This document shows, in pieces, positions 1 through 64,000 of a stretch of DNA of 64,000 bases; the stretch's first letter is position 1, and the number at the start of each line of letters is the position of its first letter. The position numbers and the translations under genes are program-made. This DNA is from Peptococcaceae bacterium 1109 (GTDB lineage Bacteria > Bacillota > Limnochordia > Darwinibacteriales > Darwinibacteriaceae), in NCBI GenBank assembly GCA_001028815.1, contig LDJB01000002.1:496001-560000 (forward strand). The letters run 5' to 3'. The notes beneath the pieces were generated by a model. That model did not search any database and was not told the origin of the DNA. It was given only the letters and a program-made list of their open reading frames with translations.

Positions 1-1084
1 CGGGCTCATCGCGGATTACATGGCCAAGCATCCCACCATCGATGGAGAACCCACCATTGGTTATATTACCCTCTTTGACGGCTGGCGCAGTTTCGCCACT
101 ACGAACGTACCACAGCACCTGATGGGCTATCCCAACGAAGGTGAGTTTGTCCCTGTAATGCAGCAAGGCCGCTACGTCGTAACAGAGTACCATACCTCTC
201 CAACCGCAAAGGCATACTACAAGAAGCTCAATGACATGTACAACAAAGGCGTTGTAGATCCGGAAACCTTTATCCTGAACTACGACCAATACATTGAGAA
301 GCTGAGCTCCGGACGGGTACTCGGTACGTTTAACCAGTTCTGGCAGATGCAAGAGGCCCAGAACTATCTCTTGCGGGACAAACCGGAAAGCATCTTCGTT
401 CCTCTGCCAATTGTGATCGATCCATTGGTTGAAGAACGTCAGCGCGATATCCCCTACGTACAACCGACGCAGGGTATGGGCATCACCATTAAGTGTAAGG
501 ATCCTGTTGGAGCCATCAAGTTCCTGGATTACCTGATCAAGGAAGACACCCAACGGTTGCTCCAATGGGGTATCCTGGGCGAGCACTATGAAGTAGATGA
601 AAACGGCCTCTACTATCGCACGCCTGAACAGCTCGAACTCTTTAGAGATCCCGACTGGGTTCAGAACGTCTTTGGCCGGCATTACTTCTTCAACGCCTTC
701 CCGAGCCTGAGGGGCGTAGACGAGAACGGCAACATGTTCTTCCCAGATACTCAGCCACATCTGATCTACAGCGACAGCACCGACTCAGAGAAGGAAGTCA
801 TGGATGCCTATGGCGTTAAGTCCTTCTCCGATCTGTTCAATGAGCCCATCTTCAAGAAATACTTCCCGCTGTGGACCATCACTATGCCTGCTGGCTCAGC
901 GGCACATATCGAGGAGACGAGGATGAAGGACGTCCTCAACCGCTATGTACCTGAGCTGGTCATGAGCTCCCCAGAGCAGTTTGATGCTATTTGGGAGAAC
1001 TACGTGAAGGACATTAAGCCGCTCATGGTCGAACAGATGAAGGTTTATCAAGAAGGCATCGACTGGCGCATGGAGAACTGGTAA
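1..1084 (+). CDS. ABC transporter extracellular solute-binding protein, 3' part
   Basis: The frame is open from base 2, so only the C-terminal 360 or so residues are seen and the signal peptide/lipobox lies outside the window. The aromatic-rich sequence (for example YITLFDGW, WTITMPAG, ending DWRMENW) resembles large family 1 sugar-binding lipoproteins of the LipO/YtcQ type. These capture oligosaccharides outside the membrane and deliver them to a cognate permease pair. The two genes downstream are exactly such LplB/LplC-type permeases, which supports the call. The substrate cannot be inferred. No ATPase gene is present here, as is usual for systems that share an MsmX-type ATPase encoded elsewhere (family knowledge). 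Confidence 0.85.
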   Translation, partial: GLIADYMAKHPTIDGEPTIGYITLFDGWRSFATTNVPQHLMGYPNEGEFVPVMQQGRYVVTEYHTSPTAKAYYKKLNDMYNKGVVDPETFILNYDQYIEKLSSGRVLGTFNQFWQMQEAQNYLLRDKPESIFVPLPIVIDPLVEERQRDIPYVQPTQGMGITIKCKDPVGAIKFLDYLIKEDTQRLLQWGILGEHYEVDENGLYYRTPEQLELFRDPDWVQNVFGRHYFFNAFPSLRGVDENGNMFFPDTQPHLIYSDSTDSEKEVMDAYGVKSFSDLFNEPIFKKYFPLWTITMPAGSAAHIEETRMKDVLNRYVPELVMSSPEQFDAIWENYVKDIKPLMVEQMKVYQEGIDWRMENW

Positions 1085-1101
1085 GGCCTTGGGTTCTAAT
1101 A

Positions 1102-1135
1102 CGTAAAAGGGGCGCTCTTGAGCACCCCTTTTACG
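1102..1135 (+). promoter_or_regulatory. Intercistronic stem-loop between binding protein and permeases
   Basis: An 11-bp stem (arms starting CGTAAAAGGGG and ending in its complement) continues after one C/A mismatch into a 4-bp GCTC/GAGC stem with a tight loop. No U-run follows, so it is more likely an mRNA-stabilising or partial-termination element than a full terminator. Such hairpins commonly allow more binding protein than permease to be made. Confidence 0.6.
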
Positions 1136-1167
1136 CTATAAATCTAAAGTGAGTGAGTTGAGAATTT

Positions 1168-2109
1168 ATGAATACATCAGCGTGTGCAGCTCCGCGCGGT
1201 AAGACCTTTTGGGACAGGGTAAAACAGCAGAAAGTGCTCATTCTGATGACTATTCCATTCTTAGTTCATGTCATCATCTTTAGATATGTCCCCATCTGGG
1301 GCTGGCTTATGGCTTTCCAGAACTACTGGCCAGGCAAAAGTATCCTGCAGCAAACTTGGGTAGGGCTGGAGAACTTCAAACTCCTCTTCGATGACCCCGT
1401 TTTTTACCAGGTCTTGAGAAACACCCTGGCAATGAGCGTTATCAAGTTGGCAATGGGCACGGTCAGCTCCATCATCCTGGCCCTCATGCTCAACGAGGTA
1501 CGCATAATGTGGTTCAAAAAGAGCGTGCAAACCATATCCTATCTGCCTCACTTTATCTCCTGGGTGGTCGCGGCCAACTTGGTGAGGGATGCCCTATCCA
1601 CCGATGGAGGCATCATCAATGAGGTACTGATGCGCCTGCACATCATCAAGCAACCCATCATGTTCCTGGGCATACCGGCTCTGTTCTGGTGGATCATTGG
1701 CGTGTCCCACGTCTGGAAAGAGGTGGGTTGGGGAGCCATCATCTATCTGGCAGCAATTGCGGCCATCGACCCTACACTGTATGAATCGGCCATGATCGAT
1801 GGAGCGGGAAGGCTAAAGCAGATGTGGTATATTACGCTGCCCTCAATCCGTCCCACCATCAGTGTCCTGTTGATCATGAACTTGGGCTGGGTGTTAAGCG
1901 CAGGTTTTGAACAGCAGTATCTGCTCCAGAACGGACGAGTGATCGACTACGCCAGGGTCTTCACCATCTACGAACTCGACTACGGGATCAAGATGATGCG
2001 CTACTCCTTCGCCACCGCAGTTGGCATTTTCCGAAGTGTTGTCAGCCTCATCCTGGTGTTCAGCGCCAATCAGCTGGCCAAACGGTGGGGCCAGGAGCGA
2101 CTGGTGTAG
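1168..2109 (+). CDS. Carbohydrate ABC transporter permease, LplB type
   Basis: A 313-residue integral membrane permease with about six hydrophobic segments. The first follows a short basic cytoplasmic N-terminus. The EAA-type cytoplasmic loop that contacts the ATPase is visible as YESAMIDGAGRLKQMW followed by ITLP near residue 210. This is the LplB/YtcP class of inner-membrane subunits that pair with an LplC-type partner to import oligosaccharides. The start is ATG with a weak upstream GAGTGAG. It lies between the binding protein and the second permease in one operon, 18 nt before the next start. Substrate unknown. Confidence 0.9.
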   Translation: MNTSACAAPRGKTFWDRVKQQKVLILMTIPFLVHVIIFRYVPIWGWLMAFQNYWPGKSILQQTWVGLENFKLLFDDPVFYQVLRNTLAMSVIKLAMGTVSSIILALMLNEVRIMWFKKSVQTISYLPHFISWVVAANLVRDALSTDGGIINEVLMRLHIIKQPIMFLGIPALFWWIIGVSHVWKEVGWGAIIYLAAIAAIDPTLYESAMIDGAGRLKQMWYITLPSIRPTISVLLIMNLGWVLSAGFEQQYLLQNGRVIDYARVFTIYELDYGIKMMRYSFATAVGIFRSVVSLILVFSANQLAKRWGQERLV

Positions 2110-2127
2110 TGATGACAGGAAATCAAA

Positions 2128-3048
2128 GTGGGGGTGCAAAGCATGATTAGAATTAGACACCGATCCTGGGAAAACATTGTTATTGATGCGGTCATCTACC
2201 TTAGTCTGATTTTCCTGGTGATAGTCACCCTTTATCCTTTCCTGAATACTCTGGCCGTCTCATTCAACGACGCCATGGATAGTTCCAGGGGCGGAATCAC
2301 CCTTTGGCCGCGGAAGTTCACGCTGTACAACTATCAAACGCTGCTGACGCGCAGCCAGATTTACAGTGCTACTCTGGTCTCAGCAGCAAGGACCGTTCTG
2401 TCCACGCTGTTGGGTACCTTTTGCACGGCCATGGTAGCTTACATCATCAGCCGAAAAGAGTTTGTCTTCAGGAGGCTGGTCTCCTTCATCTATGTCCTTA
2501 CCATGTACATCGACGGAGGATTGGTGCCTACTTACTTCCTCATGCGCTCTTTAGGGCTGGTCAACAGTTTCTGGGTCTATGTTCTTCCGGGGCTGGTCTC
2601 CGCCTTTAACCTCATCGTCATTCGAACTTATATCGCGGGCTTGTCAGACAGCTATGTGGAGTCGGCCCGCATTGACGGGGCAGGTGAGTTCACCATCTTC
2701 CTGCGCATTATTTTGCCCTTGTGTAAGCCTGTTTTGGCCACCATCGCCCTTTTCATCGCGGTGGATAACTGGAATGCCTGGTTTGACACCTTCCTCTATA
2801 ATTCAGCCAATGCGCAGCTCAGCACCTTACAGTATGAGCTGATGAAGGTTCTGCAAAGTGCGAACACCATGTCAGGGTCACTGCTTCAAGCGCTGTCCAG
2901 GGCCGCTGCAGGAACCACGAACACCGTTACACCCAGGGCCATCCGGGCAACCATGACCATCATCGTAAGCGTACCCATTGTCATAGTATACCCCTTCCTG
3001 CAGAGATACTTTGTACACGGCCTCACACTTGGCGGGATTAAGGAATAG
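2128..3048 (+). CDS. Carbohydrate ABC transporter permease, LplC type
   Basis: A 306-residue second membrane subunit of the importer. It has an N-terminal membrane segment (VIYLSLIFLVIVTLYPF), several further hydrophobic stretches, and the EAA loop YVESARIDGAGEFTIFLRI followed by ILP near residue 180. It ends in YFVHGLTLGGIKE, typical of LplC/YtcP permeases. The GTG start at 2128 has an AGGA seven bases upstream; an in-frame ATG at 2143 is a possible alternative. It probably forms a heterodimer with the preceding permease in the cytoplasmic membrane. The operon ends at the hairpin at 3091-3120. Confidence 0.9.
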   Translation: MGVQSMIRIRHRSWENIVIDAVIYLSLIFLVIVTLYPFLNTLAVSFNDAMDSSRGGITLWPRKFTLYNYQTLLTRSQIYSATLVSAARTVLSTLLGTFCTAMVAYIISRKEFVFRRLVSFIYVLTMYIDGGLVPTYFLMRSLGLVNSFWVYVLPGLVSAFNLIVIRTYIAGLSDSYVESARIDGAGEFTIFLRIILPLCKPVLATIALFIAVDNWNAWFDTFLYNSANAQLSTLQYELMKVLQSANTMSGSLLQALSRAAAGTTNTVTPRAIRATMTIIVSVPIVIVYPFLQRYFVHGLTLGGIKE

Positions 3049-3090
3049 TAGCAGTTGAGGGGAAGCGGGATATCACCCTAGGTATGTATG

Positions 3091-3120
3091 AAAAAAAGAC
3101 CTCCGAAGAGGTCTTTTTTT
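3091..3120. terminator. Bidirectional rho-independent terminator
   Basis: A perfect palindrome: seven A, then GACCTC, a CGAA loop, GAGGTC and seven T. It ends the ABC importer operon on the plus strand and tRNA-Lys on the minus strand. Confidence 0.93.
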
Positions 3121-3126
3121 AAGCTA

Positions 3127-3202
3127 TGGTGGGCCATCGGGGATTCGAACCCAGGACACCCTGATTAAGAGTCAGGTGCTCTACCAACTGAGCTAATGGC
3201 CC
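3127..3202 (-). tRNA. tRNA-Lys (anticodon CTT)
   Basis: Read on the minus strand it gives a full cloverleaf: acceptor GGGCCAT/ATGGCCC, D-arm AGCTCAGTTGGTAGAGC, anticodon loop CTCTTAA (anticodon CTT) and T-loop GGTTCGAATCC. The 3' CCA is encoded (TGG at 3127-3129). Length is 76 nt including CCA. Confidence 0.97.
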
Positions 3203-3304
3203 GTGAACAACACTTATTATAGAATACAGGCCATGGGCTGTCAAGGTCAAATGGCACAGAAAACCGGGAAAATCTCAGGCAAAAACCTGCAGGTCAGCCT
3301 GGGC

Positions 3305-4102
3305 TTAGAGGCTGGTGGAAAGGGAGCCTACTTCCTCCCGGGGTATGGCCCTCACAGCAGCCTTGATTACATCTGGATGGTCGCTGTCCATGAAATCAAT
3401 CCCCATCCTGGTGAAGAGCTGCGCTACCTCTGGATTATCGCAGTAGCACTGCAACCCTAATCCTGCTTGGTGCGCTGCAGCCGCTAGATCGGGCGAGACA
3501 AACTGCTGGTGGACGTTTAGGATATCCGCTCCCGCAGCCCGCGCCACACCGATGGGATCCATCAGGCGGGCAGTGTAGTTAATCGCGCAAGCCAAGCCCG
3601 GCGCACGGCGCTTTACTTCTGCGATCCAGATGTGGTCAAAGGAGATGCAAAGACAGTCGTCGATGCGTCCGTACTTCTCCAATACTTCCACCACTTTCAC
3701 CGCCAAGGTGCTATCGAAAGCGGGATAAGGGCCGCTCTTCAGCTCCACGTTAAGGCGCATGCCCACATCGGTTGCCCACTCTACCACTTCCTCAAACGTG
3801 GGAATCCGTTCACCCGCGAATTCTGGGCTGAACCAAGACCCGGCATCTAGCTCCTTCAGCTCAGCCAAGGTGCGCTCCCTCAAAAGGCCTTTACCGTTGG
3901 TGGTGCGGTCCAAAGTATCGTCGTGGAAAATTACCAAGTGGCCGTCCCTAGTGAGCTGGACGTCTAGCTCCAAGAGATCCGCGCCCAGGGCTTTGCCCTT
4001 CTTGAAAGCGGCCATGGTATTCTCCGGTGCGTAAGCGGCGCCGCCCCGATGTCCGCTGATCAGTGGATAACCATCCCTCTTGCTCGCCAATACCTCTAGC
4101 AT
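3305..4102 (-). CDS. Glycerophosphodiester phosphodiesterase (GDPD family)
   Basis: A 265-residue TIM-barrel enzyme of the GlpQ/UgpQ family. It hydrolyses glycerophosphodiesters from phospholipid turnover to glycerol 3-phosphate and an alcohol. Visible motifs are SGHRGGAAYAPENT (catalytic HRG and substrate Glu), ELDVQLTRDGHLVIFHDDTLDRT (metal-binding E/D and the second catalytic His) and NVELK. There is no signal peptide, so it is cytosolic. The ATG at 4102 is preferred over one ten codons upstream because GGAGAGGGG lies eight bases before it. It is transcribed after the 5'-nucleotidase, separated by a stem-loop. Confidence 0.93.
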   Translation of the reverse strand: MLEVLASKRDGYPLISGHRGGAAYAPENTMAAFKKGKALGADLLELDVQLTRDGHLVIFHDDTLDRTTNGKGLLRERTLAELKELDAGSWFSPEFAGERIPTFEEVVEWATDVGMRLNVELKSGPYPAFDSTLAVKVVEVLEKYGRIDDCLCISFDHIWIAEVKRRAPGLACAINYTARLMDPIGVARAAGADILNVHQQFVSPDLAAAAHQAGLGLQCYCDNPEVAQLFTRMGIDFMDSDHPDVIKAAVRAIPREEVGSLSTSL

Positions 4103-4126
4103 GATGAGTTCCCCTCTCCATATAAG

Positions 4127-4158
4127 AGGCAAGCTCCCGCATAAGCGGAAGCTTGCCT
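4127..4158 (-). terminator. Stem-loop after the 5'-nucleotidase gene
   Basis: AGGCAAGCT and its complement, then one mismatch, then CCGC/GCGG around an ATAA loop. The downstream tract on the minus strand (CTTATAT) is only moderately U-rich, so termination may be partial and allow read-through into the GDPD gene. Confidence 0.6.
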
Positions 4159-4191
4159 ACGGCTTCTTTCGCTTCTTGCCTGCGATTCGTA

Positions 4192-5691
4192 CTACTTCAG
4201 GAATATGATCCGGCCGCCTTCAGGCTCTTCAACTGTACCATGCTTGAGGAAGTAATCTACCACTACATCCCGGAGCATTAAGCCAGTCTCAGCCACAATA
4301 GTGCCGTTCTGCAGAACCTCGTAACCGTCGCCCCCTGCTGCCAGGAAGTCGTTGGTGGCTACGGTGTAAAGCTTATCCATCATGATATGCTCATCGTTGA
4401 TGCGCACGTTAAAGATGCGCTTCCCGGACATTCTTGGGTTAACGGCAAAGAGCATACCAGAGACCTGCAGGAATCCGCCGTTCTGCTCAGGATACAGCCT
4501 TGCGCTGTGCTCCAGGGCAGCCAAGAGATCGCGGCCGGAAACCTGGATCACTGTCAGGGTGTTGTCAAAAGGCAGCACGGTGTAGATGTCGCCTACAGTT
4601 ACTTCACCCTGGGCCAAGCTCGCCCGGATGCCGCCGCCGTTGGTGATAGCAACGTCTGCGCCGGTTGCTTCCCGCATGATGTCTGCAATCAGGTTGCCCA
4701 GGTTAGTTTCTTGTGTACGGACGTTAGCCCGTTCGCCATCGAAGAATACGGCGGTGGAGCCTACTACCTGGTTGAGTTTTTCTTCCAGAAGCACTTCCCA
4801 CCCATTGTAGATGGCCATTACTTTAGCATTGGGTTCAATGGCATCGGTGATGGGGATCAGGTGCTGTTCGTAATCCTTAATCTGCCCATCTTCTACCTCG
4901 ATGCGCAAGAAGCCCAGGTTCCGGGCCCACTCATGGGACTGGACCAGGAGCACGCCGCCCACTTCAACAGCTTCTTCCAGTTCGGTGTGGCTGTGTCCGC
5001 CCACAATTACGTCGAACTCAGGGACGGCTTCTGCCAGCTTCAGATCTTCAAGGTATCCGATATGTGTAAGAGCGATGAGCACATCTACTTCTGGGCGAAT
5101 TCTTACGGCCAGGTTCTTCGCAACTTCGATGGGGTCATGGAAGACCAAACCAACAACGTTGTTGGGATGGGTAGTTACGGGAGTTTCCAGCGAAGAGACA
5201 CCGATGATGCCCACCCGAAGTTCGCCGAACTGCTGAACCAAAGCACTGTAAGCGAAGGTTTCACCAGCCTCGGTGGTTACGTTGGCAGCCAGCATTGGGA
5301 ACTTAGCCTCTGCCATTCGCTCCAAGAGAGCCTCTTGGCCGTAGTTGAAGTCATGGTTGCCGAGGGTCATGGCGTTGTAGCCGATTGCGTTCATAACCTC
5401 AATGGATGAACGGCCTTCAAACAGATTGACCACGTTGGTGCCGTGGATGGCATCACCTGCATCCAGCAAAAGAACGGATTTGCCGTATTGCTCACGTATT
5501 TCATCAACTACAGTGGCCAACCGTGCTAATCCGCCCAATTCTGCTTCGCCGTCTTCAAAGGATACTAAACGGCCGTGGACATCATTTGTGTGTAAGATGA
5601 CTAGTTCGGCACCGAAGATGGTAGCCTGCGCACCGAGGATAAGCGCAAAAACGACAGCAACTACCAACACAGTACGTAAATGTCTTCTCAA
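4192..5691 (-). CDS. Secreted 5'-nucleotidase / 2',3'-cyclic phosphodiesterase family protein
   Basis: A 499-residue exported enzyme with a clear signal peptide (basic MRRHLR, hydrophobic core to about residue 28). The calcineurin-like metallophosphatase domain has LHTNDVHGR, DAGDAIHG, GNHDFNYG and GGHSHTELE for two metal ions. The C-terminal 5'-nucleotidase domain carries NGGGIRAS and PFDNTL. UshA/YfkN relatives dephosphorylate nucleotides outside the membrane so that nucleosides can be salvaged. It has no C-terminal anchor. The start is TTG at 5691, behind a strong AAGGAGGAG ten bases upstream; no ATG fits better. A loose promoter-like TTGCAC-18-CATTAT lies about 40 nt further upstream. Confidence 0.92.
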   Translation of the reverse strand: MRRHLRTVLVVAVVFALILGAQATIFGAELVILHTNDVHGRLVSFEDGEAELGGLARLATVVDEIREQYGKSVLLLDAGDAIHGTNVVNLFEGRSSIEVMNAIGYNAMTLGNHDFNYGQEALLERMAEAKFPMLAANVTTEAGETFAYSALVQQFGELRVGIIGVSSLETPVTTHPNNVVGLVFHDPIEVAKNLAVRIRPEVDVLIALTHIGYLEDLKLAEAVPEFDVIVGGHSHTELEEAVEVGGVLLVQSHEWARNLGFLRIEVEDGQIKDYEQHLIPITDAIEPNAKVMAIYNGWEVLLEEKLNQVVGSTAVFFDGERANVRTQETNLGNLIADIMREATGADVAITNGGGIRASLAQGEVTVGDIYTVLPFDNTLTVIQVSGRDLLAALEHSARLYPEQNGGFLQVSGMLFAVNPRMSGKRIFNVRINDEHIMMDKLYTVATNDFLAAGGDGYEVLQNGTIVAETGLMLRDVVVDYFLKHGTVEEPEGGRIIFLK

Positions 5692-5875
5692 TGCGATCGC
5701 TCCTCCTTAGATTTTTGATTCATAATGTCTATTCAACGTCAAAGCGTGCAACCCTCTCACACCCCTAACTTTTCGCTATGTTATTCACATTTCCCGGTCA
5801 AAAAGAAAAGGACAATTGCCCGCACAAAGGGAATATTCCTAACAGTAAGAACATAATTAGAGACGGGGTGGCAGC

Positions 5876-6748
5876 ATGCGAAGGTTGTTGACAGTGCTGA
5901 TCGTCCTATTGATGGTGGGCGCACTGGCCGCAATTGTGGTCAGCGTCATGCCTGGCTATCGTAAGCTCACCCTTGAGACTGCCCCACCAGCCTTTGCCCC
6001 CTCACTGGGCAGCGCCCACGAACGGGTGGAAACCATTCAGCTTGAGTATGGGGGATTCTTAAGTGTTTCCAATCAACTGGGGCAGGTCTTTATTGAGGGT
6101 GCAGATACTAGCGAGATCACGCTGCGCATGGTGAAAAAGGCTAAAACAGGACTCCGCAGCGCCGCGTATCTCTTGGACCAAATCACAGTGGAGACTGCCG
6201 TGCGGGACGGACGGACACAAGTGGTTGGCCGGGTGCCCCGGACGCGAGACAACGAGCAGGTGTCTGTAGACCTCTTCCTCACGGTACCCCGGGAGCTGGT
6301 TGCTGACCTAAAGGTTAACCTTGGGGCCGTTGAGGTAAGGGACATATCCGGTACGCTGCGCATCGACAACGATCTAGGCTCTGTCAAGATCTCCAACTTC
6401 CAGGGCAACGCCTTTATCCAGGCGGATCTGGGCAGCGTTGAGATCTTTGAGGCAGACTTCGCCGACAACCTGCAGGTGGTGGCTTCCATGGGTGATGTGA
6501 ACATCAGGGGAAGCCTTGCCCGGTCGTCCATTATTGAAAACCGTCTCGGTGCGGTATCCCTGGCCGTGCCAGAAGGAGAAGCCTATGAGCTGGAAGCCAG
6601 TGTAGATTTGGGAAGTCTGGATGTGCGGGTTCCGTTCGACGGCGATCGAACTAGCGACAAAGCAACAGGCACCATTGGAAGCGGAGAGATCCACGGTCAG
6701 CTGTCACTGAGCGTCAGTTTGGGTTCTTTAGGAATAGATTATCTCTAA
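5876..6748 (+). CDS. DUF4097-like beta-repeat protein with N-terminal membrane anchor
   Basis: A 290-residue protein: one membrane segment (residues 3-27), then a domain built from repeated short strands such as VNLGAVEVRDISG, NDLGSVKISNF, ADLGSVEIFEA, ASMGDVNIRG, NRLGAVSLAV and VDLGSLDVRV. About seven [LM]G[SAD]V/L turns recur roughly every 20 residues, the pattern of the DUF4097 right-handed beta-helix family, so an extracytoplasmic solenoid is likely. Biochemical role unknown; relatives often sit with envelope-stress regulators. A palindrome GGAATATTCC lies at 5830-5839 upstream. It forms a two-gene unit with the next gene (26 nt gap). Confidence 0.75.
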   Translation: MRRLLTVLIVLLMVGALAAIVVSVMPGYRKLTLETAPPAFAPSLGSAHERVETIQLEYGGFLSVSNQLGQVFIEGADTSEITLRMVKKAKTGLRSAAYLLDQITVETAVRDGRTQVVGRVPRTRDNEQVSVDLFLTVPRELVADLKVNLGAVEVRDISGTLRIDNDLGSVKISNFQGNAFIQADLGSVEIFEADFADNLQVVASMGDVNIRGSLARSSIIENRLGAVSLAVPEGEAYELEASVDLGSLDVRVPFDGDRTSDKATGTIGSGEIHGQLSLSVSLGSLGIDYL

Positions 6749-6774
6749 AACACAAACTTAAAGGAGGTACAGCC

Positions 6775-7290
6775 GTGTACAGCTGGAACGTAATGGAGAT
6801 CCTGATGATGTCCTTGCTCCTTGCCCTTCTGCTCGTGGTGATTCTCGTCTTAGGCCTACGCTGGTTTAAGTACAGGGAGCGGATGGCAGCCCTGCAGCGG
6901 ACCGCGGTATCCGCTGAGCTGTTCGCAGAAGACACGCCAGAACAGCGGCGCAAACGGCAGCTGGCGAATGGCCTTACCACTGCATTGGTAGGGCTGGCCC
7001 TGACCATCGGGCTGGGGACCCTAGGCGTCGGGCCGTGGCTCTTAGCAGGGTTAATTCCGTTGTTTGTAGGTTTGAGCTTGATACTGACTTATCTCATTAC
7101 CCAACCAGAGAAGCCCACCGACGCCTCTGTGGGTACGCAGGCCCCTGAGATAGTGGAGGTGGAGCAGCCACCGGTGGAAAAAGAAGAGGCGGGGCCAGAG
7201 GCTGAGCCAGAGCTAGTGGTAGAGGAAGAAGGGGAAGCAGAAAAAGACGAAGATGCCGGTGAAACATACTACGAGGATGTCCCTTTCTAA
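6775..7290 (+). CDS. Small membrane protein with acidic tail ending DVPF
   Basis: A 171-residue protein: an N-terminal membrane helix (about residues 8-25), a basic/polar linker (RWFKYRERMAALQR), and two more hydrophobic helices (about 65-105) arranged like DUF6249-type proteins. A roughly 60-residue tail very rich in Glu follows. The tail ends YYEDVPF, strikingly like the acidic SSB tip (DDVPF in this genome's own SSB). The GTG start at 6775 has a consensus AAAGGAGGT six bases upstream. It is probably co-transcribed with the beta-repeat protein. Function unknown. Confidence 0.7.
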   Translation: MYSWNVMEILMMSLLLALLLVVILVLGLRWFKYRERMAALQRTAVSAELFAEDTPEQRRKRQLANGLTTALVGLALTIGLGTLGVGPWLLAGLIPLFVGLSLILTYLITQPEKPTDASVGTQAPEIVEVEQPPVEKEEAGPEAEPELVVEEEGEAEKDEDAGETYYEDVPF

Positions 7291-7295
7291 CAGGG

Positions 7296-7673
7296 TTACT
7301 CTTCTGACATGAGGCGGGGCACATCTACCGCCTCCCGGGCAACTAAAGCCACAGCCACATCCCCGATGAACTGGGGATTAGACACAACTGTAAAGTCGAC
7401 TCCTAAGCGCTGAGCCTCAACGATGAGGGGCATAGCTTGAGTGCGGGCCTTGTTCCGAACTACTAGTTCTGCCGCCTTATGGTGCTTCAGCGCTTGTTTC
7501 ATGGCGTTCAGCCCTTTGGCCGTACGCAGCTGGTCAAATGTAACAGCCTGGATGACCCGCTCCCGGAAGTGGCCCAGATAGCGCCGCTTCTCATCCCGCT
7601 GCAGTTCTACGCCGTTGATCCCAGCAATTAAGGTTTTCTCCAGCTCGCTCTTATCAGAAAACTTCCTCACCAT
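7296..7673 (-). CDS. YueI-family (DUF1694) protein
   Basis: About 125 residues, soluble, matching the DUF1694/YueI family: an N-terminal ELEKTLIAGINGVELQRDEKRRYLG motif, then FRERVIQAVTF and a C-terminal Rossmann-like half (DFTVVSNPQFIGDVAVALVA). Function unknown; relatives look like ribosomal L7Ae-type folds. The ATG at 7673 follows GGGGG by five bases; an ATG four codons upstream has no good ribosome site. It converges on the acidic-tail membrane gene with only 5 nt between stops. Confidence 0.8.
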   Translation of the reverse strand: MVRKFSDKSELEKTLIAGINGVELQRDEKRRYLGHFRERVIQAVTFDQLRTAKGLNAMKQALKHHKAAELVVRNKARTQAMPLIVEAQRLGVDFTVVSNPQFIGDVAVALVAREAVDVPRLMSEE

Positions 7674-7692
7674 TGATACCCCCATTCAAACG

Positions 7693-7720
7693 AAAAAACA
7701 CCCGGGCAAAGGCAGGTGTT
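7693..7720 (-). terminator. Terminator of tRNA-Leu
   Basis: On the minus strand AACACC, a 12-nt loop and GGTGTT are followed by TTTT. It lies just downstream of the tRNA-Leu gene. Confidence 0.75.
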
Positions 7721-7741
7721 CACGGTCAGTTTATGTATGAC

Positions 7742-7830
7742 TGGTGCCGGGGGCGGGACTTGAACCCGCACGGACATGAAAGCCCAACGGATTTTAAGTC
7801 CGTAGCGTCTGCCGATTCCGCCACCCCGGC
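7742..7830 (-). tRNA. tRNA-Leu (anticodon TAA)
   Basis: Minus-strand class II tRNA of 89 nt with encoded CCA. It has acceptor GCCGGGG/CCCCGGC, D-arm starting TGGCGGAAT, anticodon stem-loop ACGGACTTAAAATCCGT (anticodon TAA), a long variable arm and T-arm GCGGGTTCAAGTCCCGC. Confidence 0.97.
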
Positions 7831-7879
7831 ACTTTAGTACAAGATTCATTATAGACCATGAACAGCTCCACCGTCAACC

Positions 7880-8773
7880 TCAACCGCTTAAGATGCCCAT
7901 GAGAAGATCTCCATCGCTAACAGTACATTCGTCAAACCCCAAGAGCTGGCAAACGGTAAGTAAGATGCCGGTTCCCGCAGCAATAATATCCTCCCTGCCC
8001 CGCTGCAAGCATGGCAGCTGAGTGAGCTCTGCTAAGCTTAGTTTCCCCAACTGACGGTAAATCCTCCGCAGCCGCGCTTCTGTTAATACTCTGCCGGTGA
8101 CCTTTACTGGATCGTACTCTGTGAGCTCAAGGTCCATTGCGGCTAAGGTGGTCGCGGTCCCGCCAACGGCAATCAAGGCGCTTGGCCCTGCAGACTTAGC
8201 CGCATCTGCGAGAGGCTGAAGTAGTTCCCGGGCCTCCGCTTCTAAGGACTGCAGTTCACTGCTGGGAATGGGGTAAGAGGTAATATGCCTCTCTGTCATC
8301 CGCACCGCGCCAACGGGCACACTACCGCCCCCGAGGAGCGTGCCGCTCTTCGTTCCTACCAAGATTTCCGTGCTGCCGCCGCCAATATCGACGACTGCCA
8401 CAGGCCCATGGCCATCCCTGACTGCGGCCAGTACTGCTCCGCGGAACGAGTATTCTGCTTCTTCCTCGCCGCTTAGGACGCACACATCCCAGCCCACAGC
8501 CTCCCGCACCATTTCCACAAACTGGCCCTGATTTGCCCCGTCTCTAACTGCGCTTGTGGCTACCACAATAGGCACGACGTTGTAGGCTGCTGTTTGCTCC
8601 TTAAAGCGGAGCAGGGCTTGAATGGCCGCAGCCATCCCCTCCTGGCTCAGGATGCCGGTTTTGTCTACTCCTCGGCCTAACCGCGTAATGACTAAGTCCC
8701 GGGCAATAGCCTTGGGGCCCTCAGTTATGAGCAGGCGGGCAGAGTTGGTACCCAAGTCTACAACTGCCCGCAT
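7880..8773 (-). CDS. Ppx/GppA exopolyphosphatase family protein
   Basis: A 297-residue protein of the ASKHA fold: phosphate-1 motif AVVDLGTNSARLLI at the start, VATSAVRDG, the adenosine/phosphate-2 motif VAVVDIGGGSTEI, GAVRMTE, and AVGGTATTLAAM. The family hydrolyses polyphosphate or the pentaphosphate alarmone; this short form lacks the C-terminal HD domain of E. coli Ppx/GppA, as is common in Bacillota. The ATG at 8773 has GAGGA eight bases upstream and lies directly after the stop of the DUF501 gene, so translation is probably coupled. A 25-codon upstream in-frame extension overlaps the neighbour and is rejected. Confidence 0.9.
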   Translation of the reverse strand: MRAVVDLGTNSARLLITEGPKAIARDLVITRLGRGVDKTGILSQEGMAAAIQALLRFKEQTAAYNVVPIVVATSAVRDGANQGQFVEMVREAVGWDVCVLSGEEEAEYSFRGAVLAAVRDGHGPVAVVDIGGGSTEILVGTKSGTLLGGGSVPVGAVRMTERHITSYPIPSSELQSLEAEARELLQPLADAAKSAGPSALIAVGGTATTLAAMDLELTEYDPVKVTGRVLTEARLRRIYRQLGKLSLAELTQLPCLQRGREDIIAAGTGILLTVCQLLGFDECTVSDGDLLMGILSG

Positions 8774-8774
8774 G

Positions 8775-9332
8775 TTACAGTTCCTCTTCGCAGCTGCCGC
8801 TCTCGCAATGAAGGGAGCAGTCCAGGAGCCGGGAAACTTCTTCACCAATTACGTTGCTGCCGTGTGCAAGGTAATCCGCGAGGTGCATGTGGAGGCACTT
8901 TACCCCTTCACGGCTGCGGCTGCCTCCTACTCCCGAATACGCCACTACTTTGAAGCGCTCAGGGTAGTCTTCTTCCAAGCGGGCTTGGACCTCTTTGGGA
9001 ATCAAGTTCAGCCGCATCTCCGCATAGGCCTCGTGATTCCGTTCAACCTGTTCCGCAAACCGAGCATCTTGCTGCAAGCGCTCCTCAAAGCGCGCGATCC
9101 AGCCGTCGCTCTCTAAACGAGCAGCGGCTTTGCGCAGATACGGGCACGTGAGCCAAAACAGCGTGGGAAACACGTTGATATCTGCTATGTCAATGGTCAC
9201 GGGACGGTTCACAATCACCTGGGGATATCCGTACTTGCAGCGCCGGCATACCCCCAAAACGCCCCGGGCTTCCCGCCCGAGCTGAACCGCGATTATTGCC
9301 CGATCCTGGTCCGATACCTGTTCAAATTTCAC
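8775..9332 (-). CDS. DUF501 domain protein
   Basis: A 185-residue protein recognisable as DUF501 by the pattern VSDQDRAIIAVQLGREARGV, CRRCKYGYPQVI (a CxxC pair), TLFWLTCPYLRKAAARLE and the closing VKCLHMHLADYLAHG motif. These conserved Cys and His residues suggest metal binding (inference). Function unknown, but its pairing with Ppx/GppA is widespread. The start is taken as GTG at 9332, behind GGAG seven bases upstream; the seven-codon extension to another GTG has no ribosome site. Confidence 0.85.
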   Translation of the reverse strand: MKFEQVSDQDRAIIAVQLGREARGVLGVCRRCKYGYPQVIVNRPVTIDIADINVFPTLFWLTCPYLRKAAARLESDGWIARFEERLQQDARFAEQVERNHEAYAEMRLNLIPKEVQARLEEDYPERFKVVAYSGVGGSRSREGVKCLHMHLADYLAHGSNVIGEEVSRLLDCSLHCESGSCEEEL

Positions 9333-9343
9333 ATCATCACTCC

Positions 9344-9386
9344 AAAAAAACACACATCCCTCCGAGGGAAACCCCCTAAGGGATGT
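9344..9386 (-). terminator. Terminator after yabR
   Basis: Minus strand: ACATCCCT, a loop and AGGGATGT, followed by GTG and seven T. It separates yabR from the DUF501-ppx pair. Confidence 0.8.
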
Positions 9387-9422
9387 ATCTTCTAGGAAAT
9401 TCTTTAGGCAATTAGAAAAAAC

Positions 9423-9809
9423 TTACCGTGCGCCCCTGCCACCCCGCTTCGAGTCTTGGCTCTTTTTCAGTGCACTCTGCCGCTCTTCGCTGTCTTTTAG
9501 GAACCGCATCAGGCGTTCTTCGAAATCCAGGCTCGGCCGCCTACGCTGGTTATGGCGATCGCCGCGACGAGAAGCACTAGGATTTGCCTGCTTAATGGAC
9601 AGGCCAATCTTGCCGTCGGAAATGTTGATCACCTTAACCTTTACAATGTCGCTTTCCTTCAGATAGTCCTTGATGTCTTTCACATAGGCATCTGCGACTT
9701 CTGAAATGTGAACCAAACCTGTCTGACCGTTGGAGAGCTCAACGAATGCACCAAAATTGGTTATTCCTGTGACTTTCCCCTCGACAATACTGCCGACATC
9801 AATTGACAT
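9423..9809 (-). CDS. yabR: S1-domain RNA-binding protein, YabR type
   Basis: A 128-residue protein with one S1 OB-fold (residues 3-72: VGSIVEGKVTGITNFGAFVELSNGQTGLVHISEVA, then VKVKVINISDGKIGLSIKQ) and a basic, Arg-rich tail, as in YabR and general stress protein 13. It probably binds RNA or the ribosome. It follows divIC as in Bacillus. The ATG at 9809 was chosen because it begins the conserved MSIDVGS; GAGGAGG lies 13 bases upstream. A perfect sigma-A promoter lies at 9868-9896, so it has its own transcript. Confidence 0.92.
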   Translation of the reverse strand: MSIDVGSIVEGKVTGITNFGAFVELSNGQTGLVHISEVADAYVKDIKDYLKESDIVKVKVINISDGKIGLSIKQANPSASRRGDRHNQRRRPSLDFEERLMRFLKDSEERQSALKKSQDSKRGGRGAR

Positions 9810-9867
9810 ACGTGAAAAAATTCCTCCTCTTGGATTGTGGCCAATGCAGGGCACATGGCTAGTATAC

Positions 9868-9896
9868 ATTATATAATAGTTGCATTTTTGTGTCAA
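9868..9896 (-). promoter_or_regulatory. Consensus sigma-A promoter of yabR
   Basis: Minus strand TTGACA, a 17-bp spacer and TATAAT, both hexamers perfect. It lies about 60 nt before the yabR start. Confidence 0.9.
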
Positions 9897-9946
9897 TCTA
9901 TGGATAAAATTACAACCCTACGCTGGGCTTCAGCCTAGCGGCTGCC

Positions 9947-10243
9947 TTATTGAGCCGGCTGAGCGAGAATATATACAGTCTCCCCGGGCTTGACCAATCC
10001 CAGCTCCTCCCTTGCCGCCCGCTCCACGTATTCAGGAGACTGCCAGTTCACGATTTCCTCCTCCAGCTGTTTGTTCCGGAGTTCAACGGCGGCAATCTCC
10101 CTCTGCAGCGATTCAATCTCCACCCGCAGCCGATAATTCCGGTAGGCGGTCCGTGCGAAGTTGAACCCAACCCAAAGCACCAGGACGCATAGGATAAGCA
10201 GCCCCTGCTTGGAGCGAACGCGCCTGCGGCGTTTTGCAGTCAT
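9947..10243 (-). CDS. divIC: Septum formation initiator DivIC/FtsB family
   Basis: A bitopic membrane protein of about 98 residues: basic cytoplasmic end (TAKRRRRVRSK), one transmembrane helix (LLILCVLVLWVGFNFA) and an extracytoplasmic coiled coil (LRVEIESLQREIAAVELRNKQLEEEI). A conserved tail YVERAAREELGLVKPGETVYI follows. DivIC/FtsB forms the FtsB-FtsL-FtsQ-like complex that activates septal peptidoglycan synthesis. The start is ATG at 10243 (AGGAGG ten bases upstream) or 10249 (four bases). Position between yabQ and yabR matches Bacillus. Confidence 0.92.
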   Translation of the reverse strand: MTAKRRRRVRSKQGLLILCVLVLWVGFNFARTAYRNYRLRVEIESLQREIAAVELRNKQLEEEIVNWQSPEYVERAAREELGLVKPGETVYILAQPAQ

Positions 10244-10305
10244 TGCCATCCCCCCTCCTGGCGTTTGATTCTGCCCATGGAGAGGGATCTCCTCCCTGAT
10301 GCTGC

Positions 10306-10743
10306 CTATTTCCGCCAGCGCAGCCTGGTTTTGAGGCGGAGGCTCCGTACGCCCAAACCCAGTTCCTGTCCGAGCACAATGGGGAAAGAGATGATGGACC
10401 ACACTACTGTCCCTGCGAACGTGACCAATCTGCCCAGAAGGTCAATCAGCCAGAGGAGCAAGGCAACCACAGCCCTGCTCATGGTAAGGCGGTAGAAGGC
10501 AAAGCCTAAGATGAGGCCCAAAATCACATATCCCCGGAGTTGGCCCCAGTTGGCCAGCAAAAGATAGATCACCAGGATGGGGGTGAGGAGAGCCCAGAAC
10601 ATTAGATCGAGAATCGCGGTGCTCACCAGGCCTGGGCGGAGGATCCCCCGGATGACCCGGTACACATCCACCACTAGGCCTATGGTCAACCCCGCGAGGA
10701 GGATGATGCCGAAGGCATACAGCTGCGCACTCAAAGACTCCAT
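10306..10743 (-). CDS. yabQ: Spore cortex biosynthesis protein YabQ
   Basis: A 145-residue polytopic protein with about four hydrophobic segments (residues 5-28, 42-63, 70-85, 91-118) and a basic C-terminus (RSLRLKTRLRWRK). Size, topology and place between yabP and divIC match YabQ, a forespore membrane protein needed for cortex formation in Bacillus. The ATG is preceded by AGGGGGT. Probably one mother-cell-type transcript with yabP. Confidence 0.88.
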   Translation of the reverse strand: MESLSAQLYAFGIILLAGLTIGLVVDVYRVIRGILRPGLVSTAILDLMFWALLTPILVIYLLLANWGQLRGYVILGLILGFAFYRLTMSRAVVALLLWLIDLLGRLVTFAGTVVWSIISFPIVLGQELGLGVRSLRLKTRLRWRK

Positions 10744-10792
10744 CCCATCTACCCCCTGCCACCATTGTATGCGGGGCAGCGGGTAATTGTTC

Positions 10793-11077
10793 CTACCTAA
10801 AAAGGCGCTCCAAAAGGCCTTTGCCCCGCTTGCTGAGAGATTCGCCCGTGTACTCCAGTGACTTAATAAATCCGGTCACTAAGAGATTGGCCTTTTCCAG
10901 GTTGAGTTCCTTAATGTGAAGGTCTTCCCCTTGGATGATCAGGCCGCCCAGGTCTGTCTCAAGAGAGATTTCCCGGTCATCAAAACTCTCTACATTCAGA
11001 ACCCCATCTACACTAAGGCGCTCCCGCTCCGCCAGGATCAGCTGGTGACGCAAGGTGCTCAGCCGCTTTTCGTCCAT
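10793..11077 (-). CDS. yabP: Sporulation protein YabP
   Basis: A 94-residue soluble protein. The central core (LSVDGVLNVESFDDREISLETDLGGLIIQGEDLHI, then LNLEKANLLVTGFIKSLEY) is the YabP/YqfC fold, a small beta-rich domain found in sporulation proteins. The ATG at 11077 is preceded by GGAAAGGGG. It stands directly upstream of yabQ, as in most spore formers. Its molecular role is undefined. Confidence 0.9.
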   Translation of the reverse strand: MDEKRLSTLRHQLILAERERLSVDGVLNVESFDDREISLETDLGGLIIQGEDLHIKELNLEKANLLVTGFIKSLEYTGESLSKRGKGLLERLFR

Positions 11078-11141
11078 GAAAACGCCCCTTTCCCGCACTA
11101 GGTAGTTTGTACATCCTATGCAGAATAGGGGCAGATTAGAC

Positions 11142-12104
11142 TCAATCGTAGATTTTCTTAATCTCCACGCCTTCTGCAAAGAAGGCTTTCACGATCTCCT
11201 CTGGCGACTTGCCCTCTTTAGCCATCTTGAAAGCATCCCATTGGCTGAGGCCCACCCCGTGGCCGTAGCCCGTACCGGTGATGCGGAGCTGGCCGTTGGA
11301 GAACTGGAAGGTATCTACCAGCGTAGATTTCATCCGGGTGGAGTCTACTGCGAGGCGGAACTCTGGCCCTGAGACTGTTGCTGTCTTCTCTGAACCTTCA
11401 ATCTGGATTTTAGTGATGCGCTCCGTTGGCCCCCGCTCTAAGATAGTGACGTTGGAGATTTCGCCCACCTCGATACCGGCGTCAGCGAGCATTTTCTGCA
11501 GCTCCTGGGCATCATAGGAAGCTTCCCAGGCCCGCACATCTTCAGGGGCATATTCGTTATCCGGTAGCTTGACGCTCTTGGTAAAGGGAGGCTCTTCTTC
11601 TTGGTAGCCTAGGCCTTCTTTAGCTTGGGCAGTGATCCCTCCGGAGTACGCGTGGAACCAGGCCCTGACGTAGCGGTTGTCAAAGACCATGACTTGCCCT
11701 CGGGTCATCTCTACCGCTTTGCGGATCTCATCGGTGACTGCCTCAGCATTAAAGGCCTGGGTCTCTTCAATGTTTGTGGATACATCAGCACCATATTTGT
11801 CCTTTACGCCACCTGCGGCCATGAAGTCCATGGTAAAGCTCCGCACAAAAATAGCCTGAGCTGCGTATGCCTCAACAGGCCAGTCAGGAAACATCTCCCC
11901 TGCAACTACCCCCGCCACATACTCTTCCAGGGGCATCTCCTTGATTTCCCCGGTCTCGTGCATGTACACTCTGACCTGCGGCTCTTGGTCCAGCTCCCGG
12001 ACGATGTTATCTTCACTGCCTGACCAGCTGACGAGGAGGGCGACTGCTGCCACCAAGACTAAGACAAGGCCCAAGACAACTGCTTGATCCACCCTGAACT
12101 TCAT
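11142..12104 (-). CDS. spoIID: Stage II sporulation protein D-like lytic transglycosylase
   Basis: A 320-residue membrane-anchored protein: one N-terminal transmembrane helix (residues 8-27), then the SpoIID/LytB domain with PLEEYVAGVVAGEMFPDWPVEAYAAQAI (catalytic Glu in the GEM motif), SYDAQELQKML, and the terminal GTGYGHGVGLSQWDAFKMA with its conserved GHGVG. SpoIID cleaves glycan strands stripped of stem peptides and drives engulfment with SpoIIP and SpoIIM. Here it sits upstream of yabP rather than near spoIIQ, so it may instead be a SpoIID paralogue. RBS GGGAGGA is well placed. Confidence 0.9.
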   Translation of the reverse strand: MKFRVDQAVVLGLVLVLVAAVALLVSWSGSEDNIVRELDQEPQVRVYMHETGEIKEMPLEEYVAGVVAGEMFPDWPVEAYAAQAIFVRSFTMDFMAAGGVKDKYGADVSTNIEETQAFNAEAVTDEIRKAVEMTRGQVMVFDNRYVRAWFHAYSGGITAQAKEGLGYQEEEPPFTKSVKLPDNEYAPEDVRAWEASYDAQELQKMLADAGIEVGEISNVTILERGPTERITKIQIEGSEKTATVSGPEFRLAVDSTRMKSTLVDTFQFSNGQLRITGTGYGHGVGLSQWDAFKMAKEGKSPEEIVKAFFAEGVEIKKIYD

Positions 12105-12151
12105 CGTGTATTCCTCCCGAAGAAAGTGTATATGGAATTAGTTTTCACCAA

Positions 12152-12174
12152 AAACACGCGTAAATTCCGTGTTT
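12152..12174. promoter_or_regulatory. Inverted repeat in the spoIID-hup intergenic region
   Basis: AAACACG and CGTGTTT separated by nine bases, centred between the divergent spoIID and hup genes. It could be an operator or only chance; no regulator was recognised. Confidence 0.35.
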
Positions 12175-12262
12175 ATGGGGAAAATATTACCACCGCGGAA
12201 GGAATACAGGTACCCAGGGAGAATAGATGTCGTATATTTCCACTCTCAAAGGAGGTCTATCA

Positions 12263-12541
12263 GTGAACAAAACAGAGCTTATCGCCAGTGTTGCCGATAA
12301 GGCTAACATCACAAAAAAAGCTGCCAGTGATGCGGTGGAGGCTGTATTCGCCAGCATTACCGATGCATTGGCTAAGGGTGACAAAGTGACCATCGTTGGA
12401 TTCGGCACCTTCGAGGTAAGAGCCAGGGCAGAGCGCCAAGGTGTCAATCCTTCCACTAAAGAGCCTATTACAATTCCTGCAACCAGAGTACCTGCATTCA
12501 AGCCAGGCAAGTCCCTCAAGGAAGTTGTTGCCCCGAAATAA
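12263..12541 (+). CDS. hup: DNA-binding protein HU
   Basis: A 92-residue histone-like protein: N-terminal helices VNKTELIASVADKANITKKAASDAVEAV, signature VTIVGFGTFEVRARAERQGVNP, and the DNA-grasping arm with its conserved Pro (NPSTKEPITIPATRVPAFKPG). It compacts and bends DNA as a dimer. The GTG at 12263 has a perfect AAAGGAGG upstream and starts the canonical N-terminus; a 12-codon extension is rejected. It is followed by a strong terminator before mazG. Confidence 0.96.
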   Translation: MNKTELIASVADKANITKKAASDAVEAVFASITDALAKGDKVTIVGFGTFEVRARAERQGVNPSTKEPITIPATRVPAFKPGKSLKEVVAPK

Positions 12542-12554
12542 TCAGGTAATTTGG

Positions 12555-12577
12555 AGCCTGCACAATGCAGGCTTTTT
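12555..12577 (+). terminator. Terminator after hup
   Basis: AGCCTGCA, CAA loop, TGCAGGCT and a T-run. It lets hup be expressed far more than mazG. Confidence 0.88.
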
Positions 12578-12607
12578 CTATTTTGCACAGCAGTCAGAGG
12601 TGAGCAC

Positions 12608-13396
12608 ATGGGCCTAGAGCGTTTGCTGAAGATTATGGAAAAGCTCCGTTCTCCAGAAGGATGCCCGTGGGATCGGGAGCAAACCCACAAAACACTAAAG
12701 CGGTACTTGATCGAAGAAGCATACGAGGTATTGGAGGCGATTGACAGCGGCGACCCTGAGCTCCTCGGCGAAGAGCTGGGGGATGTCTTGCTTCAGGTGG
12801 TTTTCCACGCGCAGATTGCCAAAGAACTAGGGGCCTTTACCATGGATGACGTCATCGATTCCATCTGCGAGAAGCTAATCCGCCGCCACCCGCACGTCTT
12901 CGCAGATACGGAAGTGGAGTCGGTGGGAGAAGTGATGCGCAACTGGGACGCGATAAAGAAGATGGAGAAACACGGCAGGGAGCGCACCTCCATTCTAGAT
13001 GGCGTCCCGAAAGAGTTTCCCGCCTTGATGCGCGCGGAGAAGATCCAGAAGAAAGCCGCGAAGGTAGGCTTTGAGTGGGACGATATTCACGGAGCCTTTG
13101 GGAAAGTCGGGGAAGAGCTAGAGGAACTGCGCACTGCCCTAGATAGCGAGGATGGGGAAAAGATAAAAGACGAGTTCGGCGATGTCCTTTTCGCCTTAGT
13201 GAATGTGGCCCGCTATGCCAAAGTGGATCCAGAGCTTGCCCTGCAAGACGCCACAAGCAAATTCATCCAGCGCTTTCGCTTCATTGAGGAAAAGGCTCAG
13301 GCACAGGGCCGCTCTCTAGAGGAAATGAGCCTTGCAGAAATGGACGCCCTTTGGGATCAAGCCAAAGACTACCTCCGCAAGAATCCCCAAGCCTGA
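12608..13396 (+). CDS. mazG: Nucleoside triphosphate pyrophosphohydrolase MazG
   Basis: A 262-residue, two-repeat MazG like the E. coli enzyme. Repeat 1 has LRSPEGCPWDREQTHKTL, then EEAYEVLEAI and GEELGDVLLQ (EExxE and ExxD metal ligands). Repeat 2 has KVGEELEELRTAL and DEFGDVLFALVN. It hydrolyses NTPs to NMP and PPi, limiting mutagenic nucleotides and alarmone levels. The N-terminal methylase-like domain of B. subtilis YabN is absent. The ATG at 12608 follows AGAGGTGAG. The stop overlaps the 3' end of the convergent flippase gene by 28 bp. Confidence 0.95.
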   Translation: MGLERLLKIMEKLRSPEGCPWDREQTHKTLKRYLIEEAYEVLEAIDSGDPELLGEELGDVLLQVVFHAQIAKELGAFTMDDVIDSICEKLIRRHPHVFADTEVESVGEVMRNWDAIKKMEKHGRERTSILDGVPKEFPALMRAEKIQKKAAKVGFEWDDIHGAFGKVGEELEELRTALDSEDGEKIKDEFGDVLFALVNVARYAKVDPELALQDATSKFIQRFRFIEEKAQAQGRSLEEMSLAEMDALWDQAKDYLRKNPQA

Positions 13397-14967
13397 AGGG
13401 CATCTGCTAAACTGAGCCCAACTCCCCCTGGAATAAGGGCCACATCTTTCTTGGTGATGGTACCCCAAGCCATGAGGAGGAGGAAGTAGAGGAGAAAACC
13501 GCTAACCACGGCTGCTATGGTGCTAAGGGAATTTCCGATGAACCAACGTAGGGCATCGTGAATGTAGTACGCCCAAGCAGCCAAGACCAGCGTTGCCCCG
13601 AGAGGCTTTACAATGCTATCCCACAGGTTTACCACAAAACCTACCCGGGCAAACACGCCGTAGAGGTTGAGGGCGGCCACTACCGCCCAGCTCAGGGCAG
13701 TACCATACGAGGCGCCCACTGCCCCTAAGTCTGGGTTACCTAAGAAAAGGTAGTTGGCCGCGAACTTCACCACAACCCCCGCCAAGAGGTTGCGTACAGG
13801 GACAGCCATCAAACCCATACCCTGCAAGATGCCTGTGGTGGCTTGGATGAACCCCAGGGTGACCCCACCGGTGGCTAACACCGCCAAATGGGGTGCCGCT
13901 TCCCGGTACCCGAAAAGCATTACGCAGACGGGTTCAGCTAAAACTGCAAGCCCCACCGCGGCGGGGACCCCAAACAAAAAGGCAATCCGGATGGCCTCTT
14001 CTGAGCGGTAGGCGATAAGCCGCCTGCTGCCGAGGGCCCACGCCTCTGCAATGGCTGGAATGAGGCTGGTGGATAGAGCAACCGTAATAATGTTGGGAAA
14101 CTGAGCCACAGGCATGGCCATACCTAGGTAGCCCACACCGGCCCGGATTTCCTCGGCCGTAAAGCCCGCGCTCTGCATGCGCGCCGGGATCAGCACCGTA
14201 TCTGCCATCTGCATCACCGGCCACAACACTGTTGCCACCACCGCGGGGATGGCAAGCTCCCAAAGCCGCTTACAGGTGCTGAGCCAGCTTTCCCCCACAT
14301 CCTCAAGGTACCGCGGCAGCTCAGCTAAGAGCTCCCTGCTCTTTGCCGCATAGAAGCCCAAGAGCACCAACCAGCCCACAAATTCGCCAACCAGGGACCC
14401 TAAAGCGGTGCCCGCGACCGCATAGGCGATCCCGTAAGGCAGCAGCCATTGCGCGAAGAACACAGTGGCTCCCACCCGTACCACCTGATCCACAACTTGA
14501 GAAATGGCGCTGGGCACCATGTACTGCAGTCCTTGGAAGTATCCACGGACAGCAGCGCTTAGGGCCAGAAAAAAACACGCGGGCCCAAGGACAACAAGGG
14601 TAGGGTAAACCGCGCTGTCCCGAGCCGCGTGTTCTGTGAGGAACCCTGCCCCAGCCATGAGCACGGCCGCGACAAGGAAGCCCGTTGCGGCCATGGTGAG
14701 GAAACCCACCCGGAAAACCTGCCTGATTCCCCGGCGGGAACCGGCAGCGGCCTTTTCCGCTACCTGCTTAGCGATGGCCACAGGCATCCCAGATATGGCC
14801 ACAACAGCCGCGAAGTAATGAATGGGGCGGACCAGCTGGAAGAGTCCCATCCCCTCTTCTTGAATGATGCGGGGGAGAATGACCAAATAGGCAATTCCGA
14901 TTACCCTGCTTAAGGCACTTGCTAAAGCCAGAATCAGCGCACCGCGTAAAAAAGACTCCTTCGCCAT
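13369..14967 (-). CDS. spoVB: SpoVB-type polysaccharide/lipid II flippase (MOP superfamily)
   Basis: A 532-residue polytopic protein with about 14 hydrophobic helices. The MVF/PST family signature opens as FLRGALILALASALSRVIGIAYLVILPRII, with GMGLFQLV and later GYFQGLQYMVPSAISQVVDQVVRV. SpoVB (YabM) flips lipid-linked precursors across the membrane for spore cortex synthesis. Its place between mazG and spoVT matches Bacillus. ATG 14967 gives the more standard N-terminus; an ATG six codons upstream (14985) is possible. Confidence 0.9.
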   Translation of the reverse strand: MAKESFLRGALILALASALSRVIGIAYLVILPRIIQEEGMGLFQLVRPIHYFAAVVAISGMPVAIAKQVAEKAAAGSRRGIRQVFRVGFLTMAATGFLVAAVLMAGAGFLTEHAARDSAVYPTLVVLGPACFFLALSAAVRGYFQGLQYMVPSAISQVVDQVVRVGATVFFAQWLLPYGIAYAVAGTALGSLVGEFVGWLVLLGFYAAKSRELLAELPRYLEDVGESWLSTCKRLWELAIPAVVATVLWPVMQMADTVLIPARMQSAGFTAEEIRAGVGYLGMAMPVAQFPNIITVALSTSLIPAIAEAWALGSRRLIAYRSEEAIRIAFLFGVPAAVGLAVLAEPVCVMLFGYREAAPHLAVLATGGVTLGFIQATTGILQGMGLMAVPVRNLLAGVVVKFAANYLFLGNPDLGAVGASYGTALSWAVVAALNLYGVFARVGFVVNLWDSIVKPLGATLVLAAWAYYIHDALRWFIGNSLSTIAAVVSGFLLYFLLLMAWGTITKKDVALIPGGVGLSLADALQAWGFLRR

Positions 14968-15046
14968 GCTGCCCTTCGCCTCCATTTGCTAAACTCTACG
15001 CTGGAGGCTGTGCAGTTATGCCGAGGAGTCTGGCCAGTCCCGTGTG

Positions 15047-15580
15047 CTACTGCTCCATTTGCTTCCCCAGGAAACCTGCGGCAGTCTCGCAAAGTTTGAG
15101 CTCTAGCTCGCCGAGACTGCGATTGGGATCAGTGGTGCCCAGGATTACAGTGCCGATGGGATCGCCTTCGGCAATAATCGGCGCGATGACATGCACCGCA
15201 AAGTCCCACTGTTCCTCTTCAGTACCTGGTTCGTTCTTCAAAACCATGCTCTTCCGGGATTCCATAGATTTTTCCAATACAGGGACGACCGGCCGATCAA
15301 CCCACTGTTTTTTCGGTGCACCTGCCACCGCAACAACCGCATCCCGGTCAGTAATAATGGCAACATGGCCCGTAGTTTCGTAGAGAGAATCGGCATATTC
15401 TTGGGCAAAATCGCCCAGTTCACCTATGGGCGAGTATTTCTTCAGAATAACTTCGCCATCGCGATCCACAAAAATCTCTAAGGGGTCTCCCTCGCGGATG
15501 CGCAAGGTTCGTCGGATTTCTTTGGGGATTACTACGCGTCCTAGATCGTCTATGCGTCTGACTATACCTGTTGCTTTCAA
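15047..15580 (-). CDS. spoVT: Stage V sporulation protein T, AbrB-family regulator
   Basis: A 177-residue DNA-binding regulator. Residues 1-50 form the swapped-hairpin AbrB domain (KATGIVRRIDDLGRVVIPKE, then RRTLRIREGDPLEIFVDRDG). Residues 55-177 form a GAF-like sensor domain (HVAIITDRDAVVAVAG; TVILGTTDPN). SpoVT tunes sigma-G forespore genes. The start is TTG at 15580, since it replaces Met in the near-invariant N-terminus and AGAGGAGGGG lies upstream; longer starts add non-conserved residues. It follows mfd by 58 nt. Confidence 0.96.
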   Translation of the reverse strand: MKATGIVRRIDDLGRVVIPKEIRRTLRIREGDPLEIFVDRDGEVILKKYSPIGELGDFAQEYADSLYETTGHVAIITDRDAVVAVAGAPKKQWVDRPVVPVLEKSMESRKSMVLKNEPGTEEEQWDFAVHVIAPIIAEGDPIGTVILGTTDPNRSLGELELKLCETAAGFLGKQMEQ

Positions 15581-15638
15581 TGCCCGCACCCCTCCTCTGA
15601 AGTGAACTCGGAAATAGTATGAACCCACGTTAGTAGTT

Positions 15639-18600
15639 TTATTCATTTCTCCCAGCTACCGCAGGCGGTGTCAGGCCGTTGTGAATGTCCTGCAAGACCT
15701 CCACCAGCTGTGCCATTGACTGCTCATCACTCTTAGCTTTGGCAATCCGAAGCCTAGGAATACGCGCTTGGCGGTAGGCCACTTGGCCCCTGTACTTCCG
15801 TACTAATGCCGCATAGACTCCGTGGTCGAGGCTGAGGCCTTCCAGAAGTTTCAGGAGGAAGAATCCCCGCTGCACACTGATTGAAGAAACACCCACAAAG
15901 CGCGCGAGGATCTTCGCCCGGGCAACCTGAAGCAGATTGCGCACAGGTGTGGGAAGGTCGCCAAAGCGATCTTGGATCTCCTCTTCCAAGTCGCCACAAT
16001 CTTCCAAGCTGCCCAACTCGATGATGCGCTGGTACAGCTCCACCTTTTGCTTGGGATCGGGAACATACTCATCAGGGATATAGGCATCCACTTCCAGGTC
16101 CATGACTGGTTCAGGAGGTGTCTGTTCCACCTCACCCTTCAGTTCCCGGATGGACTCCTCTAAGAGGCGGCAGTACATTTCAAAGCCCACGGAGGTAATG
16201 AACCCATGCTGTTCCGGGCCGAGGATGTTCCCTGCCCCCCGGATCTCCAAGTCTCGCATGGCAATCTTAATGCCCGAACCAAGCTCTGTGAACTCTTTTA
16301 TTGCCTGAAGGCGTTTCTCCGCATCTTCCGACAAGATCTTGTCTTTGCGGTGGGTAAAGTAAGCATAGGCCACCCGATTAGTCCGGCCCACCCGTCCCCT
16401 AAGCTGATAAAGCTGAGCAAGGCCTAGGTGGTCTGCGTCATAGACGATCAAGGTGTTCACATTGGGGATATCCATGCCTGTTTCAATGATGGTGGTGCAC
16501 AGGAGAATATCGAACTCCCCGTTGTAGAAGTCAAGCATGGTACGCTCAAGGACCGTTTCGTCCATCTGGCCGTGGCCGATGGCGATGCGAGCTTCTGGAA
16601 CCAGTTCCTGGAGCTCGCTGTACATCCTGTCAATGCTCTGCACCCGATTATACACGAAGTACACTTGGCCGCTCCGGGCCAGCTCCCTGCGGATGGCTTG
16701 CTGGATAATCTGCTCATCGTACTCCACCACGTAAGTGCGGATGGGATAGCGGTCCTCTGGAGGAGTTTCAATGATGCTCATATCCCGCACCCCCACCATG
16801 GCCATGTGCAGCGTCCGGGGAATCGGGGTAGCGGACAGGGTAAGGACGTCCACGTGTTTGCACATTTCCTTGAGTCGCTCTTTCTGGGCAACCCCAAAGC
16901 GCTGTTCTTCGTCGACTACTACCAGCCCCAAGTCCTTGAAGACTACATCGGGGCTGAGTAGGCGGTGAGTGCCGATGACCACATCTACGGATCCGCTCTT
17001 CAGCCCAGCGAGAATCTTGCTGATCTCTCCTGGTGATTGGAAACGGCTCATCACCGCCACATTCACAGGGTAGCTTTCAAAGCGCTCTTTGAAGGTGCGG
17101 TGGTGCTGCTGGGCCAAGATAGTGGTGGGCACCAACACCGCCACCTGTTTGCCGTTGGATACCGCTTTGAAGGCCGCGCGGATAGCCACTTCCGTCTTGC
17201 CATAGCCCACATCGCCGCACAGCAGACGGTCCATGGGCCGCTGCTTCTGCATGTCCTGCTTCACTTCGGAGATGGCAGTGAGCTGGTCTGGGGTTTCTTC
17301 GTATGGGAATAAGCTTTCGAAATCGTTCTGCCATGGGCTATCAGGTGGATAGGCAAAACCCTTGATGGCTTCCCGCTCTGCATAGAGCTGCAGAAGCCCA
17401 CCCGCCAACTCTTTCACAGACTCCTTGGCCCGCTTCTTCACCCGGGCCCATTCATTTCCCCCCAGCTTGGACAGGCGGGGCGGCTGATCGTCTAGCCCCA
17501 CATAGCGCTGGAGGAGGTTGATCTGGTCTGTGGGAAGATAGAGGCGATCTTGTCCCGCATATCTGATCTTGAGATAGTCTTTCTTGTGGCCCCCTACTTC
17601 CATGGTCTCCACGCCCAGGTACTGGCCGATGCCGTGGTTGACGTGGACCACGTAGTCCCCTTCTTTGAGGTCGGCCTGGGTTAGGCGGAGGCCCTTCTCC
17701 ACTTTCGCAGTCTTGTGCCGCTTCGCGCGGCGCTTGCCATAGAGCTCCAGATCAGTATAAACTGCGAGCTTAAAGGCGGGGAACTCAAAACCTGTCTCCA
17801 GGCTCCCTGTGGTCACCAGACAGCTTCCCATCTGCAGGTTGTGATCCACCTCGGGACTGAAGAACGCGGGGATATCCTCACCCCGGAGCAGTTCTACTAG
17901 GCGGTCAGCCCGCTCCTGGTGACCGGTGACCACGAGCATGCGGTAGGAATCTTTCCGGAGCTGTCTGGCCTTTTGCAGGAACCGATCCAGGCTGCCGTTC
18001 ATGTGTTCAGGCAGACGGAGCCCTAAGGAAGTGGCTGGTACCCCGTCCATACCTGGAGTGCGCTTGCCAAGGACAGCCAGATGCAGCACAGAGAAGCGCT
18101 GCAGGGAGGCCCAAAGATCATGCCAGTCCTGGTAGATCTTGCTCGTTTCCGGCAAGATACGGCCCTGCTCGAGCAAGGCAGCAAGCTGTTGGCCTATATC
18201 TAACACTAAATCTCGGGCCCCATCCCTCACCCGGGTGGGCTCGTCCAGCACCACCAAAGCGTTCTCCGGGAGCAGATCCAAGAGGTTAATGATCCGGCCG
18301 AGGAAGGGCTTATACTGGTTCATACCAGGGAAATAGCGCTGCTCTTCGAAGGCTTCTAAGTGGCGGGCCACTTGTTCAAGAAGGCGGTCCGCTTCTGCCC
18401 GCCGCCTTAGGCCGTATAGCTTCTGGCTCTGGGCCTTTGCCGCTTCCCAGACAGCCTCTTTAATACGGGGGAACTGGTCCCAGCAATACACTACTTCTCG
18501 GGCAGGCACGATGGCCACTTCCTCGATGTTTTCCAGGGACTTCTGGGTACCCAGCTCGAAGGTGCGGATCGAGTCAACCTCATCGTCAAAAAACTCTATG

Positions 18601-19178
18601 CGGATAGGGTTATCCTGGTTGAAGGGGGCAATATCCACGATTCCCCCCCTGATGCTGAACTGCCCAAAGGTTTCCACCATGGCCGTGCGCTCGTAGCCCA
18701 AGGTCACCAGCTGTTCCGCGAGTTCTTCCACTTCAATCTGGGTGGATAAATTCACTAATAATTCTGACTTTAATTGCGGATCCAATTCCACGAGGCCTTC
18801 CACTAACCCCTGGACAGGTGCCACTATAATGGCTCCTGGTGATTGGATGTGTGTCAAAACTTCCAGCCGCTGTGCCCGCAAATCCCAAGCCGCCTCTGCC
18901 TCATCGTAGGGCATCAACTCGTTCCCTTCCCAGACATACACTGGGGCAGAAGGAAGCAGTTCTTCCAAGTCTTGGGCTAGGCGATCTGCTTGCCCCTGCC
19001 CATGGGTAACTACGAACATTACCCGGCTCGAATCGTACATGGTGCTCAGTAAGGCCGATCGCTGCGTGCCAGAGAGGCCTGTAACGAGATAGCTTCCTTC
19101 TTGGACAGCGCGGGCCACTGCGGAAAAGCCCCTACTTTGGCGCAGGAGGTCCACTAGACCTTGTAAAGGCAACTTCAA
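15639..19178 (-). CDS. mfd: Transcription-repair coupling factor Mfd
   Basis: A 1179-residue, full-length Mfd. It has N-terminal UvrB-like domains, a CarD-type RNA polymerase interaction domain (LKEGDYVVHVNHGIGQYLGV near 500), RecG-like helicase motifs (LLCGDVGYGKTEVAIRAA Walker A, VVVDEEQRFG Walker B, LSATPIPRTL, GRVGRTNRVAYAYF) and the C-terminal TRCF domain. It removes stalled RNA polymerase at lesions and recruits UvrA. The start is TTG, overlapping the pth stop by 4 nt (TTGA), behind GAAGGGGG, implying coupled translation. Confidence 0.97.
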   Translation of the reverse strand: MKLPLQGLVDLLRQSRGFSAVARAVQEGSYLVTGLSGTQRSALLSTMYDSSRVMFVVTHGQGQADRLAQDLEELLPSAPVYVWEGNELMPYDEAEAAWDLRAQRLEVLTHIQSPGAIIVAPVQGLVEGLVELDPQLKSELLVNLSTQIEVEELAEQLVTLGYERTAMVETFGQFSIRGGIVDIAPFNQDNPIRIEFFDDEVDSIRTFELGTQKSLENIEEVAIVPAREVVYCWDQFPRIKEAVWEAAKAQSQKLYGLRRRAEADRLLEQVARHLEAFEEQRYFPGMNQYKPFLGRIINLLDLLPENALVVLDEPTRVRDGARDLVLDIGQQLAALLEQGRILPETSKIYQDWHDLWASLQRFSVLHLAVLGKRTPGMDGVPATSLGLRLPEHMNGSLDRFLQKARQLRKDSYRMLVVTGHQERADRLVELLRGEDIPAFFSPEVDHNLQMGSCLVTTGSLETGFEFPAFKLAVYTDLELYGKRRAKRHKTAKVEKGLRLTQADLKEGDYVVHVNHGIGQYLGVETMEVGGHKKDYLKIRYAGQDRLYLPTDQINLLQRYVGLDDQPPRLSKLGGNEWARVKKRAKESVKELAGGLLQLYAEREAIKGFAYPPDSPWQNDFESLFPYEETPDQLTAISEVKQDMQKQRPMDRLLCGDVGYGKTEVAIRAAFKAVSNGKQVAVLVPTTILAQQHHRTFKERFESYPVNVAVMSRFQSPGEISKILAGLKSGSVDVVIGTHRLLSPDVVFKDLGLVVVDEEQRFGVAQKERLKEMCKHVDVLTLSATPIPRTLHMAMVGVRDMSIIETPPEDRYPIRTYVVEYDEQIIQQAIRRELARSGQVYFVYNRVQSIDRMYSELQELVPEARIAIGHGQMDETVLERTMLDFYNGEFDILLCTTIIETGMDIPNVNTLIVYDADHLGLAQLYQLRGRVGRTNRVAYAYFTHRKDKILSEDAEKRLQAIKEFTELGSGIKIAMRDLEIRGAGNILGPEQHGFITSVGFEMYCRLLEESIRELKGEVEQTPPEPVMDLEVDAYIPDEYVPDPKQKVELYQRIIELGSLEDCGDLEEEIQDRFGDLPTPVRNLLQVARAKILARFVGVSSISVQRGFFLLKLLEGLSLDHGVYAALVRKYRGQVAYRQARIPRLRIAKAKSDEQSMAQLVEVLQDIHNGLTPPAVAGRNE

Positions 19179-19783
19179 TTTCCCCCTTCTGGAGCGGCCC
19201 CGTGCTCATGTGCAGTCCCCTGCTTGCGGTTGTAGAAATTCATTGCTGGCTCAACTCCTTGTGACAGCCAAAGTTCAACTGCATCTGCCGCAAGGATGCA
19301 GGCCTTCTGCAGTATCTTATGCTCAGCCCCACTGACTCCCTGCAAAACATAGTCTGCACTGTCGATTTCCCCAGGGGGAGCCCCAATCCCCAAGCGCAGC
19401 CTGGGAAACTCCTCGGAGCCTAGATGGGCTATGATGCTTTTCATGCCATTGTGCCCTCCTGCGCTCCCCCTAGCCCTAATCCGGATCACTCCCGGGTCTA
19501 ACGCCATGTCATCGTAAATGACAAGCACGTCACTGAGAGACGCGCCAAAGAACCGCACTAGCGGGCCTACGGCCTCTCCACTGCGGTTCATAAAGGTCTG
19601 GGGCTTAACTAGTATTACCTTTTCCCCTTTCACCATACCCTCAGCCACGGCAGACTGGAACTTGCGCTTTGTTAGGGCAAGCTGCCAGCGGCTAGCTAGT
19701 AAATCCACCACCCAGAACCCGAGATTGTGGCGTGTGTTTGCATACCGCGCACCCGGGTTGCCCAGGCCGACAATGATCTTCAC
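19175..19783 (-). CDS. pth: Peptidyl-tRNA hydrolase
   Basis: A 202-residue Pth: GLGNPGARYANTRHNLGF (catalytic His), KPQTFMNRSGEAV, VIYDDMALDPG, GSAGGHNGMKSI and FPRLRLGIG. It cleaves peptide from tRNA released by abortive translation. The GTG at 19783 directly precedes the conserved KIIVGLGNPG and follows GGGGGATTAGGA; the 24-codon extension upstream is not conserved. It lies between rplY and mfd, the standard ctc-pth-mfd order. Confidence 0.96.
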   Translation of the reverse strand: MKIIVGLGNPGARYANTRHNLGFWVVDLLASRWQLALTKRKFQSAVAEGMVKGEKVILVKPQTFMNRSGEAVGPLVRFFGASLSDVLVIYDDMALDPGVIRIRARGSAGGHNGMKSIIAHLGSEEFPRLRLGIGAPPGEIDSADYVLQGVSGAEHKILQKACILAADAVELWLSQGVEPAMNFYNRKQGTAHEHGAAPEGGN

Positions 19784-19813
19784 TCCTAATCCCCCAACCA
19801 GATCACAAAGAAC

Positions 19814-19840
19814 GCACAGTGCTGGGAAAGCGAACTGTGC
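19814..19840 (-). terminator. Weak stem-loop between rplY and pth
   Basis: GCACAGT and ACTGTGC flank a 13-nt loop, followed on the minus strand by GTTCTTTG. The U-tract is poor, so read-through into pth is likely. Confidence 0.4.
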
Positions 19841-19878
19841 ATCCTTTATGATCAACTCTCAGTGTGCCTTGTGCTTAC

Positions 19879-20499
19879 CTATGCTTCAGCAGTTTCTCCT
19901 TCTTGAGCTGCTTCAGCTTCTCCTTCTTCCTCAGCTTCAGCCGGTTGTTCCGCCGCTGCAGGTGCATCTACCTTCACGATGACTTCCTCCGGATCAGCTA
20001 AGACTTCCACACCCTTTGGCAGGGTAAGATCCTTGACTGCGATGGAGCTGCCCATTTCCAGGTTCTGTACATCTACATCAATGGCTTCTGGAATATCTGT
20101 GGGTAAGCACTCCACCGTGACTTCCCACATGAGAGTAGCAACCACACCGCCGTCGTTGGGCCGGCTATCTTCGTTGACAACCCGAATAGGTACGACAATC
20201 TCAAGCTTTTGGTCCATTGCCACCTCGTAGAAGTCTACGTGGAGGATGGAGCCCTTTGCGGGTTCGTATTGGACCTCACGGACGATGACGGTCTTAGTTC
20301 CATCACCTACGTTGAGATCGATCAGGCTGCTGCCGGCCGCGAGCGCTTTCTCAAGTTCACGCCGTTCTACCGCGATGGGCACAGCGGGCTGGCCCGAACC
20401 GTAGACTACTGCGGGGATAAGCTGCTTCCTCCGCATCTCTTTCGCCAATGCGGTGCCTCGTGCCTCTCTGGTTTCCACCGCTAGTTGAAAATTGGCCAT
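19879..20499 (-). CDS. rplY: 50S ribosomal protein L25/general stress protein Ctc
   Basis: A 206-residue long-form L25. The N-terminal 5S rRNA-binding domain (residues 1-92: ETREARGTALAKEMRRKQLIPAVVYG; LHVDFYEV) is followed by the TL5/CTC beta domain (PIRVVNEDSRPNDGGVV; CLPTDIPEAIDVDVQNLEMG). A low-complexity Ala/Glu tail (about residues 178-206) closes it. It binds 5S rRNA in the large subunit. RBS AGAAGGAGGG. A TATAAT -10 element lies about 36 nt upstream, at the end of prs, without a clear -35 box. Confidence 0.96.
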   Translation of the reverse strand: MANFQLAVETREARGTALAKEMRRKQLIPAVVYGSGQPAVPIAVERRELEKALAAGSSLIDLNVGDGTKTVIVREVQYEPAKGSILHVDFYEVAMDQKLEIVVPIRVVNEDSRPNDGGVVATLMWEVTVECLPTDIPEAIDVDVQNLEMGSSIAVKDLTLPKGVEVLADPEEVIVKVDAPAAAEQPAEAEEEGEAEAAQEGETAEA

Positions 20500-20547
20500 A
20501 GCATTGCCCTCCTTCTATTTTTTCCTACGAACCCTATTATATCACAC

Positions 20548-21501
20548 TTAGTCAAACAGCTTGCTGACTGGGAGTTCCTCGAAGATGCGCTTGATAGCTT
20601 CTGCAAAGAGGGGTGCCACGGACAGCTGGGTCAATTTGGGAATGCGCTTCGCTATGGGCAGGTGGATAGAATTGGTGACTACTACTTCCTTGAGCGGGCT
20701 TGCCTGCAGGATTTCCGCGGCATTCCCTGAGAATACTGGGTGAGAACAGCAGGCATACACTTCCTTAGCTCCCTGCTTAATCAAGGCCTCTGACGCCTTT
20801 ACGATGGTTCCGCCTGTATCGATCAGGTCGTCAATGATAACCGCGGTCTTACCATCTACACTTCCGATGATGTTCATCACTTCCGCGACGTTAGGCTGGG
20901 GCCTGCGCTTGTCTACAATGGCGATTTGGCAGTTGAGCCGCTCCGCCAATTCCCTGGCACGCACTACGCCTCCAACATCAGGGGAGACCACTACTACATC
21001 TTTGAGGTTCTTAGATAAGATATACTCTGTGATGATGGGCAGTGCCCGGAGGTTGTCCACGGGGATGTCAAAGAAGCCTTGAATCTGCCCAGCATGCAGG
21101 TCTAAGGTGACCACCCGATCCGCACCCGCGGCAGCAAGCAGGTTAGCAATGAGCTTCGCTGTGATTGGATCCCGGGGCTGGGTTTTCCGATCTTGCCGTG
21201 CGTAGCAGTAGTACGGAATCACTGCGCAAATTTCCCGTGCAGAAGCCCGCCGCATCGCGTCGATCATGATTAGGAGTTCCATCAGGTGGCGATCACTAGG
21301 CGAGTTGCAGGGCTGCACGATAAACACCTCTGCCCCCCGCACCGACTCCATTATCTTGGCGCGAATCTCACCATCCCTAAACTGGGTGATTTCAGACTTC
21401 CCCAATTCCTCCCCTAAGCACCTGCAGATTTCCTCTGCCAACTCAATGTTGGCATTGCCTGTAAACACCTTGAGTTTTTTGGCTCTCTCCGTAACAGACA
21501 C
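20548..21501 (-). CDS. prs: Ribose-phosphate pyrophosphokinase
   Basis: A 317-residue class I PRPP synthase: KVFTGNANIELAEEICRCLGEELG, the RQDRKTQPRDPITAKLIANLL loop, DLHAGQIQGFFDIPVDNL, VVVSPDVGGVVRARELAE and the PRPP-binding loop AVIIDDLIDTGGTIVKA. It makes PRPP from ribose 5-phosphate and ATP for nucleotide, His and Trp synthesis. The start is GTG at 21501, whose ribosome site GGAGG lies inside the 3' end of glmU, 2 nt before which glmU stops; the two are translationally coupled. Confidence 0.97.
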   Translation of the reverse strand: MSVTERAKKLKVFTGNANIELAEEICRCLGEELGKSEITQFRDGEIRAKIMESVRGAEVFIVQPCNSPSDRHLMELLIMIDAMRRASAREICAVIPYYCYARQDRKTQPRDPITAKLIANLLAAAGADRVVTLDLHAGQIQGFFDIPVDNLRALPIITEYILSKNLKDVVVVSPDVGGVVRARELAERLNCQIAIVDKRRPQPNVAEVMNIIGSVDGKTAVIIDDLIDTGGTIVKASEALIKQGAKEVYACCSHPVFSGNAAEILQASPLKEVVVTNSIHLPIAKRIPKLTQLSVAPLFAEAIKRIFEELPVSKLFD

Positions 21502-21503
21502 CT

Positions 21504-22532
21504 CTAGCCCTCCACCTTTTTGCAGTTATTTAAGTAGCTGTGGGGATCGATCCGCACACCATCCCCGATTACCGAATCAACGACAACACTGTGCTCTACC
21601 ACCACTCCGCTGCCGATCTGGCTGTTTGCCAAGCGGCAGTTTGGCCCAATCGTACAGTCTTCCCCGATTACCGTTCCCCCTTGAATAACTGTCTGGGGAT
21701 AAATCACCGTATCCTGCCCCACCCTACAGCCCAGTTCAATATAGGTGTTCTGAGGATCAATAATGGTGACACCGCTCAGCATCAGGCTTCGGCAGATTCG
21801 CTCTTGCATAATGCTCTCCGCCTGCGACAGCTGGACCCGATCATTTATACCCAAACTCTCATTTGGATCAGGCAAAACATAGCCTGCCACCTTATGCCCT
21901 GCGCTGATCATCAAGGGCAGGACATCAGGGAGGTAGTATTCTGCCTGGGCATTATCTGGGGTAATCTGAGTTAAATACTCAAACAGCAGTTTGCTGTTGA
22001 AACAGTATGTACCAGTATTGATTTCCTTAATCTCCCGCTGGGTAGGGCTGGCATCCTTGTGCTCAACAATTGCCTCCACATTCCCTGCCTTGTCACGGAC
22101 AATGCGGCCGTAACCGGTGGGGTCGTCCAGAATAGCCGTGATTACCGTTGCCCCAGCTTCCTCCCGCCTGTGATATTCTATCAGCTCGCGGAAGGTAGCT
22201 CCGGTAAGCAAAGGCGTATCCCCGTAGGTAACCAGCACAGGGCCATCGAACCCCGCCAAGACGGAACGGCACTGCGCCACAGCATGACCTGTCCCTAGCT
22301 GCTGTGCCTGTTCCACACACGTGACATCCCCTAAAACCTGCCGTACCTCTTCCCCTTGGTGGCCGATGACCACATAAATGCGGTTAATCCCAGCTTCCCG
22401 CACGCTTCTCACCACGTGGCGGACCATTTCCAGGCCTGCGATCTTGTGCAGAACCTTCGCCCGCTTTGATTTCATGCGAGAACCCTGTCCCGCGGCTAAA
22501 ACTACTGCTGCCGCTTGTTCAACGTTCATCAT
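21504..22532 (-). CDS. glmU: GlmU-like UDP-GlcNAc pyrophosphorylase lacking the acetyltransferase half
   Basis: A 342-residue protein. Residues 6-230 form the uridylyltransferase domain (AAAVVLAAGQGSRMKSKRAK signature; GTGHAVAQC; TYGDTPLLTG; KEINTGTYCF). Residues 250-335 are the first coils of the left-handed beta-helix (hexapeptides such as IGEDCTIGPNCRLANSQIG). It then stops, whereas bifunctional GlmU has about 455 residues; the missing part holds the acetyl-CoA site and catalytic His. The next gene begins 2 nt later, so no lost frame exists. It may make UDP-GlcNAc from a GlcN-1-P already acetylated by another enzyme. Confidence 0.9.
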   Translation of the reverse strand: MMNVEQAAAVVLAAGQGSRMKSKRAKVLHKIAGLEMVRHVVRSVREAGINRIYVVIGHQGEEVRQVLGDVTCVEQAQQLGTGHAVAQCRSVLAGFDGPVLVTYGDTPLLTGATFRELIEYHRREEAGATVITAILDDPTGYGRIVRDKAGNVEAIVEHKDASPTQREIKEINTGTYCFNSKLLFEYLTQITPDNAQAEYYLPDVLPLMISAGHKVAGYVLPDPNESLGINDRVQLSQAESIMQERICRSLMLSGVTIIDPQNTYIELGCRVGQDTVIYPQTVIQGGTVIGEDCTIGPNCRLANSQIGSGVVVEHSVVVDSVIGDGVRIDPHSYLNNCKKVEG

Positions 22533-22597
22533 CAGAACCCCCGTTCAATCCATATATAGAGTTCCACTCCTGTGGCATGTTCCCCTTTCCTGCCATA

Positions 22598-22621
22598 ATA
22601 AAACCTCGCCGCATGACGAGG
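22598..22621 (-). terminator. Terminator after the nucleotidyltransferase gene
   Basis: Minus strand CCTCG, eight-nt loop, CGAGG, then TTTTATTAT. It lies between the MobA-like gene and glmU. Confidence 0.65.
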
Positions 22622-22627
22622 AGAGGC

Positions 22628-23398
22628 TTAAGCTTCCTGACTGTCCCTCACCGCGCCCATAAGCCGTTGGGCGAGCTCTAAATCGCTGGGCTTATCCACA
22701 TCAGTACCGATTTCAGGGTAAGGGCTGATAACAGCTACTCCCTGCACCCCCAGAAGCGCGCTGGCGCGCTTTTCCAACTCCGCCAAGGCCAAGCGCTTAA
22801 GGAAGAACTTCAGCACGAAGGAAAACCCCAACAGGCGCGCGAGGCGCCACGGCTTCTTCCGGAAAATTACCACCTTCTCCACCAAAGCCTTGGAATTGGA
22901 GAGAAGCCTGGGCGTGGACAGCACCATGTTGCCCCCGGTAAACGTCCCTTCCTTCAAGGTGACATAGGTGCGGATACAGCCGGGAAACACCTGTTCATTG
23001 GCTTCCTTGGAGATGATGGGATAATACAGGTCTGCCTGAAGATCCGCACAGCGATCGAGGAAGTCTTCGATGGCTTCCTTGTGGATAAAGGGAATATCCG
23101 ATGTGACCACCAAAACCTGCGGGCTATTCTTAAGTGCCTCCGCGCCCCGCATAATGTTTTCCGTCAACGTCGATCCTGATTTCACCAGGCGCGCCCCAGG
23201 GGGCATGAGCTCTCTGAGCGTTTCTGGCCCCACCACAACGATCTCTTTAATGCGAGGCGTGCTTCTCAAGGCGTCCAGTACATAGCTGATCATTGGTTTG
23301 CCAGCTACGGGTATAACTGCCTCATATGCTTCTGGACTCACTTCTTGCAGCTTTCCCGTATTTGGTGCCCCTGCTAGGACAATTGCATCGACCTTCAT
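22628..23398 (-). CDS. MobA-like nucleotidyltransferase family protein
   Basis: A 256-residue protein of the NTP-transferase (GT-A) fold: KVDAIVLAGAPNTGKL in place of the usual LAAGxGxRM, VIPVAGKPMISYVLDAL, VTSDIPFIHKEAIEDFLD (metal-binding Asp). A C-terminal half rich in Lys/Leu follows (PWRLARLLGFSFVLKFFLKRLAL). It resembles the clostridial gene commonly found beside ispE; substrate unknown. The start overlaps the ispE stop by 4 nt (ATGA) behind GGAGGAG, so it is in the ispE operon. A role in isoprenoid or cofactor nucleotide transfer is only a guess. Confidence 0.8.
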   Translation of the reverse strand: MKVDAIVLAGAPNTGKLQEVSPEAYEAVIPVAGKPMISYVLDALRSTPRIKEIVVVGPETLRELMPPGARLVKSGSTLTENIMRGAEALKNSPQVLVVTSDIPFIHKEAIEDFLDRCADLQADLYYPIISKEANEQVFPGCIRTYVTLKEGTFTGGNMVLSTPRLLSNSKALVEKVVIFRKKPWRLARLLGFSFVLKFFLKRLALAELEKRASALLGVQGVAVISPYPEIGTDVDKPSDLELAQRLMGAVRDSQEA

Positions 23399-24276
23399 CG
23401 GTCTCCTCCATTCGCTTCACCAATTCCCTGCCCGACGGGCTGAGTGAGAATAATCCCTGCCTGCCCCTGCCAACGCCCTTGAAAATGCTGGGCCTCACTT
23501 AAAGTGGGGAAGATGCCCACCACCGTGGGGCCGCTGCCTGACATGATTGTCCCCAGAGCACCACCATCTAGCAAGCGCCCTTTCCAAAGCCTGACCTCGG
23601 GCAGCAGTTCCTCAGTGACAGATTCCAACACATTTCCCAGCTTCTCGGCGAGCCTTGCCCAAGGGGCACCTTGAACCAGCGCATCAATGAAAGCCTGGGA
23701 ACTCCCAGTGCCGAAGGTGCCCGGTTTGAGCTTCTGATAAACCTGGGCGGTGGAAACCTCCACGGGAGGCTTTACAAGCACGAGCCACCCACCAGGGACT
23801 GGCGGCAAGGGCGTGAGCTGTTCTCCGATGCCTTCTGCGAGCTGGGTGCCGCCCTGCAGGCAAAAGGGCACGTCCGCGCCAACGGCCACAGCCATGTCCC
23901 CTAACTCCTCAGGCGTAAGGCCTGTACCGTACAAGCGATCCAATCCCACTAAGACCGCTGCGGCATCAGCACTGCCGCCCCCCAGGCCCGCCGCGACAGG
24001 GATCTGCTTATCAATATCGATCTCCACGCCGCCCTGGATACCTATGCGCTTCAGGAAAAGCTCTGCTGCGCGCCAAGCAGTATTATGTACATCTGCGGGA
24101 ACGCCAGGGTGATCCACAGCCAGTCTGAGCCCGTTCCCCTTGCGTATCTTTACTAGATCGCACAAGGCAATGGACTGCATCACGCTCTGCAGAAGATGAT
24201 ATCCATCAGCCCTCCGCCCCACCACATCAAGGGTTAGATTGATTTTAGCATATGCCTTCAGGCAGATTTCGTCCAC
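23395..24276 (-). CDS. ispE: 4-diphosphocytidyl-2-C-methyl-D-erythritol kinase
   Basis: A 293-residue GHMP kinase of the MEP isoprenoid pathway: LKAYAKINLTLDVVGRRADGYHLL signature, ATP loop PVAAGLGGGSADAAAVL, and C-terminal GTIMSGSGPTVVGIF. It phosphorylates CDP-methylerythritol. GTG at 24276 is taken as start since it gives the family-length N-terminus; the frame is open further upstream, where an ATG start would overlap the DMT gene. MEP pathway use is normal for anaerobic Bacillota. Confidence 0.93.
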   Translation of the reverse strand: MDEICLKAYAKINLTLDVVGRRADGYHLLQSVMQSIALCDLVKIRKGNGLRLAVDHPGVPADVHNTAWRAAELFLKRIGIQGGVEIDIDKQIPVAAGLGGGSADAAAVLVGLDRLYGTGLTPEELGDMAVAVGADVPFCLQGGTQLAEGIGEQLTPLPPVPGGWLVLVKPPVEVSTAQVYQKLKPGTFGTGSSQAFIDALVQGAPWARLAEKLGNVLESVTEELLPEVRLWKGRLLDGGALGTIMSGSGPTVVGIFPTLSEAQHFQGRWQGQAGIILTQPVGQGIGEANGGDR

Positions 24277-24328
24277 AGGCCGTACACCCCATTCAAAGAG
24301 AAGTTCCGCATTGGGCCCAGATCTCCTT

Positions 24329-24772
24329 CTAAGTGGGGCGATACAGCAACAGCCAGGCACCCCCAGCCATAAGGATTAGCCCTAAAGGCTTATAGATTGA
24401 GAAGGGCACTTTTTCAACTCCCAGCCAACCAAAGAGGTCGATAATTACCGCGGTTGTAACCTGGCCCACAATGATGGCAGTTGTTGCGGATGCAGCCCCG
24501 GCCTTACCGATGGCAAGGGCAACTAAGAACACGATGGCCATACCGAGCAGGCCCCCTAGATACGTATACCACGGTGCCTTCAGAGCCTCGTTGAAGCCTT
24601 TCTGCCCAAGTCCTGCCAGGAGCAACCCCCCACCAAACACTGCCCCCACCACATGAACCACAAAAGCCGCTTCCAAAAGGCCCAACACTTTCCCCAAACC
24701 AGCGTTAAGGGTCCCTTGGACGGCCATCAGGGCGCCAGACAAAGCTGCAGCTGCCAAAGCTAGTGTAAACAT
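24329..24772 (-). CDS. DMT-family inner membrane protein (DUF606/YdcZ)
   Basis: A 147-residue protein with five hydrophobic helices. The DUF606 signature is AAALSGALMAVQGTLNAGLGKVLGLLEAAFVVHVVG at the N-terminus and GGLLGMAIVFLVALAIGKAGAASATTAIIVGQVTTAVIIDLFGW in the middle. It is a half-size drug/metabolite transporter family member that probably works as a dimer; substrate unknown. RBS GAAAGAGGTGAT upstream of ATG. It lies between the SPOCS-LysM gene terminator and ispE. Confidence 0.85.
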   Translation of the reverse strand: MFTLALAAAALSGALMAVQGTLNAGLGKVLGLLEAAFVVHVVGAVFGGGLLLAGLGQKGFNEALKAPWYTYLGGLLGMAIVFLVALAIGKAGAASATTAIIVGQVTTAVIIDLFGWLGVEKVPFSIYKPLGLILMAGGAWLLLYRPT

Positions 24773-24823
24773 TGGTCATCACCTCTTTCTTGAAAATGCT
24801 GCCATTTAGTATGCCCTAAGGCC

Positions 24824-24848
24824 AAAAAAAGATGGGCCTTGCGGCCCA
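24824..24848 (-). terminator. Terminator after the SPOCS-LysM gene
   Basis: Minus strand TGGGCC, GCAA loop, GGCCCA, then C and seven T. Confidence 0.9.
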
Positions 24849-24862
24849 CCTTGGCGTACACC

Positions 24863-26449
24863 CTATTTGCGCGGAATGCAGATTTTGTCTCCGGGCCGCA
24901 ACCTCTGATCCTCCTCAGCCTGCAGCCAGGAATTGGCCTGCAGAATGGCGGTTTCATCAGCATGATACTGCCGGGCCAGCTTCCACAGAGTATCTTTTTC
25001 CTGGACAAACACATAGGTGATTGATGGGGGATCAGGGTCTGCCACAGTCATCTCAATTGCTTCCACCACTACATCTGTGCGGACTTCTTCCAAAACCTGC
25101 ACTTCAGTGCGTACAGCCGCGAACACCTCCACCGTTTCCCGGTTGATCAAGTCGGTTTTGACATCCTTCACCTGCGCATCGAGGTTGAGTTTCATCCCTG
25201 GCTGCACCCCGCCTACAATGATGGTCTGCTGGAAGGGGATGGCCCCGGGGAAGTGCACGGCATGGAGGGGTTTGAGTTCTTCATCTGTATAGGCAAGGTA
25301 GATAAACTCCACATCCAGGACGCCATCGATGGTGATCTTGTCTTCATCAATGCGGTAGTCGTTCACCTGGGGACGGGCCGTCGCCCTGAGGAGTTCCCGA
25401 ATCGGGGGATCTGCTTCCCGAAGCTCAATGACCCCTTGGGCAGTGCTTTGCTGAACCTTTTCGTTCACCAGGTTATCCACGTACAGTGTTTCTTTGCGGG
25501 TTTCAATGGACTCATCGCTAGGACAAGCAAGATCCGTTAGAACCCGCACCGCCTGCTTGCGGTAGGCCTTAGCGGTTCCGGTCACCGCCAGTTCAATCCG
25601 GATGCCTCGCCCATCGTTTACCACAAACTCTTCCCACTGGGCATGGGTTTTCACCTCAACGCCCAGATCGGGTTTGAGGCTTGCATCGCTGTAGTCCACT
25701 ACAAAGGGCAGTTGGTTCTCAAGTACAAACCGTCGTACAGCGCCGCCTGCCGCGGCATAAATGACATCCACCACTGCCGTTCCCCGGATGTGCATGGCTC
25801 CCTGGGTTACTTCTACGGGAGGGACTGTGATGGTACAATCTACATCTAGTACCTTTCCAATCGGTTCTCCATCCTCAGGAAGTTCAATCACGCCCGTGAC
25901 TTCTTTGTGGAACGGGACTTCCACAATGGGGGCCCGAGTGTTGATGGTAATTTCGTCCACAGCGAGTTTCTTGGGGGGCCCCACCGAGGCACTGGTGATC
26001 ACACTGTGGGCCTGCCCCATGCGCACCACAGCGCTGGTCTCAGTGATCACATCCACATCGATGACGCGCTGATCAGGGCGGACTTCGTACTCACAGCCGA
26101 TCACCTCCAGCGACACATCCGCGGCCATGTGGGGTTCTACGCCCACAAGTTCCACGTAATGGTCAAAAGGGATTGCTCCAGGCCACTTCACCCGCTGCAG
26201 CTCAGGGATATCTCCCTCCAGGGCCTCTGGGACATAAACCATCTCCAGGTCTACTGCACCTTGCAGTTTTACCTGATCTTCCCCCGCTGTGACTTTAGAA
26301 ACGACCGGATGGCCCTTCAGCCAGATGACCCGGGCGATACCTTCAGAGTGCATGGGCAGTTCTACTGTCCCTTGAAAGACAGCTTGGAGAGAACTATCTC
26401 CAAACTGATTTTCCACATACAAGCGCTCCTCTTTTACTCGCAGGCTCAT
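24863..26449 (-). CDS. SPOCS (DUF3794)-LysM spore coat/cortex protein
   Basis: A 528-residue protein of three successive SPOCS/DUF3794-type domains (about residues 8-150, 165-305, 320-455) and a C-terminal LysM (about 478-525: YVFVQEKDTLWKLARQYHADETAILQANSW). Domains 1 and 3 share LYV[ED]N, a GVLDVEFIY-like strand and FPGAIPF/WPGAIPF, showing internal duplication. The architecture resembles SpoVID/SafA-type proteins that assemble on the forespore surface, where LysM binds cortex peptidoglycan. No signal peptide, consistent with mother-cell cytoplasm. Followed by a strong terminator; probably sporulation-controlled. Confidence 0.88.
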   Translation of the reverse strand: MSLRVKEERLYVENQFGDSSLQAVFQGTVELPMHSEGIARVIWLKGHPVVSKVTAGEDQVKLQGAVDLEMVYVPEALEGDIPELQRVKWPGAIPFDHYVELVGVEPHMAADVSLEVIGCEYEVRPDQRVIDVDVITETSAVVRMGQAHSVITSASVGPPKKLAVDEITINTRAPIVEVPFHKEVTGVIELPEDGEPIGKVLDVDCTITVPPVEVTQGAMHIRGTAVVDVIYAAAGGAVRRFVLENQLPFVVDYSDASLKPDLGVEVKTHAQWEEFVVNDGRGIRIELAVTGTAKAYRKQAVRVLTDLACPSDESIETRKETLYVDNLVNEKVQQSTAQGVIELREADPPIRELLRATARPQVNDYRIDEDKITIDGVLDVEFIYLAYTDEELKPLHAVHFPGAIPFQQTIIVGGVQPGMKLNLDAQVKDVKTDLINRETVEVFAAVRTEVQVLEEVRTDVVVEAIEMTVADPDPPSITYVFVQEKDTLWKLARQYHADETAILQANSWLQAEEDQRLRPGDKICIPRK

Positions 26450-26547
26450 CTCTCTCCCCCTCTTCGAAACAAAAGTGCGTTCTCTAATACCTATGAGGAC
26501 TTTTCCAAAAAAATGAACGTTGTGCGGCTTCAGGCAGCAAAGAAAAG

Positions 26548-27789
26548 TTAGAAATGGGTTGTGCGAAAGTGGGAACGCAGCACAGGCCAGAGCCGCGGAT
26601 CTTCCATCCCCAACCGATCTAAGACAACCCCAGCCAAATTGTGAAGGTTCACTAAGGCCACCACCTGGCTGAATGCCTCCCGCTGAACTAAGCGGAGGTG
26701 GTACTCTACCCCCTTTTCTGTGAACAGGTAAAAGGGGCCCTCTTCCCGGCGGATACGGGCGCTGTGGCGGTAGAGCTTCGCCACTGCCTCCTGGCTTGGC
26801 AAATGGGCAGGGGGCTGCTGGGGATCAGTGAGATTCCAGAGCATTGCGTACATGGGGATGCGGAGCAGCATCTGCCACCCGTTGATCTCCCGCATTAAGG
26901 GCCAGAGGGCCTTCTCTGCCCGCCTCCGGTCCAAGATGGGGCCAGGGGCGGTGGGTAGCGATAGCTGGACCACAACTCGGTCCACCACTCTACTTAGGGC
27001 GGGAAAGTCCACCCCGCTAGTGAGGCCCCGCCGGGGGATCCTGGGACCGAGCTGAACCATGAGGCGCTGGTGAGAACCAAGGACCCGCCGCACCCGCTTC
27101 AGAAAGGCTAAATACCGTGCCCCATCGACCCGGGAGAGGTGTTCAAAGCAAAAACACACGCCGCCGCTGCCCTGGGCAAGCTCCCTTACCCGCTCCGCTA
27201 AGCGCTTCCGCCGCAGGGGAGTGCAGAGCTGGTGATGGATCCACAAGAGCTCATCTTCTTCGCTGGTATAAAGCGCGAGGATGGACTTCTTCCCTAAGGC
27301 AACTGGGGTAGTGCCCTCTTCGCCGCTAAGGTCAGAGGGGATCAAGGTTCCTGTAAGGTTTGCACCATCTGCAGGAACCTCACTTGCCATTGCCCACACC
27401 TCCCGATCAAAAAACACCAGGCGCTGCCCGGGATAAAGCCTGTGGATGCGGTTAGAAGCGGAGAAAGCTTCCACTCCCACCCCGTACTCCTCGGCAATCT
27501 CCGCGATGGTCTCGCCTGGGGCTACGTTGTGGATGATGCGGGTAATGGGCAGTTTTTCCTGCCTTAGCAGGGCAAAGACGGTTTTCCCTGCGACCCCGTC
27601 CACCGCTAACCTGTAGTCCCGCTGAAACTCTTGTAGCGCTTCTCGAGTCAAGTAGCCAAAGTATGTTTCTTCATGGGGGATATCGTAACCCCGTTCTCGC
27701 AAGCACGCTTGGAGCTTCAGGACATCGGGCCCCCGCATCCCCATGCGCAAGACCCGGGAACCGAACTTGTACCGGTTGAAAAGGCCCAT
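26548..27789 (-). CDS. Spore-type protein: PG-binding domain, LysM, degenerate GH18-like domain
   Basis: A 413-residue protein. Residues 14-76 match peptidoglycan-binding domain 1 (GMRGPDVLKLQACLRERGY; YFGYLTREALQEFQRDYRLAVDGVAGKTVFALL). Residues 86-127 form a LysM (HNVAPGETIAEIAEEYGVGVEAFSASNRI). Residues 165-413 resemble the GH18 barrel of SleL/YaaH spore hydrolases, but the catalytic DGxxIDxE-type strand reads GGVCFCFEHL (209-218): the acidic pair is replaced and only Glu216 remains. It may bind rather than cut spore peptidoglycan. No signal peptide. Separated from the SPOCS gene by 98 nt. Confidence 0.78.
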   Translation of the reverse strand: MGLFNRYKFGSRVLRMGMRGPDVLKLQACLRERGYDIPHEETYFGYLTREALQEFQRDYRLAVDGVAGKTVFALLRQEKLPITRIIHNVAPGETIAEIAEEYGVGVEAFSASNRIHRLYPGQRLVFFDREVWAMASEVPADGANLTGTLIPSDLSGEEGTTPVALGKKSILALYTSEEDELLWIHHQLCTPLRRKRLAERVRELAQGSGGVCFCFEHLSRVDGARYLAFLKRVRRVLGSHQRLMVQLGPRIPRRGLTSGVDFPALSRVVDRVVVQLSLPTAPGPILDRRRAEKALWPLMREINGWQMLLRIPMYAMLWNLTDPQQPPAHLPSQEAVAKLYRHSARIRREEGPFYLFTEKGVEYHLRLVQREAFSQVVALVNLHNLAGVVLDRLGMEDPRLWPVLRSHFRTTHF

Positions 27790-27831
27790 CTAGACCACGT
27801 CCCTTCGCCCCATGCATATGTTTTTGGGCAC

Positions 27832-27861
27832 AAAAAAAGCACCGCCGCCCGGTGCTTTTTT
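27832..27861 (-). terminator. Terminator after veg
   Basis: GCACCG, short loop, CGGTGC flanked by A-runs and T-runs, so it can work in both directions. On the minus strand it ends veg. Confidence 0.9.
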
Positions 27862-27866
27862 CTATC

Positions 27867-28133
27867 CTACATGTTCGCCGCTCCAATTACGGTGTCATCC
27901 ACAATAACCTCAACAGTTCGGGTGAGGACATCAGCATAAGTGTAAGACAAACGCCTAATTGAGTTGGGTTTATCGAGTTTAACCACAAACAGCTTGGGGT
28001 AAGTGTTCTCGATTATGCCCTCGGCCTCCACGACCTTCTTGCGGCCGCGATTGGCTTTCAACTTCACGCGCTTCCCAACACAGGACTCCAAATCCAACTT
28101 GATCTGCTCAAGAACGCGATTGTTATCCGCCAT
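27867..28133 (-). CDS. veg: Veg protein
   Basis: An 88-residue protein matching Veg: VLEQIKLDLESCVGKRVKLKANRGRKKVVEAEGIIENTYPKLFVVKLDK, then RRLSYTYADVLTRTVEV. In Bacillus, Veg is abundant, drives biofilm gene expression, and its promoter is one of the strongest known. The same holds here: TTGACA-17-TACAAT lies about 40 nt upstream. ATG 28133 is behind GTAAGGAAGGTGA; the 34-codon upstream extension is rejected as it runs across the promoter. Position between rsmA and ispE is conserved. Confidence 0.95.
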   Translation of the reverse strand: MADNNRVLEQIKLDLESCVGKRVKLKANRGRKKVVEAEGIIENTYPKLFVVKLDKPNSIRRLSYTYADVLTRTVEVIVDDTVIGAANM

Positions 28134-28167
28134 CCCTGTCACCTTCCTTACACCCATGTTCACATCT

Positions 28168-28196
28168 ATTGTACCATGGATTAGGTGACCTGTCAA
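28168..28196 (-). promoter_or_regulatory. Strong sigma-A promoter of veg
   Basis: Minus strand TTGACA, 17-bp spacer, TACAAT. It has the same layout as the well-known B. subtilis Pveg. Confidence 0.9.
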
Positions 28197-28285
28197 TGAA
28201 ACTAATATTTTACCAGCAACCCTCTGAGCTGTCAAGACGTTTTTTGTAGGGAGTTGTCGTATGTTAATGTTGAGAAAAGGCGAAG

Positions 28286-28756
28286 CTACTTGGTATAGCG
28301 GTCGGCCACCGCAGAGGCCCCGTAGGATTCTGGCTTTATGCGGCAGGTAAATCCCGAGCCCATCACCATCCCAACCACCTCTTTGATGAGCTCCTTAGTG
28401 GCCCCGTTGTTTCCCACATCCAAGTGGATTTCCACGTCGATTTCATGGCCTAGTTCGGCAAATCGGGAGAGGACTTGGCTGGCCACATTGAGACTCTGGG
28501 ATGCTTCGTAGAAGATCCGCTGACGGAGTGCCCGGGAGTAGAGCTCATAGTGGCGCGTGTAAAAAAACCGCGCCCCCTTCCCCTTCCGATGGATAATGAC
28601 AGCAGTCACGTAGCACGTGGTATCATGCCGCACTTGGGAATCCGTTCCGATGATCATGCGGAAACTGTCCTTGGGGTTTTGGTGTATGAACGCGCGGATT
28701 TCGTCAACAACTTGATCAAGGGTTAGCCTGCCTTTGGTTGGACTAACGTACTCCAT
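28286..28756 (-). CDS. YkuK-family (DUF458) RNase H-like protein
   Basis: A 156-residue soluble protein of the DUF458 family: MIIGTDSQVRHDTTCYVTAVI (first acidic strand of an RNase H-like fold), FYEASQSLNVASQVLSRF, VEIHLDVGNNGATKELIKEVVGMVMG and the closing CRIKPESYGASAVADRYTK. Catalytic activity has not been assigned to the family, but the conserved Asp residues suggest a nuclease fold. The ATG lies inside the rsmA 3' end (14-bp overlap) behind AGAGGTG, indicating coupled translation. Confidence 0.85.
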   Translation of the reverse strand: MEYVSPTKGRLTLDQVVDEIRAFIHQNPKDSFRMIIGTDSQVRHDTTCYVTAVIIHRKGKGARFFYTRHYELYSRALRQRIFYEASQSLNVASQVLSRFAELGHEIDVEIHLDVGNNGATKELIKEVVGMVMGSGFTCRIKPESYGASAVADRYTK

Positions 28757-29624
28757 GGGTGCACCTCTGCATTAGGCTTTCTGTAATCCGGGCAAAATCC
28801 TGGAGCGTGAGGACTTCCCCTCGAACCTCTCCTTTGATCCCAGCTTCCGTTAAAGCCTCATCGAGTTGGGCGAGGGACAGGCCCCACTCCTTAGCCAGGG
28901 GCTTGAGGGCATTGCGGATGGTTTTGCGCCTTTGCTGAAATGCGGCCCGGATAGCCGCAAACAGCTTCCCGTGGGGTACAGCCACTGCAGGTGGCTTAGG
29001 GGTAAGCTTTACCACCGCGGAGTCCACTTCCGGAGCAGGGACAAACACCGTGCGGGGGACATTTGTTACCAGCTCAGCCTGGCAGTAGTATTCCACCGCC
29101 AAGGTTAGCACCCCGTAGTCTTTGCCCCCTGCGGGGGCCACCATCCGCTCAGCCACTTCACGCTGGACCATCACCACAATCGCCTGGAATGGCAGTTCAC
29201 TCTCAAGGGCCTTCATAATCAAAGGCGTTGTGATATAATACGGCAAATTGGCCACAAGCTTGACCGGCTCGCCGCTCCATCCCAAGCCTCTTAGGATCTC
29301 CTGCCAGTTCCCCGCGAGAGCGTCTCCAGGGACCACTGTGACATTGGGAAGCACTATCGTCTCTTGGAGAACATCCACAAGCTCTCGATCAATTTCTAAG
29401 GCTACAACCTTACCTGCCTGTTCTGCCATGGCCGCGGTGAGGACGCCCAGGCCCGGGCCAATTTCCAGCACCCAGTCAGCAGGGGACAGCTGCGCGGCGG
29501 AGACAATCTTGTCCACGTAGTTTTGATCAACGAGGAAATTCTGGCCGAGTTTCTTTTTAATGGAGTATCCCTTTTCCCGCAGGATGCCCCTGACATACGA
29601 CGGTGTGCTGTACTTACTAGTCAT
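28743..29624 (-). CDS. rsmA: 16S rRNA dimethyladenosine transferase
   Basis: A 293-residue KsgA/RsmA: KKLGQNFLVDQNYVDKIV, SAM motif WVLEIGPGLGVLTAAMAE, ALEIDRELVD, VVPGDAL, catalytic NLPYYITTPLI and the C-terminal FQQRRKTIRNAL. It dimethylates two adjacent adenosines near the 3' end of 16S rRNA. RBS AGGAGGTAAA. It starts 1 nt after the stop of the 75-residue protein and is followed by overlapping ykuK. Confidence 0.97.
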   Translation of the reverse strand: MTSKYSTPSYVRGILREKGYSIKKKLGQNFLVDQNYVDKIVSAAQLSPADWVLEIGPGLGVLTAAMAEQAGKVVALEIDRELVDVLQETIVLPNVTVVPGDALAGNWQEILRGLGWSGEPVKLVANLPYYITTPLIMKALESELPFQAIVVMVQREVAERMVAPAGGKDYGVLTLAVEYYCQAELVTNVPRTVFVPAPEVDSAVVKLTPKPPAVAVPHGKLFAAIRAAFQQRRKTIRNALKPLAKEWGLSLAQLDEALTEAGIKGEVRGEVLTLQDFARITESLMQRCTHGVR

Positions 29625-29625
29625 T

Positions 29626-29853
29626 TTACCTCCTGGCCTTTGCCATAGCCTTCCAATCGATGAAATCTGTCATCCCTTTACTAATTTCCCCAAGTTCTTC
29701 GAGAAATTGCCGGTCATCGTAATCATCCATCTTGTCCAGAAGTTCAAGAACTTGCTGGAACTCCGATTCGGAGAGCTGGCCCCGGCCCACCATATCTTCA
29801 CACACGGAAATAAAGCGCAGTTTCACTCTTTCCAAGTCCTCAAAAAGTCCCAC
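29626..29853 (-). CDS. Uncharacterised 75-residue acidic protein
   Basis: A small, soluble, predominantly helical protein (LFEDLERVKLRFISVCEDMV; ESEFQQVLELLDKMDDYD; FLEELGEISKGMTDFIDW) of acidic character. I do not recognise the family. It starts with GTG overlapping the dnaB stop by one base (TAGTG) and ends 1 nt before rsmA, so it is embedded in the dnaB-rsmA operon and probably translated by coupling. Tight packing argues it is real. A role with helicase or ribosome maturation is speculation. Confidence 0.65.
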   Translation of the reverse strand: MGLFEDLERVKLRFISVCEDMVGRGQLSESEFQQVLELLDKMDDYDDRQFLEELGEISKGMTDFIDWKAMAKARR

Positions 29854-31244
29854 TAAGCACCACTCACCTTCCCGGTGAACTCATCAATGAACCTGGTGTA
29901 CTCCTTGATAAACCGCAGCTGCACTGTGCCCGTGGGGCCTTTGCGCTGCTTGGCGAAGATCACTTCCACCAAGCCTTGGGTGCCATTTTGCGCTGCCAGG
30001 TCGGGATAGTAATAGTCCTCTCGGTAAAGGAAGATAACCACGTCGGCAAACTCCTCGATGTTGCCTGAGTCCCGCAGGTCACTCATCATGGGCCGCTTGT
30101 TTTCCCTGCTCTCTACTCCCCGGTTGAGCTGGGACAGAAGGATAATGGGAAGATCCAATTCTCCGGCCAAATCCCGCAGTTCCCGTACAATTTCACCGAT
30201 TACCAATGCCCAGTTGCGGTTGCCGTCAACGGGCGGCTTGATCAGCTGCAAGTAGTCAATGACTATTAGGCCCAAGTTGGGCAGCTCCGCCTTGACCTTC
30301 CTAGCCTTGGCTCTGATCTCCGCACAGGTGAGGCCACGCTTGTCCACTATCCGGATGGGAAGATGGTACAGGTCATTGAACACTTCCTGAGCCTGCATGA
30401 ACTGCTCATCGCTGAGCTTGGTCTGGTATTCGTAAGACGTAATCTCCAGCTCTCCCGCTTGCTTTCTGCTGAAGAATTCGCTCAGGACAATCCGGTCCCC
30501 AATCTGCTCATCATCCATCTCCAAGCTGAAGATTAGAACAGGAATATCCCGCTTTGCCACATTGACTGCCATGTTCATAGCCAGGGCGGTCTTTCCCATA
30601 CTGGGGCGAGCCGCCAGGATGATGAGGTCCTTTTTCTTAAAACCCGTTGTCATGGCATCAACAGCAGGAAAGCGCACCGACAGCCCGTAGGCATCGTCCG
30701 TACCTTCCCGCCGCTTGATCAGGTTCATGTAGCACTTATTCAGCACCTCAAGGAGGCTGCGGGCATCATCCCCTTCGCCGTCGGCAGCCTGAGTGGCATC
30801 GAAGATCAGCTGCTGTGCCCGGGACTGGAGTTCCGCCACATCGTCGAACTGATTACCTAGGGCCGCGGCCCTGATTTGATCTGCAGCTTCCACCAACCGC
30901 CGCACCTGGTATTTGCTCTGCAGGATGGCTGCGCTAGGCTCAAGCTCGCTCAAAGAGACAAACGACTCTGTGAGGGCAATGAGAAACTCCGCGGGAGAGT
31001 CGGTGATCCGCTCGGTTCGGAGCTCGTTATACACTTGGGTATAAGATATCCTACCCCGCTTGTGATACAGATCCAAGATGATTTCATACACTCGCCTGTG
31101 GGCTAAGTCATAAAAGTGATGAGGCCGCAGCTGATCAATAACGCTATCTACCTCGCGGGGGTATTTAATGAGGATCCCTAATACTTGCCGCTCTGCGTTG
31201 AGATCTGCCAGCACTGCATCGGTTGTTTCAATCATCGAACTCAT
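29853..31244 (-). CDS. dnaB: Replicative DNA helicase (DnaB/B. subtilis DnaC)
   Basis: A 463-residue hexameric helicase. The N-terminal domain is residues 15-115 (NAERQVLGILIKYP; FYDLAHRRVYEIILDLY). The RecA-like C-terminal domain has Walker A AARPSMGKTALAMNMA, PVLIFSLEMD, LIVIDYLQLI and ILLSQLNRGVESR, then MSDLRDSGNIEEFADVVIFLYRE. It unwinds DNA at the replication fork. ATG 31244 has AAGGAGGTG upstream within the end of the DnaD-like gene (17-bp overlap), pairing helicase with a likely loader component. Confidence 0.97.
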   Translation of the reverse strand: MSSMIETTDAVLADLNAERQVLGILIKYPREVDSVIDQLRPHHFYDLAHRRVYEIILDLYHKRGRISYTQVYNELRTERITDSPAEFLIALTESFVSLSELEPSAAILQSKYQVRRLVEAADQIRAAALGNQFDDVAELQSRAQQLIFDATQAADGEGDDARSLLEVLNKCYMNLIKRREGTDDAYGLSVRFPAVDAMTTGFKKKDLIILAARPSMGKTALAMNMAVNVAKRDIPVLIFSLEMDDEQIGDRIVLSEFFSRKQAGELEITSYEYQTKLSDEQFMQAQEVFNDLYHLPIRIVDKRGLTCAEIRAKARKVKAELPNLGLIVIDYLQLIKPPVDGNRNWALVIGEIVRELRDLAGELDLPIILLSQLNRGVESRENKRPMMSDLRDSGNIEEFADVVIFLYREDYYYPDLAAQNGTQGLVEVIFAKQRKGPTGTVQLRFIKEYTRFIDEFTGKVSGA

Positions 31245-31908
31245 CTGGGAACACCTCCTTCCAGCGCCGTTCTGCGGCGGTTAATGCTCCTTCTGCCGGT
31301 TTGTGTTGCAGTACCTTGGCAAGGGTAGGCCGCTCTACTAAGTCTGCATAAGCCCTGACCCCCTGGTTATGCCAGTTCCGCAGTATACCTTCTAAGTAGG
31401 CAAAGCTTGGCCGGGTGGCGCCAGCGCGCATCTCCTCGATGGCTACTGCGATTACCTCGTGGGAGACTTGGCGGCGCTCCATCCAATACAACAGCTTGCG
31501 CATTTCCTCTGGGGAAGGGTTGGCCACTCGCGTTGCATAGTAATTCACCAACCACTCAAAGGATGCCTGTTCCTCATCGAGGACGGCCACAGCTGTCTCT
31601 GCTGCCCCTTCCCCAGGAGATGATTCAGGTAGAGCTAAACGGATGACCAGGCCCTCATCGTGGACCCAGCCGTGACTGGCTAAAACCACCATGGCCTGTT
31701 CCAGTTCGCTCACTTCTACGCCCATGAATCTGGCCAGCTCCCCAATGCGCACTGGGCGCCCTGTCTGGGCGCAAACCAGCAAGTTGATCCACAGCAGGGC
31801 GGCAGTGGGTCCCAGGCTAGCTTGGCTCTGAAAAAAAGCCAGCGGCACCTGCACCGGCAAGTTGTCCAAGCCCTGCAAAAGAACACCTGCACCCTTGTGG
31901 GTAGACAT
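31228..31908 (-). CDS. DnaD-like replication initiation protein
   Basis: A 226-residue protein. The N-terminal winged-helix region (about residues 20-95: LPVQVPLAFFQSQASLGPTAALLWINLLV, then VRIGELARFMGVEVSELEQAMVVLASHGWV) resembles DnaD. The C-terminal DnaB_2/DnaD domain has EWLVNYYATRVANPSPEEMRKLLYWM and the characteristic SFAYLEGILRNWHNQGV (YxxxIxxxW motif), which binds single-stranded DNA. It probably helps load the helicase encoded next. ATG 31908 has AGGAAGG nine bases upstream. Confidence 0.82.
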   Translation of the reverse strand: MSTHKGAGVLLQGLDNLPVQVPLAFFQSQASLGPTAALLWINLLVCAQTGRPVRIGELARFMGVEVSELEQAMVVLASHGWVHDEGLVIRLALPESSPGEGAAETAVAVLDEEQASFEWLVNYYATRVANPSPEEMRKLLYWMERRQVSHEVIAVAIEEMRAGATRPSFAYLEGILRNWHNQGVRAYADLVERPTLAKVLQHKPAEGALTAAERRWKEVFPDEFDD

Positions 31909-31913
31909 GTCAT

Positions 31914-33800
31914 TCATCCTTCCTGCAACTGTTCCACCAGTTCTTCCCAGCGTGCATAGCACTGGGCTAGTTGTTCCTGAACTGCGTGATAGGATTCCAC
32001 TGTCTCTTTGCTCACAGTCTCATCGAGATACAAGTCAGGCGACGCTAAAGCCCGCTCCAGCTCTTCTTTCTGTTCTTCTAAGAGCATGATCTGCTCTTCC
32101 ACATCCTGCCGCTCCTTCTCAAGGGAGCGCTGCCGGCGTTCGGTGCGGCGATGCACCTGAGTGCGGTTTTCCCGTTTTGCCTGGAGCTGTTCCCGCAAAG
32201 CCGCGGCCTCTTCCCGCTGCCGGGCCCGGTAACTGGTGAAGTTGCCCACAAACTCCACTACCTTGCCCCCGTTCATCACCCACAGCTTGTCTGCAAGTTT
32301 GTCAATAAAATAGCGATCGTGGGATACGAAGATCAAAGTCCCGCCAAACTCCTGGAGGGCGTTTTCCAATGCCTCCCGGGCATAAATGTCCAGGTGGTTC
32401 GTGGGCTCGTCTAAGAGAAGGAAGTTCGGCCCTGCCAGGAGCAGTTTGGCCAAGGCCAAGCGGCTCCGTTCTCCCCCGCTTAGGACCTGCGTGCTCTTGA
32501 ACACATCTTCGCCGCGAAAGAGAAAGCGGGCAAGCACGCTGCGGAGAGTGCCTAGTTCCATGCGGTGCTCATCATACAGCTCGTCTAGAACGGTGTTGTG
32601 AGGATCAAAGGAGATGGATTGGGAAAAGTACCCCACATCCACATTAGTGCCCCATTTTACCTGCCCGTGATAACCCAGTTTCCCCGCGAGGACTTTCAGG
32701 AGAGTGGATTTTCCACTCCCGTTAGGGCCAACAAGGCCAATGCGCTCACCACGGCGTACAGTGGCGGATACGCCCTTTAGGACCAGTTCCCCATCGTAGC
32801 CCGCCTTGATGTGGCTGAGCTCCACAATGCGCGTTCCCGACTGGCGCCTAGGTTCAATGCGGAACTTCAGCTCTGGGTTATCGCTGAGCGTGTGGATCTC
32901 CTCCATGCGCTGCAGCTTCTTTTCCAGGCTCTTGGCCTGCCGGGCTCTGGTACCCGCCCCAAACTTGCGGATGAACTCTTCGATTCGGGCTTGCTCTTGG
33001 GCCTGCTTTTCTGCGGCTTCCTCCAAGGACTCCCGCAGCTGTTCCCGTTGGGGGAGGTACGCGGTGTAGTTGCCTTTATACTGGAAAATGCGGTGATCTT
33101 GTACCTCCCAGATGCGTGTGCACACCCGGTCCAAGAAGTAACGGTCGTGGGATACTACCACTAAGGCTTTCTGGTAGGTTGAGAGAAAACCCTCCAGCCA
33201 TTCCACCGCTTCGATATCCAGGTGGTTGGTGGGCTCGTCCAAGAGGAGAAGATCAGGCTCAGAAAGGAGCAATCTTGCTAGGGACGCCCGCACCCGCTCC
33301 CCGCCGCTGAAGGAATCCATAGAACGGGCAAGATCTTCTTCAGTGAAGCCCAGGCCGATAGCGGCAGCACGGATTTTCACCCGAAAGTCGTATCCACCCG
33401 CGGCGCCAAACTGCTGCTCCAGCTCACCATAGGTTTTCATAGCTCGGCTTAAGGCCGCTTCATTCTCGTAGACTTCCGGATCTGCCAAGTGCTGTTCCAG
33501 CTCTCGCAGCTGGCGAGCCATGTCCACCAGGGCCTGAAAGGGCTCGGTAAGGTATTCTGCCATGGTCAAGCCTTCACCGTGCACGTCCTGGGAAAGGATG
33601 CCCACTTTGTAGTACTTCGGACAGCTGATGGTGCCTCGCTCGGCAGTGAGTTCGCCGGCCAAGACTCGCAGCAGGGTCGTCTTCCCCGCCCCATTAGGCC
33701 CTACCAGCCCAATGCGGTCTGCTGCGCCAATGGCGGCGGAAAACTCGGCAAAAATAAGCTTGTCGCCGTAGTATTTCCACAGATCATTGATTACCATCAT
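31914..33800 (-). CDS. ABC-F family ATPase
   Basis: A 628-residue soluble tandem ATPase without membrane segments. Walker A motifs are GLVGPNGAGKTTLL and GLVGPNGSGKSTLLKVL, with two signature motifs (FSGGERVRASLARLLL; LSGGERSRLALAKLLL) and two LLLDEPTNHLDI Walker B sites. The linker between domains holds the P-site tRNA interaction motif region, and the C-terminus is a coiled coil rich in Glu/Lys (about 540-628), as in YdiF/Uup. It probably resolves stalled ribosomes; antibiotic protection cannot be excluded. RBS AAGGAGCGAG. Confidence 0.94.
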   Translation of the reverse strand: MMVINDLWKYYGDKLIFAEFSAAIGAADRIGLVGPNGAGKTTLLRVLAGELTAERGTISCPKYYKVGILSQDVHGEGLTMAEYLTEPFQALVDMARQLRELEQHLADPEVYENEAALSRAMKTYGELEQQFGAAGGYDFRVKIRAAAIGLGFTEEDLARSMDSFSGGERVRASLARLLLSEPDLLLLDEPTNHLDIEAVEWLEGFLSTYQKALVVVSHDRYFLDRVCTRIWEVQDHRIFQYKGNYTAYLPQREQLRESLEEAAEKQAQEQARIEEFIRKFGAGTRARQAKSLEKKLQRMEEIHTLSDNPELKFRIEPRRQSGTRIVELSHIKAGYDGELVLKGVSATVRRGERIGLVGPNGSGKSTLLKVLAGKLGYHGQVKWGTNVDVGYFSQSISFDPHNTVLDELYDEHRMELGTLRSVLARFLFRGEDVFKSTQVLSGGERSRLALAKLLLAGPNFLLLDEPTNHLDIYAREALENALQEFGGTLIFVSHDRYFIDKLADKLWVMNGGKVVEFVGNFTSYRARQREEAAALREQLQAKRENRTQVHRRTERRQRSLEKERQDVEEQIMLLEEQKEELERALASPDLYLDETVSKETVESYHAVQEQLAQCYARWEELVEQLQEG

Positions 33801-33820
33801 CTCGCTCCTTACGGGGCCGG

Positions 33821-34879
33821 TTACAGACTAGTCCGCAGTTTCTGCCGCTGTGCGTGTCTGGATAAGGCCAGGAATATTAAGCGATCCACAAGCTGTCTAT
33901 AGGGCAATCCAGAAGCTTCCCATAGTTTAGGATACATGCTGATACGGGTAAACCCAGGAATGGTGTTGATCTCATTGATGATCACCTGTCCGTCCCTGGT
34001 AAGGAAAAAGTCAACCCGAGCCATACCAGCGCAGTCCACCGCTTTGTAGGCACGAACGGCAAGATCGCGAATGATTTCTGCCTCCTCGGCCGTAACCTCC
34101 GCAGGGATGATCAGCTTAGACTGTTCGCTGTGGTACTTCGCTTGATAGTCATAGAACTCATTGGCCGGCACAATTTCGCCCAATACGGCAGCTGCTTCAG
34201 GATCCTCATTCCCCAAGACGCTGCACTCGATCTCCCGAGCGTTTTCCACGCCCTGTTCCACAACTACCTTGCGGTCGTAGGCAAAGGCTGTGAGGAGGGC
34301 TTCTTCCAAGCCGGCCTCCCCCTTAACTTTGGTGATGCCTACACTGGAGCCGAGATTAGCAGGCTTTACAAAAACGGGGAAGGTAAGCCGGCTCTTAATA
34401 CGATCATACACAGCTTCCTGCTCCTGGTCAAACTGGTGCCGTGTGACCACTTCCCACGGGACCACTGGCAAGCCTGCCTGAGCAAACAGCGCCCGCATCA
34501 CCGCTTTGTCCATGCTTACCGCTGAAGCAGTCACCCCTGCCCCTACGTAGGGAATGCCTGCGAGTTCCAAGAGGCCCTGGATAGTGCCATCTTCCCCGTA
34601 GGTGCCGTGCAGGACCGGGAAGATCACGTCAAACCCCTGCCACAAAGTGGGGTCTGGCTTAATACTCACCGCGGCGGTGGGATCCACAGGAAAATCTAGG
34701 GCTTCCGCCTCATCGGGGATGGGCCGCTTAATCCACTGGCCGGACTTGGTAATTCCGATGGCTGTAACTTCGTACTTTTCTGGATCAAGTGCGCTTATAA
34801 TAGACCGGGCCGACATGAGTGAGACTTCGTGCTCCCCTGAACGGCCCCCGTATACTACACCAACTCGCAGCTTAGGCAT
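33821..34879 (-). CDS. ddl: D-alanine--D-alanine ligase
   Basis: A 352-residue ATP-grasp enzyme: RVGVVYGGRSGEHEVSLMSARSI, HGTYGEDGTIQGLLELAGIPYVG (active-site loop), KPANLGSSVGITKV, EINTIPGFTRISMYPKLWEASGL. It makes the D-Ala-D-Ala dipeptide for peptidoglycan. The loop Tyr corresponding to the D-Ala-specific type (LxxxGIPYVG) is present, so D-lactate specificity is unlikely. RBS GGGAGG before ATG. It stops 21 nt before the ABC-F start. Confidence 0.95.
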   Translation of the reverse strand: MPKLRVGVVYGGRSGEHEVSLMSARSIISALDPEKYEVTAIGITKSGQWIKRPIPDEAEALDFPVDPTAAVSIKPDPTLWQGFDVIFPVLHGTYGEDGTIQGLLELAGIPYVGAGVTASAVSMDKAVMRALFAQAGLPVVPWEVVTRHQFDQEQEAVYDRIKSRLTFPVFVKPANLGSSVGITKVKGEAGLEEALLTAFAYDRKVVVEQGVENAREIECSVLGNEDPEAAAVLGEIVPANEFYDYQAKYHSEQSKLIIPAEVTAEEAEIIRDLAVRAYKAVDCAGMARVDFFLTRDGQVIINEINTIPGFTRISMYPKLWEASGLPYRQLVDRLIFLALSRHAQRQKLRTSL

Positions 34880-34957
34880 GCATGTGCCTCCCTTGATTGA
34901 TCTGTACCCATATCCTATGCTGTAAACTTAGATCTTCTCATCACAGACCTGATTCCC

Positions 34958-34986
34958 TTGGCAGGGAACGGTAATTTTTTTATAGA
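34958..34986 (+). promoter_or_regulatory. Promoter of the galT-galK transcript
   Basis: TTGGCA, 17-bp spacer, TATAGA. An inverted repeat TTCGT/ACGAA (35015-35032) follows about 30 bp downstream of the -10 box and could be an operator in the leader. Confidence 0.7.
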
Positions 34987-35050
34987 ATGGAGTAACTGAG
35001 TACCACCGATAGTGTTCGTGCCAACGGACGAAAATTAGGAGGTTAAGGGT

Positions 35051-35122
35051 ATGGTGAAGACTGTCCAGAAAAAACCTGATGGCCGCTATATTATCTTTTA
35101 CTCATTTCCCAAAAAGAACTAA
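35051..35122 (+). CDS. Micro-protein (23 codons) leading the gal operon
   Basis: An ATG ORF with AGGAGG eight bases upstream encodes 23 residues: a basic start (MVKTVQKKPD) followed by GRYIIFYSFPKKN. It begins about 65 nt after the promoter at 34958-34986 and ends 12 nt before galT, whose ribosome site overlaps its stop. The C-terminal GRYIIFYSFPKK resembles GKTMILIWRPLRRK of the micro-gene at 51763. It could be a leader peptide of galT or an independent short peptide. I do not recognise it. Confidence 0.6.
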   Translation: MVKTVQKKPDGRYIIFYSFPKKN

Positions 35123-35134
35123 GGAGAGATACCG

Positions 35135-36100
35135 TTGTCTGAATTGCGTTGGAATCCCCAGTTGAGACAATGGGTAATCGTGGCCGGGCACCGCCAGGAG
35201 CGCACTTACAAGCCCCCTGCACAGTTTTGCCCCCTGTGCCCCACCAAGCCAGGGGAACATCCCACGGAAGTGCCCGCAAGTGATTACGAGATCGTGGTTT
35301 TCCAAAACAAGTTTTCGTCCCTTAATTTGCCCCCTCCTCCCCTCGAGGTCGAAGGGACTGCACTGTACCAAACAGCCCCTGCAGAAGGGTTGTGCGAAGT
35401 GGTGCTCTATTCTCCCCGCCACGACAGCACATTAGCCCAGGAATCTGTGGAACACATCACTAACCTCATCAAAGCTTGGACCGACCGCTATGTGGAACTA
35501 GGGAAAAACCCTGCTGTCCAGTATGTTTTCATCTTTGAAAACAAAGGAGATGCAGTTGGGGTCACTCTCAATCATCCCCACGGCCAGATCTACGCCTTCC
35601 CCTTCATCCCGCCCGTCATCGAGCGGGAACTCCAGTCCGCCGCTGACCACATGGAAGAAACAGGCAGCTGCCTCTACTGCGATATCCTCGCAGAAGAGAT
35701 GAAAGAAGGGGCGCGGATTGTAGTAGATAACCCCCACTTTACTGCCTTTGTCCCCTTTTTCGCCCGCTACCCCTATGAAGTGCACCTCTATGCCAAACGG
35801 CACATCCAGTCCTTCGCGGACTTCACCCCCGAGGAAGAGGTGGGTTTGGCCCAGGCCTTAAAGGAACTCCTGGTTACATATGATAGGCTCTACGGATTCT
35901 CCCTCCCGTATATCATGGTAATCCACCAGGCGCCGCCGAAAGGGGATTATCCTGAATACCATTTCCACTTCGAGTTCTATCCCCTCCACCGCACCAGGGA
36001 CAAACTGAAATACCTCGCGGGCGTGGAATCAGGAGCGGGAGTATTTATTACAGACATGAGCCCAGAAGAGCAAGGAAAACGACTGCGAGGTGAACTTTAG
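35135..36100 (+). CDS. galT: Galactose-1-phosphate uridylyltransferase
   Basis: A 321-residue GalT of the HIT superfamily: FCPLCP (zinc-binding Cys pair), YEIVVFQNKFSSL, active-site NHPHGQIYAFPFIPP (nucleophilic His in HPHGQ), CLYCDI, and C-terminal HFHFEFYPLHRT. It exchanges UMP between UDP-glucose and galactose 1-phosphate in the Leloir pathway. TTG at 35135 is the start, with AAGGAG eight bases upstream overlapping the micro-ORF stop. It is immediately followed by galK (no gap). galE is not in this window. Confidence 0.95.
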   Translation: MSELRWNPQLRQWVIVAGHRQERTYKPPAQFCPLCPTKPGEHPTEVPASDYEIVVFQNKFSSLNLPPPPLEVEGTALYQTAPAEGLCEVVLYSPRHDSTLAQESVEHITNLIKAWTDRYVELGKNPAVQYVFIFENKGDAVGVTLNHPHGQIYAFPFIPPVIERELQSAADHMEETGSCLYCDILAEEMKEGARIVVDNPHFTAFVPFFARYPYEVHLYAKRHIQSFADFTPEEEVGLAQALKELLVTYDRLYGFSLPYIMVIHQAPPKGDYPEYHFHFEFYPLHRTRDKLKYLAGVESGAGVFITDMSPEEQGKRLRGEL

Positions 36101-37264
36101 ATGCACATTGAAACGCTGAAAGCGAAGTACCACGAACTATTCCCCAGCTCTGCTCCGCCCATTTGCGCCGCAGCTCCCGGCCGGGTCAACCTCTTAGGCG
36201 AGCATACGGACTACAACGACGGCTTTGTTTTTCCTATGGCAATTGACCCCCACATTCTCTATGTAGGGGGAGGGAACGGCACGTCCAGGGTTAGGCTTTA
36301 CTCCTTAGACTTTTCCCAGCTCGATGAGTTTGAGCTAGGCCACATCACATTTTCCCACGACCACTCCTGGGCCAACTATATCCGGGGCGTATGCTCCCAG
36401 ATCCTTGAGGCCGGGCACACTCTTCAAGGAATGGACGTGGTCCTGCAAGGGAACATCCCCCAGGGAGGCGGCCTGTCCTCATCTGCTGCCTTGGAAGTTG
36501 GCGCGGCCCTCTTGATAAATGAACTCAACGGGCTTGGCATTGACCGAGTCGAACTAGTGAAACTAAGCCAAAGGGCAGAGAATGAGTTCGTAGGAGTAAA
36601 CTGCGGCATCATGGATCAGTTTGCCTCCATGATGGGTAGGAAGGATCAAGCCCTGTTTCTCGACTGCCGTTCCCTAGAATATGAACTGGTACCAACAGGC
36701 TTTGAGGAAATGGGATTGAGTGCAGTAGTGATTAACAGCGGCGTGAAACGGGGATTAGTGGACAGCGAGTATAACAAGCGCCGGTCACAATGCGAACAGG
36801 CAGTGGAGCTCCTCCGAAACGACCTGCCGGGTATCAAAGCCCTGCGGGACGTCTCCACCGAGCATCTTGATCTTATCAATGCCCTCCCCGGTGATCTGGC
36901 AAAGCGGGCCCGCCATGTGGTCACTGAGAACCAGCGGGTGCTGGACGGCATCGCCGCCTTGAAAAGAGGGGATCTAGAAGTGTTTGGCCAGCTTCTCAAC
37001 GCATCCCACGACAGCCTAAAAGATGACTATGAAGTGAGCTGTGCTGAGCTAGATCTGCTCGTTGAGATCTGCCGGAAGGTCCCAGGCACCATGGGTTCCC
37101 GCATGACTGGGGCTGGCTTTGGAGGTTGCACCGTAACCATTGTAGCCCAGAGCCAGGTGGAAGAACTGAAAGAACGGGTTTTGAAAGAATATCCCGCTAA
37201 AACCGGGATTACGCCCCAGATTTTCGTGTTCACAGCTTCAGAGGGTGCCCGGATAATCCAGTGA
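36101..37264 (+). CDS. galK: Galactokinase
   Basis: A 387-residue GHMP kinase: galactokinase signature GRVNLLGEHTDYNDGFVFPMAI, ATP loop PQGGGLSSSAALEVG, VGVNCGIMDQFASMMG (catalytic Asp), and MTGAGFGGCTVTIV. It phosphorylates galactose with ATP, feeding GalT. Its ATG directly abuts the galT stop codon, so expression is coupled. The only clear neighbour function is Leloir galactose use. A large terminator hairpin follows. Confidence 0.96.
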   Translation: MHIETLKAKYHELFPSSAPPICAAAPGRVNLLGEHTDYNDGFVFPMAIDPHILYVGGGNGTSRVRLYSLDFSQLDEFELGHITFSHDHSWANYIRGVCSQILEAGHTLQGMDVVLQGNIPQGGGLSSSAALEVGAALLINELNGLGIDRVELVKLSQRAENEFVGVNCGIMDQFASMMGRKDQALFLDCRSLEYELVPTGFEEMGLSAVVINSGVKRGLVDSEYNKRRSQCEQAVELLRNDLPGIKALRDVSTEHLDLINALPGDLAKRARHVVTENQRVLDGIAALKRGDLEVFGQLLNASHDSLKDDYEVSCAELDLLVEICRKVPGTMGSRMTGAGFGGCTVTIVAQSQVEELKERVLKEYPAKTGITPQIFVFTASEGARIIQ

Positions 37265-37272
37265 AAAGCGTA

Positions 37273-37322
37273 GGGGCTGCCGCAGAATGAACGCTAACTA
37301 GTTCATTCTGCACGGCCCTTTC
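37273..37322 (+). terminator. Terminator of galT-galK
   Basis: An 11-bp stem GCAGAATGAAC/GTTCATTCTGC with an eight-base loop, extended outward by GGGC/GCCC pairing and followed by TTTCTTC. Confidence 0.85.
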
Positions 37323-37334
37323 TTCGTGTCCAAT

Positions 37335-37377
37335 AAAGAAGCGCTGCTCCCTACTGGTTCGAGTAGTTTTGCAGCGC
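37335..37377 (-). terminator. Terminator of mgtE
   Basis: Minus strand GCGCTGC/GCAGCGC with an inner ACTACT/AGTAG stem, followed by TTCTTTATT. Confidence 0.75.
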
Positions 37378-37402
37378 CCTTACATTTTCTAGGAGAGACA
37401 AG

Positions 37403-38749
37403 CTACAGTAGGATCGCCTCCACGATCTTGAAGTAAACCAAAAGGCCCACAGCATCCACGATGGTGGTAATCACTGGAGAGGCCATGATAGCCGGATCCG
37501 CTTTTAGGACTTTTGCCAGCATGGGGAGGATCCCACCAACGGTCTTAGCCACTACCACAACAGCCATGAGACTCACAGAAACGGTCAGGGATAAGATGGG
37601 CTCTCCAGGGTGAATGAGGTAGATCCGTACGAAGTTGAGGGCCCCTAGGGATGCTCCCACAACTAGGCTGATGCGAAACTCCTTCCACAGCACTTTGAAG
37701 AAATCGTTTGGCCTGATTTCGTCAACAGCCATGCCGCGAATAATGAGGGTGGCACTCTGGGAACCGGCATTGCCGCCTGTATCGGTAAGCATGGGAATAA
37801 AGCTTACCAGGAGCGGAATTGCCAAAAAAGCTTCTTCGTAACGCTGCAGCACAACGCCAGTTACGGTGGCGGACAGCATCAAGACAGCCAGCCAAATAAT
37901 CCGGTGCCTCGCGAGCTCCCACACACTTGTCCTGAGATAAGGCCGCTCCGTGGGGCTGGTTGCCGCCATTAACTGGAAGTCTTCCGTGGCTTCCTGGGTA
38001 ATAACTTGAACAACGTCGTCAACAGTGACAATTCCCACCAAGCGGTTTTCCTGGTCCACTACCGGCAGAGACAAGAGATCGTACTTGGCAAACAAGCGAG
38101 CCACATGCTCCTGGTCATCGGTGGTGGTGGCAGAAATAATCTTGGTGTCCATGATATCCCCGATTAGGGTATCTTCGGGGGCCACAAACAGCTCCCGGAC
38201 GGTAATAATTCCTTCCAAATGGCGGTTTTCGTCCATGACGTAACAGGTATAAATGGTTTCCCTGTCTACCGCGTCCCGGCGAATCCGGGCAAAGGCATCC
38301 CTTACCGTCATGGTCTTTTTGAGGCCCACAAACTCAGCGGTCATGATGCTTCCTGCTGAGTCCGGAGGATATTGGAGGAATTGGTTGATCAGAGCCCGGG
38401 TGTCGGGGGAGGCGTTCTTTAGGACCCGCTTTACCACACCCGCTGGCATCTCCTCCAGAAAGTCCGCGGCATCATCCACGAACAGCTCGTTGATGATATT
38501 GGCAATTTCCTGGTCAGTGATGGACTTTACAATCTGTTCCTGCATGTCATAGGACAGGTAGGAAAAGACCTCTGCCGCTGTGTCTTTGTGCAGTGCCCGA
38601 AAGGCAATGACAATGTCCTCTCCCGCGAGCCTTTCGATGAAATCGGCAATATCCACAACGTTAAGCTCTTCGAACTTCTCCCTAAGCTCTTTGAGCTGTC
38701 TGGCTTTAAGCAATTCAACAAGTACAGCATAAGTCGTTGCTGCTGCCAT
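37403..38749 (-). CDS. mgtE: Magnesium transporter MgtE
   Basis: A 448-residue MgtE. It has an acidic N domain (residues 5-125: VVDIADFIERLAGEDIVIAFRAL), two CBS domains (about 130-250: DRETIYTCYVMDENRHLEGIITVRELF; LLSLPVVDQENRLVGIVTVDDVV), a plug helix and five membrane helices. The pore motif PMLTDTGGNAGSQSATLIIRG is intact. It is a dimeric channel gated by cytosolic Mg2+. ATG 38749 follows AAGGAGGAGG. A 206-nt structured leader (38750-38955) precedes it. Confidence 0.95.
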   Translation of the reverse strand: MAAATTYAVLVELLKARQLKELREKFEELNVVDIADFIERLAGEDIVIAFRALHKDTAAEVFSYLSYDMQEQIVKSITDQEIANIINELFVDDAADFLEEMPAGVVKRVLKNASPDTRALINQFLQYPPDSAGSIMTAEFVGLKKTMTVRDAFARIRRDAVDRETIYTCYVMDENRHLEGIITVRELFVAPEDTLIGDIMDTKIISATTTDDQEHVARLFAKYDLLSLPVVDQENRLVGIVTVDDVVQVITQEATEDFQLMAATSPTERPYLRTSVWELARHRIIWLAVLMLSATVTGVVLQRYEEAFLAIPLLVSFIPMLTDTGGNAGSQSATLIIRGMAVDEIRPNDFFKVLWKEFRISLVVGASLGALNFVRIYLIHPGEPILSLTVSVSLMAVVVVAKTVGGILPMLAKVLKADPAIMASPVITTIVDAVGLLVYFKIVEAILL

Positions 38750-38955
38750 GTTTTGATCCTCCTCCTTGGTAAGATTGTAACCAATCGGAGCGACAAAAAC
38801 GGACAGCGGCCAGCACTGCCTATGCAAGCAGCAAGGCGCGAGTGAGCGGCTCGCTGATTTGGCACAAGCGTCGCTGGTCTACATCTGTGTCCGTTTGAGC
38901 GCCTCGACAGTCAGGAACCACTCATCTCACCCCTTTACGTATAGAGTATGCTTCT
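38750..38955 (-). promoter_or_regulatory. Structured attenuator-like leader of mgtE
   Basis: On the minus strand AAACGGACA (38888-38896) can pair with TGTCCGTTT (38797-38805). Nested inside are CCAGC/GCTGG (38873-38877 with 38810-38814) and GCGAG/CTCGC (38838-38854). Alternatively the 3' part forms a compact terminator (38801-38820) followed by five U. The two states share bases and exclude each other, the logic of a transcription-attenuating riboswitch. I see no M-box consensus blocks, so the ligand and class are open; a metal ion such as Mg2+ is the obvious guess from the gene controlled. Confidence 0.6.
38795..38820 (-). terminator. Candidate attenuator hairpin in mgtE leader
   Basis: Minus strand GGCAGTG, CTGGC loop, CGCTGTCC (one bulged T), then G and five T. 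It lies about 46 nt before the mgtE start, so it would stop transcription before the gene. Confidence 0.6.
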
Positions 38956-40866
38956 TTAGTTTGCTACTGGAAGCTGGAATTGGCTGAGCTTATCTCCAAG
39001 GACAGCTTGGAGGAACTGGGCCACTGTTTGAATGGGCACAATCTCAACTTCCGCAGCTTGTTCTGATATTTCATCCCAGTTATCCTGGGGGACAAACACT
39101 TTCTTCACCCCAGCCTGTCTTGCCCCGTAAATCTTAGGATGGAGGCCGCCGACTGGTTTAACATTCCCCCGAATGGACAGCTCCCCGGTGACGGCGATAT
39201 CTTGAGGGAGGGGAACTTGCCACACCGCGCTGATAATCGCGGCCAGTATAGCCACGCCGGCAGAGGGGCCATCAATGTTCCCTCCGCCCACCACGTTGAC
39301 GTGGATGTCGTAATCGCTGAGCTGTTTCCCTGTAAGGCTGCGGAATACAGCCGCTGCGTTTGCCACACTGTCTTTGGCCATGGAGCCCGCTGTATCGTTG
39401 AAGCGGATAGCGCCCTTCCCTTTTTCACTGCTGGGAAATGCTACCGCCTCAATTTCTAAGACGGAGCCTAGATAGCCGCTTACGCCCAGGCCCAATATGC
39501 GCCCCACTTCCTCGTTGGCAGAGGCTTTCACTCCCACATAAGGGCTTAAACGGGCCGACTGAATCACCTCTTGGATGTCTGCCAAGGTGATGACAAGGCC
39601 AGCCAGATCACCATCTTCCCGCTTGTACAAGGCGGTGCTGTAAGCATCAGCTAGGAGCCGGGCCGCCTGCCGCCCCTCAATGGTAAATTCAGAGATCATC
39701 TTGGCGACGCCCTCTTCTAGCTCCGCACCGAGGCGCTCTGCCGCAGACTCCACAATGGCCACAATATCCTGGGGAGTCAAGGGATCAAAGAACACCTCTG
39801 CGCAGCGTGAGCGAAACGCGGGACTGATTTCCCCAGGGTCTCGCGTGGTGGCCCCGATCAAGACGAAATCTGCCGGTGCCCCTTCTGTAAACAACTTATG
39901 GATGTACTTGGGGATCTGGGGATCATCCGGATCATAGTATGATGATTCAAAGGTAACCCGTTTATCCTCCAGCACTTTTAGGAGCTTGTTTTGGAGGATG
40001 GGGTCCAGCTCCCCGATTTCATCGATAAACAGTACCCCGCCGTGGGCTTGCGTAACGAGTCCTAGCTTCGGCTCGGGCACTGCCCCATCTGCAAGGTCCC
40101 GCCGGGCTCCCTGGTAAATGGGATCGTGAACCGAGCCCAAGAGTGGGTTAGTCACTTCCCGGGGATCCCAACGCAAGGTGGTGCCGTCAACTTCTACAAA
40201 GGGCGCATCTTCCCCGAAGGGGGTGTAGTTCTTCTCCTTGGCATATTTAAGGGCCAACCTCGCCACAGTGGTCTTCCCCACTCCAGGAGGGCCATACAGC
40301 AGAATATGCTGGGGGAAGGGTGAGCTGAGCTTTGTGAGCAAGGACTTAATGGCCCGCTCCTGCCCCACCACTTCTTCTAAGGCCTTGGGCCGCATCAACT
40401 CCAAGGTAGATCTGGACAGCTGTTTACTTTCAAGCATCTCCAGTTCCGCATACTTTTTCAGCGTCTGGGCGTTATCTGGGCCCCCTTCTTCCTTCAGAAC
40501 CTGCTGGCGAATCTCCTTCAGGTATTCCAAGTGCCGTTCTTGCATCTTGGCGCTGATCTTCTTCTCCAGCTTTTCCTCAAGGGAGCGGCGGGCAAGTAAA
40601 TCAGCTAAGTGCTCCGCAAGATCGTCGAGCATCTCGGGGATCTCGTCAAGCGCCCGTGGCTGCTCAATGGTGGGGTCCTCGTGGACAATGCGCTCTAAGG
40701 CAAGGACGCGTTCCTCAAGTTTTTCGGAACGCATCAAGGTTAACGAATCTAACTTTCCCGCCTTTAATACTAATTGATCTGCACCATGAATTTCTGCAAG
40801 TACAGCAAATAATGCGTTAACCTGCCTATCCAAGGAATTTGAATCTGTCGTTTGGTGTGTCAGCAT
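38956..40866 (-). CDS. lonC: ATP-dependent Lon-family protease LonC (sporulation type)
   Basis: A 636-residue Lon-like protease. A helical N-terminal region (1-160) is followed by an AAA+ module (Walker A LLYGPPGVGKTTVAR near 192, Walker B GGVLFIDEIGEL, IGATTRDPGEI). The C-terminal protease has catalytic Ser in GPSAGVA and Lys in NVKPVGGLHPKI. It lacks the LonA substrate domain and is longer than LonB, fitting the LonC subgroup of spore formers found between rplI and dnaB. ATG 40866 has GGGAGAGGG nine bases upstream; a TTG two codons earlier is possible. RplI lies just upstream. Confidence 0.9.
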   Translation of the reverse strand: MLTHQTTDSNSLDRQVNALFAVLAEIHGADQLVLKAGKLDSLTLMRSEKLEERVLALERIVHEDPTIEQPRALDEIPEMLDDLAEHLADLLARRSLEEKLEKKISAKMQERHLEYLKEIRQQVLKEEGGPDNAQTLKKYAELEMLESKQLSRSTLELMRPKALEEVVGQERAIKSLLTKLSSPFPQHILLYGPPGVGKTTVARLALKYAKEKNYTPFGEDAPFVEVDGTTLRWDPREVTNPLLGSVHDPIYQGARRDLADGAVPEPKLGLVTQAHGGVLFIDEIGELDPILQNKLLKVLEDKRVTFESSYYDPDDPQIPKYIHKLFTEGAPADFVLIGATTRDPGEISPAFRSRCAEVFFDPLTPQDIVAIVESAAERLGAELEEGVAKMISEFTIEGRQAARLLADAYSTALYKREDGDLAGLVITLADIQEVIQSARLSPYVGVKASANEEVGRILGLGVSGYLGSVLEIEAVAFPSSEKGKGAIRFNDTAGSMAKDSVANAAAVFRSLTGKQLSDYDIHVNVVGGGNIDGPSAGVAILAAIISAVWQVPLPQDIAVTGELSIRGNVKPVGGLHPKIYGARQAGVKKVFVPQDNWDEISEQAAEVEIVPIQTVAQFLQAVLGDKLSQFQLPVAN

Positions 40867-40896
40867 TGCCAAGTACCCTCTCCCACAATATTCCGC

Positions 40897-41343
40897 TTAC
40901 TCCGGTACTACCTCAACTTTAAACGTGACATGTACCTCAGGATGAATGCGCGCGGTGACGCTGTAAGAACCCAAGCTCTTAATTGGCTCCTTCAGATCTA
41001 TCTTCCTCTTGTCAATATCTACCGCGAGCTGTTCCTTGAGTTGATCAGCCACTTCCTGGCTGGTAATGGACCCAAAGAGCTTACCTGCCCCGCCTACCTT
41101 GGCGCTGATGGTAATCCCTTTCCCGATTAGCTTTTCGGCGACAGCTTGTGCCTGCTGCAGCTCCCGGGCACTCTTCGCTGCCTCAGCCTTTTTTTGCTGT
41201 TCTACCTGACGCAGGTTACCTGCACTCGCTTCCACTGCTAGACCCCGGGGCATCAAGAAGTTGCGGGCATACCCTTCCGCGACCTCCACGATCTGCCCCT
41301 GCTTGCCGAGATTCTTTACGTCTTTCTGCAAAATGACCTTCAC
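40897..41343 (-). CDS. rplI: 50S ribosomal protein L9
   Basis: A 148-residue L9: KVILQKDVKNLGKQGQIVEVAEGYARNFLMPRGLAVEAS is the rRNA-binding N-terminal domain. A long connecting helix (residues 40-75) and the C-terminal domain (ITISAKVGGAGKLFGSITSQEVAD) follow. It restrains frameshifting on the ribosome. GTG at 41343 behind GGGAGGGG is the start. It lies 19 nt after yybS. Confidence 0.97.
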   Translation of the reverse strand: MKVILQKDVKNLGKQGQIVEVAEGYARNFLMPRGLAVEASAGNLRQVEQQKKAEAAKSARELQQAQAVAEKLIGKGITISAKVGGAGKLFGSITSQEVADQLKEQLAVDIDKRKIDLKEPIKSLGSYSVTARIHPEVHVTFKVEVVPE

Positions 41344-41361
41344 GCTGTCCCCTCCCTTTCT

Positions 41362-42288
41362 TTACTCCGTTGGTGCCGGCTCTCGCAGGCTATAAATGGA
41401 ATCCACAACTGCCGCGATGACCACCCCGAGAAATAGGGGGCCCATGATAATAAAATACACCAAAACTAGCCGCAAGACAGTGGGAACCCGCCAGCGGTTG
41501 AAGAAATACCACGCGATGGCAATCCCCACCACCAGTAAGGCGGGCACCTGCATCAGCATGAGGTTAAACCCAATGCGGTACAAGAGCCCCTCCGTGGCCC
41601 TGCCGTAGGACAAGAGGGCAAGGCTTAAAAGGAAAATTAACCCGCTCCACCGAGGTAACCGCCAATAGACAAAGGGTTGGACCCACGGCACTTGGGTGCC
41701 CATGCGCTGCAGGATCAGGCGTACCACTGCCATGTTGATGAACGTGGTAACCACAGAAGAAATCAAGATGATGGCTGGCAGGCCCCACTCCACCACCATG
41801 GTGGCCGTGGTGCGCATAATCTCCAGCTGCCCCAGCATTTCGCTAGTTGCACCCATGGACTGGTAGAAAGTAATCGCCTGGTCAAAAGAGCTTGTAAACA
41901 GCTTCGCCATATCTTCAAAGAGATTGGTGCCGAAGAGTAGAGAATAGAATAAGACCTGTAAGCCCAGGCTTACAATATTCGCCACCACCCCAACAGCGAT
42001 GGTCTTGGCGAAAGAAAACTGTTCCCGGAGCGCCATCCCCAGAGCGATTCCGAGAAAGCCCCAGATAACAATGGTAACTCCTGACAAGACGTGGCCTGAA
42101 ATCAGGCTGGCTACAACTGCGGAAGCCACAGACATGGAAATCCCCAACCTGTAGCTGTGGCGAAACACCAACAACGTTAAGGGCACCGGGATAATCAGCG
42201 CTGGCAGCCCCACATATTCGCCGATCACAGTCAGTAAGACAGTGATGGCCGCCAACATGGCCCCTTCCGTGATGGAACGGGTTTTCAT
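41362..42288 (-). CDS. yybS: YybS-like (DUF2232) membrane protein
   Basis: A 308-residue polytopic protein with about eight helices: SITEGAMLAAITVLLTVIGEYVGLPALIIPVPLTLL at the start and PAIILISSVVTTFINMAVVRLILQRMG later, typical of DUF2232. Function is unknown; relatives resemble ECF-type or flippase-like integral proteins. It lies between rpsR and rplI exactly as yybS does in Bacillus. RBS GGGAGAGGCTG lies before the ATG. Confidence 0.88.
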   Translation of the reverse strand: MKTRSITEGAMLAAITVLLTVIGEYVGLPALIIPVPLTLLVFRHSYRLGISMSVASAVVASLISGHVLSGVTIVIWGFLGIALGMALREQFSFAKTIAVGVVANIVSLGLQVLFYSLLFGTNLFEDMAKLFTSSFDQAITFYQSMGATSEMLGQLEIMRTTATMVVEWGLPAIILISSVVTTFINMAVVRLILQRMGTQVPWVQPFVYWRLPRWSGLIFLLSLALLSYGRATEGLLYRIGFNLMLMQVPALLVVGIAIAWYFFNRWRVPTVLRLVLVYFIIMGPLFLGVVIAAVVDSIYSLREPAPTE

Positions 42289-42320
42289 GCAGCCTCTCCC
42301 ACCTATCTGATATACTATGG

Positions 42321-42346
42321 AAAAAAGGAGCAGCTGAGCTGCTCCT
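42321..42346 (-). terminator. Terminator after rpsR
   Basis: Minus strand AGGAGCAGC, TCA loop, GCTGCTCCT, then a T-run. It ends the rpsF-ssb-rpsR operon. Confidence 0.9.
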
Positions 42347-42351
42347 GGTTG

Positions 42352-42582
42352 TTAGTCAATGGTATATGGCATCAGCGCCATAAAACGTGCCCGCTTAATA
42401 GCTGTGGTCATTTGCCGCTGGTGACGGGCACAATTTCCTGTAATCCGCCGAGGAAGGATCTTCCCCCGCTCCGTAATGTACCGGCGCAGGCGGCCCACTT
42501 CTTTGTAATCTATTTGATCGATTTTATCGACACAAAAGGAGCAGACCTTTCTCCGACCTCTACGGCCTCTTTCTCTGGCCAT
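42352..42582 (-). CDS. rpsR: 30S ribosomal protein S18
   Basis: A 76-residue S18: [65 protein letters not shown] is the whole family core. CxxC and a later Cys could bind zinc, marking a Cys-containing (C+) version. It heterodimerises with S6 on 16S rRNA. Third gene of rpsF-ssb-rpsR. Confidence 0.97.
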
Positions 42583-42608
42583 CTTCTCGCCTCCAAACCA
42601 TGTTTGAT

Positions 42609-43004
42609 CTAGAACGGAACGTCATCAAATTCTGGTTCAGGCGGACCAGCAGAAATATCATCATCAACTACAGAACCACCGTCGCGAGCTCTGTCTAAGA
42701 ACCGCACTTGATCTGCCACAACTTCAGCAGCTTTTCTCCGAATTCCGTTTTGGTCATCGTACGAACGAACCTGCAAACGGCCTTCCACGGCCACTAAGCG
42801 GCCCTTGCTGAGGTGATTTGCAACGGTCTCGGCCTGTTTGCGCCAGCTCACGATATCAATAAAGTCTGTTTCTCGTTCCCCAGCTTGCGTCAGGAATGGT
42901 CGATCCACAGCAATGGTGAAGTTGGCTACGGCGATACCCGTCTGCGTATAGCGCAGTTGAGGATCTGCTACTAACCGCCCGATCAGAATAATTCTATTCA
43001 ACAC
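42609..43004 (-). CDS. ssb: Single-stranded DNA-binding protein
   Basis: A 131-residue SSB: OB-fold [36 protein letters not shown], then [37 protein letters not shown] short linker and the conserved acidic tip PEFDDVPF that recruits repair and replication proteins follow. GTG at 43004 is the start, with AAGGAG nine bases upstream. It lies between rpsF and rpsR as in Bacillus. Confidence 0.97.
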
Positions 43005-43022
43005 CGTTCTTCACTCCTTCGC

Positions 43023-43313
43023 TCATTCCTCATCCTTGCGAACGAGCAGATACCGAACGACCTCTTCAGTGATCTTAAGAACGCGTTCCACTTCAGCAGT
43101 GGCGCCGCTCTCTGCCTTGAAATCCATCACCACGTAGAAGCCTTCGGTCATATCGTCAATTTCGTAGGCGAAACGGCGTCTTCCCCACTTGTCAGCCTTC
43201 TCCACTTCACCACCGTTATTGGCGATCAAGTCTTTTGTACGCTGAATAGCCGCCTCAAGGGCTTCCTCATCGAGCTGTGGGGAATAAATGAGCATCATCT
43301 CATATGCACGCAC
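43023..43313 (-). CDS. rpsF: 30S ribosomal protein S6
   Basis: A 96-residue S6: AYEMMLIYSPQLDEEALEAAIQRTKDLIANNGGEV, WGRRRFAYEIDDMTEGFYVVMDF, and the C-terminal KITEEVVRYLLVRKDE. It pairs with S18 in the 30S platform. GTG 43313 is chosen since AGGAGG lies nine bases upstream and it fits the family N-terminus (VRAYE). It is first in the rpsF-ssb-rpsR operon, with a consensus promoter upstream. Confidence 0.96.
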   Translation of the reverse strand: MRAYEMMLIYSPQLDEEALEAAIQRTKDLIANNGGEVEKADKWGRRRFAYEIDDMTEGFYVVMDFKAESGATAEVERVLKITEEVVRYLLVRKDEE

Positions 43314-43343
43314 TGCGCTGCACCTCCTCCCTATGGACATAAG

Positions 43344-43369
43344 GCCCTAGGCTAAACCTAGAGCAGGGC
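43344..43369 (-). promoter_or_regulatory. Leader hairpin upstream of rpsF
   Basis: Minus strand GCC, a five-base bulge CTGCT, then CTAGG, TTTAG loop, CCTAG, GGC. Bulged hairpins in rpsF leaders of many bacteria bind the S6:S18 pair for feedback control; the assignment here is by position and shape only. Confidence 0.4.
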
Positions 43370-43375
43370 ACGTTC

Positions 43376-43404
43376 ATTATAACACTGCCATTTTCTGAAG
43401 TCAA
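43376..43404 (-). promoter_or_regulatory. Sigma-A promoter of rpsF-ssb-rpsR
   Basis: Minus strand TTGACT, 17-bp spacer, TATAAT. The -35 hexamer overlaps the stop of ychF. Confidence 0.9.
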
Positions 43405-44468
43405 ACATTGAAGCGGAAAAGTATCACATCTCCGTCATTGATGAGATAGTCTTTGCCTTCTACCCGTAAAAGGCCTTTTTCCCGGCACGCGGCGAAGGAT
43501 CCTTCCTCGACCAAAGTGTCCCAGGGAACCACCTCAGCTCGGATAAATCCCCTTTCCATATCGGAGTGGATCATGCCCGCGCCCTTAGGAGCGGGGGTGT
43601 TCCGGGGAAGGAGCCAAGCCCGGGTCTCAGGGCCTTTGATCGTATAGAACGTTATCAGGCCTAGGAGCCTGAGCCCCGCGCGAATCACCCTGTGCAAGGC
43701 CGGCTCATCCATCCCCAGATCTTGGAGGAAGGCAGTGCGGTCTTCGTCACCAAGCTGCGCAAGCTCTGCTTCTAAGGAAGCGCAGACGGGGATCAGTTCC
43801 GCTTGATCCGCCGCAGCCCGTTCTGCTAAGATATTCCCATCTGCCTCCTGCCCCTCAGCCACGTTGGCAATGTACATAAGGGGCTTGAAGGTTAAAAGGG
43901 GTAGATCAGGGATTTGGGGAAGCCCCGTTCGCCTTAAGGGCGTGCCTTCTTCTAAGGCTCTCTTGTACTGCTCCAAGAGCTCCAGTTCCTCTTTGTAGGC
44001 CCGATTGCCCGTTTTAAGCATGCGGCTTGTCCGCTCAATCCGGCGTTCTACCACCTGGAGGTCTGCGAGGGCCAGTTCTAGCTCAATCACGTCCACATCG
44101 CCAAGGGGGTCCACCTTACCGGACACGGTGGAGACATCGTCATCCGCGAACACCCTGACCACATGGGCCAGGGCATCTACTTCCCGAATGTGGGCAAGAA
44201 ACTGATTCCCCAACCCTTCACCTTTGTGCGCACCCGCGACAAGCCCAGCGATGTCCACGAACTCAATGGTAGCCCCGGTGACTGTCTCTGGCTGCACCAC
44301 CTTCGCGATTTTTTCCAAGCGTGCATCGGGAATGGGAATGGTTCCCCGGTTTGGCTCGATGGTGCAAAAGGGGTAGTTGGCCGCAGGCACGTCCAACTGC
44401 GTCAGAGCATTAAACAATGTGGATTTCCCCACATTGGGTAACCCAACAATTCCTATTTGTAATCCCAT
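43401..44468 (-). CDS. ychF: Redox-regulated ATPase/GTPase YchF (Obg family)
   Basis: A 355-residue YchF: G1 IGIVGLPNVGKSTLFNALT, G3 EFVDIAGLVAGAHKGEGLGN, the ATP-preferring YIANVAE in place of NKxD, and the C-terminal TGS domain (LITFYTIKGPETRAWLL, ending KDYLINDGDVILFRFNV). It binds ribosomes and prefers ATP. RBS GGGAGG. It is the last gene before the queT intergenic region and lies next to rpsF, as yyaF does in Bacillus. Confidence 0.96.
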   Translation of the reverse strand: MGLQIGIVGLPNVGKSTLFNALTQLDVPAANYPFCTIEPNRGTIPIPDARLEKIAKVVQPETVTGATIEFVDIAGLVAGAHKGEGLGNQFLAHIREVDALAHVVRVFADDDVSTVSGKVDPLGDVDVIELELALADLQVVERRIERTSRMLKTGNRAYKEELELLEQYKRALEEGTPLRRTGLPQIPDLPLLTFKPLMYIANVAEGQEADGNILAERAAADQAELIPVCASLEAELAQLGDEDRTAFLQDLGMDEPALHRVIRAGLRLLGLITFYTIKGPETRAWLLPRNTPAPKGAGMIHSDMERGFIRAEVVPWDTLVEEGSFAACREKGLLRVEGKDYLINDGDVILFRFNV

Positions 44469-44552
44469 AATCGGCCCTCCCTGGAAAGGTAAAACTAGAC
44501 TGGGCGGAGAAAGAGTGGGAACCAGAAAAACAGGAAAGGAAGTTTCGAAAAA

Positions 44553-45008
44553 GTGCAGCGCCTTGCTAGGGCCGCGCTGATTGCGGCCATGTATGTTGTT
44601 TTAGTCTATCTTTTCCAGTTCGCCAGTTTTGGCCCCTATCAGTTTCGGGTTGCGGAGGCCCTCACCCTCCTTCCCATCCTCTACCCTGAGGCAATCGGAG
44701 GGGTATTCGTAGGCGTCTTACTTGCCAACCTCTTAGGCCCACACGGCCCCTGGGACATCATCGGCGGGAGCCTCGTAAGCCTCTTAGCCGCGATTATTAC
44801 ATATAAATACCGTAACAGCTGGATCGCCTATGCTTCGCCCATAGTCTGCAACGCATTCCTCATCAGCTTATACTTACGGTTTGTGTTCCAGATCCCCTCC
44901 TACTGGTACCTTGTCTTTACAATCGGGATCAGTGAAGCCGCGGTTATCCTCCTTGTGGGAAGGCCCCTCATCCGGTACCTTCGTCAGCGGCAGGGTGATT
45001 GGCTCTAA
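44553..45008 (+). CDS. queT: QueT-family queuosine-precursor transporter
   Basis: A 151-residue S-component of an ECF transporter with about five helices: ALIAAMYVVLVYLFQFASFGPYQFRVAEALTLLPILYPEAIGGVFVGVLLANLLGP is the conserved QueT block (FRVAEALTLLP). It probably binds a queuine precursor such as preQ1. The GTG at 44553 follows AAGGA. The upstream 85 nt do not show a convincing preQ1 riboswitch. The stop overlaps the convergent ATPase gene by 4 nt. Confidence 0.88.
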   Translation: MQRLARAALIAAMYVVLVYLFQFASFGPYQFRVAEALTLLPILYPEAIGGVFVGVLLANLLGPHGPWDIIGGSLVSLLAAIITYKYRNSWIAYASPIVCNAFLISLYLRFVFQIPSYWYLVFTIGISEAAVILLVGRPLIRYLRQRQGDWL

Positions 45009-46057
45009 CCTCCAAAAATACGGGCAGCCATGGCTTGCCGCATCCTTTCCGTTCCGGTGAAATCAACAGCTTCGATATAAATCCGTTCAAGCTCATCGTG
45101 AACAGCCTTTGCGTGTGCGAGTTCGCCTACCGCTCGTTCCAAGAGTTCGCGGTAGAGCTCTTTTACCCTATCTGGCACTACATCCTTGCTGAGATAGGCC
45201 CCAAGGTCTACCTCATTTCCTCTGAGCCCTCCTGGTGAAAACTCATCTTGAGAGACCACCGCGGCCCCAAGCTCTGGGAAGAGCACATGTTCGATTTGGG
45301 CCGGAAGGAGGGGGCGGTGAAAAACTTCCATATAAACGCCTCTTAAGCGCGCGGCATTGATCAGAGTGGAAAACACCTCTTGCCCGCCTGTGCCAGGCGC
45401 ACAGCGCAATACCCAGCTGCGGGTGTAGTCTTTAAGCAGTGTTCCGATGTGGCTCACAAGCCCTACAGGGGTAATAGCAGAGGCAAACAGGTGCCGTTCC
45501 CGCCTTACGGGTGCGGCACTAAGCTGTTCTAGGGATAACTCCTGAAGGAGCCCTGTGGTGAACCGGGACACCCCTTCTTTGTTCACGTTTTCCCCATTGA
45601 TCTGGGCCCAGAGCGCCTCCATCTCCTCTGCGGCACGCAGGTAGCAGTAAGCCCTTGTGTATGCGGCCTTGTTCGCATTGGTCAATGCGGTGATTTCCCC
45701 CTGTGCCTGCCGGAGGGCCGTACGGTCCCAGTTTTCCCCTAGATTGACGATTTCCTCCCGGCAACCGGGTAAGGTTGGGTCCTGGACGTGGGGAGCGGTG
45801 GCATCTACCACCCCCGTCCGCTGCAGGGGCAGGACGATGCCGTCTAGGGAGTCTGGGTCAGAACTGCAAAAGAACAGCTCTACAGGAGAGCCCCGTTCTA
45901 TGGCCTCCGCAGCAAGGCTCTGCATGAGGGTAGACTTTCCAGTCCCAGGCCCGCCTTTCAAGAGAAAGACCTGATCAATTTCTGCACTGAACATCTGATC
46001 AAAAAGCGAGTAAAACCCCCGGGATGAATTACCGCCGGCGAATAGTTTGCGCTCCAT
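45005..46057 (-). CDS. P-loop ATPase of the PRK06851 type
   Basis: A 350-residue soluble protein: KLFAGGNSSRGFYSLF, Walker A VFLLKGGPGTGKSTLMQSLA near residue 30, SSDPDSLDGIVLP, and a second half repeating the N-terminal theme (RRERHLFASAITPVGLVSHI). The family is widespread in Bacillota and uncharacterised. No transmembrane segment. RBS GGAGGGAGG. It converges with queT. Confidence 0.75.
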   Translation of the reverse strand: MERKLFAGGNSSRGFYSLFDQMFSAEIDQVFLLKGGPGTGKSTLMQSLAAEAIERGSPVELFFCSSDPDSLDGIVLPLQRTGVVDATAPHVQDPTLPGCREEIVNLGENWDRTALRQAQGEITALTNANKAAYTRAYCYLRAAEEMEALWAQINGENVNKEGVSRFTTGLLQELSLEQLSAAPVRRERHLFASAITPVGLVSHIGTLLKDYTRSWVLRCAPGTGGQEVFSTLINAARLRGVYMEVFHRPLLPAQIEHVLFPELGAAVVSQDEFSPGGLRGNEVDLGAYLSKDVVPDRVKELYRELLERAVGELAHAKAVHDELERIYIEAVDFTGTERMRQAMAARIFGG

Positions 46058-46106
46058 GTAAACGCCTCCCTCCAGTAGTATATGTGAGAGGCGGCCCTAG
46101 GTGTAA

Positions 46107-46274
46107 TTAGCTGCCCCTAACTTGACGAACCAGTTTATCCCTGGCGATGAGCAGCACTCGTCCGCACGTTTCGCACTGGAGCCGCACGTCCACTCCTGGC
46201 TTGAGCACTTTCCAAGTATCCCCCCCGCAGGCGTGTTTCTTGCGCAGGCGGAGTATTTGCCCTACTTCATACAT
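46107..46274 (-). CDS. DUF951 small zinc-ribbon-like protein (YyzM type)
   Basis: A 55-residue ORF. The sequence YEVGQILRLRKKHACGGDTW is followed by VLKPGVDVRLQCETCGRVLLIARDKL. This is the DUF951 pattern: KKxHxCGG, a DV(R)xxC strand and CETCG, with three Cys and a His that may bind zinc. Function unknown; B. subtilis has yyzM in the same neighbourhood of ychF. The ATG follows GGAGGAG, and a TATAAT -10 box lies at 46308-46313 without a clear -35. Confidence 0.85.
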   Translation of the reverse strand: MYEVGQILRLRKKHACGGDTWKVLKPGVDVRLQCETCGRVLLIARDKLVRQVRGS

Positions 46275-46412
46275 GGAAACTCCTCCAGTATCGTGTTCTT
46301 ATTCTAGATTATATCATGTTCGGCTTTTCTTTACGGAAGGGTATCAGGGCGGCAGGGCGAATACTGTGTAAGTGACTGATCATTGTTGGAAAATTCTAGA
46401 GAGGATGAGGTG

Positions 46413-47291
46413 TTGTTGAAAAGGATTAATGCAGTAGTGTTCGTGCTCATACTAGGCCTTTCCCTGATGGGGGCTTCCCTGCCCATGTTTGCCCAGACAG
46501 AAGAAGTCGTAGCCCGGGTAAATGGTGTGGAGATCACCATGAGCCAATTTGTGGAGGCCATGGAAGAGCAGTTTGGCACCGCGGTACTGGAACAGCTGAT
46601 CATCCATGAACTCATTTCTCAGAAACAGGCGGAAACTGGTGTAACAGTGAGCGATGAGCATTTCGCTGAGGTATACAATAACTTCCTCAACCAAATCGGC
46701 GGCCCTGATTATCTGCCATATTTCCTCTATCAATACGGAATTTCTGAGGAACAGCTCCTAGCGGAACTGAGGGAAGCTGTGCTCATCAATGAGCTGGCGC
46801 TCTCTGAAATCGAAGCTACCCCGGATGGGGTCGCGGCCTGGTTTGAAGAAAACCGCTCCCTCTATGATCGGCAGGAAACTGTAACTGCCAGCCACATTCT
46901 CGTGGGTACACAGGAAGAAGCAGAAGCGCTCCTGGCAGAACTGGAAGGTGGAGCGAATTTTGCAACCCTGGCCCAGCAACACAGCTTGGATACTGGCTCC
47001 GCAGCAAGAGGCGGGCACCTTGGAGAGTTTGGCCGTGGCCAGATGGTGGAACCATTTGAGAACGCCGCTTTCGCCCTAGGAGTTGGTGAGATGGGGATTG
47101 CTGAATCCCAGTACGGCTGGCACATCATCTTGGTTACTGGCCGCACACAAGCTGTACCGGCAGTGCTAGACGAGATCTACAGTGAAGTGGAACGGGATTA
47201 CAAGCGCTCCTTAGCCCCCACTGCCACCGAATACTTGCAAAAGCTGGAAAGCGCGGCGGAAATCGAGATTGTCCGGGAAAGGTATCAATAG
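46413..47291 (+). CDS. Secreted PrsA-like peptidyl-prolyl isomerase
   Basis: A protein of about 292 residues: signal peptide (KRINAVVFVLILGLSLMGASLPMFAQ, no lipobox Cys), an N-terminal SurA/PrsA helical region with EEVVARVNGVEITMSQFVEAM, and a parvulin domain (about 155-250: TASHILVGTQEEAEALLAELEGGANFATLAQQHS, GGHLGEFGRGQMVEPFENAAFAL, YGWHIILV). It folds exported proteins outside the membrane. The start is one of GTG 46410, TTG 46413 or TTG 46416; TTG 46413 has the best spacing (seven bases) to AGAGAGGA. Confidence 0.88.
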   Translation: MLKRINAVVFVLILGLSLMGASLPMFAQTEEVVARVNGVEITMSQFVEAMEEQFGTAVLEQLIIHELISQKQAETGVTVSDEHFAEVYNNFLNQIGGPDYLPYFLYQYGISEEQLLAELREAVLINELALSEIEATPDGVAAWFEENRSLYDRQETVTASHILVGTQEEAEALLAELEGGANFATLAQQHSLDTGSAARGGHLGEFGRGQMVEPFENAAFALGVGEMGIAESQYGWHIILVTGRTQAVPAVLDEIYSEVERDYKRSLAPTATEYLQKLESAAEIEIVRERYQ

Positions 47292-47307
47292 ATAGCGCTG
47301 TAATATG

Positions 47308-47344
47308 GAAATCCCCCCGAAGACTCCGGGGGGATTTCTTTTAT
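47308..47344. terminator. Bidirectional terminator
   Basis: GAAATCCCCCCG, short loop, CGGGGGGATTTC, then TTTTATT on the plus strand. It ends the foldase gene and, on the other strand, gcvPB. Confidence 0.88.
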
Positions 47345-48804
47345 TCCTTCTTCCAGCGCAAGATGGGCTGGCGGGCCGCCCGTGCCTCATCTAAGCGCCG
47401 CACCGGCGTGTAATGGGGGGCACTCTTGAGGCTTTCTGGGTCGTTCTCCGCCTCTTCTGCAATGCGGCGCATGGCCGCAATAAACGCATCGAGTGTTTCC
47501 TTCGTTTCTGTTTCTGTAGGTTCAATCATCAAGGCCTCATCTACATTCAAGGGGAAGTAGATGGTGGGCGCATGTACCCCGTAATCCAACAGCCGCTTGG
47601 CAATGTCTAAGGTACGCACGCCGTGCTGCTCCTTCTGCAACTTGCCTGACAGGACAAACTCGTGTTTGCAGTGGCGATCATAGGGGAGATGATACAGACT
47701 CTTGAGGTGGTGCATCAAGTAATTGGCATTCACCACTGCTGCCTCGCTCACCTGCCGAAGCCCTTCTGCCCCGTGAGACCGGATGTAGGCATAGGCCCTA
47801 ACCAACACAGAGAAGTGCCCGTAGAAGGACTTCACCCGGCCGATTGACTTTTCCGGCCGTTTTAGGACGTAACGGCCATCCTCCTTTGCCACCACTGGCC
47901 ACGGAAGGAACGGGGCCAGTTGCTCTGACACCACGATGGGCCCTGACCCAGGCCCGCCGCCACCGTGAGGCGTGGAGAACGTCTTGTGGAGGTTGTAGTG
48001 TACTACATCAAACCCGGTGTGGCCTGGCTTGACGATCCCCATAAGGGCATTTGCATTAGCCCCATCATAGTAGAGGAGGCCTCCTGCCTCATGGACAATC
48101 TCCGCAATTGCGCAGATGTTTTCATCAAAAAGGCCCAGGGTGTTGGGGTTCGTAAGCATCAACCCCGCGGTCTTTGGCCCCACTAGTTTCCGCAGAGCAG
48201 CCACATCCACGCCGCCCCGTTCATCAGAGGGCACTTCCACCACCTTATAGTTGGCCATCATGGCGCTGGCAGGGTTTGTGCCGTGAGCCGAATCGGGCAC
48301 GATAATCTCATTGCGGTGGCCTTCGCCGTTGGCCTCATGGTACGCTTTTATGATCCACAGCCCTGTCAACTCACCGTGGGCACCCGCAGCGGGCTGGAGG
48401 GTGGCGCTGTGTAGCCCAGATAGCTCCGCAAGGTAGGTGCCTAGGTTATACATGAGCTCCAAGGCGCCCTGCACCGTCTCTTCAGGCTGGTATGGGTGGA
48501 TAGCTGTGAAGCCCGGCAGGGAAGCCATATCTTCATTCACCCGGGGGTTGTACTTCATGGTGCAAGACCCCAAGGGGTAGAAATCCACATCGACGCCATG
48601 ATTCAGCCGGGAGAGCTGGGTAAAGTGGCGCACAACCTCGAGCTCACTCACTTCAGGAAGTTCTGCTTCCTGCTGACGGAGGTACTCTGTGGGGATCAGC
48701 TCATCTACTGGGACCTCTGGCACATCGAGCTCCGGCAGGCGATAGCCTCGGCGCCCTGGGGAAGAGATTTCGAACAACAGTGGCACTCCGGTTTTGCTTG
48801 TCAT
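47341..48804 (-). CDS. gcvPB: Glycine dehydrogenase (decarboxylating) subunit 2
   Basis: A 487-residue PLP enzyme subunit: [70 protein letters not shown] and the PLP-lysine motif [21 protein letters not shown]. With GcvPA it forms the P-protein that decarboxylates glycine and passes aminomethyl to GcvH. The ATG overlaps the gcvPA stop by one base (TGATG) behind AGGAGGG. Last gene of gcvT-gcvH-gcvPA-gcvPB. Confidence 0.97.
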
Positions 48805-50144
48805 CAGCTCATCCCTCCTAAGAGCTCCACCAGGCGGTCAATCTCATCCTTGGTCCTGGCCTCAGTTACCGCAAAGAGAGCCGCATCTGCCATGCCAAAG
48901 CGCTTGAGGGGAAGGCCGCCGAGGAATCCGTCTTTGAGTAAGGCCTCATTGACCGCTTCCCAATCTACGGGGCCTGTCACAACAAACTCCCGGAAAGCGG
49001 GCGCCGTGAACTTCTCTTTAAAGGGAGTGGCTTCGCTAAGCCTACGGCGCAGATAAGCCGTCTTTTGCAGGCAGTGGTAGGCCACTTCTTTGAAGCCCTC
49101 TTTCCCTAGGACTGAGAGGTAAATCGCGGCAGCCAAGGCGTTCAGTGCCTGGTTGGAACAAATGTTCGAGGTGGCTTTTTCCCTGCGGATGTGCTGTTCC
49201 CGGGTTTGAAGAGTGAGGACGAATCCCCTGCGTCCATCTGCATCAACGGTTTCGCCCACAATCCGGCCAGGCATCCGGCGCACAAGCTTGCCCGTGGTGG
49301 CAAAGAATCCCAAGGACGGGCCGCCAAAACTCATGGTGTTTCCTAGGCTCTGCCCATCACCCACCACGATATCCGCACCGTACTCGCCCGGGGATTTCAA
49401 GAGACCCAAACTGATGGGGTCAACGGCCATGACCAGCAGGCCACCGGCGCTGTGCACAAACTCGCTGATGGGATCCACATCTTCCACTAATCCAAAGAAG
49501 TTGGGCTGCTGCACCACTACGCAAGCGATGCTTTTCTCATCGAGGCTCTGCAGGGCCTCGTGGTCAATTGTCCCCGCCCCCTCCAAGTAAGGCAGGTACT
49601 TAATCTCTACATCCTGATTCTTTAAGTAGAGCTCACATACTTCTTGCCACTCAGGGTGGAGGTTATCAGGAAGCACCACCACATTGCGGCGGGTGGCATT
49701 GCAAGCCATTAAAGCCGCTTCCGCCAGGGCAGTGGCTCCGTCGTACATGGAGGCGTTGGCCGCTTCCATGCCGGTGAGCTCCGCAATGAGTGTTTGGTAC
49801 TCGAAAATACTCTGGAGCACGCCTTGGCTGATCTCCGCCTGATAAGGGGTGTAAGCAGTGAGGAACTCACCCCGGGAGATGAGGTGTTTCACGATGGCAG
49901 GGATCAGGTGGTCATAGGCCCCTCCCCCCATGAAGGAGATGGTATCCTCCAGATTTGTGTTTTTGCTTGCTAAGGCTTTCATGTGGCGAATCAGCTCCGC
50001 TTCGGATAAAGCGGGTGGAAGATCAAGTCCCCCGGCTGTCCGCAAATGCTCAGGGATATCTGCGAACAGCTCCTCTGTGGAGCTTAAGCCCATGGAAGCC
50101 AGCATCGCCTCCCGGTCTTGATCCGTCATGGGAATATAGCGCAT
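48804..50144 (-). CDS. gcvPA: Glycine dehydrogenase (decarboxylating) subunit 1
   Basis: A 446-residue P-protein alpha subunit: [89 protein letters not shown] and [16 protein letters not shown]. It pairs with the PLP-bearing GcvPB. RBS AAGGAGG, 1 nt after the gcvH stop. Split gcvPA/gcvPB genes are typical of Gram-positive anaerobes and Bacillus. Confidence 0.97.
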
Positions 50145-50145
50145 G

Positions 50146-50526
50146 CTAAGCCTCCTTTATGAAAGCTTTGTATTCCTCCGCATTCATGAGATCGTCCAAT
50201 TGAGTCCCCTCTGCTATTTCGATCTCGGCAATCCAGCCTTGATCGAAAGGTGATTCATTGATCAGCTCGGGGCTTGACTCTAACTCCTCGTTTACCTTCA
50301 CAACCGTGCCGCCCACAGGCGCGTAAACATCAGAGACTGCTTTTACCGATTCTACTACGGCAAAGCCCTCTCCCTCTTCCACCGTATCTCCCACCGTGGG
50401 CAGGTCCACGAATACTACATCGCCCAGTTCGTTCTGGGCATATTCGGTAATTCCTATCCGGGCGATGGTACCTTCCACGAGTACCCACTCATGATCCTTG
50501 GTGAACAGCATGCGTTTTTCGCTCAT
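50146..50526 (-). CDS. gcvH: Glycine cleavage system H protein
   Basis: A 126-residue lipoyl carrier: LFTKDHEWVLVEGTIARIGITEYAQNELGDVVFVDLP, then the lipoyl-lysine loop EGFAVVESVKAVSDVYAPVGG, then NEELESSPELINESPFDQGWIAEIE. It carries the aminomethyl group between P- and T-proteins. RBS GGGAGGA. No lipoate ligase or dihydrolipoyl dehydrogenase gene lies in this window. Confidence 0.97.
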   Translation of the reverse strand: MSEKRMLFTKDHEWVLVEGTIARIGITEYAQNELGDVVFVDLPTVGDTVEEGEGFAVVESVKAVSDVYAPVGGTVVKVNEELESSPELINESPFDQGWIAEIEIAEGTQLDDLMNAEEYKAFIKEA

Positions 50527-50540
50527 TTGGATTCCTCCCT

Positions 50541-51617
50541 TTATTTTAAGAATCTGCCTTTGATGATTTCAGCCTTCAGACGCTTCCCCCTGATGCCCAC
50601 ATAGACCGTGGTTCCAGGAGCCGCTAAATCCACAGGAACGTAACCCGTACCAATTGGCTTGTTTAATGAAGGGGAAAGGGTCCCGCTGGTAACGTGGCCC
50701 ACTTCTTCCCCCGCCTCATTTAAGATCGGATAACCCTGCCGGGGTATGCCCCGGTCGAGTAGGACAAAACCTATTAGGCGGCGGCTTACCCCCACTTGTT
50801 TTTGGGCAAGCAGCGCCGAACGCCCAATGAAATCACCTTTGTCGAACTTCACAAACCGGCCCAGGCCTGCCTCTAAAGGTGTGGTCGTCCCGTCAATATC
50901 ATTGCCGTAAAGGGGCATGCGCATCTCCAGGCGCAGAGTATCCCGGGCGCCAAGTCCGATGGGCGCGATGCCATAAGGTTCACCCGCGGCCATTAGGCTC
51001 TGCCACAGCTCCTCTGCTCCGGCGTTGGGTAGGTACAGCTCAAACCCGTCCTCGCCGGTATAACCTGTGCGGGAAACCCGAAGCCAATTTCCTTTATAGG
51101 TAGTATCAAGAAAAGTATAGCTGCCCATGTCACCCAGGGAGAGATTCAACACTTGCTCCACTACGGGGAGGGATTTTGGGCCTTGGACAGCGATGAGAGC
51201 TAGGTCATCTGTGCGGTTAGTCAAGACAGCGTCTGAGGGAAGGTGCTTTGAAATCCACGCGAAGTCCTTTTCTGCGTTGGCGGCGTTCACAACGAGGAAG
51301 AAGCCAGTGGCTGTGCGATAGACGAGAATATCATCGATGATGCCGCCGTCTTCTTTGGTGAGTATCGTGTACTGAATGTCCCCCTCACCTAACAGGGCGG
51401 GGTCGTTCGTGGTGAGCCGAGAGAGAGCGCCCAGGGCGCCTGGCCCCTCTAGTTCAAACTCACCCATGTGGCACAGGTCAAACAGCCCTACTGCCCGACG
51501 CACCGTGAGGTGTTCTTCAATGACGCTTGTGTACTGCACGGGCATTTCAAATCCGTGAAAGTCGACCATCTTTGCACCTAGCGCGCGGTGCACCTTGGTC
51601 AGGGGAGTCTGTTTCAA
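50541..51617 (-). CDS. gcvT: Glycine cleavage system aminomethyltransferase (T protein)
   Basis: A 358-residue T-protein: QTPLTKVHRALGAKMVDFHGFEMPVQY, HLTVRRAVGLFDLCHMGEFELEGP, NAANAEKDFAW, VSRTGYTGEDGFELYLPN and LGARDTLRLEMRMPLYGNDID. It transfers the methylene group to tetrahydrofolate. TTG at 51617 is the start, with GGAG seven bases before it, since the conserved N-terminus begins there; a long open extension upstream crosses the micro-gene and is rejected. First gene of the gcv operon. Confidence 0.95.
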   Translation of the reverse strand: MKQTPLTKVHRALGAKMVDFHGFEMPVQYTSVIEEHLTVRRAVGLFDLCHMGEFELEGPGALGALSRLTTNDPALLGEGDIQYTILTKEDGGIIDDILVYRTATGFFLVVNAANAEKDFAWISKHLPSDAVLTNRTDDLALIAVQGPKSLPVVEQVLNLSLGDMGSYTFLDTTYKGNWLRVSRTGYTGEDGFELYLPNAGAEELWQSLMAAGEPYGIAPIGLGARDTLRLEMRMPLYGNDIDGTTTPLEAGLGRFVKFDKGDFIGRSALLAQKQVGVSRRLIGFVLLDRGIPRQGYPILNEAGEEVGHVTSGTLSPSLNKPIGTGYVPVDLAAPGTTVYVGIRGKRLKAEIIKGRFLK

Positions 51618-51717
51618 CTTCCATCTCCGCCTTTCTCGTCCCTTAAGTTGGTAACTGTCCACCAGGTTGATACTTCTTCGGTTGGCTGAGATAATCCTTC
51701 TGTCACAACTTCGCCCG
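51618..51717 (-). promoter_or_regulatory. Possible degenerate glycine-riboswitch-like leader of gcvT
   Basis: The minus-strand leader contains AACCGAAGAAGTA (core 51673-51681), a short hairpin and then AAGGGACGAG (51635-51644). Glycine aptamers share CCGAAG and AGGAC with this spacing order, but the CAGGUAAA element is missing and no second aptamer is evident. The same bases hold a plus-strand promoter. Confidence 0.25.
51667..51695 (+). promoter_or_regulatory. Promoter of the 29-codon micro-gene
   Basis: TTGATA, 17-bp spacer, GATAAT on the plus strand, about 70 nt before the micro-gene start. It is divergent to gcvT. Confidence 0.65.
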
Positions 51718-51762
51718 TTCTCGATACTATATGAAGGAAGGTCCTCTGAGGGAGGGAGAACT

Positions 51763-51852
51763 ATGGGAGTACTAAAGGCAATCCTTGACCCCCTGCTCAA
51801 GGCCAGGGGCAAGACAATGATCCTTATTTGGCGGCCCCTACGGCGGAAATAG
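51763..51852 (+). CDS. Micro-protein (29 codons) with its own promoter and terminator
   Basis: An ATG ORF behind GGAGG (seven bases). The product begins MGVLKAILDPLLKAR, a potential amphipathic helix, and continues GKTMILIWRPLRRK, a short hydrophobic patch and basic tail. Promoter, ribosome site, ORF and terminator are all present within about 210 bp. The C-terminal pattern G[KR]xxIxxxxP with basic end recalls the micro-ORF at 35051. A membrane-associated peptide is plausible; I do not recognise it. Confidence 0.62.
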   Translation: MGVLKAILDPLLKARGKTMILIWRPLRRK

Positions 51853-51880
51853 ATAAACCCCAAACCATGGGGTTTATTCA
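51853..51880 (+). terminator. Terminator of the 29-codon micro-gene
   Basis: ATAAACCCC, seven-base loop, GGGGTTTAT, then TCA. It directly follows the stop codon. The reverse complement also ends the TPR gene side. Confidence 0.65.
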
Positions 51881-51882
51881 CA

Positions 51883-51916
51883 TTATCCACAGGCCCTGTT
51901 GATAACCTGTGGGTAT
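51883..51916. promoter_or_regulatory. DnaA box pair
   Basis: A perfect TTATCCACA at 51883-51891 and an opposed weaker copy TGTGGGTAT at 51908-51916 (7 of 9 matching TGTGGATAA), in the intergenic space between the micro-gene and the TPR gene. Confidence 0.5.
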
Positions 51917-52443
51917 TACCTGCGGGTTATGTATAGAATGAAGAGTACTATAGCGATCACCACAGCCCATCCCACGAGGGCAGTGCGTCTGGCCTTTGGT
52001 GACTGGCGCAGCTCCTCCCTGCGTTGGGCTCTCTCCGCGCGAGCGGCCCGCTTGAGAAGCTCTACACTCTTGCCAATATCCCCAGCTCGGCGGTGGATTA
52101 CCCCGAGATTGTGCAGGGCGTTGGGGTGCTCTGGGTCCAGGGCAAGGGCCTTTTCATAGAGGTCTTTGGCCCGGTCGTTCCACTCTCGCTGTGCGTAGAT
52201 GTTCCCCAAGTTGCAGTATGGGCCCGGGTCGTTGGGGTCGAGGGCAATGGCTTGCTCAAACAGCTCCTCCGCGGGGCCTAACTCGTCGCGGCGCGCGTAA
52301 ACAACCCCCAGCTTGTTGACGGCTTTTGCATGCTCCGGGTCAATGGCAAGGACTTTCCGGAGGAGGCCCTCCGCGGCCTCAAGATCCCAACGGTCCAATT
52401 TCTCCAGCGCTTCTGCGTACAGGTCCTCAATCGGAACTGTCAT
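51916..52443 (-). CDS. TPR-repeat protein with C-terminal membrane anchor
   Basis: A 175-residue protein: three to four tetratricopeptide repeats (residues 5-125: AEGLLRKVLAIDPEHAKAVNKLGVVYARR, AEELFEQAIALDPNDPGPYCNLGNIYAQR, AKDLYEKALALDPEHPNALHNLGVIHRRAG), a basic linker and a single C-terminal transmembrane helix (LVGWAVVIAIVLFILYI). It probably scaffolds protein contacts at the inner face of the membrane. ATG 52443 has GAGGTG six bases upstream. Partner unknown. Confidence 0.83.
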   Translation of the reverse strand: MTVPIEDLYAEALEKLDRWDLEAAEGLLRKVLAIDPEHAKAVNKLGVVYARRDELGPAEELFEQAIALDPNDPGPYCNLGNIYAQREWNDRAKDLYEKALALDPEHPNALHNLGVIHRRAGDIGKSVELLKRAARAERAQRREELRQSPKARRTALVGWAVVIAIVLFILYITRR

Positions 52444-52498
52444 AATTCCCACCTCGTCTTTCCTCCATTATAGACTCTCTCGCGAGTGGGGACAACCT

Positions 52499-53503
52499 TC
52501 ATCTCCCCTTTCCTAGAAGGGTACCAAAGATCAGCATTCCCATGAGGCCAACGATGGGATACCCCAGGCGCACTAAGGCGCTGAACCCAAAGGCCGATAA
52601 GGCTAGACCCGCCCCTAATACTAGCGCTGTCGCGGAGCCCGTCTCCAGGGTTGTCTGAAGCTTAACGCGTAAAGTTAAGGCGTAGCCGTGGGCTAGAGCA
52701 GTGCTGAACATAGCGAGATACAAAATCGCCGCAAAACTCCCGGTCACCAAGGGCCCATAGGCTCTTGCGATCACGAGGATGGGAATCTCCGACTGGCCAC
52801 CCCCGGGAGGGACAGCCCACAAACCCAGGCTTAGAACGAACAGCAAAATACCTACGGGGCCGTTGCCCAAGAGGGCTGCGGCCCAGAGTTCACCCCGGGT
52901 CTTGAGGCGGTCGTGGAACGATGCCCATACCGCCATAGAGAATGACAAGTTATATGAGGCGTAGAGGAGCGCTGCAGGTATCCCGAGGTGGCTGCCCCAG
53001 GTGGGAAGGGTTATTCCCTCCTTTACAATGAATCCAAGGGTTGGGATCACTAAGACCGTTGCCATTACGGGGGTTAGAATGCTGCTTAGGCGAAGGATCT
53101 GCCCTGGGCCCGCCCATATTGTTAGGCCCACCGCGACCGCAGTGGCCAAGGCTCCTCCGGGTAGCCCCACAAGACTCCGGGCAAGAGCGCCACAACCAGC
53201 GAGCATCACTCCAAGCCCCGTGAGGGCAAAAACGCTATAAACCGTATCGTATACCCTCCCTAGCCGCCCCCCTTCCCGATGGAAAAACTCGCTGTACGAG
53301 CCTACACCGAGCCTCTTACATTGCTCTAGCACCAGCCCGCTTCCCAACACGAGTACCGCGATGCTGAGGGGAATACCCACAAGCCCCCCCAGCCCGTAAC
53401 GAACGAAAAAGGCCTGGATCTCCTCCCCAGAGGCAAAGCCTGCCCCAATGAAGGCCGCAGTGTAAAACGAAGCTACACCAGAAATCTCCCTTATCCGGCC
53501 CAT
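52499..53503 (-). CDS. YkvI-family membrane transporter-like protein
   Basis: A 334-residue protein with about ten helices. The N-terminal ASFYTAAFIGAGFASGEEIQAFFVRYGLGGLVGI is the unwound-helix motif of YkvI-family members of the APC/NSS superfamily. Later helices carry YASYNLSFSMAVWASF. It probably transports an amino acid or similar solute; substrate unknown. RBS GGGAGGTGGGG. Stands alone between the TPR gene and yyaC, divergent from yyaC. Confidence 0.82.
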   Translation of the reverse strand: MGRIREISGVASFYTAAFIGAGFASGEEIQAFFVRYGLGGLVGIPLSIAVLVLGSGLVLEQCKRLGVGSYSEFFHREGGRLGRVYDTVYSVFALTGLGVMLAGCGALARSLVGLPGGALATAVAVGLTIWAGPGQILRLSSILTPVMATVLVIPTLGFIVKEGITLPTWGSHLGIPAALLYASYNLSFSMAVWASFHDRLKTRGELWAAALLGNGPVGILLFVLSLGLWAVPPGGGQSEIPILVIARAYGPLVTGSFAAILYLAMFSTALAHGYALTLRVKLQTTLETGSATALVLGAGLALSAFGFSALVRLGYPIVGLMGMLIFGTLLGKGR

Positions 53504-53611
53504 TGCCCCACCTCCCGGGAATACCTATTCCAGAATTTCCCGATTCATGCATAATACAGCTTGTCTCTGCATACAGTAATGAGGACAGCGACACGGAGGC
53601 AGGGATGAGAG

Positions 53612-54208
53612 ATGTCAGACGGAATGCTTATGGGGCGGGTACACTGGAACGATCCTTTGGCTGTGGACTACCTCTCCTTGACCATTGCCAACTTACCTCT
53701 CTCTAGGCGAGTGACGGTGGTGTGCGTAGGGACAGATCGCTCCACAGGAGACTGCCTTGGGCCGCTTATCGGTACGCGCCTATTGAAGTACAGAGAGACA
53801 GGGCGGCTTAGGCCTGAAGTAACGGTGTTCGGCACCCTGGAAGACCCAGTTCATGCTCTCAACTTGCATGAATACGCAAGGAAGGTAGCCCATCCGGAGT
53901 ATCAGGGGAATACCATTTTGGCCATCGATGCTTGTCTTGGGAAGTCCAAGAATGTGGGCTACATTTCTGTAAAGCGGGGGCCATTGCGTCCAGGGACGGG
54001 GGTTAATAAGCAGCTCCCCTGGATCGGGGACTATCACATTATCGGCATTGTTAACGTCAGTGGGTTCATGGAACACGTGGTTCTGCAAAACACGCGGCTA
54101 AGCCTGGTTATGCGGATGGCAGAAGTCATAGCGAACGCCTTGGTGGTTGCTCTTGCTTCCAGCCCGGCGAGCTGCGAAACGGCCTTATCGGCACCCTTGT
54201 CCCTCTGA
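53612..54208 (+). CDS. yyaC: YyaC-family (DUF1256) spore protease-like protein
   Basis: A 198-residue protein: VTVVCVGTDRSTGDCLGPLIGTRLLKYR, VFGTLEDPVHALNLHEY, ILAIDACLGKSKNVGYISVKRGPLRPGTGVNKQLPWIGDYHIIGIVNVSGFMEH match YyaC, related to the germination protease Gpr. The Asp in TDRSTGD and IDACLG are in the conserved positions. In spore formers it sits beside parB and is made in the forespore. RBS GGAGGCAGGGATGAG. Confidence 0.93.
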   Translation: MSDGMLMGRVHWNDPLAVDYLSLTIANLPLSRRVTVVCVGTDRSTGDCLGPLIGTRLLKYRETGRLRPEVTVFGTLEDPVHALNLHEYARKVAHPEYQGNTILAIDACLGKSKNVGYISVKRGPLRPGTGVNKQLPWIGDYHIIGIVNVSGFMEHVVLQNTRLSLVMRMAEVIANALVVALASSPASCETALSAPLSL

Positions 54209-54223
54209 GATCTGGCGCGGCAA

Positions 54224-54239
54224 TGTTCCACGTGGAACA
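54224..54239. other. parS site
   Basis: A perfect 16-bp palindrome TGTTCCACGTGGAACA in the yyaC-parB interval. It matches the parS consensus that loads ParB (Spo0J) rings. Confidence 0.96.
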
Positions 54240-54252
54240 TCACTGCGCGCAA

Positions 54253-54273
54253 AGAGCGGCACTACGCCGCTCT
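54253..54273. terminator. Terminator between yyaC and parB
   Basis: AGAGCGGC, ACTAC loop, GCCGCTCT, then CTCTTTATT on the plus strand. It serves convergent yyaC and parB. Confidence 0.8.
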
Positions 54274-54302
54274 CTCTTTATTACAGATGTGTGCTCTTGT
54301 CC

Positions 54303-55139
54303 CTATGAACGGAGAAACTCAATGATGCGTTCCAGTTCCTCGTCAGAGTAATACTCGATTTCAATCTTACCCTTACCCGCTTTGTACCCGATTGTCACCT
54401 TGGTTCCCAAGCACCTCTGAAGCTCCTCTTGGATCCTCGCCAATTCTGGGTCAACCTTCCTTTGTGTTCCACGTGGAACACGGGGCCTCACCTTGACTAG
54501 TTGCTCCAGTTGCCGGACGGAAAGGTCTTCACGTACAACCCTGGCCGCCAATCTTTGGCGCAAACCGGCATTCTCGACACCGAGTAGCACCTTTGCGTGG
54601 CCTACAGACAGCTCTCCTCGCTCGACCATCCCCCGAACTTGAGAGTCTAAGCCCAAGAGCCGCAAGGCGTTAGCAACGGACGGACGTCCTCGTCCAACTA
54701 CCTCCGCAACCTCGGCCTGCGTCAACCCAAACTCCTCCATCAGCCGCTTGAACCCCTCCGCCTCCTCTATTGGATTAAGGTTCTCCCGCTGTAGGTTCTC
54801 GATCAAGGCCAGCTGCATCATTTCCCGGTCATCGTAATCTCGGACAATGGCAGCAATAGTATCAAGTCCTGCTAACTGCGTAGCACGCCAGCGGCGTTCC
54901 CCTACCACCAACTCATAGCCGCCGTCACGGGGCCTCACTACAATGGGCTCCAGCAGGCCGTGCCGCTTTATGGACTCCGCCAACTGCTCAAGCTTCTCAT
55001 CATCGAAGGCTCGCCGGGGTTGAAACGGATTGGGAACGATTTCGCCCACGCCAATCTCTTGGCTAACAGGCCGCCCCACAACCGTTTCCCCCTCAGGAAT
55101 TAAAGCCCTCAGACCCTTGCCTAAGCGCTGTCTTGTCAC
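54303..55139 (-). CDS. parB: Chromosome partitioning protein ParB (Spo0J)
   Basis: A 278-residue ParB: N-terminal CTP-binding domain (IVPNPFQPRRAFDDEKLEQLAESI, ELVVGERRWRATQLAG, MMQLALIENLQRENLNPIEEAEGFKRL), HTH (LTQAEVAEVVGRGRPSVANALRLLGL) and C-terminal dimer domain. It loads at parS and recruits SMC/condensin. A parS site lies inside this gene, as in B. subtilis spo0J. The GTG start overlaps the parA stop (GTGA). Confidence 0.97.
   Translation of the reverse strand: MTRQRLGKGLRALIPEGETVVGRPVSQEIGVGEIVPNPFQPRRAFDDEKLEQLAESIKRHGLLEPIVVRPRDGGYELVVGERRWRATQLAGLDTIAAIVRDYDDREMMQLALIENLQRENLNPIEEAEGFKRLMEEFGLTQAEVAEVVGRGRPSVANALRLLGLDSQVRGMVERGELSVGHAKVLLGVENAGLRQRLAARVVREDLSVRQLEQLVKVRPRVPRGTQRKVDPELARIQEELQRCLGTKVTIGYKAGKGKIEIEYYSDEELERIIEFLRS
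54465..54480. other. parS site inside parB
   Basis: A second perfect copy of TGTTCCACGTGGAACA, 241 bp from the first, within the parB coding sequence (encoding part of VPRGTQ). Confidence 0.96.
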
Positions 55140-55900
55140 GACCCAAGCACCTCCCTGGCAAGGCTCTGGTAAGCTTGAGCTCCCTTTGATTTGTCATCAT
55201 ACAGCGCGATGGGTTGACCGAAACTAGGCGCTTCCCCAAGGCGGACATTCCTCGGAATTACCGACTCATACACCTTAACCTTGTTCTGGAAGTAGTTCTT
55301 AACGTCCTGTACTACTAGCTGCGAAAGGTTCGTCCTCGCATCGTACATGGTCATCACAACCCCCTCCCACTCAAGGTCAGGGTTGAGGTGTTCCTGCACC
55401 ATAGCAATTGTGCTCACTAGCTGGCTCAAGCCCTCCAGAGCGTAGTACTCGCACTGGATCGGCACCAACACTGAGTTGGCAGCGGTGAGCGCGTTTACGG
55501 TCAGAAGCCCCAGACTCGGGGGTGCATCAGCGATAACATAATCGTACCTTCCAAGCACCGGCTCTAGTGCACGCTTCAGCCGAAACTCCCGGGAGATGGT
55601 TGAGACCAGTTCAATCTCTGCCCCCGCAAGCTCAATGGTGGCAGGGGCAACATCAAACCCCTCAATGGCAGTTGGCTGGATGATCCGCTCGATGCGCTCA
55701 CCTTCGATGAGCACGCTGTACATGCCTATCCGGACCTTGGACTTGTCCACTCCAACTCCACTTGAGGCATTTCCCTGGGGATCCACGTCCAGGAGAAGCA
55801 CCCGTTTCCCCTCTAGGGCCAGATATGCCCCAAGGTTTATGGCTGTGGTGCTCTTACCCACACCACCTTTTTGGTTCACTACCGCGATTACCCTAGCCAT
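55136..55900 (-). CDS. parA: Chromosome partitioning ATPase ParA (Soj)
   Basis: A 254-residue deviant Walker ATPase: VIAVVNQKGGVGKSTTAINLGAYLA (signature Lys), LLLDVDPQGNASSGVGVDKS, YDYVIADAPPSLGLLTVNALTAA, VIPRNVRLGEAPSFGQPI. It drives origin segregation with ParB and, in Bacillus, also controls DnaA. The ATG overlaps the noc stop by 8 nt behind GTGAGGG, and the end overlaps parB by 4 nt. Confidence 0.97.
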   Translation of the reverse strand: MARVIAVVNQKGGVGKSTTAINLGAYLALEGKRVLLLDVDPQGNASSGVGVDKSKVRIGMYSVLIEGERIERIIQPTAIEGFDVAPATIELAGAEIELVSTISREFRLKRALEPVLGRYDYVIADAPPSLGLLTVNALTAANSVLVPIQCEYYALEGLSQLVSTIAMVQEHLNPDLEWEGVVMTMYDARTNLSQLVVQDVKNYFQNKVKVYESVIPRNVRLGEAPSFGQPIALYDDKSKGAQAYQSLAREVLGS

Positions 55901-56777
55901 CTTCCCTCACCCCCACCGGCTTTCTCACTACCACCAGCAGCTCGAAGGCATCATCGCTCTCCCGCTCTTCCACCGCCACCTCAAGTCCACTGCGCTGCAA
56001 GGTATCCGTCAGGCTTTTGATACTATTCCGAAATGTCCGTAAATCTTTTAGAACAAGCGTTCGTTTTGGTGGTTCCTTGAGCGGACCAGCTTCCACATCG
56101 ACCCGCTGGATCACCCTCTCAACGAGTTCCTCCGTCTGGCGCACATTCAGGTTCCGTTCCACCACCTGCCCCAGGACCTTCAGGACGTCGTCCTCCCTGT
56201 CCAAGCGCAGCAATGCCCGTGCATGGCGCTCGCTCAGCATTTCCCGGGAAATAATCTCCCGAGCCGCCTCGGGAAGCTTCAGGAGCCGAAGCTTATTCGC
56301 GATGCTGGACTGCGACTTCCCCAGCCGAGCCGCAAGCTCATCCTGAGTCATGCCGAATTCGTCCAGTAACCGCCGATACCCTTCCGCTTCCTCAAACAAC
56401 CGCAAGTCCTTGCGCTGCAAGTTCTCTATCAAAGCGAGTTCCGCCGCCTGCTTATCAGCAAAATCCCGAATTAGGGCAGGGATGGTTTCAAAGCCAAGCA
56501 TTCTGCATGCACGGAGCCGCCTTTCACCAACCACCAACTCGTATCCTACCTGGGAACGGCGAACGACAATGGGGTGGAGGACACCGTGCTCCGCGATGGA
56601 TTGGGCCAGTTCGTCCAAGGCGTCCTCATCGAATGTAGACCGAGGCTGATACTGACTGGTTTGTATTAGATGGATAGGCAGGTGCTCAATTACCTCTTGT
56701 TCGTAGCCAACTTCTGGTGGGGCAGTACCCGCAGCCTCTGTGCGAGCCTTGCTCCGCAAGACGTCGGTAAGCTTCAT
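55893..56777 (-). CDS. noc: Nucleoid occlusion protein Noc (ParB-like)
   Basis: A 294-residue ParB paralogue: LPIHLIQTSQYQPRSTFDEDALDELAQSIAEHGVLHPIVVR, ELVVGERRLRACRMLG, LALIENLQRKDLRLFEEAEGYRRLL, HTH (MTQDELAARLGKSQSSIANKLRLLKLP). It begins with a short amphipathic stretch (MKLTDVLRSKA) like the membrane-targeting helix of Noc. It blocks division over the nucleoid. ATG 56777 has AGGTGAT six bases upstream. An NBS motif lies inside its own gene. Position between rsmG and parA identifies it as Noc rather than a second ParB. Confidence 0.95.
   Translation of the reverse strand: MKLTDVLRSKARTEAAGTAPPEVGYEQEVIEHLPIHLIQTSQYQPRSTFDEDALDELAQSIAEHGVLHPIVVRRSQVGYELVVGERRLRACRMLGFETIPALIRDFADKQAAELALIENLQRKDLRLFEEAEGYRRLLDEFGMTQDELAARLGKSQSSIANKLRLLKLPEAAREIISREMLSERHARALLRLDREDDVLKVLGQVVERNLNVRQTEELVERVIQRVDVEAGPLKEPPKRTLVLKDLRTFRNSIKSLTDTLQRSGLEVAVEERESDDAFELLVVVRKPVGVREDG
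56239..56252. other. Noc-binding site inside noc
   Basis: A perfect palindrome ATTTCCCGGGAAAT, the core of the B. subtilis Noc-binding sequence, flanked by C and A. It lies within the noc coding region. Confidence 0.85.
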
Positions 56778-56847
56778 AGCCAATCACCTCACTTGCTCAT
56801 CTACCATATTCGGTACCTAGTTGTCACTTCCTGCCCCAAGGCATAAG

Positions 56848-56877
56848 AAAAGCACCGCATTTTTGCTCTGCGGTGCT
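56848..56877 (-). terminator. Terminator after rsmG
   Basis: Minus strand AGCACCGCA, nine-base loop, TGCGGTGCT, then TTTTCTTATG. It separates the mnmE-mnmG-rsmG operon from noc-parA-parB. Confidence 0.85.
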
Positions 56878-56888
56878 GCTCTGTTCTG

Positions 56889-57608
56889 TTACAAGGGCTG
56901 TTTTGCGGGTATTCCTGCCCTTCTTGGGAACATCCGTTTGGTTCGGCCCGTCTTCTCAACAACCACTAAGGCCCGTTGCCCGTATCCTGCTGGTAGGGAA
57001 AGCTCAATCGTGGAGCGGACTCTCCCGTTCAACTCAGCTAGGGCGTTGCCACTTTCTTCCACTTCATCCTCCACGCCTGACCCTTTCATCGCCACAAAGA
57101 CGCCGCCCACTTTCACAAAGGGAAGGCACAATTCCAGTAGGACGGGGAGGCGGGCAACGGCTCGGCTTACCACAACGTCAAAACTGTCTCGGTAAGCAGG
57201 GTTTCGCGCGGCATCTTCTGCCCGGGCATGGAGGGTACTCACATTGTTCAAACCCAGTACGTTCATGGCCGATTCAAGAAAGGCAAGGCGTTTCCGGAGC
57301 GAGTCCAAAAGCACCACATCCCACTGCGGCCGGCAGATGGCCAATGGGATTCCAGGGAAACCTGCCCCCGTACCCACGTCCAGGAAACGCGCACCTGAAT
57401 GGGGGAGATCTACTAAGAAGAGGCTCAAGCTGTCCACAAAGTGCTTAACTGCCATCTCCTCAGGGGAAGTGATCCTGGTGAGGTTCTGCTGGCGGTTGCC
57501 TTCTTCCACTAAAGCGGCAAAGCGGGCAAGCTGATCCGCCTGGGCTTCCGTTACGCTTAGGCGTAGCTCCTTAAGGCCTTCTTCTAATGCTGTCCGGAAT
57601 CTCGTCAT
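56889..57608 (-). CDS. rsmG: 16S rRNA 7-methylguanosine methyltransferase RsmG (GidB)
   Basis: A 239-residue methyltransferase: QQNLTRITSPEEMAVKHFVDSLSL, SAM motif RFLDVGTGAGFPGIPLAICRP, VVLLDSLRKRLAFLE, VVVSRAVARLPVLLELCLPFVKVGG. It methylates N7 of G527 in 16S rRNA; loss gives low-level streptomycin resistance. Its ATG immediately follows the mnmG stop. The last gene of the mnmE-mnmG-mnmG-rsmG operon. Confidence 0.97.
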   Translation of the reverse strand: MTRFRTALEEGLKELRLSVTEAQADQLARFAALVEEGNRQQNLTRITSPEEMAVKHFVDSLSLFLVDLPHSGARFLDVGTGAGFPGIPLAICRPQWDVVLLDSLRKRLAFLESAMNVLGLNNVSTLHARAEDAARNPAYRDSFDVVVSRAVARLPVLLELCLPFVKVGGVFVAMKGSGVEDEVEESGNALAELNGRVRSTIELSLPAGYGQRALVVVEKTGRTKRMFPRRAGIPAKQPL

Positions 57609-59483
57609 TTAGCCTTCACTCCGCTTCTGGGTTTCCAAGTAGATGACCAACACATTTATATCCGCGGGGCTAACCCCTGATATCCGAGCAGCTTGGCCCA
57701 GAGAGCGGGGCTTAACGAGGGTCAGCCTCTCCACAGCCTCCCTGGAGAGGCCCCGGAGCTTTGTGTAATCCAAATCCTGAGGCAAGAGCCGGGATTCCAA
57801 CTTCTCAAAGCGTTCAATAGCGGCCTGCTGCTTGCGCAGGTACCCTTCATACTTGACTAAGATCTCAACAGAGCTGCGCACATTCTGGGGAAGGTCTGGA
57901 AGATCGCAAAGGCGCCCCAGCTGGTCATAGGATATCTCTGGACGCCGCAGGAGCTCCGCCATGGTGATGCCGTGACGCAGTTCAGTGGTGCCAAGCTCCC
58001 GGAGGATTGCGTTAGTCTCTGCATCTCCACCAACAGGAGTGCGTTTGAGGCGCTCCACTTCCTGGGCGATCTGTTCCTGCTTTGCCTGGAATGCGGCATA
58101 GCGTTCCTCGCCGATCAAACCTACCTGGTATCCCAGGGGAGTAAGGCGGGCATCTGCATTATCCATGCGGAGGTAAAGCCTGTGTTCCGCACGAGAGGTC
58201 ATCATGCGGTATGGTTCAGTTGTGCCCTTGGTTACCAGATCGTCAATGAGGACGCCAATGTAGGCCTGAGAGCGTGGGATAGTGATGGGGCTTTCGCCGT
58301 CTAGAAGCCGCGCGGCATTAATGCCTGCCACGATCCCCTGGGCGGCTGCCTCTTCATACCCTGAGGTGCCGTTGATCTGGCCTGCACAGAAGAGGCCCCA
58401 TATCTCTTTCGTCATGAGGGAGCTGTCCAAGAAAAAGGGGTCGAGACAGTCGTATTCGATGGCATAAGCCCAACGCATGATCTCCACATTCTCCAGCCCC
58501 GGGATTGTCTGCAAGAGTTCCACTTGGACCTCCGCAGGCAGGGAGGTTGAGAGCCCACTTAAATAGCCTTCGTTTGTCTCCCAGCCTTCCGGCTCAATAA
58601 AGACCTGGTGGCCGGTGCGGTCGGGAAATTGAACTACCTTGCTCTCAATGGAAGGGCAGTACCGGGGGCCCGTGCCCGTAATGGCACCGCTGTAGAGAGC
58701 TGCTCGGTGCAAGTTATCCCGGATAATGGCGTGGGTGGCTTCGTTGGTGTAGGTCACCCAGCAGGGGACCTGTTCGATCTCTATCGAACCAGTCTCAAAC
58801 GAGAAGCCTTCCAAGGGGTTTTCCCCCTCAAGCTTAGCCAGCTTGCTGTAATCGAGAGACCGCAGATTGACCCTGGGGGGTGTTCCCGTCTTGAAGCGCA
58901 CAATCGGGAGGAGGTTCCTCAGACTCTGGGCAAGTTCGATGGCTGGGTGCTGGCCCTGGGGCGCCCCAGAATAGCGCACGTCTCCAATGTGAATCACCGA
59001 ATCGAGATAAGTCCCCGTGGCAAGGATCACCACTGGCGCGTAAAGGGTGGTACCATCGCGAAGTTTGACCCCCACGACCCGGCCTTGTTCCACTAAGAGC
59101 CTCGTTACTAGGCCCTCTTTCAGAAACAGATTAGGGGTGGTCTCTAGCACATACTTCATGCGCCGCTGATACAGCTTCCGATCCAACTGTACCCTCAAGG
59201 ACTGGACCGCAGGTCCTTTACGGGTATTAAGCATACGGCCCTGCATGAGCGCGGCATCGCAGATTCTCCCCATCTCACCGCCTAGAGCATCTACTTCACG
59301 AACCAATGCCGCTTTCCCCGAACCCCCAATGGAAGGGTTACAGGGAAGGAGGGCCACATTATCGAGGCTGAAAGTAAGGAGGGCGGTTTTCTTGCCTAGG
59401 CGCGCAGCTGCAAGGCCCGCTTCGCAGCCTGCGTGCCCTGCGCCAACCACAATAACATCATAGCGCCTATCTCTATGAGACAT
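57609..59483 (-). CDS. mnmG: tRNA uridine 5-carboxymethylaminomethyl modification enzyme MnmG, paralogue 2
   Basis: A full-length 624-residue MnmG: FAD-binding [21 protein letters not shown], the loop [24 protein letters not shown] with Cys48, [11 protein letters not shown] (second catalytic Cys), [55 protein letters not shown], and the C-terminal MnmE-binding helical domain [18 protein letters not shown]. With MnmE it places carboxymethylaminomethyl on U34 of tRNAs. It overlaps the upstream paralogue by 11 bp and abuts rsmG, so it sits at the usual mnmG position. Its own ribosome site is weak (GAAGAAG). Confidence 0.96.
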
Positions 59484-61344
59484 ACTTCTTCACGTCCTTG
59501 AGCACAACGGCCAAAACACTTACGTCCGCAGGTGAAACCCCAGAAATGCGGGCCGCCTGGCCCAAGTTGATGGGCCGGACAGCATTGAGGCGCTCCCGGG
59601 CTTCTGTGCGCAGGCCGTGGATTTTCAGGTAATCAATATCTTCGGGAATCTGAATGTCCTCCAGCTTGTGCAATTCTGCCACCTGGCGCTGCTGGCGCTC
59701 CACATACCCCGCGTACTTAACAGAGATCTCCACCTGTTCAACTACCTCAGGGGGCAAACTGGGACATTGGGCAAAGTGGGCCAAGTGAGCGAAGTCAAGT
59801 TCTGGACGCTGCAGGAGATCCGCCAAAGTGACGCTCTTCTTCAAATCCCCAGAGCCAAGCTCTTGGAGCTTATCCCGGACAGGGGTAGTGGGGGTGACCT
59901 TGGTGGAGTTCAGCCAGTCCAGTGCATCCCCAATGAGGCGCCGCTTTTCCTCAAATCGCTTGTACTGCTCATCATCGATAAGGCCGATGGCCCGGCCGAT
60001 GGGGCGCAGCCTCAAATCGGCATTGTCGATTCGAAGGAGAAGGCGGTACTCAGCTCGAGAGGTCATCATCCGATAAGGCTCGGTGGTGCCTTTAGTCACC
60101 AAATCATCGATGAGCACGCCGATATAGGCTTGGGAGCGCCGCAGGATGACAGGCTCCCGTCCCAGCACTTTGTGGGCTGCGTTAATGCCGGCCATGATTC
60201 CCTGGGCGGCTGCTTCTTCATACCCTGAAGTGCCGTTGATCTGCCCGGCTGTGAAGAGCCCAGATACCACCCGGGATTCCAGGGTGAGCTTCATCTGGGA
60301 AGGGAGGATGTAGTCATACTCCACCGCGTAGCCCGGCCGCATGATTTTCGCATCCTCCAGGCCGGGAATGGACCGGACGATTCTCTCCTGCACATCTTCA
60401 GGCATCGCGGTTGTTAAGCCTAGGCAGTACAGCTCCTTTGTGTACTTTCCTTCCGGTTCTAAGAAGATTTGGTGGTCCAGTTTATCTGGAAAACGCAGCA
60501 CTTTCCGGTCAATGGACGGACAAAACCTGGGGCCGGCCCCAACAACGCTCCCACTCTGAATAGGGGAACGGTGCAGGTTCTCCCGAATCACTTCGATGGT
60601 CGCGGGAGTCGTCCTTGTGTACCAGCAAGGCAGCTGGGGCCGATCATCTCTTGGCGAATCGAAGGAAAAGCGCAGAGGCACCGGGCTTCCCGGCTGTTCA
60701 GTGAGGCGCGCATAGTCCACCGTATCCGCATGCAGGCGGGGAGGAGTGGCGCTTTGAAAACGTGCTAACTCAATGCCGAGCCCGGCCAGGCTCTCCGACA
60801 GCTCCTTTACGGCAGGCTCTCCCTGGCGCCCGCCAGGATACCGCAGCTGTCCCACCACCAATACCCCTCGCATGAAAGTGCCAGTGGCCAAAATGACAGC
60901 TGGGGCCGTAAACTCGGTACCCGCTTGGGTTTTAACCCCTCGGACTGCGCCCTTTTCCACCAGAAGATCGGTGACAACCCCTTGCCGAACATCGAGATTA
61001 GGTTGGCTTTCTAAGGTCAGGGTCATGAGGCTGCGGTAGAGGACTTTATCAGCTTGTGCCCGGATGGCTCGGACCGCGGGGCCCCTACTTTCGTTAAGGA
61101 TCCTTATATTGATGAACGAATCATCGATGATCTTCCCCATGATTCCGCCAAGGGCATCGATTTCCCGGACCAAGTGGCTTTTCGCAGCAGGCCCGCCGAT
61201 CGCGGGGTTGCATGGCATTTGAGCGATATTATCTAACGTGGTGGTCAAGAGCAAGGTGCGGCAGCCAAGGCGCGCTGCGGCATAGGCTGCTTCACAGCCT
61301 GCATGTCCTGCTCCCACCACGATCACTTGATAGTCAGTGCGCAT
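59473..61344 (-). CDS. mnmG: MnmG, paralogue 1 (adjacent to mnmE)
   Basis: A second full-length MnmG (623 residues): [134 protein letters not shown]. Both catalytic Cys (45 and near 275) are kept. It has one more residue in the nucleotide loop (GGPAAKSHL) than E. coli, B. subtilis or paralogue 2. The copies differ widely outside the conserved blocks, so the duplication is old. ATG 61344 follows AGTAGGA at the mnmE stop. Confidence 0.94.
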
Positions 61345-61351
61345 AGCGATC

Positions 61352-62740
61352 CTACTTTCCAATACAGAATTGGGCAAAAATCCGGTCGATAACGTTCTCC
61401 CGCACCGTTTCCCCGGTTATTTCCCCAAGGTGTTCCAAGGCTCCCTGGAGCCCCACAGAGATAAGATCAAGTGGAAGGCCGCTTGTTAAAGTTTCTAAGG
61501 CTTGCTCCAGATCGCCCTTGGCTTGTTCGAGAGCGGCTTTATGCCTCGCCCGGGTAATAATGGCCTGGCTGGAGGTGCCTTCCCGCACTACTCCTTGCAT
61601 CACCAAGTCCAAGATGGCATCCACCACGGGGTCGAGTTCCCCTTCCAGCAGTGAAATCTCTACGATTTTCGCTCCGCCTAAATCAGCCTGGGGCAAATCG
61701 GCCAGATCCCAGACCCTGGGGAGATCAGACTTGTTGATCACAACTACCCGGTGTTTGTCCTTTGTCTGTGCAAGAATTTGGAAATCCTCTTCTGTTAAGG
61801 GAACGCTGCCATCTAGGACGTGGATGATCAAATCTGCCTCACTCCAAAGCTGAACTGCCCGCTCCACTCCTAAGCGCTCCACCACATCGGCGCTTTCCCT
61901 AATCCCCGCAGTATCAATGAGGCGGAGGGGGATGCCCTTGAGATTCAAAACCTCCTCAATGATGTCTCTGGTGGTTCCAGGGATATCTGTAACCAGAGCC
62001 CGCTGTTCATCCAAGAGGCGATTGAGTAAGCTGGATTTCCCTACATTGGGCTTCCCGGTGATCACCGCTTTTAAGCCCTCCCGCAGCACTTTTCCTTGAT
62101 CCGCGGTGGCAAGGAGGCGCTCGAGCTCGGCTAAGCCAGCCTGAATCACCTCGGCCATCTCGTCCATTTCCATCTCAGGAATATCATCCTCAGGATAGTC
62201 AATGATAGCTTCCACCCGCACAACTAGATCATAGAGATGCTCCCGGATGGCCCCAATCCGCCTGCTTAGGCTGCCTTCGAGCTGATCTACTGCTAGTTCC
62301 AGGCTTGCCTCGGTGCGAGAGCGCACCACATCGATGACCGCTTCCGCCTGAGACAGGTCGATGCGGCCGTTAAGGAAGGCTCGTTTGGTGAACTCCCCTG
62401 GCTCCGCAAGGCGCGCACCCAGGCGCAAAGCCATCTCCAAAATGCGCTGCACAACCACAACCCCGCCGTGGCACTGAAACTCAACCACGTCTTCACCTGT
62501 ATAGGAACGGGGAGCACGCATCACCAGCAAGACGGCTTCATCTACTGTGCGTTTTGTCTCAGGATCTACTACCCTTCCGTAGCGAGCACTGTATCCCGGC
62601 AAACTACTCGGGGGAAGCCCCTGCCGGGAGGAAAATATCTGATCCGCGATTTCCAAGGCCTTACTGCCGCTTAAGCGCACTATTCCTATTCCCGCTTCGC
62701 CAATGGCAGTGGCAATTGCGGCTATGGTCTGGTCGGTCAA
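61352..62740 (-). CDS. mnmE: tRNA modification GTPase MnmE (TrmE)
   Basis: A 462-residue GTPase: N-terminal tetrahydrofolate-binding domain ([54 protein letters not shown]), inserted G domain ([45 protein letters not shown]) and the C-terminal FCIGK with its catalytic Cys. It forms a complex with MnmG. The start is TTG 62740 (AGGTGA five bases upstream), or GTG 62749 three codons earlier. First gene of the operon, after the jag terminator. Confidence 0.97.
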
Positions 62741-62773
62741 GCTGATCACCTCGTGGATATTCTATCACAAAAT

Positions 62774-62801
62774 AAAAAACGGGCGTACACTAGGCACGCC
62801 C
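62774..62801 (-). terminator. Terminator overlapping the jag stop codon
   Basis: Minus strand GGGCGT, nine-base loop, ACGCCC, then G and six T. The jag stop codon (62790-62792) lies in the hairpin loop, so the terminator is partly coding. Confidence 0.85.
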
Positions 62802-63446
62802 CTCCACATTTTGCTTACTTTTCGGTACAATTACAACTTTGCGGTACGGCTCTTTTCCTTCGCTGTGGGTTTCCACACCATCGATTTCGCTGAGTTCCTG
62901 GTGGACAATGCGCCGCTCCGCGGCATTCATGGGATCGAGGATCACCCTCCGCCCAGTTGCCTGAGCTTTCGCGGCCAACCGCTGTGCTAGATTTTGCAGT
63001 GTCTCAGTCCTGCGAGCCCGGTAGCCCTCTACATCGATCACAATCCGGTGCCAGTCTTCACCTGCTTGGCGGTTCACAGACAGTCCTGCGAGATACTGCA
63101 AGGCATCTAAGGTCTGTCCCCGGCGGCCGATTAGCACTCCCAAATCATCGCCTGTGATCTCAACGTTGATGGTTTCCGCATCGGCAGTACCATTCACTTC
63201 CGCTTCGACGCCCATTTTGGCCAGAAGTTCTCTTAGGAAAGCAAGGGTTCGTGCCAACTTGCGCTCATGTGTGGGAATCATCTCTACTAGAACCTTTGCT
63301 TGTTTGGACCCGATAATGCCAAATAAGCCCTTCGCACCTTCATCGAGAACGGTGATATTAACCTCGTCTCGGCTGGCCTGCAGCTTCGACAGGGCTTCAG
63401 CAACTGCCTCTTCTACAGTGCGCCCCACAACTTCAACAGAGTTCAT
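62790..63446 (-). CDS. jag: Jag (SpoIIIJ-associated) RNA-binding protein
   Basis: A 218-residue KH/R3H protein (KhpB family): Jag-N domain (VEVVGRTVEEAVAEALSKLQASRDEVNITVLDEGAKGLFGIIGSKQAKV), KH domain (VEITGDDLGVLIGRRGQTLDALQYLAGLSVNR), R3H domain (VILDPMNAAERRIVHQELSEIDGVETHSEGKEPYRKVVIVPK). It binds RNA and works with YidC in sporulation and envelope growth. RBS GGAGG; its ATG overlaps the yidC stop (ATGA). Confidence 0.96.
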   Translation of the reverse strand: MNSVEVVGRTVEEAVAEALSKLQASRDEVNITVLDEGAKGLFGIIGSKQAKVLVEMIPTHERKLARTLAFLRELLAKMGVEAEVNGTADAETINVEITGDDLGVLIGRRGQTLDALQYLAGLSVNRQAGEDWHRIVIDVEGYRARRTETLQNLAQRLAAKAQATGRRVILDPMNAAERRIVHQELSEIDGVETHSEGKEPYRKVVIVPKSKQNVEGRA

Positions 63447-64000
63447 TTAGCTTTGCCTCCTTGTTCGGCGGAAAGCACCTGCTTGTTGATCCATATTTGC
63501 TGTACAACACCGAGAATGTTAGACGTAATCCAGTACAGCACTAAACCCGAAGGGAAACTGATGCTGAACATGCCGATCATGATGGGCATTACGATCATCA
63601 TGGTGTTCTGCGATGAATCGCCGGTGGATGTCACCTTTGACTGCCACCAGGTTGTGGCCGCGGCCAGCAGCGGCATGATGTAGTATGGATCTGGCTTACT
63701 GAGTTCCCAAATTCCCATAAACATGGTGAGATCGCTTGTGGGAATCTCACGCAAAACGGGGAAAAAGGCCCAGAGAATAGGTAGTTGAATCAGCATCGGC
63801 AGGCATCCGCCTAATGGATTGACACCGTGTTTTTGGTACAGCTCAATTGTACGTTTCTGGTACTCCTCAGGCTTATCCTTGTACTTCTTCTGAATCTCAT
63901 TCAATTCTGGCTGCAGCTTCTTCATCTTTGCCATACTTTTAGTCTGGCTGATGGTTAGGGGATACAACACTACGCGCAGAAGAATTGTTACGATTATGAT
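63443..64000 (-). CDS. yidC: Membrane protein insertase YidC/SpoIIIJ, 3' part
   Basis: The frame stays open to base 64000, so the N-terminus with its lipoprotein signal lies outside. Visible are the positively charged loop (TKSMAKMKKLQPELNEIQKKYKDKPEEYQKRTIELYQKHGVNPLGGCLPMLIQLPIL) and the last membrane helices, ending in GLVLYWITSNILGVVQQIWI. It inserts proteins into the membrane and, in spore formers, supports sigma-G activation. The gene lies 4 nt upstream of jag; rnpA, rpmH and dnaA/oriC are expected beyond the window. Confidence 0.96.
   Translation of the reverse strand: MIIVTILLRVVLYPLTISQTKSMAKMKKLQPELNEIQKKYKDKPEEYQKRTIELYQKHGVNPLGGCLPMLIQLPILWAFFPVLREIPTSDLTMFMGIWELSKPDPYYIMPLLAAATTWWQSKVTSTGDSSQNTMMIVMPIMIGMFSISFPSGLVLYWITSNILGVVQQIWINKQVLSAEQGGKAK

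Follow-up and report, generated by a model that had tools for sequence, protein, structure and literature searches.

In Bacillota, the known Mg2+ device of mgtE-type genes is the M-box riboswitch. This Mg2+-responsive RNA (ykoK, RF00380) is described before such genes, e.g. B. subtilis ykoK, and in mycobacteria an M-box leader also carries a conserved small ORF, uORF2, which has a conserved N-terminal proline, is M-box controlled and Rho-dependent, and encodes a peptide that its authors call mycobacteria-specific (PMC12810186). Mg2+ sensing through faltering ribosomes is known from enterobacteria, for MgtL (PMC11282234) and mgtQ (PMC8092293). MgtL, the leader peptide of mgtA, bears an early acidic/proline motif, EPDP; at low Mg2+ ribosomes drop off, the RNA refolds, and the device acts by Rho-dependent termination of mgtA, according to the account in PMC11282234. 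mgtQ, as presented in PMC8092293, is an 8-codon ORF in the long intergenic gap before the MgtB transporter gene of Salmonella mgtCBRU. There, alternative stem-loops overlap the ORF and one of them masks the transporter ribosome-binding site (RBS), with an effect on translation; early Asp and Glu matter (Asp2/Glu5 effect), and, as long as region 1 is occupied by a ribosome, the RBS is released through 2:3 pairing. Finally, an orphan structured RNA before mgtE, the mgtE motif SRC-65-1, is reported only in Thioalkalivibrio (PMC11109978).

We analysed the leader of mgtE in Peptococcaceae bacterium 1109 (contig LDJB01000002.1), within a 64,000-nt stretch that we call the window and whose own numbering is used throughout:

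37403-38749, minus strand: mgtE, the putatively regulated gene, a Mg2+ channel/transporter (TIGR00400, 478 bits against a cut-off of 232.75)
38750-38955, minus strand: mgtE leader, the 206-nt gap between lonC and mgtE
38956-40872, minus strand: lonC-type protease gene, directly 5' of the leader (TIGR02903)

An earlier note on this DNA had read these 206 nt as a leader of mgtE without an M-box signature, and both points hold, the gap being flanked by lonC and mgtE. No Rfam 15 family reached its curated threshold in the leader, and a permissive scan of 38600-39100 returned two weak, implausible matches only. The M-box (RF00380, threshold 44 bits) matched neither in the leader, nor in the permissive scan, nor elsewhere in the own genome; yybP-ykoY, NiCo and all other Rfam families gave no match to the leader either. 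The M-box was found in 1 of 22 genomes of the window's family and in 8 of 36 genomes of its order. Across 20 related loci the Rfam scan detected M-boxes in L031 and L033 and a TPP riboswitch in L062 (3522-3628 of that locus, 3' of mgtE; RF00059, 65 bits), none of them within a leader of this type, and six further loci gave sub-threshold matches only, all outside the leaders. A known riboswitch class is thus rejected by Rfam scans of the leader and of its relatives' leaders, at curated and permissive thresholds. We also rejected a repeated or mobile element, since the whole leader is single-copy in its genome (one full match; seven fragments of 14-31 nt, E 0.9-6).

Inside the leader lies a short ORF upstream of mgtE (the uORF), which has a Shine-Dalgarno (SD) of its own, and two predicted helices, P0 and P1, overlap it; of the elements listed here, the uORF, P0 and the pairing of the anti-SD strand with the mgtE SD had escaped the earlier note:

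38926-38936, minus strand: SD region of the uORF, AAAGGGGTGAG; purine-rich SD sequences also stand beside the relatives' uORFs
38820-38921, minus strand: uORF, GTG start, 33 codons plus TAG, MVPDCRGAQTDTDVDQRRLCQISEPLTRALLLA (translation and frame conservation; same frame in L010)
38918-38933, minus strand: P0 5' arm, GGGGTGAGATGAGTGG, covering uORF SD and start (duplex of -29.1 kcal/mol, equalled by none of 200 shuffles)
38835-38851, minus strand: P0 3' arm, AGCCGCTCACTCGCGCC, within the uORF end
38888-38896, minus strand: P1 5' arm, AAACGGACA, inside the uORF at codons 9-12 (minimum free energy (MFE) fold, covariation)
38797-38805, minus strand: P1 3' arm, TGTCCGTTT (MFE fold, covariation)
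38787-38800, minus strand: anti-SD strand, GTTTTTGTCGCTCC, overlapping the P1 3' arm and pairing with the mgtE SD in MFE folds
38750-38765, minus strand: mgtE SD and spacer, GGAGGAGGATCAAAAC, predicted to be hidden or exposed by the switch

Judged by its anatomy, this leader would work like mgtQ and MgtL; we do not claim membership by descent. As in the mgtQ that PMC8092293 describes, a short ORF precedes a Mg2+ transporter gene, folds overlap the ORF, acidic residues come early and masking of the RBS is predicted. mgtQ has 8 codons and serves MgtB, whereas here the uORF has 33 and the gene is mgtE, and only the mgtE leader is predicted to sequester the uORF's own RBS with the uORF 3' end (P0) and to build P1 from the uORF itself. 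The likeness to MgtL, as given in PMC11282234, lies in a leader peptide with start-proximal acidic residues before a Mg2+ transporter gene: the window's uORF has an SD and encodes P3, D4, D11, D13 and D15. Unlike MgtL, its peptide (MVPDCR..TDTDVD) lacks EPDP, although some distant mgtE leaders of the class do resemble the MgtL start (MDPDPSR, MATEPEPSGEP, MEQGPSPRR). MgtL is Rho-dependent; for the mgtE leaders we predict instead a fold that masks the RBS, joined in Clostridia by a hairpin resembling an intrinsic terminator. The M-box, in turn, shares with our leader its place before an mgtE-type gene in Bacillota, but RF00380 matched neither in the window, nor in the own genome, nor in the scanned leaders of this kind; the mycobacterial leader shares a conserved small uORF in a Mg2+-linked leader, with M-box and Rho on the mycobacterial side only (both compared as in PMC12810186). 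SRC-65-1 is likewise an orphan RNA before mgtE, set apart by its published Thioalkalivibrio-only distribution (PMC11109978). The literature searched, i.e. open-licence PubMed Central without preprints, yielded no account of such an mgtE leader; PMC2965389, for one, mentions neither mgtE nor magnesium.

To follow the leader among relatives we surveyed mgtE loci. mgtE is present in 20 of the 22 genomes of the window's family (E <= 1e-60), and the order of lonC and mgtE is kept across it, with lonC upstream in the 19 family loci that have upstream sequence (in L026 by a short weak match only). lonC is not upstream of mgtE in L020, a locus from another family of the order. The 21 loci L009-L029 comprise 15 with the leader, L020 included, four that have lost it (L016, L021, L026 and L027), one without upstream sequence (L011) and one where it was not recognisable (L014). 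The mgtE of L020 (genome G026) is 64% identical to the window's and has the same leader, while the other mgtE of that family reach only 37-48%; gene and leader may possibly have been transferred together as a single module. A wider scan, of which we took the best 80 of 450 loci, brought in many from Lachnospiraceae or Ruminococcaceae/Oscillospiraceae genera. Among these 80, 64 loci lie outside the window's subfamily, and for 63 of them the upstream sequence is 300 nt or longer; 46 of the 63 show a GRS-type uORF preceded by an SD (doubtful in L115), and the other 17 lack one.

Our working set has 54 leaders. The window's group supplies 15 of them, a Ruminococcaceae type 14 and a Lachnospiraceae type 25. 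The counts exclude L011, the subfamily members L014 and L044 with unrecognisable uORFs, the four leader-less loci and 15 loci appearing in both mgtE scans. Twelve pattern matches were dropped (L034, L035, L037, L052, L068, L069, L071, L074, L086, L088, L113 and L121); in L052, L074 and L086 the pattern had taken the wrong frame. Leaders were aligned as A3 (the 15 of the window's group), A4 (13 of the 14 Ruminococcaceae type; L084 is counted but absent) and A5 (19 of the 25 Lachnospiraceae type).

The uORF frame is conserved. Frame 0 was open over the first 26 codons in 53 of the 54 leaders, compared with 17 for frame +1 and 4 for frame +2, and the stops per 1404 codons were 1, 50 and 100, respectively; this evidence is strong yet not independent, given the kinship of the leaders and the fact that an ORF search (10 codons or more) helped to find them. 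The start codon is GTG in 47 and ATG in 7. We rejected the alternative start at an ATG four bases further upstream, whose frame is not conserved and runs for 4 codons in the window, 13 in L028 and L029, and 9 in L045 before a stop. Recurrent N-termini are MDSGWRSMETSND, MDICGRSTKMDSDIH and MEGRSQKMEADNYH, the window's being MVPDCRGAQTDTDVD. Asp plus Glu in codons 2-15 averaged 3.0 in frame, whereas the two alternative frames averaged 1.06 and 1.13. An acidic pair, either adjacent or one apart, falls in codons 7-16 in 38 of the 54 leaders, versus 0 and 9 in the other frames; in codons 17-26 such an in-frame pair is seen in 7 only. These start-proximal acidic residues recur in frame from differing codons. 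At codon 2 the window has neither Asp nor Glu, which 10 of the 15 leaders in its group do have, and proline is sparse throughout (mean 0.16 to 0.8 in codons 2-15). Past the N-terminus the peptide is poorly conserved, and the differences by codon position (39/33/51, 23/17/30 and 285/296/315 in the three groups, the last being the largest) give little sign of amino-acid-level selection along the entire uORF.

An acidic start is also found beyond these groups. Among 39 other mgtE loci of the class (L130, a repeat of L038, excluded), 10 have an SD-preceded uORF beginning with Asp or Glu, some of these loci being closely related to one another. The reverse strand gives 1, and 200 mononucleotide shuffles average 0.96, with a maximum of 5. 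Examples are MDYDGPSRS, MDAGPERC, MDSGPKRQ, MEAGPSSY and MEQGPSPRR. In other families of the order, M-box and uORF can stand in tandem before mgtE (L031, L033, L137, L139 and L160), the uORF following the M-box and encoding MDAGPERC, MDSGPKRQ, MDGVPRC or MDSDSRPK. Such tandems are possibly two Mg2+ sensors in series.

Turning to the RNA, the MFE fold of 38748-38955 contains P1 (-74.3 kcal/mol, z -2.58, equalled by none of 200 shuffles). In A3, P1 was paired in 90.8% of cells, against at most 53.8% for slid controls, with two-sided changes at 7 of its 16 pairs. The long helix proposed in the earlier note is therefore confirmed, as are the compensatory changes in close relatives that it had named as a check. 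In A4, where P1 has two parts, the paired cells amount to 90.8% and 86.3%; the P3 hairpin is paired in 76%, with two-sided changes at 8 of 10 pairs, and P2 in 77% versus at most 55% in controls. In A5, P1, P2 and P3 reach 87.4%, 98.4% and 96.7%, with slid controls at 54.6% or less. Leader by leader, the P1 duplex beats at least 190 of 200 shuffles in 13/15 of the window's group, 3/14 of the Ruminococcaceae type and 15/25 of the Lachnospiraceae type, which makes P1 secure in the window's group but less certain in the other two. Exchanging arms between leaders showed a modest gain for own over swapped P1 (-16.6 vs -14.0, -13.3 vs -12.2 and -17.4 vs -14.8 kcal/mol, with middling ranks), and the case for P1 is built on the alignment column counts.

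P0 joins the SD and start of the uORF to its later part, the 3' arm mostly beginning at codons 22-28. It beats at least 190 of 200 shuffles in 46 of the 54 leaders, and its cognate arms pair better than swapped ones in the three groups (-24.8 vs -20.9, -19.9 vs -14.8 and -21.1 vs -16.9 kcal/mol), a stronger contrast than the same comparison gave for P1. Six leaders with GRS-type uORFs outside the set (L052, L061, L074, L085, L086 and L093) passed for P0 in 5 cases and for P1 in 4, with at most 10 of 200 shuffles as good. In 12 uORF leaders of other families P0 passed in 4 and P1 in 0, which indicates that these families share the uORF but not the complete switch; L036 and L127, with candidate uORFs resembling acidic/proline leader peptides (MATEPEPSGEP.., MEQGPSPRRG..), fail the shuffle test for both helices.

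P0 and P1 interlock, so they must be either alternatives or a pseudoknot, and the claim of mutually exclusive folds sharing bases ahead of a Mg2+ channel gene stands. For the window plus 18 nt of mgtE, the best P0 fold has -82.1 and the best P1 fold -79.0 kcal/mol. Under nested folding, the median P1 minus P0 energy was +4.7, +4.5 and -1.1 kcal/mol (window's group, Ruminococcaceae and Lachnospiraceae types), and the two folds lie within 5 kcal/mol of each other in 7/15, 5/14 and 11/25 leaders. Such closeness would also suit a riboswitch that senses directly, in which a P0 + P1 pseudoknot binds Mg2+ or another ligand and sets the anti-SD strand, the uORF being incidental or output only. This reading gains from the interlock itself, from the further helices P2 and P3 that P1 encloses in clostridial leaders, and from conservation at the nucleotide level: the segment GGUCGAAGU is almost invariant in clostridial leaders, and in one group all 25 leaders have CGA AGT unchanged even at wobble positions, which indicates RNA as much as peptide. 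Though it is the main rival to our own reading, we consider it unlikely, for the frame kept open in all but one of the 54 leaders, the acidic residues encoded by different codons, the Asp/Glu-start uORFs of other families and the lack of an Rfam family for the leader or its scanned relatives all speak against it. As for the copy number of a uORF motif, the exact 15-nt GTGGAAGGTCGAAGT has one mismatch-free copy, at the leader, in each of 9 Lachnospiraceae-type genomes; these were chosen for carrying it there, so the result is limited to the absence of a second exact copy. With one mismatch there are 7 more sites, and 33 for a reversed control pattern allowed the same.

The earlier note had taken a compact hairpin as the expression platform of a riboswitch-like attenuator:

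38802-38820, minus strand: compact hairpin, earlier proposed terminator and then given as 38801-38820 (not supported, -3.1 kcal/mol in the hairpin search)

We rejected this terminator. A terminator pattern scan, whose matches include the hairpin, returned 5 in the real sequence versus a mean of 4.7 in shuffles; the window leader has no stable hairpin followed by a U-run, and in its closest relative, L010, the hairpin is not kept at the same place, a different one (-10.1 kcal/mol) standing ahead of a weak U-run. Of the attenuator model, then, the exclusive folds ahead of mgtE, the missing M-box and the compensatory changes survive, whereas the terminator platform and a metal aptamer are unsupported. 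A U-run preceded by a hairpin of at most -9 kcal/mol was found in 2/15 leaders of the window's group, 12/14 of the Ruminococcaceae type and 21/25 of the Lachnospiraceae type. In the latter, P2 shares two alignment columns with the base of the U-run hairpin, and because of this overlap P2 is a possible antiterminator.

Which structure, then, could act on mgtE? The anti-SD strand reads GTTTTTATACTCC or a close variant in most relatives. In the window's group the 3' strand is mostly UUCGUUUUUAUACUCC, with a variant in the window, and it can base-pair with either the uORF or the mgtE SD region GGAGGAUAAAAAC; this sequestor being almost invariant in the group, covariation cannot test it. Its 14-nt block CGTTTTTATRCTCC, of which the window carries a variant, has 12 sites in the 36 genomes of the order, 11 of them just upstream of mgtE (the twelfth falls within or next to a long open frame that by eye has no relation to mgtE), and a reversed control pattern has 5 matches.

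We modelled the ribosome as a 30-nt footprint and computed the cost of opening the mgtE SD (kcal/mol). The mean over the 15 leaders was 5.7 without a ribosome, which is intermediate rather than open, 2.9 with one on codon 1, 4.7 on codon 3, 8.7-10.0 on codons 5-15, 9.2 on codon 18, 6.9 on codon 21, 3.4 on codon 24 and 7.3 at the stop (range 1.2 to 13.6). The window gave 5.8, 4.8, 6.5, 8.1-9.3, 8.5, 7.2, 3.7 and 8.9 at the same positions. On average, the model thus predicts a closed mgtE SD when the ribosome sits on codons 5-18 and an open one when it sits on codon 1. Scrambling 22 nt of the uORF including the P1 5' arm abolished the dependence on ribosome position (9.36 without a ribosome, 9.35 on codon 1, 9.47 on codon 9), and the real difference between positions was reached by 1 of 300 scrambled versions. 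There is variation among leaders: L015, L017 and L018 without a ribosome are as closed as their own scrambled versions, and L010 and L029 are still fairly closed at codon 3 (9.7 and 7.8). Both clostridial types show a weaker trend, with means going from 5.9 to 8.5 in one and from 2.4 to 4.4 in the other, and P1 and SD masking are less certain there.

The low cost at codon 24 could point to a stall near the uORF end instead of an early one, with a late ribosome holding P0 open and leaving the P1 strand free. The similar Cys/His/Arg tail of many Lachnospiraceae-type uORFs would fit with this, yet P0 pairing accounts for that tail, L078 has a different one (and a 1-nt gap), the modelled SD at the stop codon varies widely, and the acidic residues cluster early. 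We regard a late stall as improbable.

Comparison and modelling support the uORF frame, the predicted SD masking, and P0 and P1 as folds that overlap the uORF and are candidate controllers of mgtE. Our preferred reading, which we hold to be probable though far from assured, is that the leader is a translation-coupled switch which gates the mgtE RBS via the uORF; it fits better than the alternatives because the P1 5' arm sits inside a conserved uORF with its own SD. The short uORF would be translated from that SD, and its codons ~6-12 would pair, as P1, with the strand just before mgtE that otherwise masks the mgtE SD. Steady ribosomes would cover the P1 strand of the uORF, so that the anti-SD closes the mgtE SD and the gene is off; ribosomes pausing or dropping off in the early codons would let P1 form, freeing the SD and turning the gene on. 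Pausing would occur at start-proximal Asp, Glu, Pro or Gly and next at the acidic pair near codons 9-15, as expected at scarce Mg2+. P0 would shut the uORF's own SD using the uORF end, and uORF translation would probably be sustained for the most part by ribosomes holding P0 open. In clostridial relatives the hairpin and U-run would add a likely layer of transcription termination. We infer that the uORF is translated, that control runs in this direction, and that Mg2+ is the signal, with pausing or drop-off as its sensor. The early acidic residues agree with the EPDP motif behind low-Mg2+ drop-off on MgtL (PMC11282234) and with the Asp2/Glu5 effect in mgtQ (PMC8092293).

The surroundings of the leader differ among relatives. 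Other family members, e.g. L028 and L018, show by eye a terminator-like hairpin after lonC and a promoter-like site for mgtE; both are missing at 38940-38990 in the window's genus (window and L010), so that the leader starts directly at the lonC stop and, by eye, resembles an intergenic switch within an operon. The four leader-less loci belong to four genomes of one genus, in which uORF, P0 and P1 are all lost and mgtE begins, by eye, right after a uORF-type SD and a promoter-like site. Both the direct abutment on lonC in the window's genus and the loss in four relatives could be taken to mean that the leader is just a structured spacer of the usual kind, without a regulatory role, in a transcript shared by lonC and mgtE. 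Such a spacer is hard to reconcile with covariation in three leader groups, a conserved uORF frame and modelled switching that vanishes upon scrambling, and we give it very little credence.

More broadly, these leaders may represent a widespread, undescribed family of Mg2+-responsive leader-peptide switches governing mgtE in Bacillota, with interlocked P0 and P1, a uORF that sustains itself while ribosomes are processive, and mgtE switched on when they abort among the acidic codons. MgtL/mgtQ of enterobacteria would then have an independent counterpart in this family, which in Clostridia would add an intrinsic-termination layer; we advance this wider claim tentatively, as a possibility falling just short of an even chance. 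If true, ribosome processivity would be a more widespread Mg2+ gauge, linked here to a different transporter, and it would explain how mgtE may be controlled in an M-box-poor family and in many Clostridia. With one uORF, two interlocked helices and one gene, the leader would also make a clean test system.

Follow-up and report, generated by a model that had tools for sequence, protein, structure and literature searches.

An unannotated 29-codon microprotein gene of Bacillota linked to sporulation and probably controlled by sigma-K

Few microproteins are known in Bacillus and Clostridioides, the main bases of sporulation genetics. A close known counterpart is SpoVM (PF08183), a 26-aa mother-cell protein of Bacillus subtilis that is tiny, basic, amphipathic and linked to sporulation, and whose expression is sigma-E dependent. 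CmpA and MciZ, two B. subtilis sporulation microproteins of 37 and 40 aa, are likewise made by the mother cell during sporulation under the control of sigma-E. The late-sporulation gene dpaA (spoVFA) belongs to the sigma-K regulon and encodes an enzyme of ordinary size.

The microprotein described here is encoded within the window, i.e., the whole stretch of 64,000 nucleotides that was analysed. It shares with SpoVM the tiny size, the basic and amphipathic character and the link to sporulation, but its helix and hydrophobic strip are arranged in a different order, its promoter is of the sigma-K type, and none of 52 family members matched PF08183 in a Pfam scan. It resembles CmpA and MciZ in being short and presumably made by the mother cell, but differs from both in length and sequence. 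Within one and the same genome set, its promoter is built like that of dpaA, whose product is far from a microprotein in size.

Reading frame and family

The micro-gene and its immediate surroundings comprise the following features:

50544 to 51632, minus strand: gcvT, divergent neighbour (PF01571, NF001567), start codon not settled
51751 to 51755, plus strand: ribosome-binding site GGAGG, read from the sequence, 7 bases 5' of the ATG at 51763
51763 to 51852, plus strand: microprotein gene, 29 codons from ATG to TAG (51850 to 51852), product MGVLKAILDPLLKARGKTMILIWRPLRRK, frame conserved in class and phylum
51852 to 51878, plus strand: hairpin, probable weak terminator, -14.5 kcal/mol, z -4.6, adjoining the stop codon
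51916 to 52452, minus strand: TPR-repeat protein gene, convergent neighbour (PF13431 and others)

The original prediction had placed a complete micro-gene of 29 codons, preceded by a properly spaced GGAGG site, in the gap between gcvT and the TPR gene. This position was confirmed, both neighbours lying on the minus strand, and the ribosome site is present with its 7-base spacing. The tblastn search that had been proposed as a check was carried out with the peptide and the frame proved strongly conserved, with matches in 46 of 61 relatives at a loose limit (E <= 10) that admits some chance matches. Peptide identity was 86% within the genus and about one half in other families of the class. Nearly all copies span 25-34 codons and open with a start codon that follows a purine-rich ribosome site. 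The nearly constant agreement of start, ribosome site and stop across class and phylum lies far beyond chance.

Substitution patterns also bore out the micro-gene. In the two nearest families pN/pS was 0.19 (the window's own family) and 0.14, in the micro-gene frame only, with pS values of 0.81 and 0.93, near saturation, against pN values of 0.15 and 0.13. Conservation was strongest at the second codon position, a pattern absent from the other two frames. Since synonymous sites are near saturation and the amino acids have hardly changed, in one frame only, the frame is under protein-coding selection. The 29-codon frame is a real, unannotated protein gene.

When a family profile (A3) built from 52 members was run on 398 genomes taken from across the phylum, 68 of them gave one copy each, true matches showing E <= 1.3e-8 and noise E >= 1e-3 with nothing in between. 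The family occurs in nearly all of the window's class, with the consensus M-x-x-L-L-x-x-[LIV]-[LIV]-[NDSGT]-P-[IL]-[LF]-[KR]-x-x-x-[KR]-T-[VMC]-[IL]-[LI]-[IV]-W-[KR]-[KR]. In families f9 and f13, both with SpoIVA and sigK, the micro-gene seemed absent from G040, G057 and G048, but inspection by eye revealed diverged copies in the usual place (MLRRLALIHLTRLIWRRRAIVWWVAPGR, MLRRLILMTIPRLLWRRRVIVWWVPRHR and MERLLRGLLGPVMRWRKGAFFLVVRMPRRRR). Searches of Pfam, NCBIfam and, by profile, PDB returned no matching family, tblastn against plasmids gave no match, and the family was not reported in the literature searched, an incomplete library. The microprotein family is widespread and unannotated, and a deeply conserved microprotein missed by gene callers and family libraries points to undescribed parts of the endospore programme in other Bacillota.

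Sporulation genes and promoter

SpoIVA was found in 102 of 106 micro-gene carriers (43/45 and 59/61); the remaining four have sigK, which was present in all carriers tested. Within the window's order, four genomes (G023, G026, G028 and G030) lack SpoIVA, sigK and the micro-gene altogether. In G026 and G028 (loci L088 and L086) the gcvT-TPR-parB locus is intact and the micro-gene is gone; the contigs of G023 and G030 stop at gcvT, so that absence there rests on the whole-genome search only. The genomes devoid of the micro-gene are related, so the losses amount to one or two events and not four. In G035, which has SpoIVA, the contig also ends at gcvT, and in G036 gcvT was not found. SpoIVA was present in 20 of 25 sampled genomes without the micro-gene, and most sporulators of the phylum have no recognisable copy. 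As many sporulators outside the class lack the family, it would be a lineage-specific part of the sporulation programme. There is good support both for the micro-gene and for its link to sporulation, and the gene is very probably used in sporulation.

The sigK gene of the window's genome is itself split by about 1.6 kb (L251:1878-4190; G000:C1:351377-353689). Within the insert are genes for a serine-recombinase-like protein (L251:2965-3849) and a phosphatase-like protein, and the arrangement resembles a skin element in miniature. Interruptions of 1.6-4 kb also occur in the sigK of G001, G005, G009 and G013; the gene is incomplete in G007 and G010, and whole in the other families tested.

Two promoter-like sites lie upstream of the frame:

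51667 to 51695, plus strand: TTGATA-17-GATAAT, 10/12 match, not conserved, probably not the promoter
51705 to 51731, plus strand: conserved sigma-K-type promoter, AC at 51705-51706, 16 bases, GATACTATA at 51723-51731, conserved in homologues

The first of these had been named as the promoter in the original prediction, which proposed no function for the peptide; the site does exist, but it is not kept in relatives, the conserved promoter being the second one. By chance alone, the surrounding 1.5 kb would be expected to hold about 0.7 promoter-like matches. Relatives retain an AC element (GTCAC or similar) and, after a spacer of 16 or 17 bases, a ATANNNTA element, mostly 30-55 bases 5' of the start.

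Late mother-cell promoters of the sigma-K type have AC and CATANNNTA as their consensus letters. The pattern AC-N16/17-CATANNNTA was matched at 7 or more of 8 positions in 56 of 89 homologues, compared with 6.6 +/- 2.2 in shuffled sequences and 6 on the reverse strand, and perfectly in 15 of the 89, compared with 0.4 expected in shuffles; the 89 sequences are related and these counts overstate their independence. The motif was present in each of four groups taken separately, and the window's copy scored 7/8. As a positive control, the dpaA promoters of the same group reached at least 7 on the same pattern in 20 of 22 genomes. In the Bacillus sigma-K regulon the -35 element has 5 bases, the gap 14-16 and the -10 element 10 bases (PMC517825). 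A sigma-K model outscored those of sigma-A, E, G, F and H by z-score in every group, with z values of 7-12, compared with -0.8 to 3.1 for sigma-E, at or near the level of shuffles.

The -10 element is CATAACATA or CATACCATA in family f3, CATATCCTA or similar in f10, mostly GATANNNTA in the window's family and CATATAATA/G in the other lineages. Since in the window's family it starts with G, T or A and not with C, another sigma factor could recognise it. TATAAT or GATAAT occurs in many of these elements, the sigma-A model also scored above shuffles (z 2-7), and glycine-cleavage genes often adjoin the micro-gene, all of which would suit a vegetative or housekeeping microprotein that is transcribed from a sigma-A promoter, is merely co-inherited with sporulation and might act on a cell-membrane enzyme or transporter. 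However, the -35 elements lack TTG, and the base 5' of AC is C in 71% of copies, whereas the G of the sigma-A TTGACA stands there in 8%; certain -10 elements, for example CATAACATA and CATATCCTA, suit sigma-K instead of sigma-A; and the gcv locus was retained where SpoIVA, sigK and the micro-gene were lost together. We therefore regard the housekeeping explanation as improbable, and control of the micro-gene by sigma-K, as read from its promoter, as likely.

Peptide anatomy and proposed role

The family is strongly basic (mean net charge +7.6), and its helical moment is moderately above that of shuffles (mean percentile 0.73). Judging by the residue pattern, the peptide would have an amphipathic helix lying along a surface, with Pro capping its second turn, besides a hydrophobic strip and a strongly basic tail. 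An AlphaFold model of a 30-aa member, too weak for a fold search, agrees weakly with this helical anatomy, placing helices at residues 2-14 and 18-23 with low confidence (pLDDT 63). With this pLDDT and a moderate helical moment, membrane binding rests on the anatomy and is put forward tentatively.

We consider it likely that the product is a late mother-cell sporulation microprotein of the sigma-K phase, presumed to bind membranes and somewhat similar to SpoVM, yet not SpoVM itself. The biochemical role that we infer runs as follows. The mother cell would most likely make the microprotein late in endospore formation from the sigma-K promoter at 51705-51731. The N-terminal half (LLK-x-hh-[N/D/S]-P-hh-K) would lie as an amphipathic helix on a membrane, the TVILIW strip would insert or pack, and the basic tail would grip lipid head groups or a partner. 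The microprotein might then serve as a marker or anchor at the outer forespore membrane or the maturing coat, much like SpoVM at an earlier stage; the full SpoVM-like mechanism, drawn by analogy, is possible but doubtful. A SpoVM profile gave 3 hits above cut-off in 80 genomes, none of them in a micro-gene carrier, and is too insensitive for a replacement to be deduced. The family could, on a similarly speculative footing, represent a core sporulation protein, 26-34 residues long and so far undescribed, that is kept by selection in distant Bacillota, acts at the coat or the outer forespore membrane during the sigma-K phase and may assume a late SpoVM-like role where SpoVM is unrecognisable. 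The analysis yields a short testable peptide and a sigma-K promoter motif for mostly uncultured lineages.

A short, basic, amphipathic peptide with a late promoter might also be membrane-active, aiding lysis of the mother cell or hitting competitors at the end of sporulation. Strong purifying selection and the single copy per genome speak against this, no export or immunity genes were found adjoining the micro-gene in the loci inspected, and such a function is quite unlikely. Size and the hydrophobic and basic composition would fit a type I toxin of a toxin-antitoxin pair even less convincingly, as the gene is single-copy, vertically inherited and fixed in place across the class, and a search for an antisense RNA family found none; we give this explanation very little weight. 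That the locus is a chance open frame or a regulatory RNA, as its short length and the hairpin behind the frame might suggest, has a negligible probability given codon-level selection in a single frame, phylum-wide homologues and the lack of any Rfam match, and frame conservation rules out the chance frame.

Surroundings of the micro-gene

The hairpin at 51852-51878 had been called a terminator. It is stable, and similar hairpins follow the micro-gene in relatives, including L040 and L044, but it lacks a proper U-run and was not among the hits of the terminator scan. An Rfam search found no glycine riboswitch or other RNA near the gathering score at the locus.

Within the class, the micro-gene is divergent from what we take to be gcvT-gcvH-gcvPA-gcvPB and lies near yyaC, parB and soj, several of these names having been read from the sequence. 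The window runs on to jag and yidC, which by known gene order presumably puts the locus left of the replication origin. Elsewhere the micro-gene is divergent from gcvH and a presumed lipoate-ligase-like gene, or from a galT-like or glycogen-synthase-like gene. It appears to be monocistronic in most loci inspected, so that no fixed partner gene explains it.

Directly 3' of the micro-gene, at 51874-51891, lie two DnaA-box-like sites (TTATTCACA and TTATCCACA) with an inverted TGTTGATAA beyond. Many relatives within the same family have similar sites behind the micro-gene, and the gene-less loci L086 and L088 retain them. Farther on, tandem mnmG/gidA-like genes (57609-61377, minus strand) adjoin a trmE-like gene; they span 57609-59483 (624 aa) and 59473-61377 (634 aa) and overlap slightly. 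A gene at 52499-53503 (minus strand) encodes a membrane-protein-like product of 334 aa with no match in Pfam or NCBIfam, and its position beside the TPR gene is conserved in most relatives.
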